Below, in pieces: positions 1 to 46,604 of a DNA stretch of 46,604 nucleotides. The DNA is from Kiritimatiellia bacterium (GTDB taxonomy: Bacteria; Verrucomicrobiota; Kiritimatiellia; CAIQIC01; Lenti-01). The DNA is taken from the NCBI GenBank assembly GCA_017540905.1, contig JAFYAC010000102.1, forward strand, positions 1 to 46,604. The letters run 5' to 3'. The notes below the pieces were generated by a model that was given only the letters and a program-made list of their open reading frames with translations, was not told the origin of the DNA and made no database searches. The position numbers were made by a program, and so were the translations under genes. The stretch's first letter is position 1; the number at the start of each line of letters is the position of its first letter.

Positions 1-2
1 AC

Positions 3-100
3 ACGGCCGCGACGGAGCGCGGCCCTCCCGGAGCCAGATTCCATGCGCTGCCATTCCGGTAGATGTTCCAAGTGGGAGGGCCGTGCTCCGTCACGGCCGT
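3..100. repeat. Inverted repeat at left edge, 27-bp arms
   Basis: The arms at 3-29 and 74-100 are reverse complements with two mismatches (core acggccgtgacggagc against gctccgtcacggccgt). They are separated by 44 bp. This is typical of an interspersed palindromic repeat rather than a gene. The rest of 101-310 is pyrimidine-rich and shows no convincing coding sequence; the open frames there are GC-driven. Confidence 0.6.
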
Positions 101-310
101 AGTGGAAGCATGATGCATGGAAAGTGGCATTTTCTTCTGCGGAACGGCTGTACTATTTCTTAAACCGCTCTACCCCTCCCTTCCCCTCCCAAGGCACCCC
201 GGCATCGCTCGCCGTCCCCCACCCCGTTCCTCGTCCTCGTCGCGCCCCGCCCGCTCCCGCTCCGGCATCCACAGCCCCCGCACCGGCGGAGTCCCTTTCC
301 CCCGGCAACG

Positions 311-339
311 AAAAACCCGCGCATCGGCCGATGCGCGGG
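311..339 (-). terminator. Rho-independent terminator of the small basic protein gene
   Basis: Read on the minus strand, a 9-bp stem (cccgcgcat at 316-324 pairing with atgcgcggg at 331-339) with a cggccg loop is followed by a run of five T (311-315). It lies 34 bp past the stop codon at 373. Confidence 0.75.
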
Positions 340-372
340 CTTCTGTGCTTCCGCAATGCGGAGCGGGCCGGA

Positions 373-567
373 CTACTTGACGTATTCGGGGATGAGGGCC
401 GGCTTGGCGAGGAGCAGGCGGATGCGGGCATGGTCCATCTGCATGACCTTCTCCTGGGGGACGCCGAGGGCGACCAGGCGGCGGCGGTGCTCCAGCAGGC
501 GGCGGTTCTTGGCGGCGCCGGACTTGCGGGGGCGGGTGGTATCGTTGTTGCGGGCGTTGCGGGACAT
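373..567 (-). CDS. Small basic protein of unknown function (64 aa)
   Basis: I do not recognise a named family. The product has an Arg/Lys-rich N-terminal half (RPRKSGAAKNRRLLEHRRR) and a more hydrophobic C-terminal half ending in PEYVK, which suggests nucleic-acid or ribosome binding, although nothing in the sequence proves this. The start is well supported: AAGGAG lies 6 nt before the ATG. A good terminator follows the stop. The gene begins 38 bp downstream of tRNA-Glu on the same strand with no separate promoter visible, so the two are probably cotranscribed and the mRNA is released by tRNA processing. The RBS and terminator make it a real gene despite its size. Confidence 0.7.
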   Translation of the reverse strand: MSRNARNNDTTRPRKSGAAKNRRLLEHRRRLVALGVPQEKVMQMDHARIRLLLAKPALIPEYVK

Positions 568-604
568 GTCAAACTCCTTGGTTCGGTGTTCCGGCGGAAA
601 AAAC

Positions 605-679
605 TGGCGACCCCAACGGGAATCGAACCCGTGTTACCAGGATGAAAACCTGATGTCCTGACCTCTAGACGATGGGGTC
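605..679 (-). tRNA. tRNA-Glu (anticodon TTC)
   Basis: The minus strand folds as a complete cloverleaf. The acceptor stem is GACCCCA/TGGGGTC with discriminator G and an encoded CCA. The D arm contains CGTCTAGAGG, the anticodon loop is TTTTCAT with TTC at positions 644-646, and the T arm is GGGTTCGATTCCC. The features match bacterial tRNA-Glu. The gene is complete at 75 nt including CCA. It is divergent from yicC and appears to head a short unit with the 64-aa gene downstream. Confidence 0.97.
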
Positions 680-710
680 GCGAAATCTCCCAACCGGAAA
701 AATCGCGCGA

Positions 711-739
711 ACTGTACTCTCCCCGCGCCCGCTTGGCAA
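711..739 (-). promoter_or_regulatory. Promoter for tRNA-Glu
   Basis: On the minus strand, a TTGCCA -35 (734-739) and a TACAGT -10 (711-716) are separated by exactly 17 nt. The predicted start is about 25 nt before the tRNA 5' end. The same TACAGT hexamer serves the divergent yicC promoter. Confidence 0.65.
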
Positions 740-789
740 TCTTTTTTTTCGGGAACCCCACTTTCGGGGAAAGCGCCGGAACATCGCGC

Positions 790-818
790 TTTCCCTATCC
801 CCCCGATTGCGGTACAGT
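790..818 (+). promoter_or_regulatory. Probable leaderless promoter of yicC
   Basis: A TACAGT -10 (813-818, within GGTACAGT) ends exactly 7 nt before the ATG at 826. A weak TTTCCC -35 lies 17 nt upstream (790-795). No Shine-Dalgarno fits between them. The layout matches the promoters at 24611, 27723 and 40317. Confidence 0.5.
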
Positions 819-825
819 CCCCCGC

Positions 826-1722
826 ATGATGAATCTCGTGAGCATGACCGGGCGCGGGACCGGGTCCGCCGACGGGCCGATCGGGCGCGCCGAGGCGGAA
901 CTCAGCAGCGTCAACCGCAAGCAGCTGGACGTGAACCTGTCGCTGCCGCGCGAACTGGCCTTCGCCGAAGCCGACCTCGTGCGGCTGGTGCAGCGCCGCG
1001 TCGCGCGGGGCCACGTCGGCGGCGAACTGCGCGTCGCCCGCGCCGAGGGCGCCCCCGCCTGCCTGAAGGTGGACCGCGCCGCCGCCCGCGCCTACGTCGA
1101 AACGCTCCGCGCGGAAGCCCGCGAGCTGGGCCTGCGCGACGACCTCGGCGCGTCGCTGCTGGCGGAGTGGCCGCAGGTGGTGTCCTTCGAGTCCACGGAG
1201 GCCGACCGCGCGGCGTGGTTGGCCCTCGCGTCGGAAGCGCTCACGGCGGCGCTGGATTCGCTCGACGCGATGCGCCACCGCGAAGGGGCGGCGCTAGGCG
1301 CCGACCTGCTCGCGCGCTTCGGGACGCTCCGGGCGCTCTGCGCGGAAATCGGCGAACGCGCGCCGCTGGTCCCCGCCCTCTACCGCAAGCGGCTGGAGGC
1401 GCGCTTCGCGGAAATCCTGCCCGCGGGCGCGACGGCGGACTGGTCGTCGGACGAGCGCCTGCTCAAGGAGGTCGCCATCTTCGCCGACCGCGCCGACATC
1501 ACGGAGGAGCGCGTGCGGCTCGCGAGCCATCTCGACCAGGCGGAGTCGCTGCTGGCCGCCGGCGGTACGGTCGGCCGCAAGCTCGACTTCCTGGTGCAGG
1601 AGATGGGCCGCGAGATCAACACCATCGGCTCGAAGGCCAACGACGGCGAAATCTCGCGCCGCGTCATCGATTTCAAGGCGGAGCTCGAACGCGTCCGCGA
1701 ACAGATCCAAAACCTCGAATAG
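826..1722 (+). CDS. yicC: YicC-family endoribonuclease
   Basis: The 298-residue protein has the family N-terminal signature (SMTGRG, then AELSSVNRKQLDVNL). It also has the conserved C-terminal block (KLDFLVQEMGREINTIGSKAND, described here in two parts: KLDFLVQEMGRE and INTIGSKAND) typical of the YicC domain and DUF1732. YicC proteins are cytoplasmic stress-associated RNases involved in RNA turnover. The start at 826 is chosen because an ATG-ATG pair follows a -10 hexamer at leaderless spacing; the frame is open further upstream but has no start signal. The gene is 11 bp upstream of gmk, the usual bacterial neighbour, so the two form an operon. The length is normal for the family. Confidence 0.93.
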   Translation: MMNLVSMTGRGTGSADGPIGRAEAELSSVNRKQLDVNLSLPRELAFAEADLVRLVQRRVARGHVGGELRVARAEGAPACLKVDRAAARAYVETLRAEARELGLRDDLGASLLAEWPQVVSFESTEADRAAWLALASEALTAALDSLDAMRHREGAALGADLLARFGTLRALCAEIGERAPLVPALYRKRLEARFAEILPAGATADWSSDERLLKEVAIFADRADITEERVRLASHLDQAESLLAAGGTVGRKLDFLVQEMGREINTIGSKANDGEISRRVIDFKAELERVREQIQNLE

Positions 1723-1733
1723 AACGGAGAAAC

Positions 1734-2375
1734 ATGAACACCCTGCGACCCATCTGGAAGAACCTGATTTTCCTCGTCAGCGCCCCGAGCGGCGCCGGCA
1801 AGACGACTCTCTGCGACAAGCTGCAGAAGGAGTTCAAGGACATCCACTACGCCATCACGGCCACCACGCGCCAGCCGCGCGGCGACGAAATCGACGGCAA
1901 GAGCTACTACTTCCTGACGATGGAGAAGTTCGAGGCGATGCTCGCCGAAGGCGGCTTCATCGAGCACGCCCTCGTCCACGGCAACCGCTACGGCTCGCCC
2001 AAGGCCCCCGTCGTCGCCGCGCTCGAAGAAGGCTGCGACGTGCTGATGAACGTCGACGTCCAGGGCGCCGCCGCCATCCGCGAATACATCCGCAACGCCC
2101 CCGACGGCGACCCGCTCAAGCGGCCGCTGGTGGACATCTTCGTCGTGCCGCCGTCCACCGAAGTCCTGCGCCACCGCCTCGTCGGGCGCGGCACCGACAG
2201 CCTCGACGTCATCGAGCGGCGCATCAAGCAGGCGCGCGAGGAAATCGCCCACTGGAGCGAATACAAGTACATGGTGGTCAACGACGACCTCGCCGAAGCC
2301 TACGACAACATGCGCTCCATCATCCTCGCCGAGCGCCACCGCATCGAGAACCGCCGCGAGGAATACCGTGGCTGA
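1734..2375 (+). CDS. gmk: Guanylate kinase
   Basis: This enzyme phosphorylates GMP to GDP with ATP in the cytoplasm. The 213-aa protein carries the P-loop APSGAGKT (residues 17-24), the GMP-binding segment TTRQPRGDEIDGKSYYF and the lid/base region (DVQGAAAIR, IERRIKQAREE). The length fits the family. The start is an ATG with ACGGAGAA just upstream, 11 bp after yicC. The 3' end overlaps the GTG start of coaC by 8 bp, which suggests translational coupling. The rpoZ gene often found between gmk and coaBC in other bacteria is absent here. Confidence 0.97.
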   Translation: MNTLRPIWKNLIFLVSAPSGAGKTTLCDKLQKEFKDIHYAITATTRQPRGDEIDGKSYYFLTMEKFEAMLAEGGFIEHALVHGNRYGSPKAPVVAALEEGCDVLMNVDVQGAAAIREYIRNAPDGDPLKRPLVDIFVVPPSTEVLRHRLVGRGTDSLDVIERRIKQAREEIAHWSEYKYMVVNDDLAEAYDNMRSIILAERHRIENRREEYRG

Positions 2376-2964
2376 GGCCGCCGCCAGCGCCGCCCCCGCG
2401 CCCGCCGCGCCGAAGCTCGTCCTGGGCGTCACCGGCTCCATCGCCGCCGTGAAGGCGATCGAGCTGATGCGCCTCCTGCAGCGGCGCGGCTGGGACGTGT
2501 GGCCCGTGCTGACGGCGTGCGCCGCCCAGTACGTCGCGCCGCTCGCCTTCCGCGCCCTGTGCGGGCACCCCGTGCCGTCGGGCGACTTCGCGTCGCAGCC
2601 CGCCGCCGCCCTCGCCGCCGCCCCCTACGGGCACCTCGACCTCACGGGCGGCGCCGCTGCCATGCTCGTCGCCCCGTGCACCGCCAACACCCTGGCCAAG
2701 CTCGCGGGCGGCTTCGCCGGCGACATCCTGTCCGCGGCCGCCCTCTCCCTCGAACCCGGCGTACCCCTCCTCGTCGCCCCCGCCATGAACGTCCGCATGT
2801 GGCAGCACCCCGCCACCCGCGCGAACCTCGACACCCTCCGCCGCCGCGGCGTCCACGTCATCGACCCCGACACCGGCCCCCTCGCCTGCGGCGACACCGG
2901 GCAGGGGCGGCTGGCCCCGCTGGAGACCATCGCCGAGGCGGTTTCCGCCGTTGTTGGCCTGTAG
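2368..2964 (+). CDS. coaC: Phosphopantothenoylcysteine decarboxylase (stand-alone CoaC)
   Basis: This FMN-dependent enzyme decarboxylates 4'-phosphopantothenoylcysteine in coenzyme A synthesis. The 198-aa flavoprotein has the N-terminal LGVTGSIAAVKA motif, the catalytic His in HLDLT (about residue 89), the APCTANTLAKLA loop, the PAMN substrate-clamp motif (138-141) and the flap Cys in ACGDTGQGRL (Cys174). It starts at a GTG inside the end of gmk. In most bacteria CoaC is fused to CoaB; here the two are separate genes with an 81-bp gap holding a periodic AT-rich repeat. Confidence 0.93.
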   Translation: MAEAAASAAPAPAAPKLVLGVTGSIAAVKAIELMRLLQRRGWDVWPVLTACAAQYVAPLAFRALCGHPVPSGDFASQPAAALAAAPYGHLDLTGGAAAMLVAPCTANTLAKLAGGFAGDILSAAALSLEPGVPLLVAPAMNVRMWQHPATRANLDTLRRRGVHVIDPDTGPLACGDTGQGRLAPLETIAEAVSAVVGL

Positions 2965-2978
2965 CAGCGGCAACGGTT

Positions 2979-3025
2979 TCGATTCTTTCGACAAAATCGA
3001 TTCAATCGAAAAAATCGAATTTTTT
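2979..3025. repeat. Five-copy 9-bp array (TCGA-N5) between coaC and coaB
   Basis: TCGA recurs at 2979, 2988, 2997, 3006 and 3015, exactly every 9 bp. The five bases between are A/T-rich and vary. The array ends in a run of T. It is sharply AT-rich against its GC-rich surroundings and fills the gap between the two coenzyme A genes. It could weakly terminate transcription or bind a protein; its function is unknown. Confidence 0.65.
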
Positions 3026-3045
3026 CCCTCTCCCAAGCCCCTCCC

Positions 3046-3687
3046 ATGAACTTCCTTGTCACCGCCGGTCCCACCCGCGAACCCATCGACCCGGTCCGCT
3101 TCGTCTCCAACCGTTCCACCGGGCGCATGGGCTACGCCGTCGCCGAGGCCGCGCTGGCCGCCGGACACGCCGTGCGGCTGGTATCCGGTCCCGTCGAGCT
3201 GCCGCCGCCGTCCCCCGGAATCGCCCTCGTCCGCGTCACGACCGCCGCCGACATGCTGGCGGCCGTCAAAGACAACCTCCCCTGGTGCGACTGGCTCGTC
3301 ATGGCGGCCGCCGTGGCCGACTGGCGGCCCGCCCGCTGCGCCCCCCTCAAGCTCAAGAAGAGCGACGGCCCCCCGCAGATCGCGTGGGAGCCCACCCCCG
3401 ACATCCTGCGCACCATCGCCCCCCTCAAGCGGCCCGGACAGCGCTTCTGCGGCTTCGCGGCCGAGACCGACCACCTCGCCCGCAACGCCCGGGCCAAACT
3501 GCGGGCCAAGCACCTCGACGCCATCGCGGCCAACGACGTATCCCTCCCCGACCGCGGATTCGCGTCCGCGCAAAACGCCATAACCCTTTACCTCGCCGAC
3601 GGAAAAAAATTTTCCATTCCCCTCGCGAGCAAAATCCAGTGCGCCAAAACCCTGATCGAAGCGCTGGAAAAGGTCGGCACAACCTGA
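3046..3687 (+). CDS. coaB: Phosphopantothenate-cysteine ligase (stand-alone CoaB)
   Basis: The enzyme joins 4'-phosphopantothenate to cysteine using CTP, the step before CoaC. The 213-aa protein shows the N-terminal VTAGPTREPIDPVRFVSN block with STGRMGYA, the MAAAVADWRP motif, the KLKK segment and a late GFAAET and ANDVS region. All are hallmarks of the CoaB domain of CoaBC. The CoaC domain is encoded separately upstream. No strong Shine-Dalgarno is visible; the ATG follows cccctccc. It is the last gene of the yicC-gmk-coaC-coaB unit. Confidence 0.93.
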   Translation: MNFLVTAGPTREPIDPVRFVSNRSTGRMGYAVAEAALAAGHAVRLVSGPVELPPPSPGIALVRVTTAADMLAAVKDNLPWCDWLVMAAAVADWRPARCAPLKLKKSDGPPQIAWEPTPDILRTIAPLKRPGQRFCGFAAETDHLARNARAKLRAKHLDAIAANDVSLPDRGFASAQNAITLYLADGKKFSIPLASKIQCAKTLIEALEKVGTT

Positions 3688-3722
3688 AATACAAAAAAAT
3701 CCGCTTCACCCGCGGAAAACAG

Positions 3723-3752
3723 TTGACGCTGTTGATAACTCCGCATTATTCT
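3723..3752 (+). promoter_or_regulatory. Promoter of the H1-like protein gene
   Basis: A TTGACG -35 (3723-3728) and a TATTCT -10 (3747-3752) are separated by 18 nt in a locally AT-rich stretch after coaB. The predicted mRNA has a 5' leader of about 128 nt containing a 27-codon open frame. Confidence 0.5.
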
Positions 3753-3800
3753 TGCCGCCAGCAAGATAGGAATGCGGCCGTGCCGCGTTTCGGGCCTGCG

Positions 3801-3884
3801 ATGAAAACGGAAAAACAAGTGAAGACCGATTTCGGAAATACCCTGACCGCCTTTGAGCGTCAGGCGCGGAGAGGAGGTGTTTGA
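3801..3884 (+). CDS. Possible 27-aa leader peptide upstream of the H1-like gene
   Basis: An ATG at 3801 opens a frame (MKTEKQVKTDFGN through RRGGV) that ends in TGA two bases before the ATG of the H1-like gene. The last codons overlap that gene's GAGGAGGT ribosome-binding site, so translation of the leader would run over the site. A CCTGAC/GTCAGG hairpin (3842-3864) sits just before the site. No clear Shine-Dalgarno precedes this ATG, so it may be only an untranslated leader. Confidence 0.3.
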   Translation: MKTEKQVKTDFGNTLTAFERQARRGGV

Positions 3885-3886
3885 CG

Positions 3887-4225
3887 ATGGCAACCACGAA
3901 GAAAGCTCCGGCCAAGGCCGCTCCCGCCAAGAAGGCGGCTGCGAAGCCCGCTCCGGCCAAGAAGGCCGCCCCGGCCAAGAAGGCGGTCGCGAAGCCCGCT
4001 CCCGCCAAGAAGGCCGCTCCGGCCAAGAAGGCGGCTCCCGCGAAGAAAGCGGTAGCGAAGCCCGCCCCTGCCAAGAAGGCTCCGGCGAAGGCCCCCGCGA
4101 AGAAGGCCGCTTCGGCCAAGAAGCCCGCTCCCGCCAAGAAGGCGGCTGCGAAGCCCGCCCCGGCCAAGAAGGCCGCTCCGGCGAAGAAGGCTCCTGCCAA
4201 GAAGGCCCCCGCCAAGAAGAAGTAA
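3887..4225 (+). CDS. Lys/Ala/Pro-rich histone H1-like nucleoid protein
   Basis: The 112-aa product is almost entirely made of PAKKA, AAKPAPAKKA and KAPAK repeats and ends in KKAPAKKK. This composition is that of the C-terminal tails of eukaryotic H1 and of bacterial H1-like DNA-binding proteins. It is very basic, probably disordered, and expected to bind DNA non-specifically in the cytoplasm. The ATG at 3887 is chosen because GAGGAGGT lies 8 nt upstream; a TTG at 3881 is too close to that site. It has its own promoter and a strong terminator. The repeated codons make the gene prone to length change. No globular domain is present. Confidence 0.8.
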   Translation: MATTKKAPAKAAPAKKAAAKPAPAKKAAPAKKAVAKPAPAKKAAPAKKAAPAKKAVAKPAPAKKAPAKAPAKKAASAKKPAPAKKAAAKPAPAKKAAPAKKAPAKKAPAKKK

Positions 4226-4248
4226 TCTTCTTCCCAAGGCCAAAGCCA

Positions 4249-4283
4249 AGCGGCGCTCCCCCATCGGGTGCGCCGCTTTTTTT
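4249..4283 (+). terminator. Strong rho-independent terminator
   Basis: A perfect 8-bp stem (agcggcgc at 4249-4256 with gcgccgct at 4270-4277) is followed by seven T residues (4277-4283), 24 bp past the stop of the H1-like gene. Confidence 0.9.
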
Positions 4284-4316
4284 GCACTCGGCGAAGTCGG
4301 CCAGTCCGTGCCCCGA

Positions 4317-4613
4317 ATGCTGACCAGACAAGGAATTTCCCTTGAGAGATGGGCCTGCGGCGCCAAACACGGAGGGAACGGAGGCACGGAGACACGGAGA
4401 GATTTTGGATGGAGCGTTTGTTGGAGGATACTTCGCACCCGGAAAACGCTGGACAAACGCTTGGGGGGGACGTTTTTGGAAGTGCGAAGCTCCTCCCTGC
4501 AAAATCTCCGTGTCTCCTTTCTCCGCGCGCTCCGTGTTTTGCGCCGCAGGCCTGGGAGAAAGGAGAGCGAGCGGGCTTGCCCCATGGGTGGGCGGAGCTT
4601 GTCTGGTCAGCAT
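4317..4613. repeat. 297-bp palindromic MITE-like element
   Basis: The element is palindromic over almost its full length. The terminal arms atgctgaccagacaag (4317-4332) and cttgtctggtcagcat (4598-4613) are perfect 16-bp reverse complements. Nested inner arms pair 4352-4374 with 4530-4552, 4388-4407 with 4500-4517, and 4423-4439 with 4481-4496. It contains CACGGAG-type repeats and no credible gene. A half copy lies at 39093-39262. It fills the 4.28-4.65 kb gap. Confidence 0.8.
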
Positions 4614-4647
4614 CCGGGCCAGCCCCCGTGCTCCACCGCAGATAGCG

Positions 4648-5472
4648 TCACTTGCCCCGGCGGGGACGGAGAACGAGGGTGCCGAGGAGGAGGAGCGCGA
4701 TGGTGGCGGGCTCGGGAACGGCGGGGCCTTCGGCGGAAATGTTGTCGAAATGGAGGGTTTCGGCTTGGGTGGAGCCGGCGACGAGGGCGGCGATGGAGGT
4801 GACCGCGGAGGAGTTGTCGAGGGACAATTGGCGGGTGATGGGGGAGGAATCGGAGGTGATGGACAGGTCGATGTTCATGCCGGTGGAAAAGACGGACCAG
4901 GAGATGGAGTAATCGGCGGTGACTGGGGTGTCGGGGTCGTAGATGCGGTCGATGGGTTCGTAGATGGTCTGGCCGCCGGCACCGATGGCGTACCAGAAGC
5001 CGGGATATGTGCCGGCGTCGGCTTCGGCGGTGGTGACGCCCCAGCGGAGGAGTTCGGCGTCGTTGGCGGAGTAGAGGGCGAAGCCGGAGAAGTGGGTCGT
5101 GGAGTCGTGGGTGGCGGTGACGGAGAAGGTGCCGGAGGCAAGGGCGAGGTCATCGGCGAAGGAGCGGCCGACGGCGGCTTCGCCCACGCCGGCGTTGGCG
5201 TAGATGGCGAAGCCGTCGGCGTCGAGGGAGCGGTTGGGGGTGGCGGAGGAGCCGACTTGGCGCCATTCGCCGAAGCCGGTGCCGCCGTTGTCGCCGAGGT
5301 TCCAGGTCGCCTGGGTGGCGTAGGGTTCGTTGGTGGAGGCGTCGGTGGCGGTGAAGGCGCGCGCGGTGGGAGGGAGGAGGAGTGCAAGGAGGGCGAGGAG
5401 GACGCCCGCGTTTCCGCGGGCGCGCGGGACGGCGGGGGGGATGCGGGAGGGGGTTGGATGGCGGGTGTTCAT
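4648..5472 (-). CDS. Secreted PEP-CTERM surface protein
   Basis: The 274-aa protein starts with a basic stretch and a signal peptide (GVLLALLALLLPPTARA, cut likely before FTATD). It ends with the PEP-CTERM sorting signal: VPEP, a hydrophobic helix (ATIALLLLGTLVL), then RPRRGK. Such proteins are exported and processed by an exosortase; no exosortase gene lies in this window. The body is rich in Thr/Ser/Asp and looks like a beta-sandwich, with no named domain recognised. The ATG overlaps the stop of the upstream TSP3 gene (ATGA), so translation is probably coupled and would share that gene's on/off state. It is the last gene of the minus-strand surface locus. Confidence 0.85.
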   Translation of the reverse strand: MNTRHPTPSRIPPAVPRARGNAGVLLALLALLLPPTARAFTATDASTNEPYATQATWNLGDNGGTGFGEWRQVGSSATPNRSLDADGFAIYANAGVGEAAVGRSFADDLALASGTFSVTATHDSTTHFSGFALYSANDAELLRWGVTTAEADAGTYPGFWYAIGAGGQTIYEPIDRIYDPDTPVTADYSISWSVFSTGMNIDLSITSDSSPITRQLSLDNSSAVTSIAALVAGSTQAETLHFDNISAEGPAVPEPATIALLLLGTLVLRPRRGK

Positions 5473-6290
5473 TGGATGGAGAGGCGCCAGAGGGCGGTGA
5501 GGGAGGTGGTGTCGAGGTAGAGGGTGGCGGGGGAGCCGGTGCCTTGGAGGCGGGTGTGGGTGGGGGCGGTCGCGTCTTCGAGGGAGAAGGGACAGGAGGT
5601 CCAGGCGAAGGCGCCGGTTTCGTCGAGGGCGAGGGGGGCGGTCTGGACGGTGTAGACCTTGCCGTAGGTGGTCGGGAAGGTGAGGGCGTACATGCCGCCG
5701 GGGGTGAGGGTCAGGGCGGAGGTGCCGAAGCGGTCGCTTGCCAGCCAGGGAAGGGTCCCGGCGCGGTATTCGGCGAGGTTGGTCTGGCCGTCGCCGTCGA
5801 GGTCGGCGGTGGCGTCGGCCGGGTCGGTGGGGTCGAGGCCGTTGGCGCGCTCCCAGGCGTCGGACATGCCGTCGGCGTCGGCGTCTTCGCCCGCGACGAT
5901 GCGCAGGGCCACGGCTTCGCCGGGGGCGCCGACGGGCGGGACTTCGCAGCTCTCGACCTGCCGGGTGCCGGCGGAGTCGGTGACCCAGACGGTCAGGATG
6001 TCGCCGGCATCGACGGCGTAGGGGACGTAGTTGCCGGTGTCGGACGGGTCGCTGTCGTAGGGGACCGCGAGGCGGAAGTTGATGCCGGGGGCGATGGCGC
6101 CCGCGATGGTCGTGCGGGCGACTTCCTGGGTTCCGCGCAGGAGGAAGATGTCGGCGCCGGATTTGTAGACCTGGCCGTAGCGGTCGCAGGCCTGGCCGTA
6201 GTAGAGGAGCATGGGGCGCGGGATGCCGGCGAGGGAGAGGGTGGAGGTGAGAGCGACGGCGGCGGCTAGGGCAAGAGTGACAAGTGACAA
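5469..6290 (-). CDS. Secreted TSP3-repeat protein, probably in phase-off state
   Basis: The frame encodes a hydrophobic signal peptide (LALAAAVALTSTLSLAGIP), a domain with GQACDRYGQVYKSG, and a calcium-binding thrombospondin-type-3/dockerin-like segment (about residues 133-180, DADADGMSDAWE and DLDGDGQTNLAEY). It is probably secreted with a calcium-stabilised fold. The only start in frame is a TTG at 6290 with no ribosome-binding site, inside a 7-bp repeat array. A good AAAGGA-N7-ATG start lies at 6355 but is out of frame by one base. One extra 7-bp unit would join them into a 297-aa protein. Downstream it overlaps the PEP-CTERM gene by 4 bp. The function of the N-terminal domain is unknown. 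Confidence 0.7.
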   Translation of the reverse strand: MSLVTLALAAAVALTSTLSLAGIPRPMLLYYGQACDRYGQVYKSGADIFLLRGTQEVARTTIAGAIAPGINFRLAVPYDSDPSDTGNYVPYAVDAGDILTVWVTDSAGTRQVESCEVPPVGAPGEAVALRIVAGEDADADGMSDAWERANGLDPTDPADATADLDGDGQTNLAEYRAGTLPWLASDRFGTSALTLTPGGMYALTFPTTYGKVYTVQTAPLALDETGAFAWTSCPFSLEDATAPTHTRLQGTGSPATLYLDTTSLTALWRLSIQ

Positions 6291-6299
6291 GTGACAAGT
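6276..6299. repeat. Heptamer array (AGTGACA)3 over the TSP3 gene start
   Basis: AGTGACA occurs at 6276, 6283 and 6290, followed by AGT. Read along the gene (minus strand) it is TTGTCAC, which has no stop codon in any frame. A change in copy number would therefore shift the frame without terminating translation. This is the opposite orientation to the other heptamer arrays in the locus. Confidence 0.85.
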
Positions 6300-6352
6300 T
6301 TGCGGTGCGCGGCGGCGGATGCCGCCGCGGGAAGGATGGAATGATTGGAGAG

Positions 6353-6368
6353 CATGGGGTGGTCCTTT
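6353..6368 (-). promoter_or_regulatory. Strong translation start signal, currently out of frame
   Basis: Minus-strand AAAGGA (6363-6368), a 7-nt spacer and ATG (6353-6355). Its present reading frame gives 29 codons (MLSNHSILPAAAS onward) and stops at TAG (6266-6268), just inside the TSP3 signal peptide. It is the only good start signal between the TSP3 gene and the gene upstream. Confidence 0.65.
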
Positions 6369-6383
6369 CTGAAATATTGTTTA

Positions 6384-6413
6384 CCGCATCTTGTCACTTG
6401 TCACTTTTCACTT
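6384..6413. repeat. Heptamer array with flank, first 30-bp direct repeat
   Basis: The segment CCGCATC followed by TTGTCAC, TTGTCAC, TTTTCAC and TT is repeated identically at 6817-6846. The two copies bracket the four-helix-bundle gene, whose TGA stop (6401-6403) lies inside this copy. Confidence 0.85.
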
Positions 6414-6784
6414 TGTTCGCGTCGCAGGCGCGACTCCACTGTCTTGCACGTGGAGGAGAGCATCTTGAGGAGGTCGTTGCAATCGGTGCGGAGGGGGGCG
6501 AGGCGGGCATCGGGAAAGAGGGCGGCCCGGGAGAAGAGGTCGAGCCAGTATCGGGTTTCGGAGCACTCCTTGAGGGCGATCTTGCATTTGTTGAGGAAGT
6601 CGCGGAGCGTGGGGGCGAATGCCGCTTCGGCCAGGTTGGCCCCGATGGCGGTGCCGCTGCGGAGGACTTGGTCGGCCACGGCGTATTCTTTCCGTTCCTC
6701 GCGCAATGCCTTGGCCAACGCCATGATCCGCACGGCGAAGTCCATGCTCTTTTCGCGCAACGGGCTGTCTTTCATGCCGTCCAT
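6401..6784 (-). CDS. Four-helix-bundle protein (S23/Avd-like fold)
   Basis: The 127-aa protein matches the four helix bundle family (TIGR02436 type). Visible features are MDFAVRIMALAKAL, then the signature RSGTAIGANLAEA, then LRDFLNKCKIALKECSETRYWLDL in the third helix. Family members occur in 23S rRNA intervening sequences and as Avd accessory proteins of diversity-generating retroelements, but no reverse transcriptase, template repeat or rRNA is present here, so the role is open. The ATG at 6784 has only a weak GGGAACGGA site. The gene is flanked by identical 30-bp direct repeats and sits among secreted-protein genes although it has no signal peptide, which suggests insertion as a cassette. 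Confidence 0.85.
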   Translation of the reverse strand: MDGMKDSPLREKSMDFAVRIMALAKALREERKEYAVADQVLRSGTAIGANLAEAAFAPTLRDFLNKCKIALKECSETRYWLDLFSRAALFPDARLAPLRTDCNDLLKMLSSTCKTVESRLRREQSEK

Positions 6785-6816
6785 CGGTCCGTTCCCAAGA
6801 GTTTCCTTATGACCCG

Positions 6817-6851
6817 CCGCATCTTGTCACTTGTCACTTTTCACTTGTCAC
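6817..6851. repeat. Heptamer array, second 30-bp direct repeat
   Basis: CCGCATC is followed by TTGTCAC, TTGTCAC, TTTTCAC and TTGTCAC (units at 6824, 6831, 6838, 6845). The first 30 bp equal 6384-6413. The array abuts the TAG stop of the 2511-aa gene. Read along the genes it is GTGACAA, which gives TGA in every frame within 21 nt. Confidence 0.85.
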
Positions 6852-9800
6852 TAATCGCCCGAATACGAGTACGTCTGGAAGTACAGCCGGATGTCGGTGA
6901 CGCCGTGGCCGTCGCGGGTGCCGTCGGGTTGGAGGGCGCCGTGGATGAAGCGGTCGAGGCCTTCGGCGGGGTCGGCGAGAAGGGCGCGGCCGGGGATGAT
7001 CAGGACCCAGTCGGTGTTCCAGACGCTGCGGCCGATCAGGCGGGCGTTGGTGCAGAGTTCGTCTTCGGTGAAGTTCCCGGCGTCGTGGTGGGCGCGGAAG
7101 GCGCTGTGGCGGCGGCGCTCGCCGACGGTGGCGGCCAGGGGGGCGAGGTCGCCGGCGCCCAGGCCGGAGGGCAGCGGGAGGAGCTGGTCGAGGACGGTCC
7201 AGGTGCGGCGGGCGGTGCGGGTGCGGTCGGTGCCGCTGACGATGGTGTCGGTGCCGGCGGGAACGAGGTAGACGTTGGGGGTGTTGGCCAGGCCGGCGCC
7301 GCTGGCATTGTTGGTGTTCCACGTGATGTTGTAGCCGGCGAACCAGACGCCCACCGCCCGGATGCGCGTGGAGAGCCAGGTGGGGTCGTAGAAGTTGTCG
7401 CCGCCGCCCACGGGCCAGCCGAAGTAGTTGGCGCCGGGGAGGATGCTGCCGCTGAAGTGGATGACGAGTCCGGGTTCGGCGTTGGTGGAGGCGCCGGCGT
7501 AGGGGACGCAGAAGCGGCGGTAGGCGTCGACCTGGTTGAGGTCGGCGACGCGGCAGGCGTCGAGGGCGTCGGCCCAATTGGCATCGGAGGAGGCGGAGGG
7601 GGAGATGCGGAAGAGTTCCTTGCGCAGGGAGAAGCGGGTGGTGGCGGAGTCGGGGTTGTCGATGCCGTAGCGGGACTTGACGGCGTTCCAGTCGGATTTG
7701 AGGCGGGCGAGGGCGTCGGCGATGCCGCCGTCGCCTTCGGAACCGGCCTGCTGGGGCTCGCCGTCGACGAGGAGGCCGAGGGCGCGGCTGGAGGCGATGC
7801 CGGAGAGGAAGCGGGAGGCGGCGGTGTTGCCGGAGGCGTCGAGGAGGCCGGTTTCGTAGTCGAAGGCCATGGCGGCGAGCCAGGCGCGGCGGGCGGCGAG
7901 GTCGAACATGGAGGCGTAGCGGGAGAGGGCCTGGTTGCGGAAGGTGCGGTAGAGCATGTCGGCGTAGCGGACGCTTTCGAGGCGCTGGGCGATGCGGTTG
8001 CGGGCCATCGCGCGGTCGAGGAGGACGCGTTCGCCTTCGGCTTCGAGGGCCTTGGCGCGCTCCATCGCGGCGTCCATGGCGGCGAGGCGCGCCTGCATCT
8101 CGCGGATGAGCGGGAACTGGTCGGCCATGTCGGCGAGGAGGGCGACGGCGGAGTGCTGGAGTTCGCCGAGGTCGGTGTATTTGGAGATTTTGGTTTCGAG
8201 GTCGATGATGTCGTTTTCCTTGACGGCGTTGTCGGCGTCGCCGGCGTATTCGAAGGTGAAGTTGGCGAGTTTGGCGACGCCCCAGACGACGGCGGCGGCG
8301 GCGCCGGCGGCGGCTTCGGCGACGTCGGACTCGGTTCCGCCGGTGATGGTGGCGATGATTTTCGGGAGGCCTTTGCCGAGTTCTTCGGTGCTTTCCTTGG
8401 CGGTGTCGGCGACGAGGTCGGAGATCTTGGCGAAGAATTCCATCGCGACTTCGACGTTGTTGATGAGTTTGCGCTTGTCGGCGATGGTTTCGTCGGTTTC
8501 GGTGCGGGCGAGGGTGATGGCGGCGTCGGCCTTGAAGAGGGTGAACTCGTCGCGGAGGCCGGCCTGGCGGTTTTCGAATTCGGTCTTGGCCGCGAGGAAG
8601 GCGTAGTAGGCCTCGACGAAGTCGCAGAGGGCGGCCTGGATTTCGCCCTGCGCGCGGCGGCGGCCGGTCCAGGAGGATGGCTTGACCTGCAGGCCGAGGG
8701 AGTTGAAGGAGCGCTCGATGACGACGCAGGTGCCGGTGGAGAGGGTGGCGTCCGCGACCCAGTTGGAGACATCGGAGGCGGATTGTTCGTGGAACTGCAC
8801 GTCGTAGTAGGCGGAGAGGTTGGTGCCGGAGACGGCGAGGACGCTGACGGCGGCGGTGACGGTGACGCCGGAGACGGGGGGATCGCCGAAGGATTCGAGG
8901 TCGAGGACCATGTAGTTGACGAGGTCGGGTCCGTCGTAGCCCTGGGCGTAGGTGCCGGAGACGCCGATGTCGTCGGCGTAGGGGTAGCCGTAGATCTCGA
9001 TGAGGCGGTTCTTGAAGGCGATCTCTTCCTGCTGCGCGGCGGAGACGGCCTCGGCGGCGGAGTCGTACTGCTTGCGGAGCGCGGCGGAGGCTTCCTGGGC
9101 GGAGGCGAAGGTGGTCTTGGCGCCCTGGAGGGCGGCGAGGGCGCGGTCGTAGACCTGCTCGAAGTGGCCCTTGCCGGCGTCGAGTCCGGCGGCGGAGAGG
9201 TCGAACGGGATCGCGTTTTCGTCGAGTCCCAGCGGGTTCAGCCCGGCGTCGGCGCGGTCAAGGCGCGACTGGATGTCGGCGAGGGCGGCGGCGACCTCGC
9301 CGATGGCGGGGGTGTGGGCGCGGTCGATGACGTTGAGGCCCGTGGCGGGCGCGTCGTCTTCGCCGCCGACCTGCAACAGGTTCGTCACGGTGTCGAGGAG
9401 GAGGGAGTTGGCGACGGCCCAGTCGAAGTAGGCGCCCTGGCCGGCGCGGGCGGCCCAGCCGTCGACGTCCCAGCAGCGGTTGGTGTCGGTGTCGGGGGTC
9501 CAGCGTTCGAGGCCGCGCGCGCCGAAGGCGTAGTCGCGGCGGGCGGTGAGGCCGACGATGTCGGCGCCGGTGCGGGCCTTGGCGGCGGCGGCGGCGGCGA
9601 AGGATTCTTCGTCGAGGTAGTCGACGCCGACGGTGGCGTTGCCGACGAGGGTGGCGCCGGGGATGGTGTTCCAGCCGAAGTTGGTGTAGGCGAGGAGGGT
9701 GTAGTAGGGGGCGAGGGCGGAGAGGTAGTGGCCCCAGGCGTCGCCGTGGCCCTGCGGGTACATGCGCTTGGCGTCGGCGGCGCCGATCTGGCCGGTGGTG

Positions 9801-12800
9801 TTGGTGGGGTCGCCGCGAATGGCGTAGTTGCAGGCGTAGGCGACCTCGCCGCCGTCGATGCCGTAGGTGTAGTTCCAGATGAGGCGGTTGTAGACGGGGG
9901 AGACGGTGACGGAAGGCTGGGAGGCGTCGTCGCGGCCGCGCAGGAGGGCGAGCTCTTCCTCCAGGAGGCTCGAGACCTGGTTCTGGAAGCAGAAGAGCGT
10001 GGTGTCGAGCGCGGCGTAGCCGTCGTACCAGCCGGCGGGGCCGGTGCCGGGGTCGATGGCGACGGTGGGGTCCATGGCGTCGGCGTAGGCCTCGTTGCCG
10101 AGCGCCATGTAGAGCTTGTTGAGGCGCGTGGCGGCGAAGAGGAGGGAGTCGTTGCAGTTGGGGTCGGTGATGCCGGCCTGGAGGGAGAGCGAGAGGGCGC
10201 GGTCCATGACGGTCTGGTAGATCTGGATCAGCCCCGCGCCGTTCACGGCGTCGGGTTCGAGCGCCACGGCGCCCTCGTAGGGCGGGCCGCACTGCTCGAC
10301 GATGGTCTGGGCGAGGCCGGGGGCGTATTCGGCCATGTCGGAGAAGCGCTGGTCGTAGGGGTTGAGGGCGGTCATGACGCGCTCGATCCAGCCGGGTGCG
10401 AGGGAGGCGACCCAGGGGCTCCAGTTGGTGGAGGTGGGGCCGAGGCCGTCGGCGCGGCGGTAGCGGACGGCGAAGTAGTGGTCGGAGAGCATGAAGAGGG
10501 TGCCCTCGGCGGTGCCGCCCTCGATGGTGATGGAGGCGGTGCCGTTGCTGCTGCTGGTGGGGCTGGAGGTGAAGTAGGGCTGCCAGGTCTCCTTCGGGGA
10601 GCTGGGGACGTTCCCGGCGACGGGGACGCTCCAGCGCCACTCGAATTCGTAGTCGGCGGACTTGCCGCCGAAGTCGTCGGGGTAGACGAGGGTGAGTTTT
10701 TCTTCGAGGGCGTTGCCGGGCTCGACGACGTCGAGGTACTGGGAGCCCCAGAGGTTGGTCGTCACGCGGATGACCTGGAGGCTGACGGGCAGGCCGGGGG
10801 CGACGCGGCCGGTGTTGGTGCTGTTGTTGAAGGCGAGGGTGACGTAGCCGCGGGCGTTGCGGTTGGTGGGCGGGGCGCTGGAGAGGGCGGCGTTGACGTA
10901 GGGGGCGTTGGGGGCGATGGGGGTGGCGGTGTCCACGGGCAGGGCGTCCACGGCGGTCTGCCAGGCGGTCTTGGAGGAGGCGGCGAGGCCGTCGCCGAGG
11001 GCGCGCAGGCCGGCCTTTTCGTCCTGCGTCAGCCAGTTCGGCAGGATGTAGGGGGTGCCGGTGAGCGGGGCGCGGAGCATGCCGGCGAGGACGAGCTGGC
11101 CGTCGGGGCCGCGCGTGGGGTCGTAGTGGAGGCGCTCTTCGAGGGCGGGCGAGACGTCCCCGAAGCGGTAGCGCGCGCTGGTCGCCTCCTTGCGCGCCTT
11201 GCCGGCCGCCGCGAGGGCGTCGACGACGGACTTGGAGAGGTTCTGGACCTGCTCGGCGGCGGGGTCGTAGAGGACGACGCTCGGCCCGGCGGCGTTCGCC
11301 TCGGACTGCTGGTAGATGACGTCCACGCTGGCCTGGTTCCAGATGTCCGGCAGCCCGCCGGTGGCTTCGGCCAGGGTCTGGGCGACGGCCATCGCGGGGA
11401 CGTTGGAGGGCCATTTGACGTCGTAGGGGATGTCCAGCGGCGCGCCGCCGGTCCCGCCGGACTGGTGTTCGACCGGCAGCCAGGGCAGCTCCTGGCCGAC
11501 CTCCGGCTGGGTGGAGAGTTCGGGGAAGCAGAAGCCGTCCTGCATGCGGTAATAGAAGTTCATGACGATGTTGGTCGCCTTGCCGTCGTCGCCGGCGGCC
11601 TTGGCCCACCAGTCGTGCTTGCGGTCCTGCCAGCCGGGTCCGCCGGCGCAGGAGGTGTTGAGGCAGCCCTCCCAGGCGGCGAGGGGCATCGGGGGGGTGA
11701 CGGAGGAGCCGGCCTTGGTGGAGTAGCGGAAGGGGTAGGTTTCGTTGGTGCGGACGACGTGGAAGACGGCCATCGAGGGGGAGCCGTCGGCCTTGCGGGT
11801 GTCGAGCAGCACGTAGGGTTCGCTGGCGCCGCCGGGGGCGTTGAGGTCGTCGCGCAGGGCGTAGGCGGTGTTGCCGAGGACCACGGCGTGTTCTTCGTTG
11901 GGGTTGTAGCCGGGGCGGTCCCTGTCGTTCTGGACGTAGACGGACGGCGAGGCGAGGGCGGTGCCGCCGCTGCCCTTGCCGGAGGCGATGACGATTTCCG
12001 GCGGGTTGGTGGGCCACGCGCTCTGGTAGTGGAGGGCGAGGGAGGGGTAGTGGAGCGGGAAGGGCAGCTCGCCGTCGAGCTTCGACGGCCGGCCCCACCA
12101 GATTTCGAAGGCGTTGGTGTTGACCGCGAAGAGGGCCGACTGCGGGTCCGCCTCCCACGCCTCCGGGTAGTCGTAGGTGTTGACGTTGTAGGCGGTGCCG
12201 GAGTGGACGAAGCCCGGGAACGCCGAGAGGTCCTTCAGGTGCTCGTGGTCGGCGAGGTGGAAGGAGGCGATCCACTTCGCGCCGCCGTAGATCGTCCCGT
12301 AGGAGCCGTCCACCACGTCGTGGATGTGCGCGCCGGCGCCCTCGTCGAGCGGATAGGACTCGAGCAGGTCCTTCTGGGCGCCGCGCAGGTGGACCCGCAT
12401 CAGCGAACGGATTTCGTCGCCGGTGCGCGCGACGTCCCAGTAGCGCACCTCGTCGATGCGGCCGCCGAAGTGCTCGCCCGTCTTGAGGGAGCGGCCGATC
12501 TGGATGTGGCGCGCCTGGCCGTTGCCGTCCACCGTCCGGAGGGAGCCGTTGGTGGCGGCCGCCGTGCCGTCCACGTAGAGGACCAGCGCGTCGGCGGTGC
12601 GCACGCCGGCCAGGTGGTGCCACGTGCGGCAGCCGCCGTCCGGCACGGGGGCTTCGACGCGCCCCGCGGGGGTCTCGAAATAGGCGTTGCCGTCGCGGGT
12701 GTAGCCCATTTCCCAGGCGTCGGGCGACTGGTCGTCGGCGTCGCGGTAGTAGCTCATCACGGGGTTGGCGGTCCCGTCCTTGCGGGTGCGCCAGGCCCAG

Positions 12801-14386
12801 GCCTCGATGGTGAACGGCTGCTCGTCGAGGTGGAACGTGTTGCGCGTGCCCTCGGCGTAGCCCCCGTCGCCGTCGAAGTCCACGACGTAGCTTTCGTCGC
12901 TGAAGGGCAGGATTTCCTTGCCGATGGGCCAGCGGACGGGGGTGGGGTCGAACTCCGCCGGGTCGTCGTGGCGCACGCCGCGGAGGGCTTCCAGCCAGAA
13001 GTCGTCGGTCGTGGAGTACCGCATCAGCGCCAGCCCCGGCGCGGCGAAGGCCAGCCGGCCGGTCCCGGCGTCGATCGACGCGTTGGCGGCCTCCTTCTTG
13101 GGGGCCTCCTCGGTGGCCTGGCTCGCGATTTCCGCCCCCATGCCGTCGGGCAGCAGCGTCTCCGCCGTGCCGGTGCCGCCGGGGTCGAGCGCGATGCGGA
13201 TGGCGTCCGCGGGCCACTCGATTTCGTACCAGTCCACCTCGAACGGCCAGGTCACGCCGCGCGCGTCCTTGTGCTCCCAGTAGACCTCCGCGTCCCAGGG
13301 CGAGCCCTCGGTGGAGCGGAGGGCGAAGAGCCAGTTGCGCTTTCCGGCGTAGGAGCTGTTTTCGTCCACCAGGAACATCTTGTCCGAGGTGCCGCCGCCG
13401 ATGCCGGCGGTGACCTTCGGCACCAGGTCGTCCGTCCCGTAGTAGCGGTCCACGGGCAGGAGGCGGTCGCCCACCTCCGCCGCCACGCGCTCCACCGTCG
13501 GGGCGAGCACCTGCACCGGCTGCACGCCCAGCGACTTGGCGAACTTGCCGTCCTCAAAGTATTCCAGCAGCAAAATACCCTCCACGCCGTCCGCGCGCAG
13601 GCACTGCGAGCCGTCGTAGACGTCGATCCACACGCCATCCGCGTAGTTCGTGGTGGTGACCGCGTTCGTCCCCGTCGCGTCGTAGTTGGTGACGACGGAC
13701 CGGACGGGCGCCGTCACGTAGTTGTTGTAGTGGAGCGTCGCGTAGATCTGCTGGTTGTTCGCGCTCAGGTAGACCGCGGGGGCGTTGTAGGGGGCCTCGG
13801 TCCAGTAGATGCGGGCGGGGCGGTTCGTCGGCACGGCGGAGACCGTGTAGACCACGTCCTGGTCGAGCCCCGGCCAGCGGATTTCCAGCTGGCCGCCGGC
13901 GGCCGCGACCAGCTCGTCGCGCGAGGGCAGCCAGATCGCGCTGCCGCTCTCGTTCCGCCAGTACGCCTGCTCGTTGTTCCCCACCCGGACGGCAGAAAAA
14001 CCCTCCGGCTGCCGGCCGCGCGTCGCGCCGTCGGGCGCCGGGATCACGTCGCCCAGCGCGTATTGCGCGATCGACGACTCCAGCGGCTGGCCGTAGGCGA
14101 AGAACGTCATCGCCAGCGCGCCCTCGCCCTCGCCGTCCGCGAACGAGACATCCTGCGTTTCGCCGGACGCCGGGTCCGTCCAGCGGTTCGTCGCCGAACC
14201 GCCGGCGAAGGACACCAGCCCCGCGCCGCCCGCGTAGTAATTCGTCTCCGCGTCCGGCGCCTCGTCGGCGAACCACCGCATCCCGAACCTCGTCGTCAGC
14301 TGCGGCGCCGTGCCCTCCCCGCGCGCCGCCCCCGCGCACGCCAGCACCGCCGCCGCCCAAACCGCCAAACCGCTTTTCCGTTTCAT
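6851..14386 (-). CDS. Giant secreted LamG-domain protein (2511 aa)
   Basis: The protein starts with a signal peptide (MKRKSGLAVWAAAVLACAGAARG, given here as MKRKSGLAVWAAAVL plus ACAGAARG). A LamG/concanavalin-like jellyroll lies at about residues 500-700 (QPFTIEAWAWRT, WHHLAGVRTADALVLYVDG, GRIDEVRYWDVART). Long alpha-helical, coiled-coil-like stretches lie near 1740-1810 and 1910-2185, followed by a beta-rich C-terminus. The part containing GQGAYFDWAVAN, DAGLNPLG and NRLIEIYGYPYADDIG resembles large LamG proteins I recall from PVC genomes. The helical shaft plus C-terminal layout is loosely like Tc-toxin A subunits, which is speculative. GAGGAG lies 8 nt before the ATG. It follows the transposase stop by one base. 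Localisation is extracellular or surface; function unknown. Confidence 0.88.
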   Translation of the reverse strand: MKRKSGLAVWAAAVLACAGAARGEGTAPQLTTRFGMRWFADEAPDAETNYYAGGAGLVSFAGGSATNRWTDPASGETQDVSFADGEGEGALAMTFFAYGQPLESSIAQYALGDVIPAPDGATRGRQPEGFSAVRVGNNEQAYWRNESGSAIWLPSRDELVAAAGGQLEIRWPGLDQDVVYTVSAVPTNRPARIYWTEAPYNAPAVYLSANNQQIYATLHYNNYVTAPVRSVVTNYDATGTNAVTTTNYADGVWIDVYDGSQCLRADGVEGILLLEYFEDGKFAKSLGVQPVQVLAPTVERVAAEVGDRLLPVDRYYGTDDLVPKVTAGIGGGTSDKMFLVDENSSYAGKRNWLFALRSTEGSPWDAEVYWEHKDARGVTWPFEVDWYEIEWPADAIRIALDPGGTGTAETLLPDGMGAEIASQATEEAPKKEAANASIDAGTGRLAFAAPGLALMRYSTTDDFWLEALRGVRHDDPAEFDPTPVRWPIGKEILPFSDESYVVDFDGDGGYAEGTRNTFHLDEQPFTIEAWAWRTRKDGTANPVMSYYRDADDQSPDAWEMGYTRDGNAYFETPAGRVEAPVPDGGCRTWHHLAGVRTADALVLYVDGTAAATNGSLRTVDGNGQARHIQIGRSLKTGEHFGGRIDEVRYWDVARTGDEIRSLMRVHLRGAQKDLLESYPLDEGAGAHIHDVVDGSYGTIYGGAKWIASFHLADHEHLKDLSAFPGFVHSGTAYNVNTYDYPEAWEADPQSALFAVNTNAFEIWWGRPSKLDGELPFPLHYPSLALHYQSAWPTNPPEIVIASGKGSGGTALASPSVYVQNDRDRPGYNPNEEHAVVLGNTAYALRDDLNAPGGASEPYVLLDTRKADGSPSMAVFHVVRTNETYPFRYSTKAGSSVTPPMPLAAWEGCLNTSCAGGPGWQDRKHDWWAKAAGDDGKATNIVMNFYYRMQDGFCFPELSTQPEVGQELPWLPVEHQSGGTGGAPLDIPYDVKWPSNVPAMAVAQTLAEATGGLPDIWNQASVDVIYQQSEANAAGPSVVLYDPAAEQVQNLSKSVVDALAAAGKARKEATSARYRFGDVSPALEERLHYDPTRGPDGQLVLAGMLRAPLTGTPYILPNWLTQDEKAGLRALGDGLAASSKTAWQTAVDALPVDTATPIAPNAPYVNAALSSAPPTNRNARGYVTLAFNNSTNTGRVAPGLPVSLQVIRVTTNLWGSQYLDVVEPGNALEEKLTLVYPDDFGGKSADYEFEWRWSVPVAGNVPSSPKETWQPYFTSSPTSSSNGTASITIEGGTAEGTLFMLSDHYFAVRYRRADGLGPTSTNWSPWVASLAPGWIERVMTALNPYDQRFSDMAEYAPGLAQTIVEQCGPPYEGAVALEPDAVNGAGLIQIYQTVMDRALSLSLQAGITDPNCNDSLLFAATRLNKLYMALGNEAYADAMDPTVAIDPGTGPAGWYDGYAALDTTLFCFQNQVSSLLEEELALLRGRDDASQPSVTVSPVYNRLIWNYTYGIDGGEVAYACNYAIRGDPTNTTGQIGAADAKRMYPQGHGDAWGHYLSALAPYYTLLAYTNFGWNTIPGATLVGNATVGVDYLDEESFAAAAAAKARTGADIVGLTARRDYAFGARGLERWTPDTDTNRCWDVDGWAARAGQGAYFDWAVANSLLLDTVTNLLQVGGEDDAPATGLNVIDRAHTPAIGEVAAALADIQSRLDRADAGLNPLGLDENAIPFDLSAAGLDAGKGHFEQVYDRALAALQGAKTTFASAQEASAALRKQYDSAAEAVSAAQQEEIAFKNRLIEIYGYPYADDIGVSGTYAQGYDGPDLVNYMVLDLESFGDPPVSGVTVTAAVSVLAVSGTNLSAYYDVQFHEQSASDVSNWVADATLSTGTCVVIERSFNSLGLQVKPSSWTGRRRAQGEIQAALCDFVEAYYAFLAAKTEFENRQAGLRDEFTLFKADAAITLARTETDETIADKRKLINNVEVAMEFFAKISDLVADTAKESTEELGKGLPKIIATITGGTESDVAEAAAGAAAAVVWGVAKLANFTFEYAGDADNAVKENDIIDLETKISKYTDLGELQHSAVALLADMADQFPLIREMQARLAAMDAAMERAKALEAEGERVLLDRAMARNRIAQRLESVRYADMLYRTFRNQALSRYASMFDLAARRAWLAAMAFDYETGLLDASGNTAASRFLSGIASSRALGLLVDGEPQQAGSEGDGGIADALARLKSDWNAVKSRYGIDNPDSATTRFSLRKELFRISPSASSDANWADALDACRVADLNQVDAYRRFCVPYAGASTNAEPGLVIHFSGSILPGANYFGWPVGGGDNFYDPTWLSTRIRAVGVWFAGYNITWNTNNASGAGLANTPNVYLVPAGTDTIVSGTDRTRTARRTWTVLDQLLPLPSGLGAGDLAPLAATVGERRRHSAFRAHHDAGNFTEDELCTNARLIGRSVWNTDWVLIIPGRALLADPAEGLDRFIHGALQPDGTRDGHGVTDIRLYFQTYSYSGD

Positions 14387-14387
14387 C

Positions 14388-15011
14388 TCATGCTCCTCGC
14401 TTGCAAAATGGGTTCACACTCCGCGCGTCCGCGCGGCTCGTCCCCCTCCCCTCCAAACTCACCCAATTCTTCCTGATGGACCCCACCGCCCGCCTGCAAT
14501 GCTCCCCATTCCGGATCAGCCGGTCGTGGTATTCGCCCTGCCACACCGCCCCCTGGCGTCCCGGCAACCGGTTCAGCAAATGCGCCGACACGCCCTTCCA
14601 CTCCTGCAACAGCGCCGGCAGCCCGGCCCGGTCGGGCAGCTCGCACAACACATGGACGTGGTTCGGCATGAGCACGTAGGCATGGAGCCGGCACCGGCCG
14701 TCCACTTCCGAGCGGCCCAAAACCCCGTCCATGCAACGGCGGGACGCTTCGCCCCGCAAGATGCACTCCCCGTGGTCCGCGTCCAGCCACTCCTCCATGC
14801 TGCGCGGGAACCGCGCGGCGTATTCCGCCACCTCCCTCCCCGCCTTCGCGCCCACATTCGCGCCCCTCTCCCCTCCCATTTGCCCCATGACGGGCGAGGC
14901 GCCCGTCCTCCCAGTCCTGCTGCCGGGGAGACGCGCCTCCGGCCACTTTTCAGGCCGGCTCATGCCCGTTCCATCCCTTCCATGGCTGTTTTTGCCGTCA
15001 ATTTCACCCAT
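14388..15011 (-). CDS. REP-associated tyrosine (Y1/HUH) transposase, possibly N-terminally altered
   Basis: The C-terminal part matches the transposase IS200-like Y1 family, RAYT subgroup. It has the metal-binding HUH motif in LHAYVLMPNHVHVL (His118, His120) and the catalytic Tyr161 in VWQGEYHDRLIR. The segment MEEWLDADHGECIL is also typical. The usual first beta-strand region is missing. It is replaced by a low-complexity stretch translated from a REP-like palindrome (14889-14907), so the start at 15011 is uncertain. The enzyme nicks single-stranded DNA at palindromic repeats. The gene sits between secreted-protein genes, with its TGA one base before the ATG of the giant gene, as though cotranscribed. 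Confidence 0.8.
   Translation of the reverse strand: MGEIDGKNSHGRDGTGMSRPEKWPEARLPGSRTGRTGASPVMGQMGGERGANVGAKAGREVAEYAARFPRSMEEWLDADHGECILRGEASRRCMDGVLGRSEVDGRCRLHAYVLMPNHVHVLCELPDRAGLPALLQEWKGVSAHLLNRLPGRQGAVWQGEYHDRLIRNGEHCRRAVGSIRKNWVSLEGRGTSRADARSVNPFCKRGA
14889..14907. repeat. REP-like palindrome inside the 5' part of the transposase gene
   Basis: gacgggcg and cgcccgtc form a perfect 8-bp stem with a 3-nt loop (agg). The palindrome is followed by further GC-rich sequence. It lies within the frame of the RAYT gene, in a part without homology to RAYT proteins. Confidence 0.6.
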
Positions 15012-15041
15012 GCCATGTCCGTTTTCGCCATTTGCGGTCCC

Positions 15042-16100
15042 TCACTCCACCCTCATGATGTACCAGAGGGCCTTGTAGGGGGGGAGGTTCTCGTGGGGGG
15101 CGCCCTTGTCGCCGGTGCCGGAACCGCCCGCGCCGGTGGTCTGGGAAGTCGTCCAGCCGGACCAGACGCCGCGGTTGTCGTTGGCGGCGGCCGCCGGCTC
15201 GTCGGTGTTGTCGTGGCAGTTCTTCTGGTAGCCGTGGGAGTGCGACGGCATTTCATCCCAGGAGAGTTCCACGGTGGCGGCGCCGCCCACGTCCCAGGGG
15301 TTGTAGCTGTTGCCCGCGCCCACGGGGAAGCGGCCGGAGAGGTTGGGCGTCGTCACGCCGTTCACCACCGAGCCGTCGCACGCCGCCCAGCCCGCCGGAA
15401 CGTCGTCCTTTTCGCCGTGCCAGAGGATGATCGTCCCGACCGGCACCGGCCCCAGCCCCGAGAGCGACCCGGCCTTCAGCCCGCCCGCCGCCGAGACGTC
15501 CCCGGCGACCGACATCGTGCCGGTCACCTCCAGGCCGCCGGAGACCTCCGCGCCGCGCGCCGACAAACTCTTCGTGCGGGTTTCCCCGTCCACCGTCAGC
15601 GACCCCGCCACCTCGAAATCGGCGCGGCTGCCCGTCGCGCCGTCCGCGAACAGCGCATAGGGGACCGCCGCGACCGCCGCGCGCGGCGACATCGCGCCCG
15701 GATGCCCGTCGATCCGGCATTCGATCCAGCACGCCTGTGCGCACAGCACCGTGTCCAGCGGCGCATCCGGCGCCCCTTCCGGCGCTTGCAGGGCGTCGCT
15801 CAGCCGGACGCTGAACGCGCCGTCCGCGTCCAGCACGGCCGGGGCCTTGCGCATCCAGAGCGCGTCGCCGCCCTCGGCCGCCGCGTACAGCCCGACCACG
15901 AGCGTCAGCGGCCCCGACACCGCATTCCCGTCCTTGTCCACGATGCTCCCGGTGTATTCCCATTCCAGCGGCGACGCCGTCCCGCGCACCGCCTGCGTCG
16001 CCATCCACCGCCCGTCCGCCTTGGGCACGGGCCGGGCCGCCGCCGCCACCGCGCACGCGCACACCACCCCCGCCGCCAACCCCATCACCATTCTCTTCAT
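15042..16100 (-). CDS. Secreted fibre-like protein with phage-tail-collar domain (paralog 1)
   Basis: The 352-aa protein has a signal peptide (MKRMVMGLAAGVVCACAVAAAA). An N-terminal module follows (EYTGSIVDKDGNAVSGPLT to GAFSVRLSD) that ends in the VPYALFA motif. Then comes a short repetitive stalk (SLTVDGETRTKSLSARG, VTGTMSVAGDVSAAG). The C-terminal collar domain has PVGTIILWHG, VPAGWAACDGS, TPNLSGRFPVGAG and MPSHSHGY, and the protein ends in ENLPPYKALWYIMRV. Collar domains normally tip phage tail fibres; the signal peptide here points to a secreted adhesin-like fibre instead. The start at 16100 has GAGGAG 7 nt upstream. It is one of three tandem paralogs. Confidence 0.85.
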   Translation of the reverse strand: MKRMVMGLAAGVVCACAVAAAARPVPKADGRWMATQAVRGTASPLEWEYTGSIVDKDGNAVSGPLTLVVGLYAAAEGGDALWMRKAPAVLDADGAFSVRLSDALQAPEGAPDAPLDTVLCAQACWIECRIDGHPGAMSPRAAVAAVPYALFADGATGSRADFEVAGSLTVDGETRTKSLSARGAEVSGGLEVTGTMSVAGDVSAAGGLKAGSLSGLGPVPVGTIILWHGEKDDVPAGWAACDGSVVNGVTTPNLSGRFPVGAGNSYNPWDVGGAATVELSWDEMPSHSHGYQKNCHDNTDEPAAAANDNRGVWSGWTTSQTTGAGGSGTGDKGAPHENLPPYKALWYIMRVE

Positions 16101-16138
16101 CTTTCTCTCCTCGCTCATCTCGTCAAATTCCACCGCAA

Positions 16139-16166
16139 CTGGTCACTGGTCACTGGTCACTGGTCA
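16139..16166. repeat. Heptamer array (CTGGTCA)4 between collar paralogs 1 and 2
   Basis: There are four perfect units at 16139, 16146, 16153 and 16160. The array is preceded by ccaccgcaa and followed by the stop-codon hairpin of the next gene. It is a GG variant of the TTGTCAC array found at the other junctions. Confidence 0.85.
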
Positions 16167-16168
16167 CT

Positions 16169-16195
16169 GTGAAATGGCGCGAAGCGCCATTTCAC
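16169..16195 (-). terminator. Hairpin overlapping the stop codon of collar paralog 2
   Basis: gtgaaatggcgc (16169-16180) and gcgccatttcac (16184-16195) form a perfect 12-bp stem with a 3-nt loop. The TGA stop (16192-16194) lies in the stem. No T run follows on the minus strand, so it may be an mRNA-stabilising hairpin or recombination site rather than a classical terminator. An identical stem lies at 17308-17334. Confidence 0.5.
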
Positions 16196-17217
16196 CGCAC
16201 CCTCATGATGAAGCACACCGCCAGGTACGGCGGCCGGTTCTCGTGTGCCGCGCCATTGCCGGCGGAGTCGGTGGTGGCGTCGTCGGGGGAGCCGCCCGTG
16301 CTGTTCTGCCACCAGTCGCCGCTCATCCAGCCCATCCAGGGGACCGGATGGTAGTCGCGGGTGCTGGCCGTCGTGTAGTCGTGGGTGTGCGAGGGGATCT
16401 GGGCGACCGTGAGGGCCACCGAGTTCGTGCCGCCGGTGTCCCCGACCTCGTAATGGAACTCGTCGTCGTCGCCGCCCGCCCCCACCGGGAAGCGGTCCGT
16501 CAGGTCCGGCGTCGTCATCCCGTTCACCGTCTGGCCGTTGCACAGCGCCCAGCCGTCCGGGGGGTTGTCCTTGTCCATCCACATCGCGATGCTCCCCACG
16601 GGCGGGATGCCGTCCCCCTCGAAGCGCGGGGCCTCGACCGTCCCCGACACGCCCGCCGGCGAGTCCGCGTCCGCCAGCTCCGCGCCGCCCTCGACCGCGA
16701 GCTCGCCGAACGACGCCCCCGCGACGAACTTCGCCGCGTCGGCCACCGCCACCGCATCGCCCGCCGAGAGCGCCCCCAGCACGGGGAACGCGAGCGGCGA
16801 CCGCCTCGCCCACCGCGCCAGCAGCGCCTGGGGCGCCGAGGTGAACTCCACGCGCGGCGCGATCGCCGCCCCGTGCCCCTCCACCTGCATTTCCAGGAAC
16901 CGCTGCGGCTCCGGCGGTTCCGCAAACGCCTCCATCAGTTCGTCCCCGCCCTCCAGCCACGCATGGAACGACCCGTCGGCCCCGCACCACACCTCCACGT
17001 CCTTGCTCCACGACGGATCGCCGCCCGCCGCGTCCGTGAACACCCGGATCGACGCCTGCTGCGCCCCCGTCAGCGGTCCCGACACCGGATCGCTCAGCAC
17101 CCCCTGGTACACCACCGCCCCCGGCACCGCCTCCTCCGCCGCCGTCTCTGCCCACGCCGCCGCCGCCGCGCACCCCGCCCACGCCCAAACCACCATCTTC
17201 TTCATCATCGTCTTCAT
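16192..17217 (-). CDS. Secreted fibre-like protein with phage-tail-collar domain (paralog 2)
   Basis: The 341-aa protein has a signal peptide (MVVWAWAGCAAAAAWAE) and the N-terminal module seen in its neighbours (VVYQGVLSDPVSGPLTGAQ, then APQALLARWA). The C-terminal collar domain shows PVGSIAMWMD, PPDGWALCNGQ, TPDLTDRFPVGAGG and IPSHTHDY, ending HENRPPYLAVCFIMRVR. It is probably an extracellular trimeric fibre, by analogy with collar proteins. The ATG at 17217 follows ACAGGTGA. The 3' end overlaps a perfect hairpin and is followed by a heptamer array, the same cassette layout as paralog 3. Binding partner or substrate unknown. Confidence 0.85.
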   Translation of the reverse strand: MKTMMKKMVVWAWAGCAAAAAWAETAAEEAVPGAVVYQGVLSDPVSGPLTGAQQASIRVFTDAAGGDPSWSKDVEVWCGADGSFHAWLEGGDELMEAFAEPPEPQRFLEMQVEGHGAAIAPRVEFTSAPQALLARWARRSPLAFPVLGALSAGDAVAVADAAKFVAGASFGELAVEGGAELADADSPAGVSGTVEAPRFEGDGIPPVGSIAMWMDKDNPPDGWALCNGQTVNGMTTPDLTDRFPVGAGGDDDEFHYEVGDTGGTNSVALTVAQIPSHTHDYTTASTRDYHPVPWMGWMSGDWWQNSTGGSPDDATTDSAGNGAAHENRPPYLAVCFIMRVR

Positions 17218-17277
17218 CGCTCACCTGTCCCGTTTCACGGCATCCCGTCTCTCGTCACTCGTTTGTTTCCACCGAAA

Positions 17278-17305
17278 CTTGTCACTCGTCACTTGTCACT
17301 TGTCA
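17278..17305. repeat. Heptamer array (four units) between collar paralogs 2 and 3
   Basis: Units CTTGTCA, CTCGTCA, CTTGTCA and CTTGTCA lie at 17278, 17285, 17292 and 17299. They are preceded by ccaccgaaa and followed by the hairpin, in the same order as at 16139-16195. Confidence 0.85.
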
Positions 17306-17307
17306 CT

Positions 17308-17334
17308 GTGAAATGGCGCCCCGCGCCATTTCAC
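17308..17334 (-). terminator. Hairpin overlapping the stop codon of collar paralog 3
   Basis: The 12-bp stem gtgaaatggcgc (17308-17319) with gcgccatttcac (17323-17334) is identical to that at 16169-16195, with a CCC loop. The TGA stop (17331-17333) lies in it. Confidence 0.5.
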
Positions 17335-18326
17335 CTCACCCTCATGATATACCGCACCGCATAATACGGCGGCCGGTTCTCGTGCGCCTCCCCGCCGCCC
17401 GTGGCGGAAGTCGTGGCGGTCGTCGCCGACTTCCAGACATGCCCGTCGTTGTTGTCGGCCAACGCCTTGCCGTCGGTCGTGCACGACGGATAGGAGTAGC
17501 CGTGGGTGTGCGGCGGCATCTGGGAGTACTCCAGCGTCACGCTCGAGGCGCCGCCCGTCTCGCCGACGTCGTGCCCGTCGCCGGCGCCCATGACGAACAA
17601 GCCGCTCAGGTCGGGCGTGCCGTTGTCCCCGTTGCATACGGCCCACCCGTCCGGAACGTCCTCCTGCGTCCACAACAGGATGCCGCCGACGGGGATCACC
17701 CCCTTCCCCTCGTTCGGCTTGCCGGGCGGAACCGTGACCGCGCCCGCCGCCTTCAAGGCGCCCAGCGACACCCCGCCCGCCGCCACGGTCAGGTTCGACA
17801 CCGCCGCGCCGTCCGCCGAAACCCTGCCGCGGAACTCCGCGTCGTCGGCGACGGACATCGTCGCGCCGGCCGCGAAACCGCCCTCGCCCCAGAGCGCGTA
17901 CTGCGCCAGGAACGCATACGGCGCCGTCGGCACCCGCAGCCTGGGCTTGAGCGTCCCCACCCCCTCCACCTCCAGCTCGAAGTAGCGCGCCGTCCCCTGG
18001 AACGCGTCGATCAGCTTCTCCTCCGCGGGGCTGCCGAGCTTCGAGCCGCCGTCGTCGAGCACCAGATTGAACATCCCGTCCCCCGTGCACGTCACCGGGA
18101 ACTCCCTTGCCCACACCAGCGTCCCCCCTTCCGGCGCGTCGTACAGCCGGAACGCCACGTGCTGGATGCCCATCAGCGGCTGCGGCGCCCCCTCCACCAC
18201 CCTCGCCAGCCGCGCCTGGAAATTCACCGTCCCCGGCACGATCCCCCCCACCTCCGCCGCGCACTCCCACGCCGCCGCCGCAACCAGCACCACCGCCGCA
18301 ACCGCGGCCCGAACACTCGCTCTCAT
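17331..18326 (-). CDS. Secreted fibre-like protein with phage-tail-collar domain (paralog 3)
   Basis: The 331-aa product starts at the ATG at 18326, which follows AGAGGTGA. The same frame is open further up into the heptamer array but lacks a start signal there. It has a signal peptide (MRASVRAAVAAVVLVAAAAW), the N-terminal module (NFQARLARVVEGAPQPLMG, then TAPYAFLAQYA), a short stalk, and a collar domain (PVGGILLWTQ, VPDGWAVCNGD, TPDLSGLFVMGAGDG, MPPHTHGY) ending ENRPPYYAVRYIMRVR. It is the first and shortest of the three tandem paralogs. The three share nearly the same last codons, so gene conversion or recombination between them is plausible. Confidence 0.85.
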   Translation of the reverse strand: MRASVRAAVAAVVLVAAAAWECAAEVGGIVPGTVNFQARLARVVEGAPQPLMGIQHVAFRLYDAPEGGTLVWAREFPVTCTGDGMFNLVLDDGGSKLGSPAEEKLIDAFQGTARYFELEVEGVGTLKPRLRVPTAPYAFLAQYALWGEGGFAAGATMSVADDAEFRGRVSADGAAVSNLTVAAGGVSLGALKAAGAVTVPPGKPNEGKGVIPVGGILLWTQEDVPDGWAVCNGDNGTPDLSGLFVMGAGDGHDVGETGGASSVTLEYSQMPPHTHGYSYPSCTTDGKALADNNDGHVWKSATTATTSATGGGEAHENRPPYYAVRYIMRVR

Positions 18327-18377
18327 TCTCTTCACCTCTTTCTCGAAACTCCCGCGCCCGCCGGGCGCGCACCGCAA

Positions 18378-18419
18378 CTTGTCACTTGTCACTTGTCACT
18401 TTTCACTCGTCACTCGTCA
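18378..18419. repeat. Heptamer array (six units) at end of the 588-aa gene
   Basis: CTTGTCA (three times), CTTTTCA and CTCGTCA (twice) run from 18378 to 18419. The TGA stop of the 588-aa gene (18403-18405) lies inside, and the last residues of that protein (LVTSDE) are encoded by the repeats. Confidence 0.85.
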
Positions 18420-20169
18420 CCAGCTCCCCCTCCACCACCTTCTCCAGCGCGAACGACCCCGCCACCCGGATTTCCTGCGCCCGCAGCCCCGCCAGCGTCT
18501 CCTCGTACGTCCCCTGCACCGCCCGCGCCCCATCCGCCGTCACGTCCCCGTCCCCCTCGTCCCCACCGTCCCCCTCGTCCCCGCTCCCGGCCACCCGCAG
18601 CGAGATTTTCCGCACCACGCCCCGCGACTCCACCGGCCCGTCGTAGGGCTGGAACTGCCCGTCCTTGTTGTCGAACAGCGGATGGTACCGGTGCAGGAAC
18701 GGATTCACCGGGTCGTCGTACGCCAACTCCACCGTACCCGAGAGCGCCCCCGCCAGCCCGTTCGTGCCGAGCGCCAGCGGCGCCATGCCCGGGAGCGTCG
18801 CCGAACTCGCGCGCCAGACGTTCGAGGCCCCGGCCGGCACCAGCTCCCGCCGCGCGTAGACGGCCAATCCGCCCTCCGCGGCGGCCGCCTCCGCGACCCA
18901 GGCCTCCTTGAGCAGCCGCACCGTCCCGTCGCCCCCCACGTGCACCACCAGGCGCAGCTCCGCCGGATGCCGCACCGGCAGCGCCTCCCCCGGACGGTAG
19001 CTCGGGCAGTCCACCGCCGTCAGCCGCGCCGATCCCGTCCAGAGTCCCGCCTGCGCGTGCACCTCCGCGGCGACCTCGTGGACCGACTGCGGGGCGGCCG
19101 CGCCGCTGCCGTAATCCGCCGACGCCTCCCGCACCGCGCGCACCGGCACGTCGATGGCGATTTTCCCCTCCGCGTCGCGCACCCGGAGCACCGACTGGTA
19201 CGAACTGTTCGTCACCGCCGACTCCTCCCGCCACTGCATGTCCTCCCGGTGGACCCCGAACGTCCCCGACCACGACTCGCCCGGCGCCAGCTCCAGCGTT
19301 TTCGCGGAAAACGCCTTCCACCCGCCCCCCTCCGCCAGATACAGCGGCACCGCGCCCGCCACCTGCTCCTCCCCCTGCGGGGCCTCCTCCGACGCCGCCA
19401 GCCGCAGCTCCACCTTCCGCGACCGCGTCCCCGAGAGATTCGCCACCGACAGCACCATCTTCGCGCGCGTCCCCCCGAAATCCAGCCCGCTTCCGTTCCC
19501 CGCCGCCACCGCCAGCGGCCCCGCGTACGCGCTCGCCCCGTTGCACCGCACCCACGCCGCCTCCCCGGACGACCACTTCTGCGCCGACGGCCTGGCCACC
19601 ACCCGCTCGCTACCGTCCGCGGCGATCTGCCACGCATGGTTGTCGTACCCCTTCGACAGATCCACCGCCGAGTCCGCCTCGAACCACTCCTCGAACGACA
19701 CCCCCTTCTCCCCGATTGCGCCCCCCACCAGATTCAGCGCATTCGGGTACCACTCCACCCTCGGCAGCCGCGCCTTCCCCTTGATGGCGACCGCCTTCGC
19801 CTCCGTCCCCTCCTTCACCTTCACCAGATAGCACTGCCCGCCCGAGAACTCCCCGAGCGTCGAGAGCGCCCCCAGCTCCTCCCCCGGATACCACACCTTC
19901 CAGTGCGGATCCCTTGCGAGCGGCGTCCCCTCGTCCACGACGAACTCCGCCGACGCAAACCGCTTGTCCCACCGCCATATCCCCTCCACGTTCCCCGCCC
20001 CGACCACCTCCACCAACTTTTCCAGCGCCCCCTTCTCCGGCTCCACCTGCAAATGGACCGCATTCCACCCCCCGTGCACCTCCACCTCCTGCACCACCCA
20101 CTGCGCGCGCGCCCCCGCGCACGCCGCCACCAGCGCCGCCAGCCACAGACCGAAAATACGTCCGTTCAT
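18403..20169 (-). CDS. Secreted protein of unknown function heading the surface locus (588 aa)
   Basis: No named domain is recognised. A signal peptide (MNGRIFGLWLAALVAACAGARA) precedes QWVVQEVEVHGGWNAVHLQV. A motif-rich N-terminal part follows (WRWDKRFASAEFV, PHWKVWYPGEELGALSTL, GGQCYLVKV). I recall similar GWNAV-type proteins beside large LamG proteins in PVC genomes, without checking. A Gly/Asp/Glu stretch (GDEGDGGDEGDGD) lies near the C-terminus. The start at 20169 is chosen for the signal peptide; an ATG at 20184 adds five residues and is an alternative. A promoter lies just upstream, so this gene probably leads the minus-strand locus. The C-terminus runs into the heptamer array. Confidence 0.75.
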   Translation of the reverse strand: MNGRIFGLWLAALVAACAGARAQWVVQEVEVHGGWNAVHLQVEPEKGALEKLVEVVGAGNVEGIWRWDKRFASAEFVVDEGTPLARDPHWKVWYPGEELGALSTLGEFSGGQCYLVKVKEGTEAKAVAIKGKARLPRVEWYPNALNLVGGAIGEKGVSFEEWFEADSAVDLSKGYDNHAWQIAADGSERVVARPSAQKWSSGEAAWVRCNGASAYAGPLAVAAGNGSGLDFGGTRAKMVLSVANLSGTRSRKVELRLAASEEAPQGEEQVAGAVPLYLAEGGGWKAFSAKTLELAPGESWSGTFGVHREDMQWREESAVTNSSYQSVLRVRDAEGKIAIDVPVRAVREASADYGSGAAAPQSVHEVAAEVHAQAGLWTGSARLTAVDCPSYRPGEALPVRHPAELRLVVHVGGDGTVRLLKEAWVAEAAAAEGGLAVYARRELVPAGASNVWRASSATLPGMAPLALGTNGLAGALSGTVELAYDDPVNPFLHRYHPLFDNKDGQFQPYDGPVESRGVVRKISLRVAGSGDEGDGGDEGDGDVTADGARAVQGTYEETLAGLRAQEIRVAGSFALEKVVEGELVTSDE

Positions 20170-20203
20170 CTTTTCCGTTCCCATGTTATGTGTGATGTTG
20201 CGT

Positions 20204-20234
20204 ATCATACTCCCCCGCCCCCCGCCCCCCGCAA
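20204..20234 (-). promoter_or_regulatory. Probable promoter of the surface-protein locus
   Basis: Minus-strand TTGCGG (20229-20234) and TATGAT (20204-20209) are separated by 19 nt of G-rich sequence. TATGAT is also the -10 of the porin-like gene at 46 kb. The predicted leader before the ATG at 20184 or 20169 is 13-28 nt. Confidence 0.45.
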
Positions 20235-20320
20235 GTCCATTTTCGGTCCCCAACCCCCGTGGAGAGTGCACCGGGTCGCGCTTCCGCGCGACCATGTTGG
20301 GGAAAAACGTCTGGAAAGCT

Positions 20321-20759
20321 GGTTCTTCGGGGATTAAAGTGGAACCACCCATGGAATCCCACGAATGCAAGGAGCAAGAAGGGCGACAGCCCCCCCCTCC
20401 GAGAGGGGGGTGGCGCGGCCATGAATGGAATGCGGATGCATGGCAAAAGACAAGCGGCTGGGGCCGCGACGGGGGGAGTACTGCGGTCGGCCGTCGCGGC
20501 AATCACGACTTCATACCGGCAAGAAACGAAACAATCCCTCTGCGGATGGACCATGCGGAAGCCTGCATCGACGGCCCCGCGCAGTACTCCCCCCGCCGCC
20601 CTTTCCTTCCGCTCCACACTTGCAATCCACAAGCCATCTTCTTCCGGGCGGCCCCCCCCTCTCGGAGGGGGGCGAATGCTTGCGCGCACCCCATGCCCTG
20701 AATGCGGCCCCCATCGTCACAACCCCATCGTCACAATCCACTACAATCCCCGAAGAACC
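20321..20759. repeat. Fold-back element, copy A, with outer inverted repeats
   Basis: The outer inverted repeats lie at 20321-20343 and 20737-20759 (21 of 23 bp match, core ttcttcggggatt). Inside are two hairpin tips, cctccgagaggggg near 20390-20410 and ccctctcggagggg near 20652-20672. Two inward cores are ggggggagtactgcgg (20471-20486) and cgcagtactccccccg (20580-20595). The core and tips recur in copies B and C. It fills most of the 20.2-20.9 kb gap; a small aaccgctttagagcggtt hairpin (20771-20788) follows. No credible gene is present. Confidence 0.8.
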
Positions 20760-20931
20760 CCTATTTCTTGAACCGCTTTAGAGCGGTTTCAAATCCGGTG
20801 TGGCTTCAAGCCGTTGTCTCACCCGCCATTTTGCGAAGAAGCGCCTCCCTCCCCGTGAAGAACGCAAACGTCTGGGAATCTTCGGAAGGACTTGAACCGC
20901 CCCAGTGAAAAGGAAGCGGCTGGCGTATGCA

Positions 20932-23900
20932 TCAGGGGAGCGGCCAAACGGCGATGGCGAAGAAGGGGTGGCCGGGGGAGAAGGGCTGCCAGCCGGACGG
21001 GTCGGTCATCGACGGGCGGCCGAGCGGGACGTAGCGGTAGCCCAGGGTTCCGAGGTTGGCATTGGACGGGGTCCAGGCGAAGACGGGCACGGCGCCGTCC
21101 GTGCGGATGTCCGCCCGGAGGTGGCTCTCCGGGTCGGTGGGGTCGCTGCCCAGAAGGTACTCCTGCCAGGCGGGGAAGGTGTCGCCGTCGGTGTCGGACC
21201 GGGCCAGGGTTTCGTATCCGCCGGGCGTGGCCGCCTGACCGGGATAGTGGCGGTCGAGCCAAGCATACGGCACGGGGACGCCTTCGATCCGCACGGCCTG
21301 TTCGTCGGGAATCCAGCGGACATTGGACAGCCAGGCGCCGGATTGGGAAACGTAGCCGGGGCCGTAGTCGCGGGTGGGGTCGGCGATGTCCAGGATCCAA
21401 GTGAAGGTGGTGGTGCCGGCGGACTCAACTTCCTGGGTGACGGTTCCGGTGAACGTTTGGGTGCCGTTGTAAGCGTATTGCCACTGTTGCTTGCCGTCGA
21501 TTGCGAACGCGAAGGTGTTCTGCCAGGTCCAGCTGTTGAAGGCGTAGGTGAAGATGAATGTGCCTTTGCCGGTCACGGTGGCTTGGAGGGTGGCCTGGTA
21601 GGCGTCGGCCATGAGGCCGCCGGAACGGAGGGTGGCGGGCGAGGAATCGTCTTCGCGCCATGTGCCGGTGCCGGTGGTGCTCCAGGCGACGCCCTGGGTG
21701 CCGAGGATGTCGGCGATGGTCTTGTAGCTGCCGACGAAGATGGGGCTGGAGAGGCCGGTGGCGGAGTCGGGCCAGACGGCGGCGTGGAGGACGGCGGAGG
21801 CGTCGGAGATGGTGATGGGGCCGGTGTAGCGGGTGCCGTTGGCGGGAGTGGGCGGGGTGCCATCGAGAGTGTAGTAGAGCGTGCCGCCGGAGTTGGGATT
21901 GGCGAGGGCGACCTGGAGGGGAAAGGCGTCGACGAGGGGGCCGGCGGGCGTGGCGGTCGGCGGCAACGGGAGGGTTTCGCCCAGGACGGAGGCGAAGCCG
22001 GCGGCGAGGGAGTCCGCGGTGTCGAGGTAGCGCACGGTGCCGACGGCGAAGTCGGAGTCGTTGCGGGCGACGCCCTTGCCGATGGCGGTGGCGGGGGCGC
22101 CGGGGCGGGCGAAGAAGAGGGTCGGATAGTAGATGCTGCCGGAATCGCCGTGGGAACGGTAGAGTTGGATGAACCACGAGTAGGCGGCGTCGGTGTCGTT
22201 GTTGCAGGAGGAGTCGGCGGTGACGAGGTAGATGCCGTTGGCTTGCGCCCATGCGAGGAAGGCGGGGGATTCGGCGACGGGATAGAAGCGCTTGGACCAT
22301 CCGCATCCGGCGCGGTCGGCGAGAAGCACGGCGATGAGGCGGCCGTCGCGGGCGGCGGCGGCTTTGACGGCGTCGACGTCGGTGGTCCATTCGCCGGGGC
22401 CGACGGGGTGCGATTCGCGGTAGAGGCCGGCGGTTTCGGCGCTGGGACCCTTGCCGTCTTCGACGAAGATGGCACGGACGCGGGTGGTAGCGGTCAGGAG
22501 GATGGGGCCGGTGTAGACGAGGCCGGTGTCGGCGGAGGGAGCGGTGCCATCGAGGGTGTAGTAGATGGTTCCGGCGGCGCCTGCGGGGGGCGAGAGGGTC
22601 ACGGAAAGGGTGCGCGGGAAGGTGATGGCGGTGGCCGGGTCGGTGGTGGTGGCCGGGGAGAGGACGGGCGGCTGCGAGGGGACGGAGAAGGATACGGCGT
22701 CAAGCCAGGCGCCGTTGAAGCCGTCGTAGCGGCCGCCTTGCTTGAAGACGAATTTGACGGCGTGGGTGCCCTCGGGGATGGTGACGCATGCGAGGTGCCA
22801 GTCGTCGTCGGTCACGTTGCGCGAGTCCGCGAACTGCGCGGTGCCGTCCACGAGGACGGAGAAGGTGCCGGTGTAGGTGCGGATCTTGTAGCGGAAGCTC
22901 ATGGCGGCGGGGCCTTCGACGGTGGTGGAGAGCCAGGCGGCGTCGGAGTAAAAGGAGCCGTCGTCGGTGCTGCGCACGGCGTCGGTGCCGTCCCAGGTGT
23001 CGTCGGCGACGAAGGTCCACGGGCAGTCGGGGTTCGTCGTCCAGGCGAGCTGGGGCGCGTCGAGGCCTTCGCCGAGGTCGCTGAGGGAGTAGGTGGCCTC
23101 GAAGGGGAAGCCGAGGACGCCGTCGGTGACGGCGGCGGCGCGTATGGTGGTGGTGCGGGTGAGGACGATGGGTCCGTCGTAGAGCGGCGAGGAAAGGGTG
23201 GGCTCGGAGCCGTCGAGCGTGTAGCGGACGGGGAGGCCGGTGCGGCCCGGGGTCAGCGTGACGGTCAGGCTGCCGGTGAAGACCGTCCCGCCGGCGGGCG
23301 AGAAGAAGACGTCGTAGGAGAGCGGGATCTTGCGGTCGCGCCAGGCGGAGGCCCAGACGGCGGTCTGGCGGAGGACGCGGGTGTTGTCGTTGGAGGCGGC
23401 GGTGCCGACGGGGACGCCCGCGTGGGTGAAGTCGGGTGAGGAGAAGCAGGGGACGGGTTTGTAGTCGGTGTAGGTGCCGTCGGTGTAGTAGCCCATGATG
23501 GTGTGGTAGCGGACGTTGTCGGTGCCGGTGAAGTGGTAGCCGGAGGAGTAGGTGAAGGACTGCGGGCCGGGGTCGGCGTCCTGGGTGTTGGAGTGGCCGC
23601 AGCCGAGGTTGTGGCCGGTTTCGTGGGTCATCGTGTCGGAGATGGCGACGGAGCGGATGAGGCAGGCGTTGTAGGGGGATTCGGAGAAATTCGCGGCGGC
23701 CGAGGCGGTGGTGGCCTCCAGCGAGTAGCCCAAGCCGGTGGTGCCGTAGGCGGAGCCGTTGTCGATCATGACCGACACCACGTCCGCCCCCACGGCGTCG
23801 CGGTTCAGGCGGAGATCGGACCATACGCCGGTGCCGTAGCGGGCGGCATCCAGTGCGGAGTTGACATCGGTTTGCGTGTCATCGACACCCATGACGCCGA

Positions 23901-24603
23901 CGAGGCGGAAGCGGAAGACTTCGTCCAGCTTCGTGTTGGCCAACGCCGCGTTCATGCGCTGGACCGCGGTCTCGGCGAAGTTCGTCATCCCGCCGTTGCG
24001 GGCGACCCACGCCTGGGCGCCCTTCTCGTAGGCGATCAGGATGTCCACCAGCTGGTCGCTCTGGTCTCCTTTCGCCGCTTTGCGCGGCGACCGGGTGTCA
24101 GGTGGCGGGCGGCGCGGTTCGGGTTCGTCCGTCGGTGCGGCGGCCGGGTCGCGCTCTTCGACGACGGTCCCTTCCGCAGACCGGAACACGCGCACGACGT
24201 TGCCGCCGGGAAGGCCGGACACCGTCGCGGTCAACCCGTCGCGGTCGGAGATGACGACGGCCGTGCGGGTTCCGGCGTTCGGGCCGTCCGTGAGGGATGC
24301 GGTGAATACGCGTCCCGCGGAAAGCGGCGCCGGCATGGCCTCGTCGAGACGCAGGGCGATGCGCGTGCCGTCGAAGAGGAGCAGCGTGACCACATCGCCG
24401 GGGACGAGCTCCGGCACCGGGGAGGGATTGCCGGGCAGGACGTCGCGCCGCACGAGCCCGGTTTCCCCTGCGGCGGCGGCGGAGCGGGCACTCGGCGCGC
24501 TCCCCGATCCGCGGAGGTCGACCGTCCACGACGCGGCCTGTGCGGCCATGGCGGAAAGCAATGCCACGGCGGCACCCCGCAAAAAGGAATGTATCGCGTT
24601 CAT
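20932..24603 (-). CDS. Secreted reprolysin-like zinc metalloprotease with Fn3/chitobiase-type repeats
   Basis: The 1223-aa protein has a signal peptide (MNAIHSFLRGAAVALLSAMA). A metzincin catalytic domain (about residues 180-420) carries HETGHNLGCGH (zinc ligands His327, His331, His337; catalytic Glu328) and the Met-turn TIMGY (Met370). Three Fn3-associated/chitobiase-type repeats follow, marked YTLDGSEPT, YTLDGTAPS and YTLDGTPPT. A thioredoxin-like segment sits before the third, with an AGCGWSK motif that has only one Cys. The C-terminus has a DGDTFPAWQEYLLGSDP motif. The enzyme is probably exported to degrade extracellular protein or glycoprotein. The start is the ATG at 24603, 7 nt after a -10 hexamer; it stands alone as a transcription unit. 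Confidence 0.88.
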   Translation of the reverse strand: MNAIHSFLRGAAVALLSAMAAQAASWTVDLRGSGSAPSARSAAAAGETGLVRRDVLPGNPSPVPELVPGDVVTLLLFDGTRIALRLDEAMPAPLSAGRVFTASLTDGPNAGTRTAVVISDRDGLTATVSGLPGGNVVRVFRSAEGTVVEERDPAAAPTDEPEPRRPPPDTRSPRKAAKGDQSDQLVDILIAYEKGAQAWVARNGGMTNFAETAVQRMNAALANTKLDEVFRFRLVGVMGVDDTQTDVNSALDAARYGTGVWSDLRLNRDAVGADVVSVMIDNGSAYGTTGLGYSLEATTASAAANFSESPYNACLIRSVAISDTMTHETGHNLGCGHSNTQDADPGPQSFTYSSGYHFTGTDNVRYHTIMGYYTDGTYTDYKPVPCFSSPDFTHAGVPVGTAASNDNTRVLRQTAVWASAWRDRKIPLSYDVFFSPAGGTVFTGSLTVTLTPGRTGLPVRYTLDGSEPTLSSPLYDGPIVLTRTTTIRAAAVTDGVLGFPFEATYSLSDLGEGLDAPQLAWTTNPDCPWTFVADDTWDGTDAVRSTDDGSFYSDAAWLSTTVEGPAAMSFRYKIRTYTGTFSVLVDGTAQFADSRNVTDDDWHLACVTIPEGTHAVKFVFKQGGRYDGFNGAWLDAVSFSVPSQPPVLSPATTTDPATAITFPRTLSVTLSPPAGAAGTIYYTLDGTAPSADTGLVYTGPILLTATTRVRAIFVEDGKGPSAETAGLYRESHPVGPGEWTTDVDAVKAAAARDGRLIAVLLADRAGCGWSKRFYPVAESPAFLAWAQANGIYLVTADSSCNNDTDAAYSWFIQLYRSHGDSGSIYYPTLFFARPGAPATAIGKGVARNDSDFAVGTVRYLDTADSLAAGFASVLGETLPLPPTATPAGPLVDAFPLQVALANPNSGGTLYYTLDGTPPTPANGTRYTGPITISDASAVLHAAVWPDSATGLSSPIFVGSYKTIADILGTQGVAWSTTGTGTWREDDSSPATLRSGGLMADAYQATLQATVTGKGTFIFTYAFNSWTWQNTFAFAIDGKQQWQYAYNGTQTFTGTVTQEVESAGTTTFTWILDIADPTRDYGPGYVSQSGAWLSNVRWIPDEQAVRIEGVPVPYAWLDRHYPGQAATPGGYETLARSDTDGDTFPAWQEYLLGSDPTDPESHLRADIRTDGAVPVFAWTPSNANLGTLGYRYVPLGRPSMTDPSGWQPFSPGHPFFAIAVWPLP

Positions 24604-24610
24604 GGCGAAA

Positions 24611-24640
24611 AGACTATCGTGTGGGGAGGGCCGTGGGCAA
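24611..24640 (-). promoter_or_regulatory. Leaderless-type promoter of the metalloprotease
   Basis: Minus-strand TTGCCC (24635-24640), 18 nt, TAGTCT (24611-24616), then exactly 7 nt to the ATG at 24603. No Shine-Dalgarno is present. Confidence 0.5.
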
Positions 24641-24814
24641 CCCTTTTTGCGTTTTCCCCGGTTCCCGTGTGTGGGGGAAAAATGTGAGGGTGACTTTGCC
24701 CAAGACGACCGGAAACGCCTCTGTTTGCCGTCATCGGAGGTCACAAGTGGTATGTCTATCATTTCATGGACATATCGATTGTGGCTATTCGCGACAATGG
24801 AGAGCGAAGCCCAT

Positions 24815-25094
24815 CCCCCTTCCGAGAGGGGGGTGCCGCGCTGCGACTGGTTGGCAGGCGGGGGGGCAAAGAGAGCAGAAGAATAGCGCGGCGGGGGGAG
24901 TACTGCGCGTCGCATAGGCGGCGGCTCCGGCTTTGCGGCAGAGCTAGTCCGAGAACCATTGGAAGTACTTCGCGGGAGGTCGCGATGGCTCATGTACAGG
25001 CAATCCGCAGTACTCCCCCCGTCGCCCGTTCATTCGTTCCAAGCGCTCCTGCCATGAACTCCTTTCGCCGGGCGCCCCCCCTCTCGGAGGGGGG
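24815..25094. repeat. Fold-back element, copy B
   Basis: The tip hairpins are cccttccgagaggggg (near 24815-24834) and ccctctcggagggg (near 25075-25094). The inward cores are gcggggggagtactgcg (24891-24907) and cgcagtactccccccg (25006-25021). The overall layout and spacing match copy A. It occupies the gap between the protease and trmB (24604-25168), where I see no gene. Confidence 0.8.
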
Positions 25095-25168
25095 AAAGAG
25101 CTTCGCACAATCCAACCGCCCAAGACAGGCTTCCCTTCCCACCTTACCCTTTCCCCCCAGCGCGTCCC

Positions 25169-25768
25169 TCACCCTTTCCGCACCGACAGCCGCCCGATGG
25201 GCTTCTTGTCGGCGTAGTACAGCTCGAAATCGGTCATCTCGTCCGGCGGCGGCGCGAACACCTCCGCGGGCGCGAACCGCCCGTCCGCCGCGAACACCTC
25301 CGACAGCTGCTCGAAGTACGGCGCGTGGTCCGTCGCCACGTGCACCGTCCCGCCCGGCTCCAGCGACCGCCACAGCGCGTCGAGGAAGCGCGGATTGAAC
25401 AGCCGGTGCCCTTCGTGGCGCGCCTTCGGCCACGGGTCGGGGAAGAACACGTACATCGTCCGCACCGACGCCTCCGGCACCCAGTACGTCGTCGCGTAGT
25501 ATGCCTCCATCCGCGAGAGCCGGATGTTTTCCAGGTCCAGCCGCCGCGCCCGGTTGTCGATCTTGCGGATCCGCCGGAGCATCCGGTCGATACCCCAGAA
25601 GTTCACCTCCGGGTGCTTCGCCGCGTGCGCCAGCAAAAACCGCCCCTTGCCGCAGCCCAGATCAATCTCCAGCGGCCGCCCCGGATGCGCGAACCGCGTC
25701 CGAACGTCCAGCGGCCCGAGCCATTCCGCCTCGCTCGCGGGCACCACGCGCAACGATTCGGCAATCAC
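25169..25768 (-). CDS. trmB: tRNA (guanine-N7-)-methyltransferase
   Basis: The enzyme makes m7G at position 46 of tRNA using S-adenosylmethionine. The 199-aa protein has motif I EIDLGCGKGRFLL (residues 34-46) and the family signature FFPDPWPKARHEGHRLF (about 108-124), followed by ATDHAPYF and a C-terminal DFELYYADKK segment near the usual TrmB ending. The start is a GTG at 25768 that overlaps the stop of the FAH-family gene (GTGA), which fits coupling in the rnhC-FAH-trmB unit. A longer frame exists upstream but is a shadow of the FAH gene. Confidence 0.93.
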   Translation of the reverse strand: MIAESLRVVPASEAEWLGPLDVRTRFAHPGRPLEIDLGCGKGRFLLAHAAKHPEVNFWGIDRMLRRIRKIDNRARRLDLENIRLSRMEAYYATTYWVPEASVRTMYVFFPDPWPKARHEGHRLFNPRFLDALWRSLEPGGTVHVATDHAPYFEQLSEVFAADGRFAPAEVFAPPPDEMTDFELYYADKKPIGRLSVRKG

Positions 25769-26640
25769 GGCCGCACCCCCACCGTGTTGCGCAGCGCGCC
25801 GATGCCGCCGATCTCGCACTCCACCGTGCAGCCCGGACGGTACAGCACCGGCGGCGTCCGCGCCGACCCGATCCCGCCCGGCGTGCCCGTCGACACCATG
25901 TCGCCCGGCTCCAGCGCCATCACCGACGTGATGTCCGCCAGCAGCCGCGCCACGGAAAACACCATCTCCGACGTGCGCGCGCGTTGCAGCTCCGTGCCGT
26001 CCACCCGGTGCGATAGCGGCAGGTCGCCCGCGTCCCCCAGCTCGTCGGGCGTGACGAGCCACGGCCCGCACGGACCGAACCCGTCGGCGCTCTTGCCCAT
26101 GAACCACTGTCCGCGCGCACGCTGGAGGGCTCGGTCCGTCACGTCGTTGAACACCATGTACCCGCCCACCGCGGAAAGCGCCTCATCCTCCGCAAGCCGC
26201 CACGCGCGCCGCGCAATGACGAGCGCCAGCTCCACCTCCCCGTCCACGCACGCCCCCTCCCCCGCCGGGACCGGTATCGAGTCCCCGGCGCCGATCAAAC
26301 ACCGCGGATTCTTCGCGAACCACACCGGCTCCTCCGGCAGGCCGCCGCCGAACTCCGCCGCGTGCTCCCGGTAATTCTTCCCCACGCACAGCAACTGCCC
26401 CGGACACGCCACCGGCGGTCCCAGCCGCATCCCGTCCGCCGCCACCGTCTTCAGCCGCGGCTCCCCCAGTAGACCGCGCAGGCGCGCCAGCCCGCCGCAC
26501 CGCCAGAAGCGCGCGTCGTAGTCCTGGATGTCGAACACCATCCCCCGCACGTCCACGATCCGCGCCCCTTCCCCGTCCGCCCCGTCCAGCCAAATCCCCG
26601 GCCGCTCGTTCCCCGCCTCGCCGTATCTCACCAGCTTCAC
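25765..26640 (-). CDS. Fumarylacetoacetate hydrolase (FAH) family protein
   Basis: The family cleaves or isomerises 2-keto diacids and related compounds with a Mg2+ centre. The 291-aa protein has the lid motif CVGKNYREHAAE (about 85-96), the metal-binding DGEVELALVI (Asp133, Glu135, Glu137), NDVTDR and GKSADGFGPCGP (182-193), and the late TGTPGGIG. The size and order fit the bacterial 2-hydroxyhepta-2,4-diene-dioate isomerase/ureidoglycolate-lyase branch, but the substrate cannot be told from sequence. The start is a GTG with AAGGAG 7 nt upstream. It lies between rnhC and trmB, which gives no pathway clue. Confidence 0.88.
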   Translation of the reverse strand: MKLVRYGEAGNERPGIWLDGADGEGARIVDVRGMVFDIQDYDARFWRCGGLARLRGLLGEPRLKTVAADGMRLGPPVACPGQLLCVGKNYREHAAEFGGGLPEEPVWFAKNPRCLIGAGDSIPVPAGEGACVDGEVELALVIARRAWRLAEDEALSAVGGYMVFNDVTDRALQRARGQWFMGKSADGFGPCGPWLVTPDELGDAGDLPLSHRVDGTELQRARTSEMVFSVARLLADITSVMALEPGDMVSTGTPGGIGSARTPPVLYRPGCTVECEIGGIGALRNTVGVRP

Positions 26641-26654
26641 GTCGATCTCCTTCC

Positions 26655-26689
26655 CTTTGAAATCTCAAATTTGAAATTCAAATTCAAAA
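26655..26689. repeat. AT-rich palindromic stretch at the rnhC/FAH junction
   Basis: The sequence is built from tttgaaat, ctcaaat, ttgaaat and tcaaatt units, which are partly self-complementary. It is markedly AT-rich and contains the TGA stop of rnhC (26684-26686). Confidence 0.5.
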
Positions 26690-27715
26690 CAGCGAATCCA
26701 TCGGCGGCGGCTCCGGCTTCGCCTCCGCCTTCTTGTACCGCACGAACGGCTTGTGCACCGGCGCCGGCGGCAGCCCTTCCCCTTCGCGCGACTTGCCGAG
26801 CTCGCCGAGAACGTCGTCCGTCGTCTTGAAGTGGCACTTCGCCACCTCCAGGAACACCTTCCCGCCGTGCGCCGCCGCGAGCTCCCGCGCCGCCGCCTTC
26901 ACCTGCGCCGACGCCCCCTTCGGGAGCGACCTGCCGACCGACTTCCCTAGCCGCTCCATCATGTCGAGGAACCCCTCCCGCGCGAGGATCGACGCCGCGG
27001 CGACCGCCGTGTCCGCCTCCGCGCGCGGATGCTGCTCGAGCACGATCTTGCGCCCGCGCTCCTGGAGCGCCCGCTTGATCTGGTACTCCGGCCCGAACTG
27101 GTCGCTGATGGCGCGCGGGCAATCCGGGACCTTCTCCAGGAGCGTCTCGATGCACTTCGCGTGCCCCCAGGCGAGGATGCGGTTGACGCTGCCCATCGAG
27201 GCGTACATCCGGTTGTAGGCCGCCGGGCCGAGCCGCACCAGCGAATACCGATCCGGGCCGAGCCGCTCGCGGATTTTGCGGGCGAGCTCGCGCGCCGCGC
27301 GGTCGGTGGTGATGGCCTTGCTGTCGCGGACGTCCATCGCGCGCAGGTCCTTGACGATGGCGGCGTCCACGTAGGCGGCCGCGACGACGAGCGGCCCGAA
27401 GAAATCCCCCTTGCCGCTTTCGTCGACGCCCATGTGGGGCTCGAGGGCCTTGGGGTCGAGCTGGTCCTCGTAGCCGAGGCGGGCCTCGCCGAGCACCTCG
27501 GGCTCGAGCACGAACGTGATCCAGTCGTACGCCCCCTTCCCCTGCACCAGGCACTTGCCGCTCTTGTAGACGGCGATCTGGCAGTCCGGCCCCTCCGCGG
27601 CGGCGACGGCGTACTGCACGTTCCGCAACCGGTAGTTGCCCGTCCTCAGGATCTCCGCCGCGGCCTCCGTCTGCGCCGGCGTGAGCGCGATCGTGTACGA
27701 ATTCTTCTTTTCCAT
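26684..27715 (-). CDS. rnhC: Ribonuclease HIII
   Basis: The enzyme cleaves the RNA strand of RNA/DNA hybrids. The 343-aa protein has an N-terminal TBP-like substrate-binding domain (about 1-85) and the RNase HII/HIII catalytic core with the HIII signature GVDESGKGDFFGPLV (Asp98, Glu99). Further motifs are RDSKAIT, MASHGSVNRILAW-type sequence (SMGSVNRILAWGHAK), AISDQFG and ADTAVAAASILAR. The long C-terminal tail (KKAEAKPEPPPMDSLF) is low complexity. The start at 27715 follows a -10 hexamer at leaderless spacing; the frame upstream has no better start. It is the first gene of the unit with the FAH-family gene and trmB. Confidence 0.94.
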   Translation of the reverse strand: MEKKNSYTIALTPAQTEAAAEILRTGNYRLRNVQYAVAAAEGPDCQIAVYKSGKCLVQGKGAYDWITFVLEPEVLGEARLGYEDQLDPKALEPHMGVDESGKGDFFGPLVVAAAYVDAAIVKDLRAMDVRDSKAITTDRAARELARKIRERLGPDRYSLVRLGPAAYNRMYASMGSVNRILAWGHAKCIETLLEKVPDCPRAISDQFGPEYQIKRALQERGRKIVLEQHPRAEADTAVAAASILAREGFLDMMERLGKSVGRSLPKGASAQVKAAARELAAAHGGKVFLEVAKCHFKTTDDVLGELGKSREGEGLPPAPVHKPFVRYKKAEAKPEPPPMDSLF

Positions 27716-27722
27716 GCCCCCC

Positions 27723-27751
27723 ACCCTACCAAACTCCCGTCCCCCCCGCAA
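27723..27751 (-). promoter_or_regulatory. Leaderless-type promoter of rnhC
   Basis: Minus-strand TTGCGG (27746-27751), 17 nt, TAGGGT (27723-27728), then exactly 7 nt to the ATG at 27715. Confidence 0.6.
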
Positions 27752-27809
27752 CGCACACCATGGCCCGGCCGGCGGAATCGCCGCCCCCTGCGTTCTTTTC
27801 AGTTTGACG

Positions 27810-27838
27810 TTGCATTCCCGCCTTTTTGGGGGTAGTTT
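27810..27838 (+). promoter_or_regulatory. Promoter of the polysaccharide locus
   Basis: TTGCAT (27810-27815), 17 nt, TAGTTT (27833-27838, within GGTAGTTT). It precedes a leader of about 160 nt before the PIG-L gene. A TTGACG at 27804 is an alternative -35 but would be too far away. Confidence 0.45.
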
Positions 27839-27860
27839 TCCAGTTATTCATACGCATCGA

Positions 27861-28010
27861 ATGCAAACTGCATCCATCTCACGACCGTGCCAGCCTGGGG
27901 TTGTCCGACTCCGGGCCGTCGGCGGTTGTGCAGGCATCGGTGCAACGCAAGCGCCGGCGGCAATGTCCAAGGAAAGCGGCGCCGGAACGAAAGGGGAACT
28001 GGTACCATGA
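27861..28010 (+). CDS. Possible 49-aa leader ORF ahead of the polysaccharide locus
   Basis: An ATG at 27861 opens 49 codons (MQTASISRPCQPGVVRLR onward) whose TGA overlaps the ATG of the PIG-L gene. No ribosome-binding site or family match is visible. It may be a coupling leader or simply untranslated mRNA leader. Confidence 0.2.
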   Translation: MQTASISRPCQPGVVRLRAVGGCAGIGATQAPAAMSKESGAGTKGELVP

Positions 28011-28678
28011 AATTCCTTGTTGTGGTGGCGCATCCCGACGACGAAGTGCTCGGGGCGGGTGCGACGATCGCGAAACGGGTGAAGGAGGGCCACGAGGTGG
28101 CCGTCGCCACCATGGCAAACCACGCGGCGGCGCGGGCGAACATTTCGGCAACGCTGGCGGACGACCAGGCGCGGGCGCACGCGGTCCTGGGCGTGGGGAA
28201 GGTGTACGCGGCGGATTTCCCGAACATCCAGATGAACACCGTGCCGCACCTGCACCTGGTCCAGTTCATCGAGAAGTGCATCGAGGATTTCGGCGCGGAG
28301 TGCATTGTCACGCACTATCCGGCGGACACCAACATCGACCACGCCATGACGAGCCAGGCGGCGTCGGCCGCCGCGCGGTTGTTCCAGCGGAAGCCGGGGG
28401 TGCCGCGGTTGAAGAAGTTCGCCTACATGGAAGTCCCCTCCTCCACGGAATGGTCGTTCGACACGTCGTCCCGGGCCTTCACCCCGAACACGTTCGTGGA
28501 AATCGGGAACGAAGGCGTGGAGACCAAGCTGAAAGCCCTCGCCGCCTACGCCGGCGTCATGCGCCCCTATCCGCATCCGCGGTCCCCGGAATCCATCCGC
28601 GGGCTGGCAGCCGTCCGCGGCTCGCAGTCCGGCTGCGATTATGCCGAGGCCTTCGAAACGGTGTTCCAGAGGGACTGA
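28007..28678 (+). CDS. PIG-L/LmbE-family N-acetyl-sugar deacetylase
   Basis: The family removes N-acetyl groups from GlcNAc-type sugars with a Zn2+ centre. The 223-aa protein has the metal-binding AHPDDEVLGAG motif (from residue 8) and the distal THYPADTNIDHA segment that supplies the third ligand. There is no signal peptide, so it acts in the cytoplasm, probably on a nucleotide- or lipid-linked sugar of the polysaccharide made by the next genes. The start has AAAGGGGAACT upstream. It is followed 9 bp later by the phosphoglycosyl transferase. Confidence 0.9.
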   Translation: MKFLVVVAHPDDEVLGAGATIAKRVKEGHEVAVATMANHAAARANISATLADDQARAHAVLGVGKVYAADFPNIQMNTVPHLHLVQFIEKCIEDFGAECIVTHYPADTNIDHAMTSQAASAAARLFQRKPGVPRLKKFAYMEVPSSTEWSFDTSSRAFTPNTFVEIGNEGVETKLKALAAYAGVMRPYPHPRSPESIRGLAAVRGSQSGCDYAEAFETVFQRD

Positions 28679-28687
28679 TCCGCCCCG

Positions 28688-29371
28688 ATGTATCCCGCCG
28701 TCAAGCGCATCCTGGACATCCTGCTGTCGGGAATTGCCCTGGTCCTGCTCCTGCCGGTCTGGCTCCTGGCGATCCTGGGCATCCTGTTCTCCGACCCCGG
28801 CCCGGTCTTCTACACCGCGGACCGCGTGGGCAAGGGCAACCGGCATTTCCCGATGTTCAAGTTCCGCTCCATGCGGGTGGCCCGCGGGGCGGACGAGAAG
28901 AGCCTCCGGCCCGACCAGTCGCGGATATTCCCCTTCGGGCGCTTCCTCCGCTCGTCCAAGATCGACGAGCTGCCGCAGCTGCTGAACGTGTTCCTGGGCG
29001 ACATGGCGGTGGTGGGTCCGCGCCCGGCGGCGGCCGACCAGGTGACCATCACCCGGGGCGGGGCGAACGCCGTCGTCGCCTCCGTCAAGCCCGGTCTGGC
29101 CAGCCCCGCCGCGCTCTACGACTACCTCTACGGCGACGCCATCACGGACGAGGCGGAGTACATGGACAAGGTCGCGCCGACGCGCCTCGCCCTGGACCGG
29201 CTCTACATCGAACGGCAGGGGTTCGCCTACGACGCGAAGATGGTCTTCTACACCATTCCCTGCATCCTCGGCACCCTCCTCCACCGCCCGCCCCTGGGCA
29301 TCCTTCGCGAGCTGATCGACGACGTGGACGGCGACCGCCGGGCCCTCGACGAACTGGGGTACAAGCCATGA
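28688..29371 (+). CDS. Bacterial sugar transferase (monotopic phosphoglycosyl transferase)
   Basis: This type of enzyme transfers a sugar-1-phosphate from a nucleotide sugar to undecaprenyl phosphate to begin a repeat unit. The 227-aa protein has the N-terminal re-entrant membrane helix (ILDILLSGIALVLLLPVWLL), the KFRSMR motif (58-63), the catalytic Asp-Glu dyad in KIDELPQLLN (Asp93, Glu94), and MAVVGPRP (106-113). It has the short PglC-like form rather than the long WbaP form. It lies directly after a deacetylase and overlaps the epimerase by 4 bp (ATGA), so it likely initiates synthesis of the polysaccharide encoded here. Confidence 0.93.
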   Translation: MYPAVKRILDILLSGIALVLLLPVWLLAILGILFSDPGPVFYTADRVGKGNRHFPMFKFRSMRVARGADEKSLRPDQSRIFPFGRFLRSSKIDELPQLLNVFLGDMAVVGPRPAAADQVTITRGGANAVVASVKPGLASPAALYDYLYGDAITDEAEYMDKVAPTRLALDRLYIERQGFAYDAKMVFYTIPCILGTLLHRPPLGILRELIDDVDGDRRALDELGYKP

Positions 29372-30255
29372 ACGTCCTCGTCACCGGCGCCCGGGGCATG
29401 GTCGGCGGCGCCCTCGTCCGGGCGCTTCTCGGCGCCGGGCATTCCGTCGTCGGCCTCGACCGCGCCGCCGGCGGCGGAGCGCCGCAACCGGGCCTCCGCC
29501 CCATCCAGGCCGATTTGGCCGATTTGCCGCGCCTGCGTGAAATCGTGGACGCCACCCGCCCCGACCGTTTCATCCACCTGGCGGCGCTGGCCCACACGCA
29601 CGGGGAGACGGACCTGTCGTGGGAGCGCTACTTCCACGTCAACGTCGAGTGCGCGAAGAACCTCTTCGCTGCCGCCGGGGACCGCCCAGTGCTGTTCATC
29701 AGCACCATCGACGTGTACGGCTTCTTCGACGGCAAGGCACCGGCAACGCCCGATTCTCCGCTCCGCCCCGTCTCCCTCTATGGCAAATCCAAGGCGCTGG
29801 CGGAGGCCGAATGCCGCAAGCTGCCGCGCTTCGACATCTTCCGCCTCTCCCCGGTGTACACGCCGGAGGTCAAGCGCGACATCCAGAAGCGCTATTACCT
29901 CAAGCCCCCGTGGCTCGCCTACCGCATCGGCCGCGGCTCCCTCTACGAAGTCCTCGACATCCGCACCGCCGTCGCCGCGATGGTCGCCTGGTGCGCCGCG
30001 GAGCCGTCCAACTCCGTCCGCATCCTCAAGGACGCGGAGCCGCTCGACACGGCGGCGGTCCTCCGCGCCGAAAAGGCCGCCGGCCGTGCGAAGCTCGTCC
30101 TGCCGGTCCCCCGCTGGGCGGCGCTGGCGGCCTACCGCCTGGCGCTGGCCCTCCTCGGGCGCCGCAACAAGGCATTCCTGCTGAACAAGGCGGTCCACCC
30201 CCTGCGCACGGCCGGTTCGCCGGGCCATTCCGGAACAATCCTCCATGACGCCTGA
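29368..30255 (+). CDS. NAD-dependent epimerase/dehydratase (extended SDR)
   Basis: The 295-aa protein has the Rossmann motif TGARGMVGG (6-14), the HLAALAHTHGE segment, a catalytic Ser/Thr region ISTIDVYG and YGKSK supplying the active-site Tyr and Lys. These are features of sugar nucleotide or lipid-linked sugar epimerases, dehydratases or reductases; the exact reaction cannot be told. The start overlaps the previous gene by 4 bp, and the next gene starts 11 bp before this one ends. Both overlaps support a tight operon. The placement after the phosphoglycosyl transferase suggests it modifies the priming sugar. Confidence 0.9.
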   Translation: MNVLVTGARGMVGGALVRALLGAGHSVVGLDRAAGGGAPQPGLRPIQADLADLPRLREIVDATRPDRFIHLAALAHTHGETDLSWERYFHVNVECAKNLFAAAGDRPVLFISTIDVYGFFDGKAPATPDSPLRPVSLYGKSKALAEAECRKLPRFDIFRLSPVYTPEVKRDIQKRYYLKPPWLAYRIGRGSLYEVLDIRTAVAAMVAWCAAEPSNSVRILKDAEPLDTAAVLRAEKAAGRAKLVLPVPRWAALAAYRLALALLGRRNKAFLLNKAVHPLRTAGSPGHSGTILHDA

Positions 30256-31234
30256 CCCGTCCACCCCTCTTGTTTCTCTCATCGTCCCCGTCTACAAGGT
30301 CGAGGAATGCCTTCCCCGTTGCCTCGACTCCATTGCGGCCCAGGGCTACCCGAACCTGGACGTCATCCTCGTCGACGACGGCTCCCCCGATTCCTGCGGG
30401 GAAATATGCGAACAATTCGCCCGGGCGCATTCCAACGTCCGGGTCCTCCACCAGTCCAACCAAGGCCTCTCCGCCGCCCGCAACAACGCGGTTCCCCTGG
30501 CGAGGGGCGACTGGGTGACGTTCATCGATTCCGACGACTTCGTCACCCCCGACCACGTGGAGTACCTGGTCCGCCTCGCCATGGAATACCGGGCCGACAT
30601 CGCCGTCGGCGGCTATGTCTACGAATACGAGCCCTCGGCCGCGGAGGGCACCGAAACGGAAGTCGCCGTGATGTCCCCGGCGGAAATGCTCTCCCGCATG
30701 AATTACGGCGAGGGATTCAGCGTGTTCGCCTGGGGAAAACTCTACCGCAAGGCCCTGGTCCAGGCCCACCCCTATCCCGTCGGGAAACTCTACGAGGATT
30801 TGGCCACCACGTACAAGTTGGTCGGCGATTCCTCCCGCGCCGTGTTCGGGAACAGGAAAACCTACCATTGGCTCCAGCGCGCCGGCAGCATCATGCGGAC
30901 CCGCTTCGACGAGCGCCAGCTCCACGGGCTCGATGCCGCCCAGGCACAGCTGGAATACATCGCGGAAAAGTTCCCCGCCGCGCTCCCCGCCGCCCGGTTC
31001 CGCCACACGGCCAAGGGCGTCGAACTCGCCAAGCTGTATTTCGAGTCCGGGAACGAGGACCCCGCCATCTGGAAGCGCCTCCGCGACCATGTCGCCGTCC
31101 ATGGGCGCGAAGTCCTCCGCGACCCGCGCGCGAAACGCACCCTCAAACTCCGCATCCGCGCCATCCTGCTCGGCCGGATGCCCGCCAAGGCCGCGCTCGG
31201 CTTCCACGACTGGCTCAAACGGAAGGTCCTGTGA
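30245..31234 (+). CDS. Glycosyltransferase family 2 protein
   Basis: The 329-aa protein starts with the GT2 (GT-A fold) signature SLIVPVYKVEECLPRCLDS, followed by VILVDDGSPDSC, GLSAARNNA and the metal-binding FIDSDDFV. It adds a sugar from a nucleotide donor to the growing lipid-linked repeat unit at the inner face of the membrane. The donor and linkage cannot be told. The ATG lies 11 bp inside the epimerase gene; no Shine-Dalgarno is visible, which fits translational coupling. Confidence 0.93.
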   Translation: MTPDPSTPLVSLIVPVYKVEECLPRCLDSIAAQGYPNLDVILVDDGSPDSCGEICEQFARAHSNVRVLHQSNQGLSAARNNAVPLARGDWVTFIDSDDFVTPDHVEYLVRLAMEYRADIAVGGYVYEYEPSAAEGTETEVAVMSPAEMLSRMNYGEGFSVFAWGKLYRKALVQAHPYPVGKLYEDLATTYKLVGDSSRAVFGNRKTYHWLQRAGSIMRTRFDERQLHGLDAAQAQLEYIAEKFPAALPAARFRHTAKGVELAKLYFESGNEDPAIWKRLRDHVAVHGREVLRDPRAKRTLKLRIRAILLGRMPAKAALGFHDWLKRKVL

Positions 31235-31243
31235 GGTGACGGC

Positions 31244-32500
31244 ATGAAGACCTACATCTTCCTGACCCGGCGGATCACCGGCATCGGCGGCGCCGAGAAA
31301 TTCACGGCCAACAAGGTCGCGTTCCTCAAGGAAAACGGCTGGCGCGTGTTCGTGTTCTCCGGACGGGTCGGGCAAGTGATGCTGGACGACTTCCGCGGCT
31401 ACGAGCCGTCCATCATCCCCGAACTGGCCTATGCCCCGGACTGCTATTCCCGCCGGAAAGTCCATGCCACCCTCGAGCGGATCGTCCAGGCCGTCGGCGG
31501 CCGCAGGGACGGGGAATGCATCATCCAGACCGACGCCGGCATCCGCGCCATCTGGGGCGAACTGCTGGCCCAGCGGCTGGGCGCCCGCCACCTGGCGTTC
31601 CTCCTGCAGGAGGAACACCGCTACAGCGGTGAAATGCGCCGGTTCCTCCGCTTCAAGTACGAGCGCCACGAGCTGGCCGGGATCGTGAAAAACGCCGTGG
31701 CGAAGATGCTGGACGACGACACCATCGCGCCTCGCCCCGACACCGCCATCAGCACCTTCTGCAACAACGTCGTCGAGGACGTCCCCGAGCCGTTCACCGC
31801 CCAACTCAACCCTGCCGCCACCCGCACCGTCGGCAGCATTGGCCGCTTGGAGAAGCCCTGCGTGCGCCCCATCCTCGACGGCATCCTCCGCTATTCCGGC
31901 CGCCACCCCGCCGAAACCCTCAACCTCGTGCTGGTCGGCGGCGCCCCGACCCCCGCCCGGGAAAGCGGAATCAAGGCGCTTTTCTCCGGCCACCCGCGGA
32001 TCCGCCTCCTCGTCACCGGCAGCCTCCACCCCATCCCGAAGCGCCTGCTGGACCGCATCGACGCCTTCGTTTCCACCGCCGGCTCCGCCCGCGTCTCGTA
32101 CCGCGCCGGACGCCCCACGGTGCTCGTCCACCCCGTCAGCGGCGTCCCCGCCGGCATCCCGGGACTCGATTTCGACTACGCCCTCAACACCATGTACGAC
32201 GCCCGCCCCGAACTCTCCGTCGAGGGCTGCCTCGAACGGATTTTCGCGGGGCAGGACGAAATCCGCTTTCCGCCGCCGCCCGTCGCATACCGCAAATTCA
32301 TGCATGCCGAATTCGAACGGCAGTTGTCGTTCGGCGTCCCCGGCCTCGCCTGGTACGACCGCGCCAAGCTGCTCCGCATGCCGCTCCGGCCCGGCGGTGC
32401 CCTCCAGCGCCTCGCCATGCGCATCCTGCTGGGCCTCGGAGGCAGCGCCTGGGTCCAGCGCGCCGGACGGCGCTTGCGCAAACGCGGTCCACAAGGGTAG
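31244..32500 (+). CDS. Glycosyltransferase-like protein (probable GT-B fold)
   Basis: The 418-aa protein starts with TRRITGIGGAEKFTANKVAFL, the glycine-rich N-terminal loop and helix of GT4-like enzymes. It has a later nucleotide-sugar-type region (VGSIGRLEKPC, LNLVLVGGAP, FVSTAGSARVSYRAGRPT). The second domain is divergent and the canonical EX7E motif is not obvious, so the assignment to GT4 is tentative. GAGGTGA precedes the ATG by 6 nt. The stop codon overlaps the -10 of an internal promoter that serves the downstream polymerase gene. Confidence 0.75.
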   Translation: MKTYIFLTRRITGIGGAEKFTANKVAFLKENGWRVFVFSGRVGQVMLDDFRGYEPSIIPELAYAPDCYSRRKVHATLERIVQAVGGRRDGECIIQTDAGIRAIWGELLAQRLGARHLAFLLQEEHRYSGEMRRFLRFKYERHELAGIVKNAVAKMLDDDTIAPRPDTAISTFCNNVVEDVPEPFTAQLNPAATRTVGSIGRLEKPCVRPILDGILRYSGRHPAETLNLVLVGGAPTPARESGIKALFSGHPRIRLLVTGSLHPIPKRLLDRIDAFVSTAGSARVSYRAGRPTVLVHPVSGVPAGIPGLDFDYALNTMYDARPELSVEGCLERIFAGQDEIRFPPPPVAYRKFMHAEFERQLSFGVPGLAWYDRAKLLRMPLRPGGALQRLAMRILLGLGGSAWVQRAGRRLRKRGPQG

Positions 32501-32503
32501 AAT
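32474..32503 (+). promoter_or_regulatory. Internal promoter before the polymerase gene
   Basis: TTGCGC (32474-32479), 18 nt, TAGAAT (32498-32503, within GGTAGAAT). The -10 contains the TAG stop of the preceding gene. The predicted leader before the ATG at 32528 is about 18 nt. Confidence 0.5.
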
Positions 32504-32527
32504 GCCAAAAACCACCCCAACCATCCC

Positions 32528-33787
32528 ATGAATACCTCCATTCCATACCAGATACGGCGTTTTTCCTTCTTTCTGCTGGGCGTCCTGCTGTTCATCTTCC
32601 TGACACCGAAGGTGGACAGGACGCTGGGCGACTTCGTCATCGTGCCGCTGGCGGGCCTGTACCTGGCCACGCAGTGGAAGGCGTTCAGGAACGTCTCGAC
32701 GCGCAACCTGTGCACCATCGGGCTTGCGGGGGGCTACTTGGCCATGGTCCTGGGGTACCGCCTCCTGGGCCCTTCTGACCTCTCGCTGACGGTTTTTTGC
32801 GCCATCCTCAAGTTCTACCTCTGCTTTGTGTTCATTGTGCCGCTGCGGGGCACGTTGCGGACCGGGGAAGTGTACTACCTCCTTGGGGTGGCCATCGTCT
32901 CCATGCTCGTCTCGATGGCCTACAACGTCCACCTCAAGGGCTTCTACGGCTCCCTGTATTCCATGCGCGCCTTCCGCGAGGAAAGCATCCAGGGCATCAT
33001 CAACACCCAGTACACGACGTCCATCATGCTGGCGTCGGGGGCCTTCCTCGTGGCCGTCCTCCATGCCCGGACTTTCCGCCGCCGGATGCTCTTCCTGGCC
33101 CTCTTCGCGGCCTGCGTCTATTTCAACCTGACCGTCGGCCAGCGCGGCATCATCTTCTTCCTTTCCTTCCTCCTGTACGGCCTGATCTTCGTCTTCAACA
33201 AACCCATCGACAAATCCCGCTTCCTGCGCGTCTTCGCCCTGGCGGTGCTGGGGCTCGCGCTGCTGGCCAAGGCCGATTCCATCCTGGGCTGGCTGGCCGA
33301 GAACGTTCCCTCGCCGCGGTTGCAGGTGCGGATCGAGGCGGTCCAGGACATGCTTTCGCACAAGACCGTGACGGCCTATGGCGGCAGTTTCAGCCGCCGC
33401 ATGGAACTGGTCCGGACGAGCTGGGAGACGTTCTGGGCGTCCCCCCAGAACTTCCTGTTGGGCGTGGGCGACATCCGCCGCAACAACATCCTAATCGGCA
33501 ACCACAGCCATTTCGCGGACGAACTGGCCCGCTACGGGCTGTTCGGCGGCCTTCTCTCGTTCTGGCTGCTCTTCCGGCTGTTGCGGTTCGTCCGGTCGCT
33601 CGCCGCCCCGGCACCGCGCTCCCCGCTGGACCGGCAGTTGCTGTGCATCTTCTTCGTCCTGCTCCTCCGTTGCTTCATCGGCTCGGTCGTGGAGACGACC
33701 AACGGCGTGCAGCTGTTTTTCACCATCCCCCTGCTCTTCCGCCTTCTCCAGCATGAAGACGGATGGGGGAGGAGGGTCGTGGCATGA
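32528..33787 (+). CDS. O-antigen ligase/polymerase-like membrane protein (Wzy type)
   Basis: The 419-aa protein is very hydrophobic with about ten membrane segments (for example FFLLGVLLFIFL, LYGLIFVF, VFALAVLGLALLA). Near residue 320 it has IGNHSHFADELARYGLFGG, which matches the periplasmic-loop motif of Wzy polymerases and WaaL ligases. In a locus with a flippase and an initiating transferase, polymerisation of lipid-linked repeat units at the periplasmic face is the likely role. It has its own upstream promoter and overlaps the next gene by 4 bp. Confidence 0.85.
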   Translation: MNTSIPYQIRRFSFFLLGVLLFIFLTPKVDRTLGDFVIVPLAGLYLATQWKAFRNVSTRNLCTIGLAGGYLAMVLGYRLLGPSDLSLTVFCAILKFYLCFVFIVPLRGTLRTGEVYYLLGVAIVSMLVSMAYNVHLKGFYGSLYSMRAFREESIQGIINTQYTTSIMLASGAFLVAVLHARTFRRRMLFLALFAACVYFNLTVGQRGIIFFLSFLLYGLIFVFNKPIDKSRFLRVFALAVLGLALLAKADSILGWLAENVPSPRLQVRIEAVQDMLSHKTVTAYGGSFSRRMELVRTSWETFWASPQNFLLGVGDIRRNNILIGNHSHFADELARYGLFGGLLSFWLLFRLLRFVRSLAAPAPRSPLDRQLLCIFFVLLLRCFIGSVVETTNGVQLFFTIPLLFRLLQHEDGWGRRVVA

Positions 33788-34860
33788 TTGTCGGCGCGTG
33801 CGGTTTCGGCTCGACCGGTTCGAGCGTCGTCACGGACTTCCTCGGGGAGTTCGGCACCTTTTTCATCAAGGACGACCTGGAGTTCTCCTGGGTCTCCTCC
33901 GTCGACGGGCTGCTCGACCTCGAGCAGGCGGTCATGCGCCCCCACGGCCGCACCGTCCAGTCCATCGTCGCCATCGAGCGCTTCCGCAGGGCCGCCGCCC
34001 GCAAGGCCCGCATGTTCGCCCGCCACGGCCATTCCGCCGCCGCCTTCCTCGCGGACGCGGACCGCTTCATCGACGCCATCACCATGTCCAAGTGGCCCTG
34101 GTACGACCCGCTCGAAAGCCCCCGCTGGGTCTACAAGTCCCGCTATTTCCTCCAGGCCCTGATGAAACGCAAGATCATCCCCCGCCTGGAGCTCAGGCTC
34201 GGACGCCACGCCACCTGCTGGCCCCTCACGGAAGTCCGCTTCTCCGCCCACCCGGCGAACTTCTACGCCGAGGCGAAGAAGCTCGTGATGTCCACCCTTT
34301 CCGCCATGACCGGCGGCGCGGAGGACATCGCCCTCGACCAGCCTTTCCCCGGCAACAACCCCCAGGCCTGCTTTCCCTATTTCGACGACCCGTACGCCAT
34401 CGTCGTGGACCGCGACCCGCGCGACAACTACGTCTTCGCCCGCACCCGGATGCTCGGCAAGTTCCACTACGTCCCCATCAACCGGGTGGAGGACTACATC
34501 GCCTATTACCGGGGCCTGCGGAAGGACCAGCCCTGTCTGGAGGACCACCCGCGCGTGCTGCGCATCCGGTTCGAGGACATGGTCTACGAATACGAAAAGA
34601 CGTCGGCGAAAGTCCGGGAGTTCCTGAAATTGCCCGAAAACCCGGCGCCGAAGAGCATCTTCGACCCGGCCCTCTCCGTCGCCAACACGCAGGTGTTCCG
34701 CCGCTTCCCGCAGTTCGCGGACGACGTCGCGAAGATCGAGCGCGAGCTGCCCGAGTACCTGTTCGACTACTCCAAGTACCCCCCGCCCGACCCGGGCAAG
34801 AAGATGTTCTACGGCAAGTCCCCCAAGCACGCCGCCTTCAAGAAGGAGTACAGCGAGTAG
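33784..34860 (+). CDS. Sulfotransferase-like protein
   Basis: The 358-aa protein has a P-loop-like start (GACGFGSTGSSVVTDFL) in the place of the PAPS 5'-phosphosulfate loop. A VVDRDPRDNYVFAR segment near residue 210 corresponds to the 3'-phosphate-binding strand. The motif LRIRFEDMVYEYEKT is also common in sulfotransferases. If correct, it adds sulfate to a sugar of the repeat unit in the cytoplasm. The family is diverse and the motifs depart from consensus, so a kinase-like or other P-loop role is possible. The ATG overlaps the end of the polymerase gene. Confidence 0.7.
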   Translation: MIVGACGFGSTGSSVVTDFLGEFGTFFIKDDLEFSWVSSVDGLLDLEQAVMRPHGRTVQSIVAIERFRRAAARKARMFARHGHSAAAFLADADRFIDAITMSKWPWYDPLESPRWVYKSRYFLQALMKRKIIPRLELRLGRHATCWPLTEVRFSAHPANFYAEAKKLVMSTLSAMTGGAEDIALDQPFPGNNPQACFPYFDDPYAIVVDRDPRDNYVFARTRMLGKFHYVPINRVEDYIAYYRGLRKDQPCLEDHPRVLRIRFEDMVYEYEKTSAKVREFLKLPENPAPKSIFDPALSVANTQVFRRFPQFADDVAKIERELPEYLFDYSKYPPPDPGKKMFYGKSPKHAAFKKEYSE

Positions 34861-34896
34861 GCCCCTGACGGGCCCCGGCATCCGCCGCTTCGTGCC

Positions 34897-36363
34897 ATGA
34901 GCGAACTGAAGAAAAAAACGGCCTCCGGCTTCGCCTACAAGTTCGCCGAGCGCGTGGGCGCGCAAGGCATCAGTTTCTGCATCCAGCTCCTGCTCGCGCG
35001 GTTGCTGATGCCCTCCGACTACGGCGTCGTCGCCCTCGTCACCGTGTTCGTCGTCATCCTCGACGTCTTCGTCATCTACGGTTTCGGCAACGCCCTCGTC
35101 GCCAACAAGCATTCCGACCACCTCGACTTCTCCACCTGCTTCTATTTCAATTTCTCGCTCGGCCTCCTGCTCTACGCCGTGGCCTTCTTCGCCGCCCCCC
35201 TCGTCGCCTCCTTCTACGGCAATCCCCTGCTCGCGCCCCTCGTCCGCGTGATGGCCCTGCGCATCCCCCTCGCCTCGGTCAACACCATCCAGCACGCCTA
35301 CGTCCAGAAGCACATGTGGTTCCGGAAGTTCTTCCAGGCCACGCTCATCGGCACCGTCGTCTCCGGCGCCGTCGCCGTCGGCATGGCCTACGCCGGCTTC
35401 GGCGTGTGGGCCCTCGTCGAGCAGTACCTCGGCAACGCGCTCCTCGACACCGTCTGCCTCTGGTTCCTGGTCGGCTGGCGCCCCTCCCGCGAGTTCTCCT
35501 GGGCGCGCCTCAAGCCCATCTGGGACTACGGCTGGAAGATCCTCGTCGTCGGCCTCATCGACAACGTCTACGCCCGCCTCCGCAGCCTCGTCATCGGCAA
35601 GAAGTATTCCAGCGCCGACCTCGCCTTCTATTCCCGCGGCTACGTCTTCCCGTCCTTCGGCATGCGGCTGATCGAGCCCACCGTCAACACCGTCCTCTTC
35701 CCCGCCCTCTCGCAGTGCAACGACGACCGCGGCCAGATGCGCGGCATCACCAAGCGCGTCCTCCAGGTCAGCACCTGGGTCATCTCCCCGATCATGGTCG
35801 GCCTCGCCTCCGTCGGCGAGCCGCTCGTCCGGGTCCTCCTCACCGACAAATGGCTCCCCTGCGTCGTCTTTCTCCAGATTGGCTGCATCGCCAACCTCTT
35901 CCGCTGCCAGCAGTTCATCAACAACTGCGTCGTCAAGGCCAGCGGCCGCAGCGGCCTCCTCCTCAAGCTGGACATCCTCAAGAAGTCCATCGGCCTGGTC
36001 CTGATCCTCGTCAGCATGCAGTACGGCGTCGTCTGGATCGCCTGGAGCCTGGTCGCCTTCTACTTCATCTCGATGGTCGTCAACGTCGCCCCCAACCGCA
36101 AGATCCTCGGCTACGGCTACCTCGAGCAGTTCCGCGACGTCGGCTGGAACATCCTGCCGGCCCTGCTGATGGGGGCGTGCATCCGGACGCTGGGGGCCGA
36201 AACCTGGTCGCCCTGGGCGGTGCTGGCCGTCCGCATTCCCGCGGGGGCGGCGCTCTACCTCGGCCTCTCGCTGCTCATGCGCAACCAAAGCTTCTTTTTC
36301 CTCCTGAAACACGTCCGCTCGCGCCTCTCCGGAGGCCGCCGCAAGAAAGGAGACGCGCCATGA
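34897..36363 (+). CDS. Wzx/WzxC-type polysaccharide flippase (MOP superfamily)
   Basis: The 488-aa protein has many membrane segments and the N-terminal signature of the WzxC/polysaccharide biosynthesis family: KKKTASGFAYKFAERVG, then LLARLLMPSDYGVVALV and the FGNALVANK region. It flips undecaprenyl-linked repeat units across the inner membrane. Together with the polymerase-like gene it makes this a Wzx/Wzy-type locus, but no Wza, Wzb/Wzc or chain-length regulator is present here. It starts 36 bp after the sulfotransferase-like gene and ends overlapping the cytidylyltransferase (ATGA). Confidence 0.92.
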   Translation: MSELKKKTASGFAYKFAERVGAQGISFCIQLLLARLLMPSDYGVVALVTVFVVILDVFVIYGFGNALVANKHSDHLDFSTCFYFNFSLGLLLYAVAFFAAPLVASFYGNPLLAPLVRVMALRIPLASVNTIQHAYVQKHMWFRKFFQATLIGTVVSGAVAVGMAYAGFGVWALVEQYLGNALLDTVCLWFLVGWRPSREFSWARLKPIWDYGWKILVVGLIDNVYARLRSLVIGKKYSSADLAFYSRGYVFPSFGMRLIEPTVNTVLFPALSQCNDDRGQMRGITKRVLQVSTWVISPIMVGLASVGEPLVRVLLTDKWLPCVVFLQIGCIANLFRCQQFINNCVVKASGRSGLLLKLDILKKSIGLVLILVSMQYGVVWIAWSLVAFYFISMVVNVAPNRKILGYGYLEQFRDVGWNILPALLMGACIRTLGAETWSPWAVLAVRIPAGAALYLGLSLLMRNQSFFFLLKHVRSRLSGGRRKKGDAP

Positions 36364-36800
36364 AGAAATACCCCGTCGGCTACACGCAGGGCGCCTTCGA
36401 CATGTTCCACATCGGGCACCTGAACCTGATCAACCACGCCCGCGCCCTCTGCGACCGCCTGGTCGTCGGGGTGAACTCCGACCGCTTGATCCGCGAATAC
36501 AAGGGCAAGTCCGCCGTCATCAACGAGGCGGAGCGCGCGGAAATCGTCCGCAACCTCAGGGCCGTGGACGAATGCGAGGTGGTGGACACGCTCGACAAGG
36601 TCGCGGCCTGGAAGCGCTGGCGTTTCGACGCCATCTTCATCGGCGACGACTGGAAGGGCAATCCCCGCTGGGAAAAGACCCGCGCCGACCTTGCCGCCTT
36701 CGGCGCCGATCTCGTCTACCTCCCCCGCACCGAAGGCGTCTCCAGCACCGACCTCGCCGCCGTCATCAAGAAAATCCTCGACGACTCCAACCCCGCCTGA
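36360..36800 (+). CDS. TagD-like cytidylyltransferase family protein
   Basis: The 146-aa protein has the nucleotidyltransferase signature GAFDMFHIGHLNLI with HIGH at 17-20, the VGVNSDRLI and FIGDDWKGNPRW motifs, and the late RTEGVSSTDL. This is typical of glycerol-3-phosphate cytidylyltransferase (TagD/Gct) and close relatives. It would make CDP-glycerol or a similar CDP-alcohol, so the polysaccharide may carry a glycerol phosphate-type group. No matching transferase is recognised in the window. The ATG overlaps the flippase stop. Confidence 0.9.
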   Translation: MKKYPVGYTQGAFDMFHIGHLNLINHARALCDRLVVGVNSDRLIREYKGKSAVINEAERAEIVRNLRAVDECEVVDTLDKVAAWKRWRFDAIFIGDDWKGNPRWEKTRADLAAFGADLVYLPRTEGVSSTDLAAVIKKILDDSNPA

Positions 36801-36836
36801 CCCGCCCGCCCGTTCGTTTTCCTCCCCGCCCGCGCC

Positions 36837-37913
36837 GTGCCGCCTTCCCGAAAAACCCGCATCCGCAGCATCGACTACCTCAAGGGTCTCCTCATTTCCT
36901 GCATCGTCTTCTGCCACGCCTTCGGGCCCGGGGACGCCTTCCACGCCTGGGCCTATGCGTTCGTCGTCCCCGCCTTCTTCTTCGCTTCCGGCCTGTTCCT
37001 CAAGGTCGCCCCGCCGACGCCCGCGGAAGCCGTCGGGGAGACCAAGAAACGCTTCTTCTCCCTCGTGGTGCCCTACGTCCTTTGGTCCCTCGTCTGGCTC
37101 CTTGCCTGGGGCGGCCTGACGCCGAAATCCCTGGCGTGGCTGGCCTACGCCAGCCACAAGGGGCTCCACCTGGCGCGGGCGATATCGAGCCTGTGGTTCC
37201 TCCCGGTCCTCTTCCTCGCCTGCGCCGCCTGGGCCGCCGCGCGGCTGGCGCTCGGACGCCGTTTCGTCCCCTGGGTTCGCGTGGCGCTCGGGGCGGTGGC
37301 CTTCGCGGCGGCGTTCCTGCTTCCACGGCCGCACATCGGCTGGCCGTGGGGGGCGGACACCGCCTGCTGCGCGTTCGGGTGCCTCGTCGCGGGGAACCTG
37401 GCCGCCCCCTGGGTCGGACGCCTGCGCGGAATCGCTTCCCGCGGCGCCGCGGGGGCGCTGGTCCCGTTGGGGCTGGCCGCCGCCGCCCTCGCGGGGTCCC
37501 TGGGATGGCGCCTGAACACCCCTCCCAACGGCTACGTCAACGTCGCCGAAGCCACGTACGGGAACCCCTTCCTCTTCCTGCTCTTCGCGGCCGCCGGAAC
37601 CTCCCTCGCCGTGTGCCTGTCGGTATTCCTCGAAGCCGTGGCGGAGGGCGGACGGGCCCGGCTCCTCCGCTGGCTCGAAATCATCGGCATGAACACCCTG
37701 GGCATCCTGTGCATCCACCGCTTCTTGTTGCGGCTGTTGCGCCCCTGGACGGCCTCCCTGGACCTGCCATCCCCCGTCCCGACCCTCCTTCGCGCCGCCG
37801 CGGCCCTGCTCTTGTCGGCGCTCCTTTCCCTCGTCCTTTCCCGCCTGTTCCCACCCGCCGTGGGGTTGCCTTTCCACCGCCGCGAAACCGCGGCACGGAG
37901 GTCCATCCGATGA
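36837..37913 (+). CDS. Acyltransferase 3-family membrane protein (first)
   Basis: The 358-aa protein is rich in membrane helices and begins with the Acyl_transf_3 motif RIRSIDYLKGLLISCIVFCHAF. The His in FCHAF corresponds to the catalytic His. Such proteins O-acetylate or succinylate polysaccharides. The start is a GTG at 36837 without a clear ribosome-binding site, so it is less certain than its neighbours. It lies 36 bp after the cytidylyltransferase and overlaps the next acyltransferase by 4 bp. Having two such genes suggests two positions are acylated. Confidence 0.85.
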   Translation: MPPSRKTRIRSIDYLKGLLISCIVFCHAFGPGDAFHAWAYAFVVPAFFFASGLFLKVAPPTPAEAVGETKKRFFSLVVPYVLWSLVWLLAWGGLTPKSLAWLAYASHKGLHLARAISSLWFLPVLFLACAAWAAARLALGRRFVPWVRVALGAVAFAAAFLLPRPHIGWPWGADTACCAFGCLVAGNLAAPWVGRLRGIASRGAAGALVPLGLAAAALAGSLGWRLNTPPNGYVNVAEATYGNPFLFLLFAAAGTSLAVCLSVFLEAVAEGGRARLLRWLEIIGMNTLGILCIHRFLLRLLRPWTASLDLPSPVPTLLRAAAALLLSALLSLVLSRLFPPAVGLPFHRRETAARRSIR

Positions 37914-39091
37914 AAACACCCGATATCTTGGCGAACGGCTCCCTGCTGTCGAAGACCATCCGCCTGGTGCGCTTCCCCCTGATTGTCGGGGTCGTCTTCG
38001 GCCACAACCAGTTCCGGTCGCTCCAGGTCCGCGGCGCGGCCGTTTCAATGGACATGTCCCCGTGGCTGTCCGGCCTCGCCCATGCCGTTACATCCGTCCT
38101 GCCGTACATGACCGTCCCCTTGTTCTTTTTCATCTCCGGTTTCCTGTTCTTCCGCAAGCCAGGATTCGACAAGGCCATGTGGCGCAAGAACCTGGAATCC
38201 CGCGTCCATTCCCTGCTGATACCCTACCTGCTGTGGAATTTCATCGGCTTCCTCGTCCTGCTGGTCGAATTGCACCCGCGCTTCGCCTCCGTCTTCCCCC
38301 AGCTGAAGGACTACCGCCTGGACATCGTCAAATTCCTCGGCTTGTTCCTGGGGCGGCCGCTGCACGACGCCGCGGCGGACCCCCGGCTCTATCCGATCAA
38401 TTTCCCCTTCTGGTTCATCCGCGAGCTGATGCTCATGGGCCTGGCCGCCCCGCTGGTGCATTGGTGCGCCTCGCGGCTGAAGTGGTTTTTCGTGGCGGCG
38501 TTGGGGGCCGGGTGGTTCTTCGCGTTGTGGCAAACGCCCGTCTTCGAACCGCGGACCGTCTTCTTCTTTTCCTTCGGGGCTTGCTGCGGTATTCACGGCG
38601 TGGATTTCGCGCAGTGGGCGCGCCGTGCGGGGTGGACCCTCTGGGTGTACCCGCTGTTGGTCGTCCTGGATGTCCTGACCCGGGACCAGGGATGCAACTT
38701 CTGGTTCCACCGCGGGGGGATCCTGGTGGGGGGCGGCACGGCGCTGTGCATCACCGCCCGGCTGGCCGCACGCCCCGGCGTGAAAGGGAACCGTTTCCTC
38801 GACGACGCCTCGTTCTTCGTATTCGCCCTCCACGGCCTTTTCATGCCGAAATTCAAGAAGGCCGTCGTCCTGCTTTCCCACCCCACGTCGCCCCTCCTCC
38901 AGGTTTTTCTCCTGTTCTTCATCCCCATTGCCACGATTGCGGTCTGCCTGGCGGCCTACGCCATTGTGGCCAAATGCTGCCCGTCCCTGGCCGCCGTGCT
39001 TTCCGGAGGCAGGATAATGCCCCGCTCCCCCGCCTCGGGCGGGGCGCAGCCCCCATCCACGGTCCCGCCCGCGGCCTCCACCGCCCAATAG
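37910..39091 (+). CDS. Acyltransferase 3-family membrane protein (second)
   Basis: The 393-aa protein is polytopic with the Acyl_transf_3 layout: RLVRFPLIVGVVFGHNQFRS at the N-terminus with the conserved His, then MTVPLFFFISGFLFFRKP, LLIPYLLWNFIGFLV, and FFVFALHGLFMP late. It has a long extracytoplasmic stretch after the first helix. The C-terminal tail (RSPASGGAQPPSTVPPAAS) is low complexity and ends where a half copy of the palindromic element begins. It is the last gene of the locus. Confidence 0.87.
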   Translation: MKTPDILANGSLLSKTIRLVRFPLIVGVVFGHNQFRSLQVRGAAVSMDMSPWLSGLAHAVTSVLPYMTVPLFFFISGFLFFRKPGFDKAMWRKNLESRVHSLLIPYLLWNFIGFLVLLVELHPRFASVFPQLKDYRLDIVKFLGLFLGRPLHDAAADPRLYPINFPFWFIRELMLMGLAAPLVHWCASRLKWFFVAALGAGWFFALWQTPVFEPRTVFFFSFGACCGIHGVDFAQWARRAGWTLWVYPLLVVLDVLTRDQGCNFWFHRGGILVGGGTALCITARLAARPGVKGNRFLDDASFFVFALHGLFMPKFKKAVVLLSHPTSPLLQVFLLFFIPIATIAVCLAAYAIVAKCCPSLAAVLSGGRIMPRSPASGGAQPPSTVPPAASTAQ

Positions 39092-39092
39092 G

Positions 39093-39262
39093 GACAAACG
39101 CTTGGGCGGGATGTTTTGGGACGCGCGAAACTCCTCCCTGCGGAACCTCCGTGTCTCCTTCCTCCGCGCGCTCCGTGTTTTGCGCCGCTGGCAGAAGGGA
39201 ACGGAGAGCGGGCGGGCTTGTCCCATGTGTGGACGAAGCTTGCCTGAGCCGCATTCCGGGCT
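39093..39262. repeat. Half copy of the 297-bp palindromic element
   Basis: Starting with gacaaacgctt two bases after the acyltransferase stop, the sequence follows 4451-4618 closely (for example ctccgtgtctcctt, cgcgcgctccgtgttttgcg). Only one half of the palindrome is present. The break lies close to the symmetry centre of the full copy. Confidence 0.75.
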
Positions 39263-39283
39263 GTCCCCTGCCCGCCCTGCGCG

Positions 39284-40213
39284 TCATTTCACGGACGGCA
39301 TTTTCGCTTTCTCGGGCTCCAGGTGCAGCGTCACCAGGGTCTCGGCGCCGAAGCGGGCCAGATAGCGCCGCTCCAGCTCCGTGGCCACGCGGTGGGCCCG
39401 TTCCAAGGGCATGTCCGCCGGAAGGCGGATGTGCAGGTCGATGACCGGATAGCGGCCCACCATCCGCGTCCGCAGCTTGTGGGGATCGCTCACGCCCTCC
39501 ACGCCGCGCGCCATTCCCAGGATTTCCTCGCACAGCGAGGGGGCCAGGCTGCGGTCCGTCAGGGCCCCCAGCTGTTCCCGCAGCAGCTGCCACGCCACCC
39601 GTCCCAGCAACACCGAGACGAACAGCGCGGCGACCGGATCCAGCACGGCCCACTGCTCGCCGAAGAACACCGAGGCCCCCACCCCGCCGGCAACCGCCAC
39701 CGACGACCAGGCGTCCGACCGGTGGTGCCACGCGTTCGCGACCAGCGCCGTGCTGCCCGTCGCCCTCGCCGTGGCCATCGTCGCGTGGTACAGCCATCCC
39801 TTCGCCGCAACCGAGGCCACCGCCGTCCAGAACACCCATACCGACGGTCCCCCCGCCGTCCCCTCCCCCGACACGGCCCGCAGGATGCCGCCCAGCGCGT
39901 GCCAGCCGATTTCCAGCGCTCCCCACGCCAGCACCAGGCCGATGGCCACCGTCGCCAGCGTCTCGTACTTCCCGTGCCCGTACCGGTGGTCCTCGTCCTG
40001 CGGCTTGCGCGCGAAATGCACCCCCGCCAGCACCGCGAAATCGGTCGCGAAATCCGACAGCGAATGCGCCGCGTCCGCCACCAGGGCCGACGATTTCCCC
40101 CACAACCCAACGCCGAGCTTCAGCCCCGTCAACGCGGCGTTCACCGCAATCGACACCCCCGTTATCCGCTCTTCCGCACGGTTCCCTTTCCGGCCCGCGG
40201 CTACTTCAGGCAT
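39284..40213 (-). CDS. Cation diffusion facilitator (CDF) family transporter
   Basis: The protein exports divalent metal ions (Zn2+, Fe2+ or similar) in exchange for protons. The 309-aa protein has six membrane segments, the metal site DAAHSLSDFATD (47-58), the DEDHRYGHGKYE loop (73-84), and the second site HHRSD (His163, Asp167). A cytoplasmic C-terminal domain (VEGVSDPHKLRTRMVG, DLHIRLP) follows. The features fit the FieF/MMT1 type; the metal cannot be named. A GAGGG ribosome-binding site precedes the ATG at 40213. The gene is divergent from riboflavin synthase. Confidence 0.93.
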   Translation of the reverse strand: MPEVAAGRKGNRAEERITGVSIAVNAALTGLKLGVGLWGKSSALVADAAHSLSDFATDFAVLAGVHFARKPQDEDHRYGHGKYETLATVAIGLVLAWGALEIGWHALGGILRAVSGEGTAGGPSVWVFWTAVASVAAKGWLYHATMATARATGSTALVANAWHHRSDAWSSVAVAGGVGASVFFGEQWAVLDPVAALFVSVLLGRVAWQLLREQLGALTDRSLAPSLCEEILGMARGVEGVSDPHKLRTRMVGRYPVIDLHIRLPADMPLERAHRVATELERRYLARFGAETLVTLHLEPEKAKMPSVK

Positions 40214-40316
40214 TGTTCCCTCTGCATTTCTTGCTCAACCTCTCAAACGCGGCCCGACGTTACCCCCTGCCGCCCCCTCCGGCAAGCCCCTTTTCGTTTT
40301 ACGACCCCCGCCGGGC

Positions 40317-40344
40317 TTGCAAAAGCGGGGGGGGATGGTAGGGT
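40317..40344 (+). promoter_or_regulatory. Leaderless-type promoter of riboflavin synthase
   Basis: TTGCAA (40317-40322), 16 nt, TAGGGT (40339-40344), then exactly 7 nt to the ATG at 40352. No FMN riboswitch is visible upstream. Confidence 0.65.
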
Positions 40345-40351
40345 GCGGAAC

Positions 40352-41005
40352 ATGTTCACGGGACTTGTACAGCAGTTGGGACGGCTCGAACGGATTGCGC
40401 TCTCGGGCGGAACCGGGCGCCTCGCCGTGCGCGCGGTTCTGGAGCGGCCCGAAATCGGCGAAAGCATCGCCGTCAACGGGGTGTGCCTCACCCTGGCCGC
40501 CTCCGGGGGCGGACGGCTCGAATTCGACGTGCTCCGCGAGACGCTGGAACGCACCGACCTCGGCTCCAAGCCCGCCGGCGCGCCGCTCCACCTCGAACGC
40601 GCCCTGCGCATGGGCGACGCCGTCGGCGGACACTGGGTCAGCGGCCACGTGGACGGGACTGGCACGCTGGTCTCCTGCAACCGGGAACCCGGCGGCGACC
40701 GGGTGCTCGCGGTGCGCGCCCCGGAGTTGCTCGGCGGCATCGTCCACAAGGGCTCCGTCGCGCTCGACGGCGTAAGCCTCACCGTCGTCCGCCTCGACCC
40801 CGCCGCCGGCGTGTTCACCGTCCACCTCATCCCCCACACTTGGGAAAGCACGGCCTTCTCCTTCCTCAAGCCCGGCGACCGCATCAACGTCGAGACCGAC
40901 ATGCTTGGCAAATTCGCCCGGCGCCAGGGAAGCGCCGAGGTCTCCCCCACCCCGCCCCGCGGCACGGTGACCATGGAGAAGCTCCGCGCCGCCGGATTTG
41001 CCTGA
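40352..41005 (+). CDS. ribE: Riboflavin synthase, alpha subunit
   Basis: The enzyme dismutates two 6,7-dimethyl-8-ribityllumazine molecules to riboflavin. The 217-aa protein has the invariant MFTGLVQ start and two lumazine-binding repeats. The first has AVNGVCLT (40-47); GHWVSGHVDG (93-102) spans the junction, and the second has VALDGVSLTV. IPHTWESTAFS and ETDMLGK lie near the end. The length is normal. It is a single-gene unit in this window without other rib genes. The promoter layout predicts an mRNA that begins at or near the start codon. Confidence 0.96.
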   Translation: MFTGLVQQLGRLERIALSGGTGRLAVRAVLERPEIGESIAVNGVCLTLAASGGGRLEFDVLRETLERTDLGSKPAGAPLHLERALRMGDAVGGHWVSGHVDGTGTLVSCNREPGGDRVLAVRAPELLGGIVHKGSVALDGVSLTVVRLDPAAGVFTVHLIPHTWESTAFSFLKPGDRINVETDMLGKFARRQGSAEVSPTPPRGTVTMEKLRAAGFA

Positions 41006-41020
41006 AAGCCTCCCCCTTCT

Positions 41021-41060
41021 CGATTGCAATCGACTGCACTCGACTGCATTCGATTGCAAA
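41021..41060. repeat. Four-copy 10-bp array (CGAYTGCANW) after ribE
   Basis: cgattgcaat, cgactgcact, cgactgcatt and cgattgcaaa follow each other with no gap. The array lies between the convergent ends of ribE and the permease gene. It is more AT-rich than its surroundings. Confidence 0.7.
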
Positions 41061-41074
41061 CGAGTCGCCCCCCT

Positions 41075-42115
41075 TCAGTCGAACCGAATCCGCGGGTCGA
41101 TCAGCAAATAGCACAAATCCGACAGCAGCCGCCCCAGCAACCCCAGCACCGACGTCACGGCCAGAATCCCCATGAAGACCATGTAGTCGCGGCTGACGAT
41201 CGCGTCGAGGCTGAGCCGCCCCATGCCGGGAATCTCGAACACTTTCTCGATCAGCACCGATCCCGCGAACAGCACGCCCAGCATGCCGCCGAACCCCGTC
41301 GCGACCGGGATCAGCGCGTTGCGCAGCGCGTGGCCCCAGATGGCGCGGCGCAGGCTGCCGCCCTTGGCGAGGACGGTGCGGACGTAGTCCTGGCCGATCT
41401 GTTCCAGCAGCGAGTTCTTGGTCAGCAGCGTCAGCACCGCGAAGTTGCCGATGACGTAGCAGCACACCGGCAGCACGAAATGCGCGGCGCTGTCCTTGAA
41501 CTGTCCCCACGGCGACATCATCGCGTGGTCCACGGACACGACGCCCGCCGCAGGCAGGATGTCCCAGAACCCTTCGCCGCCGCCCGCGAACAGCATCTTG
41601 AGCAGCATCCCGAACGCGAACGCCGGGATGGCATACCCCACGAACACGACCAAACTGCTCGCCGCGTCGAACGCGCTCCCGTGCCGCAGCGCCTTGGCGA
41701 TGCCGAGCGGGATGCAGACGAGGTACGTCAGGAAGAACCCGCTCAGACCGAACACGAGCGACACGCGGAAGCGGCTGCGGACCAGCTCCCACACCGTCTT
41801 GTTGGGGTATTTCCAGGACCGCGCGGCGAGCCCCATCCGGTCGCGCACGAGCCAGTTCCAGTACCGCACCGGCAGCGGCTTGTCGAACCCGAAGTGCGCC
41901 TCCAGCGCCTTCCGCTGCTCGGGCGAGACGGCGGCCCCCGACCGCGGTCCGCGGCTGCCGCCCTCTCCCGCACCCAGCCCCCGCATCTGCGCGATCGCCT
42001 GCTCGACCGGACCGCCCGGCACCATCTGGCACAGCGCAAAGCACGCGATGGTGATCCCGAGGAAGGTCGGCACCATCAGCAGCAGGCGACGGAGCAAGTA
42101 AGCGAGGCGTTCCAT
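41075..42115 (-). CDS. ABC transporter permease, YejB/DppB type
   Basis: The 346-aa inner-membrane protein has the N-terminal helix of oligopeptide-type permeases (LLLMVPTFLGITIACFAL). The segment CQMVPGGPVEQAIAQMRG is specific to the YejB branch (microcin C/peptide uptake), as is a long insert before the next helix. The EAA-type cytoplasmic loop (YVRTVLAKGGSLRRAIWGHALRNALIP) and IEKVFEIPGMGRL are conserved. It normally works with a second permease (YejE), a binding protein (YejA) and an ATPase (YejF); none lies within the window, although they could lie elsewhere. The ATG at 42115 has no strong Shine-Dalgarno. Confidence 0.9.
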   Translation of the reverse strand: MERLAYLLRRLLLMVPTFLGITIACFALCQMVPGGPVEQAIAQMRGLGAGEGGSRGPRSGAAVSPEQRKALEAHFGFDKPLPVRYWNWLVRDRMGLAARSWKYPNKTVWELVRSRFRVSLVFGLSGFFLTYLVCIPLGIAKALRHGSAFDAASSLVVFVGYAIPAFAFGMLLKMLFAGGGEGFWDILPAAGVVSVDHAMMSPWGQFKDSAAHFVLPVCCYVIGNFAVLTLLTKNSLLEQIGQDYVRTVLAKGGSLRRAIWGHALRNALIPVATGFGGMLGVLFAGSVLIEKVFEIPGMGRLSLDAIVSRDYMVFMGILAVTSVLGLLGRLLSDLCYLLIDPRIRFD

Positions 42116-42161
42116 GGATTGGTTGACAGAACCGGACCGGCGTGCTGTGTCGATGACGCAG

Positions 42162-42938
42162 TCAAGTGGTTGTCAAAAATCGGAGGTCGGGCGAGACGAT
42201 GAGCGAATGGGACTTGGAGAACGCGTTGGTGGAGGCCACGAACGGGACATTCCTGCGCCGAAGCACGGACTGCACTTCCTCGAATGTTTCCTTGTCCCCG
42301 GCACGTTGCGTGTCGTCCATCAGGATGCAGAACCGCCCGGCCAGGTTGGATTCTGCCAAAGGAATGATTTCCGGCCGGGAGAACCGTTCTTCCCCATAGG
42401 GACCATCCACGAGGATGAAATCGAACGTCTGACCGGCGAACACGGACGCGACATCCTTGTAGGAAGTCGTCAGGACCCCGTGGATGGTCGTCTTTTCAAG
42501 GGGAAGCCTGCGGATTTTCATGGGGTAGCCGAGCGCCGCGATTTCCCACACCGCATCCTGTGGGGCCCCGCCAAAGGGACCTTCGCCGTCTGTTTCGCCA
42601 CGGAAAAAGAATTCGATCCACTCGTCGCTGTTTTCGCAGGTGAGGGCATTGGCGTGGTAGTGGGCGGCATACTGGTGGACCAGCTTGGAAGACTGCCCCA
42701 GACCGAACTCCAGGATGTTGCCCGGACGCATGGCCGACAAGACATTGTACAGGGTCTTCAGGAAGCCGTAGTCGGCGGCATAATTGCCGGGAGACAGCCT
42801 CCGGTGCACAAACCAAGGAGAGTCTTGGATGCGATCATGGAAAACCTCCGCGGCGTGGAGATCACGCGTCCGGGCGAGGAGTTCGTCGATAGCCAAGTGA
42901 TGCTGGATGGTAGCCCGAAGTTTCTTCAGTGGATTCAT
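42162..42938 (-). CDS. Class I SAM methyltransferase-like protein
   Basis: The 258-aa protein has a Rossmann-type region: NILEFGLGQSSKLVHQYA in place of motif I, then ALTCENSDEWIEFF, then FDFILVDGPYGEERFSR, then FCILMDDTQRAGD. This is the layout of Methyltransf_24-type enzymes. The substrate is unknown. The motif I glycines are fewer than usual, so activity is not certain. GGAG lies 8 nt before the ATG. A promoter overlaps the end of the DUF1805 gene. The gene appears independent of its neighbours. Confidence 0.7.
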   Translation of the reverse strand: MNPLKKLRATIQHHLAIDELLARTRDLHAAEVFHDRIQDSPWFVHRRLSPGNYAADYGFLKTLYNVLSAMRPGNILEFGLGQSSKLVHQYAAHYHANALTCENSDEWIEFFFRGETDGEGPFGGAPQDAVWEIAALGYPMKIRRLPLEKTTIHGVLTTSYKDVASVFAGQTFDFILVDGPYGEERFSRPEIIPLAESNLAGRFCILMDDTQRAGDKETFEEVQSVLRRRNVPFVASTNAFSKSHSLIVSPDLRFLTTT

Positions 42939-42980
42939 TTTGCATCTCCGGTCGGAATGGGTTCCGTATTAGCGGATTCA

Positions 42981-43011
42981 ATGCTACCACACGGACGAGG
43001 GTTCGCGTCAA
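42981..43011 (-). promoter_or_regulatory. Possible promoter of the methyltransferase-like gene
   Basis: Minus-strand TTGACG (43006-43011), 19 nt, TAGCAT (42981-42986, within GGTAGCAT). It overlaps the stop codon of the DUF1805 gene. The leader is about 37 nt. Confidence 0.4.
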
Positions 43012-43292
43012 GCCAGGAGGAGGAGCGCTTCGCGCCCCGTCATCCCGGGCTTCACGCCGAGCGCGGTGGCGGCGGGCGAAACTTCGCACACCTTGGCGGC
43101 GAGCATGTCATCGTACGAGGCGACGCCCTTGACGATGGCGAGCGCGTGCCCGAATTTTTCCGCGGCCCCGAGGCTGACGTAGCCGCAGCCCAGCATTCCG
43201 CGCGAGCCCTGGATGAGCAGCAACTTGGTGGTCCCCATCACGGGGATTTCGTCGGCGCGGAAGTCGCGCCCGTCGATTGTGAGCGTTTCCAT
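43008..43292 (-). CDS. DUF1805 domain protein
   Basis: The 94-aa protein is almost entirely the DUF1805 (YunC-like) domain: TTKLLLIQGSRGMLGCGYVS, then AAEKFGHALAIVKGVASYDD and a C-terminal LGVKPGMTGREALLLL. The GCGY loop is conserved; the biochemical role of the family is not established. The start at 43292 has AAGGAA 8 nt upstream; a longer frame upstream runs through a palindromic repeat and is not real. It is separated from the malic enzyme gene by that repeat. Confidence 0.85.
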   Translation of the reverse strand: METLTIDGRDFRADEIPVMGTTKLLLIQGSRGMLGCGYVSLGAAEKFGHALAIVKGVASYDDMLAAKVCEVSPAATALGVKPGMTGREALLLLA

Positions 43293-43316
43293 GTCAGTTC
43301 CTTTCCTTTGCCACGG

Positions 43317-43383
43317 GGTGGGGCGAGCTCTCCGAGCGAGCCGCTCCTTTACCTTGCGGCTCGCACGGAGTGCTCGCCCTACC
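43317..43383. repeat. REP-like hairpin with 28-bp arms
   Basis: The arms at 43317-43344 and 43356-43383 pair with three to four mismatches (cores gggcgagctctccgagcgag and ctcgcacggagtgctcgccc). The loop is 11 nt. It lies between the malic enzyme and DUF1805 genes and could act as an mRNA hairpin. Confidence 0.75.
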
Positions 43384-43404
43384 ATGGCCATGCAACGGCA
43401 TCCT

Positions 43405-44859
43405 TCACCCTTCCGAGGCCGCGACGGCCTTTTCCCAGGCGCGGTCCACCAGCTCGGGCGGCGGGGGGGCGATGAGGCCCGCGTCGCAAAGGGTGGCGAG
43501 CGAGGCGCGGGCGGCGGCGATGTCGCGGGCGGCGCGTTCGGCGACGGCGCCGGGCGGCAGGGGACGCCGGGCGAGGCCTTCGGCGATGGCTTGTTGGGCG
43601 ACGGCTTCGGCGGTTTCGGCGAAGACGGTTTCTTCGTCCATCGTCGGCATGATGCGGTCGGGCGCGAGGCCGCTGCGCTCGGCGTGGGCGGCGATGGTGC
43701 GGGCGGCGGCGATGGCCATCGCGTCGGAGATTTTCCGGGCGCGGACGAGAAGGACGCCTTTGAGGATGCCGGGGAAGCCGACCGAGTTGTTGACCTGGTT
43801 CGGGAAGTCGCCGCGGCCGGTCGCGACGACGAGCGCGCCCGCGGCGTGCGCCGCGTAGGGATAAATCTCCGGCACGGGGTTCGCGCACGCGAAGACGATG
43901 GCGCGCGGTGCCATGCGGGCGATCCACTCGCCGGGGATGGCGTCGGGGCCGGGCTTGGCGAGCGATACCAGCGCGTCGGCGCCGGCGAGCGCGGCGTCGA
44001 GCGTCGCGATGCGGTCCGGGTTGGTGGTGCGGCAGAGCTCCCACTTGCGGTAGAAGCGCGGGTCGGCTTCGAGGTCCGCGCGCCCGGCGTGCAGGCCGCC
44101 GCGCGAGTCGAAGAGCGCCATCCGCAACGGGTCCGCGCCCGCCGCGATGAGCAGCCGCGCGATGGTGGTGTTCGCCGCGCCGGCGCCGTTGAGGACGATG
44201 CGCGCGTTGGACAGCTCCTTGCCGGCGACCTTCATCGCGTTGATCATCCCCGCGACGGTGACGCATCCGGTCCCCTGCGCGTCATCGTGCCAGACCGGGA
44301 TGGAGCAGCTCTCGCGCAGCTCGTCGAGGACCTTGAAGCAGTTGGGCTGGGAGATATCCTCGAGGTTGACCGCGCCGTAGCTGGGCGCGAGCCGCCGCAC
44401 CAAATCGATCAGCACGTCGGGATCCGGCTTGCCGTCGGGCCCGCGGCTGTCGACGCAGACGGGGACCGCGTCCACGCCGCCGAGCACCTTCATGAGGTAC
44501 GCCTTGCCCTCCATGACGCCCATGCCGCCGGGCGGCGTGACGTCGCCGTCGCCGAGCACGCGGGTGGAGTCGCTGACGACGGCGACGGTGTTCCCGCGGC
44601 AGGTGAGTTCGAAGGACAGGTCGTTGTCGTCGCGGATGGCGGTGGAGACGGCGGAGACGCCCGGCGTGTACCACGCGTTGTACCACGCGCCCGACGGCAG
44701 CGGGGCCCGCGGCATGGTCTGGATCTTGCCGCCCCAGAAGCGGTGGGCATCGAGGGCGAGCGCCTTGTAGAACGCGGTCTTGGCGCGCGCCTTGCGCGCC
44801 TCGTCCCAGTCGCCGGGAATGCGCCCGGCCAGCGGATCGGCGGATGTTGAATTGCTCAT
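43405..44859 (-). CDS. NAD(P)-dependent malic enzyme
   Basis: The enzyme decarboxylates malate to pyruvate, reducing NAD(P). The 484-aa protein shows the malic N-domain (AWYTPGVSAVSTAI, LGDGDVTPPGGMGVMEGKA, VNLEDISQPNCFKVLDEL, VWHDDAQGTG) and the NAD-binding domain (VLNGAGAANTTIARLL, LVSLAKPG, VFACANPVPEI, TGRGDFPNQVNNSVGFPG). It resembles the bacterial short type without a phosphotransacetylase domain. The start at 44859 has AAAGGA 9 nt upstream. A fold-back element lies upstream of its promoter. Cofactor preference cannot be read with certainty. Confidence 0.95.
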   Translation of the reverse strand: MSNSTSADPLAGRIPGDWDEARKARAKTAFYKALALDAHRFWGGKIQTMPRAPLPSGAWYNAWYTPGVSAVSTAIRDDNDLSFELTCRGNTVAVVSDSTRVLGDGDVTPPGGMGVMEGKAYLMKVLGGVDAVPVCVDSRGPDGKPDPDVLIDLVRRLAPSYGAVNLEDISQPNCFKVLDELRESCSIPVWHDDAQGTGCVTVAGMINAMKVAGKELSNARIVLNGAGAANTTIARLLIAAGADPLRMALFDSRGGLHAGRADLEADPRFYRKWELCRTTNPDRIATLDAALAGADALVSLAKPGPDAIPGEWIARMAPRAIVFACANPVPEIYPYAAHAAGALVVATGRGDFPNQVNNSVGFPGILKGVLLVRARKISDAMAIAAARTIAAHAERSGLAPDRIMPTMDEETVFAETAEAVAQQAIAEGLARRPLPPGAVAERAARDIAAARASLATLCDAGLIAPPPPELVDRAWEKAVAASEG

Positions 44860-44883
44860 GTGGAGTTCCTTTGTTTCAAGTCG

Positions 44884-44913
44884 ATTCTTGGCAGGCGAAA
44901 GTTCCGTGCGCAA
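44884..44913 (-). promoter_or_regulatory. Possible promoter of malic enzyme
   Basis: Minus-strand TTGCGC (44908-44913), 18 nt, AAGAAT (44884-44889). The fold-back element begins just upstream. Confidence 0.4.
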
Positions 44914-44920
44914 GCTCTTC

Positions 44921-45105
44921 CCCCCCTCCGAGAGGGGGGGGGGCGCTTCAGCGCCGGGGGGAGTACTGCGCATTGCGGCATCCCCCACCCCGGCTTTCCG
45001 CAACGGCCACCCGCAATACTCCCCCTGTCGCGGCCCCTTGCACAAACCTTTTGAGCCCCGTTCGCATCCCTTGGCGGGCCGCGCCACCCCCCTCTCGGAG
45101 GGGGG
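44921..45105. repeat. Fold-back element, copy C (shorter)
   Basis: The tips are ccctccgagaggggg (near 44921-44941) and ccctctcggagggg (near 45087-45105). The inward cores are ggggggagtactgcgc (44955-44970) and gcaatactccccctgtcg (45013-45030). It has the same layout as copies A and B, but the arms and centre are shorter. Confidence 0.8.
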
Positions 45106-45175
45106 AAGATGCAGCCATGTACCTTGCGTTTTCAACCCGCTTCCCCAATCCGGCACACCACGCGGCCTCGGAAAA

Positions 45176-45196
45176 GTTTTCCAATCATTGGAAAAC
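45176..45196. repeat. 21-bp palindrome in the malic enzyme/porin gap
   Basis: gttttccaat and attggaaaac form a perfect 10-bp inverted repeat around one central C. It is AT-rich in a GC-rich gap. It could be an operator or a short hairpin. The rest of 45106-45365 shows no gene; it has G-rich and C-rich runs only. Confidence 0.5.
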
Positions 45197-45365
45197 CCGT
45201 TGGGCGGCCGGGGGGCGGGGATGGAGGGGACGGGGGTCATGCCGGGGAAAAAAAGTCCCCCCGCGCGGCGTCGGCGGAGATGCTGTGGACCGGTCCCGGA
45301 GGGGGGAGGGATGGAGCCGGCCCTTTGCGCCGAGCGCAGGCGGGGGGGAGGGGGTTCGCCGCGGA

Positions 45366-46160
45366 TCAGAACGAGAAGGTCGCCTTGCCGCCGGCGTAGT
45401 AGTCCATCGCGTCGTCGGAGGTTCCGCCGAAGTAGCCGGAGATGGTGAAGAGGTCGTTCGCGCGGAACGCGAGGCCGGCGTGCCCGCGGACCCAGGCGTC
45501 GTCGTCGGGGTCGATCGGGTCGTTGCGGACCTGGACTTCGGCGAAGAGGCTGGAGAGGACTTCGCCGTAGACGCGCGGCATTTCGTTGAGGTCCCAGATG
45601 AGGGAGAGCGCGCCCATCGCGACGTCGTCGTCGGAGTAGTCGATCGCGTTGTTGATGCCGTAGCTGAAGTCGGCCGCCCAGTGCAGGCAGTCGTAGGTGG
45701 TGGTGCCGACGGAGATGCCGAACTGGCCGCCCGTGGTGCCGCTGCCGAGGTTCTTGTCCTCGTCGCCGGTCGCCCAGCGGACGTCGACGTACGGGATGAT
45801 CCAGACGTAGTCGAAGATGTCCTCGAAGAACAGGAACTGCAGGCCCGTGTGGACGTCGCCGATTCCGGATTCGTCCTCGCCCTTGCTGTAGTCCCAGCCG
45901 GTGACCGGAACGTACGCCGTCAGGGCCAAGCGGTCCGTGATGCCGAAACGGAGGGCGGGGCCGACTTCGTAGGTGGAACCGTCGATGTCGGAGTCCTCGT
46001 CGTCGTGGCCGGCGTAGGCGCCCTGGACGGACAGTTCGACGCCGAGCTGGCCCGGCAGGCGGTTTTCCATCGTGTAGACCGTGCGCAACGGCTCGGCCGA
46101 CGCAATCGACGCCAGCAATCCCAATGCCGCAACGGAAACCAACAATTTACTGAATCTCAT
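45366..46160 (-). CDS. Outer-membrane beta-barrel (porin-like) protein
   Basis: The 264-aa protein has a signal peptide (MRFSKLLVSVAALGLLASIASA), then alternating amphipathic strands rich in Tyr, Phe, Gly and Asp (LGVELSVQGAYAG, YEVGPALRFGITDRLALTAYV, QFGISVGTTTYDC). It ends in GGKATFSF with a terminal Phe, as expected for a barrel folded by the BAM complex. Short Asp-rich loops (DDEDSDIDG) face outward by analogy. The substrate is unknown. AAGGAG lies 6 nt before the ATG at 46160; a longer frame upstream runs through non-coding repeats. It has a strong promoter. Confidence 0.85.
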   Translation of the reverse strand: MRFSKLLVSVAALGLLASIASAEPLRTVYTMENRLPGQLGVELSVQGAYAGHDDEDSDIDGSTYEVGPALRFGITDRLALTAYVPVTGWDYSKGEDESGIGDVHTGLQFLFFEDIFDYVWIIPYVDVRWATGDEDKNLGSGTTGGQFGISVGTTTYDCLHWAADFSYGINNAIDYSDDDVAMGALSLIWDLNEMPRVYGEVLSSLFAEVQVRNDPIDPDDDAWVRGHAGLAFRANDLFTISGYFGGTSDDAMDYYAGGKATFSF

Positions 46161-46214
46161 GTTCACTCCTTGTTCCGGCCGGCACAACACGCACCATGCC
46201 CTCAAACTGTCCTC

Positions 46215-46243
46215 ATCATACCCCCCGGCAACGCCGCGCGCAA
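46215..46243 (-). promoter_or_regulatory. Promoter of the porin-like gene
   Basis: Minus-strand TTGCGC (46238-46243), exactly 17 nt, TATGAT (46215-46220). The leader is about 48 nt and contains the AAGGAG site. Confidence 0.65.
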
Positions 46244-46261
46244 CAGGGAAATTGCGCCTGG

Positions 46262-46604
46262 GGCGGGCGCGGGCGCATCTCTGGTTTGTGCACCTTCCTC
46301 CCTTCCGCCTCGACTTTTGGTGTCCATTGATTGGATGGCAAGGCTCCTGGTGGGGCGAGCCGTCCCCGGCGAGCCGGTGTGGAAGGGGACAGGAGGTCTG
46401 GGAAACCGGCAAGAACGGCTCGGCGGGGACGCCTCGCCCACCATGCACCTCGCGCGGGAATATGCAAGCTTGGATTTGGTCCGCCCCTTGCACAAACCGG
46501 AGATGCGCCCGGCGGGCGCGGGCGCATCTCCAGTTTGTGCCCCTCCTCCCTTCCGCTTCGACTTTTGGTGCCCCTTGATTGGATGGCAAGGCCCCTGGTG
46601 GGGC
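46262..46604. repeat. Direct repeat (about 95 bp, period 249 bp) with internal palindromes, cut by window end
   Basis: 46262-46356 and 46511-46604 are about 90% identical by eye (for example ggcgggcgcgggcgcatct, cgacttttggtg, ttggatggcaagg). The second copy continues past the window edge. Palindromes sit between and within: gcacaaac/gtttgtgc with atgcgccc/gggcgcat (46490-46540), and ggcgagccgtcccc against ggggacgcctcgcc (46353-46439). No credible gene is present from 46244 to the end. Confidence 0.75.

Follow-up and report, generated by a model that had tools for sequence, protein, structure and literature searches.

Architecture of the locus and its reading frames

The analyzed window, a stretch of 46,604 nucleotides, comes from a rumen bacterium in whose genome a seven-letter DNA repeat is dispersed and, at the locus described here, builds the start of a probably secreted protein (Table 1). 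Along the minus strand, a four-helix-bundle gene ends within one array of this repeat and is followed by a Shine-Dalgarno sequence and start codon (AAAGGA-N7-ATG), a GC-rich palindrome, the motif CACCGCAAA and three CTTGTCA units, termed here the target array. The target array exceeds chance expectation: TTGTCACTTGTCAC, allowing at most one mismatch, is matched 13 times in the window and never in 100 dinucleotide shuffles. As the initial annotation had read from the sequence, the frame opened by the ATG runs through the three units to a TAG, and the frame of the downstream TSP3-motif protein lies one base off; the ATG frame is 29 codons long. The array begins 57 nt after this ATG, such that a 7-bp unit, not a multiple of three, sits in the 5′ coding region. 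Within the TSP3 frame itself, from the preceding in-frame stop to 120 nt beyond the array, the only starts are the in-array TTG (6290) and one ATG further in. Two further points of the annotation were borne out: the target array holds no stop codon in the gene direction, unlike the neighboring arrays, which read AGTGANN and thus contain TGA, and the TSP3 stop and PEP-CTERM start overlap as ATGA at 5469–5472, an arrangement kept in the window and in both congeners described below.

Table 1 Positions of genes, arrays and signals in the window
Feature	Position	Strand	Basis or remark
PEP-CTERM protein gene	4648..5472	-	ATGA overlap with TSP3 gene
TSP3-motif protein ORF, as listed from in-array TTG	5469..6290	-	Body intact
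TAG closing the 29-codon ATG frame of the three-unit allele	6266..6268	-	Sequence
Target array, three CTTGTCA units in gene direction	6278..6298	-	Sequence; one of six such arrays in the window; in the initial annotation's register TTGTCAC, 6276-6299
Predicted RNA hairpin, arms 6383-6406 and 6282-6306, Shine-Dalgarno and ATG in loop	6282..6406	-	Folding
GC-rich inner palindrome GCGGCGGC..GCCGCCGC, left of the array's ACCGCAAA flank	6308..6329	-	
Shine-Dalgarno AAAGGA (6363-6368), N7, ATG (6353-6355)	6353..6368	-	Same in 3/3 species
Inverted element copy, AGTGANN in gene direction, at 3′ end of four-helix-bundle gene	6390..6413	+	
Four-helix-bundle gene (23S_rRNA_IVP, PF05635), flanked by two arrays	6401..6784	-	Missing at locus in one relative
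Four-unit array at stop codon of large LamG gene	6823..6850	+	
Four CTGGTCA units	16139..16166	+	
Four-unit array	17278..17305	+	Identical in one congener
Six-unit array	18378..18419	+	Four units of other types in both congeners

The names given to the two downstream proteins rest on weak matches and a tail recognized by eye. Neither protein matched Pfam, the NCBIfam matches of the TSP3 protein and the NCBIfam PEP-CTERM match of its neighbor were weak and below cut-off, and the PEP-CTERM tail (VPEPATIALLLLGTLVLRPRR) was identified by eye; the genome does encode an exosortase (PF09721, E 1.6e-52). Nearby in the window, positions 3881–4225 encode a repetitive, lysine/alanine/proline-rich product that we take to resemble histone H1-like proteins.

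Congeners carry four units at the target site

A scan of 84,980 species genomes recovered four loci, two of which are full-length orthologues, one in a sheep-rumen Kiritimatiellae genome (L001, genome G002) and one in the rumen genome RUG11196 (L002, genome G001). Of 97 relatives searched at the DNA level, at least 59 showed some match, and among the matches listed only the three genus genomes, including the window's own (G000), were matched over nearly the full length. The comparison of unit number between relatives that the initial annotation had called for shows four units in both congeners (CTTGTCA in G001, CTCGTCA in G002) against three CTTGTCA units in the window. In both congeners, the Shine-Dalgarno sequence and ATG open into a protein of 296 or 297 codons with a leader that appears signal-peptide-like by eye, such that these natural four-unit alleles bear out the prediction that one added unit would give a full-length protein with a signal peptide. 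The same ATG, which the annotation had favored as the real start, also looks like the ancestral and conserved one because the CTCGTCA units of G002 contain no TTG; an in-array TTG thus appears unlikely as the ancestral start.

Downstream of the array, the TSP3 body retains 97–98% amino-acid identity to its relatives, with no frame break over 252 codons except for a one-codon gap in G001. Its dN was estimated as 0.009–0.013 by NG86 and was similar by YN00, and its dS as 0.05–0.09 by NG86 and 0.39–0.72 by YN00, a wide disagreement between the two dS methods. Lineage-specific codon changes (synonymous/non-synonymous) amount to 10/4 in G001, 7/2 in G002 and 3/3 in the window, the last being too few to show either relaxed or kept selection. 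The window's TSP3 gene is not an old pseudogene, although these numbers cannot tell whether it is silent now.

The adjoining PEP-CTERM protein has 274 amino acids in the window and 412 and 414 in the congeners, and its N-terminal half differs from theirs although the neighboring TSP3 protein is so highly conserved. On the other side of the target array, G001 has no four-helix-bundle gene (window 6401–6850; L002 4820–4890) and carries instead a single hybrid array that corresponds on its left to the window's 6823 array and on its right to the 6390 array. This looks like a clean deletion through recombination between two direct heptamer arrays, with the arrays acting as recombination substrates. 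The gene as an array-bounded mobile cassette was rejected as a rule because the genome has five PF05635 genes above cut-off and these arrays occur within ~1.5 kb of the window's copy only. Inversion of the start region between inverted arrays found no support, its orientation being identical in all three species, and a search of viral contigs for relatives of the gene yielded 13 pattern stretches, none of which was confirmed.

A dispersed, genus-enriched heptamer element

Rather than a lone slippage tract, the target array represents a single copy of an element enriched in the genus, ACCGCAW-(CTNNTCA)n-CT, in which n is usually 4. Six arrays of this kind lie in the window (starting at 6278, 6390, 6823, 16139, 17278 and 18378). 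Overlapping matches to GTCACTNGTCACTNGTCAC number 16 in G000, 36 in G001 and 27 in G002, two in each of G003 and G004, and zero in the other 13 of the 18 family genomes; a reversed-pattern control gave two in G000, where CTGGTCA arrays can themselves yield such control matches, and none in the other 17. Within its family, the element thus occurs mainly in this genus.

To describe the element, we collected 77 arrays from the three genus genomes, a sample seeded by CTTGTCA or CTNGTCA patterns in which orthologous arrays are counted separately and from which CTTTTCA-only arrays (several exist) are absent except as orthologues. Units in this sample follow the consensus CTNNTCA, varying at positions 3 and 4; the flank to the left closes with CCGCAT in 33 of the 77 arrays and with CGCAAA in 14, and CT comes after the last unit in 69. 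Four units is by far the commonest state (51 arrays, compared with 6 of two units, 12 of three, 7 of five and 1 of six), and it is also the commonest number at non-coding sites. Furthermore, 47 arrays have an unbroken series of at least three CTNGTCA units; four units occur in 33 of them and three in 10, against simple length decay, which would favor three. On neither strand does any of the 77 arrays contain four runs of three G or C, and only three have any such run.

Arrays are also polarized relative to gene ends, as judged with genes called by a simple codon-usage score for which five window genes served as the training set. Within 50 bp of stop codons, 24 arrays read AGTGANN on the coding strand versus 2 reading CTNNTCA, and within 50 bp of start codons, 14 read CTNNTCA versus 2 reading AGTGANN; each of the four exceptions fits the rule for its other neighboring gene. 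Six of the 77 arrays fall within called genes, each in the CTNNTCA orientation, and for 33 no called gene starts or stops within 50 bp. The genes beside arrays are, by eye, of mixed kinds.

Across the class, the heptamer pattern was found in 61 of 289 Kiritimatiellae genomes, a count for which the reversed-pattern control is uninformative, since the reversed pattern picks up those very arrays in a shifted register. A RAYT transposase mobilizing the arrays as a REP-like element was not supported, since Y1_Tnp occurs in 247 of these 289 genomes versus 61 for the heptamer, and one genome (G073) has heptamer matches and no Y1 match. The window itself encodes an IS200-like Y1 transposase at 14388–15011 (PF01797, E 2.6e-6), with no heptamer array in the stretch read around the gene. 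Several related features were also seen. Tandem TCACTNN arrays whose variable bases differ from those here are present in many families of the class, and some far exceed four units (for example, on contig 9 of G020); a different heptamer family (ATTTCAG/ATTTGGG-like) sits immediately upstream of another four-helix-bundle gene of the window's own genome (L007 1360–1420); and window positions 15042–18392 hold three similar-looking genes in a row, two of them with weak phage tail-collar domain matches, with heptamer arrays between them and two of the arrays followed by the same GTGAAATGGCGC hairpin. A sequence-string search with 14-mers among open-licence papers found no literature on these heptamer units, and no report of phase variation in Kiritimatiellae was found among open-licence papers.

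Arrays as apparent parts of signal-peptide leaders

In the four-unit form of the target, the left flank encodes His-Arg-Lys and the four units encode LVTCHLSLVT (HRK-LVTCHLSLVT), so that the element would contribute the charged segment and the beginning of the hydrophobic segment of a signal peptide. By eye, the element appears to form part of the signal peptide in four genes. A second leader gene reads HRK-LVTCHLSLVT-LALAVFSATAGEYV in G001, and in G000 and G002 it carries four CTTTTCN units in the same frame, encoding HRT-LFAF(H/L)FSLFT, such that four units are present in all three species. A lipoprotein-like gene likewise reads in frame through four units in both G001 (CTCGTCA) and G002 (CTTNTCN). 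The leaders of these two genes are less certain because no in-frame start with a Shine-Dalgarno sequence was found for either. The remaining gene, in G001, has a Shine-Dalgarno sequence and ATG and then reads in frame through four units; its G000 copy starts inside a CTTTTCA array at a contig end, where the units cannot be counted.

Arrays are also translated outside leaders. In a fifth gene (L074), the array of G001 sits in a proline-rich linker where G000 and G002 have other in-frame sequence, and the L097 ORF contains another array. In two species, close to contig ends, a four-unit array stands in frame upstream of one coding segment (L105 1522–1549 and L096 66–93), which we take from its sequence to be glutamate-synthase-like. 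Across the sample, 6 of the 77 arrays are preceded within 100 nt by a Shine-Dalgarno sequence and ATG from which the frame, whichever it is, stays open to the array, and four of these have forward coding sequence behind the array. Three of the four are in frame (the targets of G001 and G002, and L072), and the window's is out of frame.

Unit sequence changes more often than unit number

To compare the two modes of change, we tallied 12 orthologous array sets by hand, one of which (L103/L075) aligns on one flank only; L129/L130 (truncated at a contig end), L074 (array in one genome) and pairs aligning only over short repeat flanks were excluded. Unit sequence differs in 7 of the 12 sets (the target, 6823, 6390, 18378, the second leader gene, the lipoprotein-like gene and L103/L075). 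Unit number differs in three (3/4/4 units at the target, 6/4/4 at 18378, and three at 6390 versus two in G002) and is constant in nine, with type changed and number kept in four of the seven type-changing sets. Both of the other leader arrays with counts from more than one species have four units in the same frame in each. Unlike slippage-driven tracts, these arrays therefore change type more readily than length, an observation that argues against a fast contingency switch and fits a lineage-specific loss of one unit.

This comparison bears directly on the proposal, made in the initial annotation, that the array is a classic contingency locus; on this view slippage would frequently move it between three and four units and so turn the secreted pair off and on within the population. 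The geometry is suitable, the unit length not being a multiple of three and the array lying close to the start codon; three-unit (off) and four-unit (on) alleles were both found, between species; and homogenization within arrays (all TTG in one, all TCG in another) suggests array turnover. The proposal was nonetheless not sustained by a locus with only three or four units, in a genus where four is the commonest number, at non-coding sites as well, and number varies less than unit sequence. The phase-variable (ATCTTTC)n tract of hmw1A in Haemophilus influenzae shares with the target a seven-base tandem unit associated with a secreted surface protein, whose expression varies in hmw1A; however, in the strains and constructs covered by the portion of that report drawn on here, it has 13–24 units and tunes expression from the promoter/5′UTR (PMC8262952), whereas the three or four units here lie in a coding leader and would act on the frame. 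A fast contingency switch is hence possible but not favored, and we consider it unlikely, noting that the three target alleles in the data, one per species, do not directly distinguish rare loss from frequent switching.

Alternative readings of the three-unit allele

Initiation at TTG 6290 could in principle keep the gene on by bypassing the frame break, since CTTGTCA arrays of at least three units hold TTG in every frame. This codon is in frame with the TSP3 protein and gives MSLVTLALAAAVALTSTLSLAG with a hydrophobic core, and the TSP3 body is intact. We nevertheless judge such a bypass improbable, as no Shine-Dalgarno sequence precedes the TTG, the resulting leader has no positive charge and the TTG is missing in G002. 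A −1 frameshift at the stop was set aside, no familiar slippery site being seen by eye.

A different reading holds that the inverted array at 6390–6413 and the target array form a long RNA hairpin around the ribosome-binding site, linking that site to translation of the preceding gene, which has its stop codon within the hairpin's upstream arm, with unit number tuning the stem. Predicted minimum free energies are −65.5 (window), −64.7 (G002) and −69.4 kcal/mol (G001), with z-scores of −11.4, −7.4 and −10.3, respectively, and 0 of 200 shuffles as low in each. In the comparison between species, 99% of cells are paired, both sides have changed in 3 of 32 pairs, and the GGA of the Shine-Dalgarno sequence is mostly paired in all three (unpaired probability 0.00–0.28). 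The AUG, however, is about half open (unpaired probability 0.38–0.74), and the covariation value was reached by 18 of 500 shuffles. Neighboring inverted arrays within 800 bp share their main unit type in 7 of 14 pairs, three of these at this locus, and homogenization of all arrays at the locus would give the same both-sided changes; because the third array, outside the hairpin, also changed type, local homogenization explains the paired changes equally well. We regard a regulatory hairpin as quite unlikely.

Finally, an assembly or consensus error in the unit count is very improbable: the genome is a draft metagenome assembly (84% complete, 178 contigs), but other four-unit arrays on the same contig were assembled, the large LamG gene and the TSP3 body show no frame breaks, and the array spans just 21–28 bp, less than the length of common short reads.

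Discussion

The closest known repeats to this element are the heptameric GGGNATC and GGGGA(C/T)T repeats of Xanthomonas and Nostoc (Rehm et al. 2015, PMC4692102), whose defining G-tract feature it does not have. In the portion of that paper drawn on here, those repeats show a four-unit preference, polarity at gene ends (antisense before starts, sense after stops) and convergent pairs, and the authors explain the number four by G-quadruplexes and consider involvement in phase variation unlikely (PMC4692102). The preference for four units, overall and among the CTNGTCA arrays (33/47), the opposite orientations at stops and starts, and the occurrence of convergent pairs are the same here. Unlike those repeats as there described, the unit here is CTNNTCA, and some copies are translated as leaders. 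With no array holding four G- or C-runs, G-quadruplex formation cannot explain the number four in this genus, and the same four-unit preference and polarity in a repeat without G-tracts questions the quadruplex explanation for the G-rich heptamers (PMC4692102).

More tentatively, four-unit heptamer arrays could be a general bacterial class (period seven, number four, gene-end polarity) that is independent of G-quadruplexes, in which some copying or conversion process swaps the unit type of a whole array at a fixed site while keeping four, and in which cells re-use copies as signal peptides with a number-dependent frame; we hold this broader view as doubtful but conceivable. Repeat elements tolerated in frame inside proteins are familiar from Rickettsia palindromic elements and other in-frame inserted repeats. 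The arrays in the L074 linker and inside the L097 ORF are like these in being in frame, and differ from them in having a tandem heptamer rather than a palindrome as their core and in showing no mobile ends.

The observations on the target locus are probably best explained by a dispersed four-unit repeat that was taken up as part of a signal peptide and that, in the window lineage, lost one unit and thereby broke the normal start, rather than by a fast switch. In the four-unit state, the Shine-Dalgarno sequence and ATG would read into the TSP3 protein, and the PEP-CTERM gene would follow via the ATGA overlap. In the window lineage, the same start would yield only a 29-residue peptide because one unit is missing; TSP3 output would be abolished or limited to what the in-array TTG can initiate, and the PEP-CTERM protein, whose translation is coupled, would probably be made in smaller amounts. 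We infer that the four-unit form is ancestral, that the change affects the amount of protein and that it was a rare event rather than a fast switch; the three-unit state itself could be an off-state or a simple loss. For this rumen bacterium, one lost unit would decide whether a secreted protein pair is made, and the locus suggests how a dispersed repeat becomes a signal peptide.
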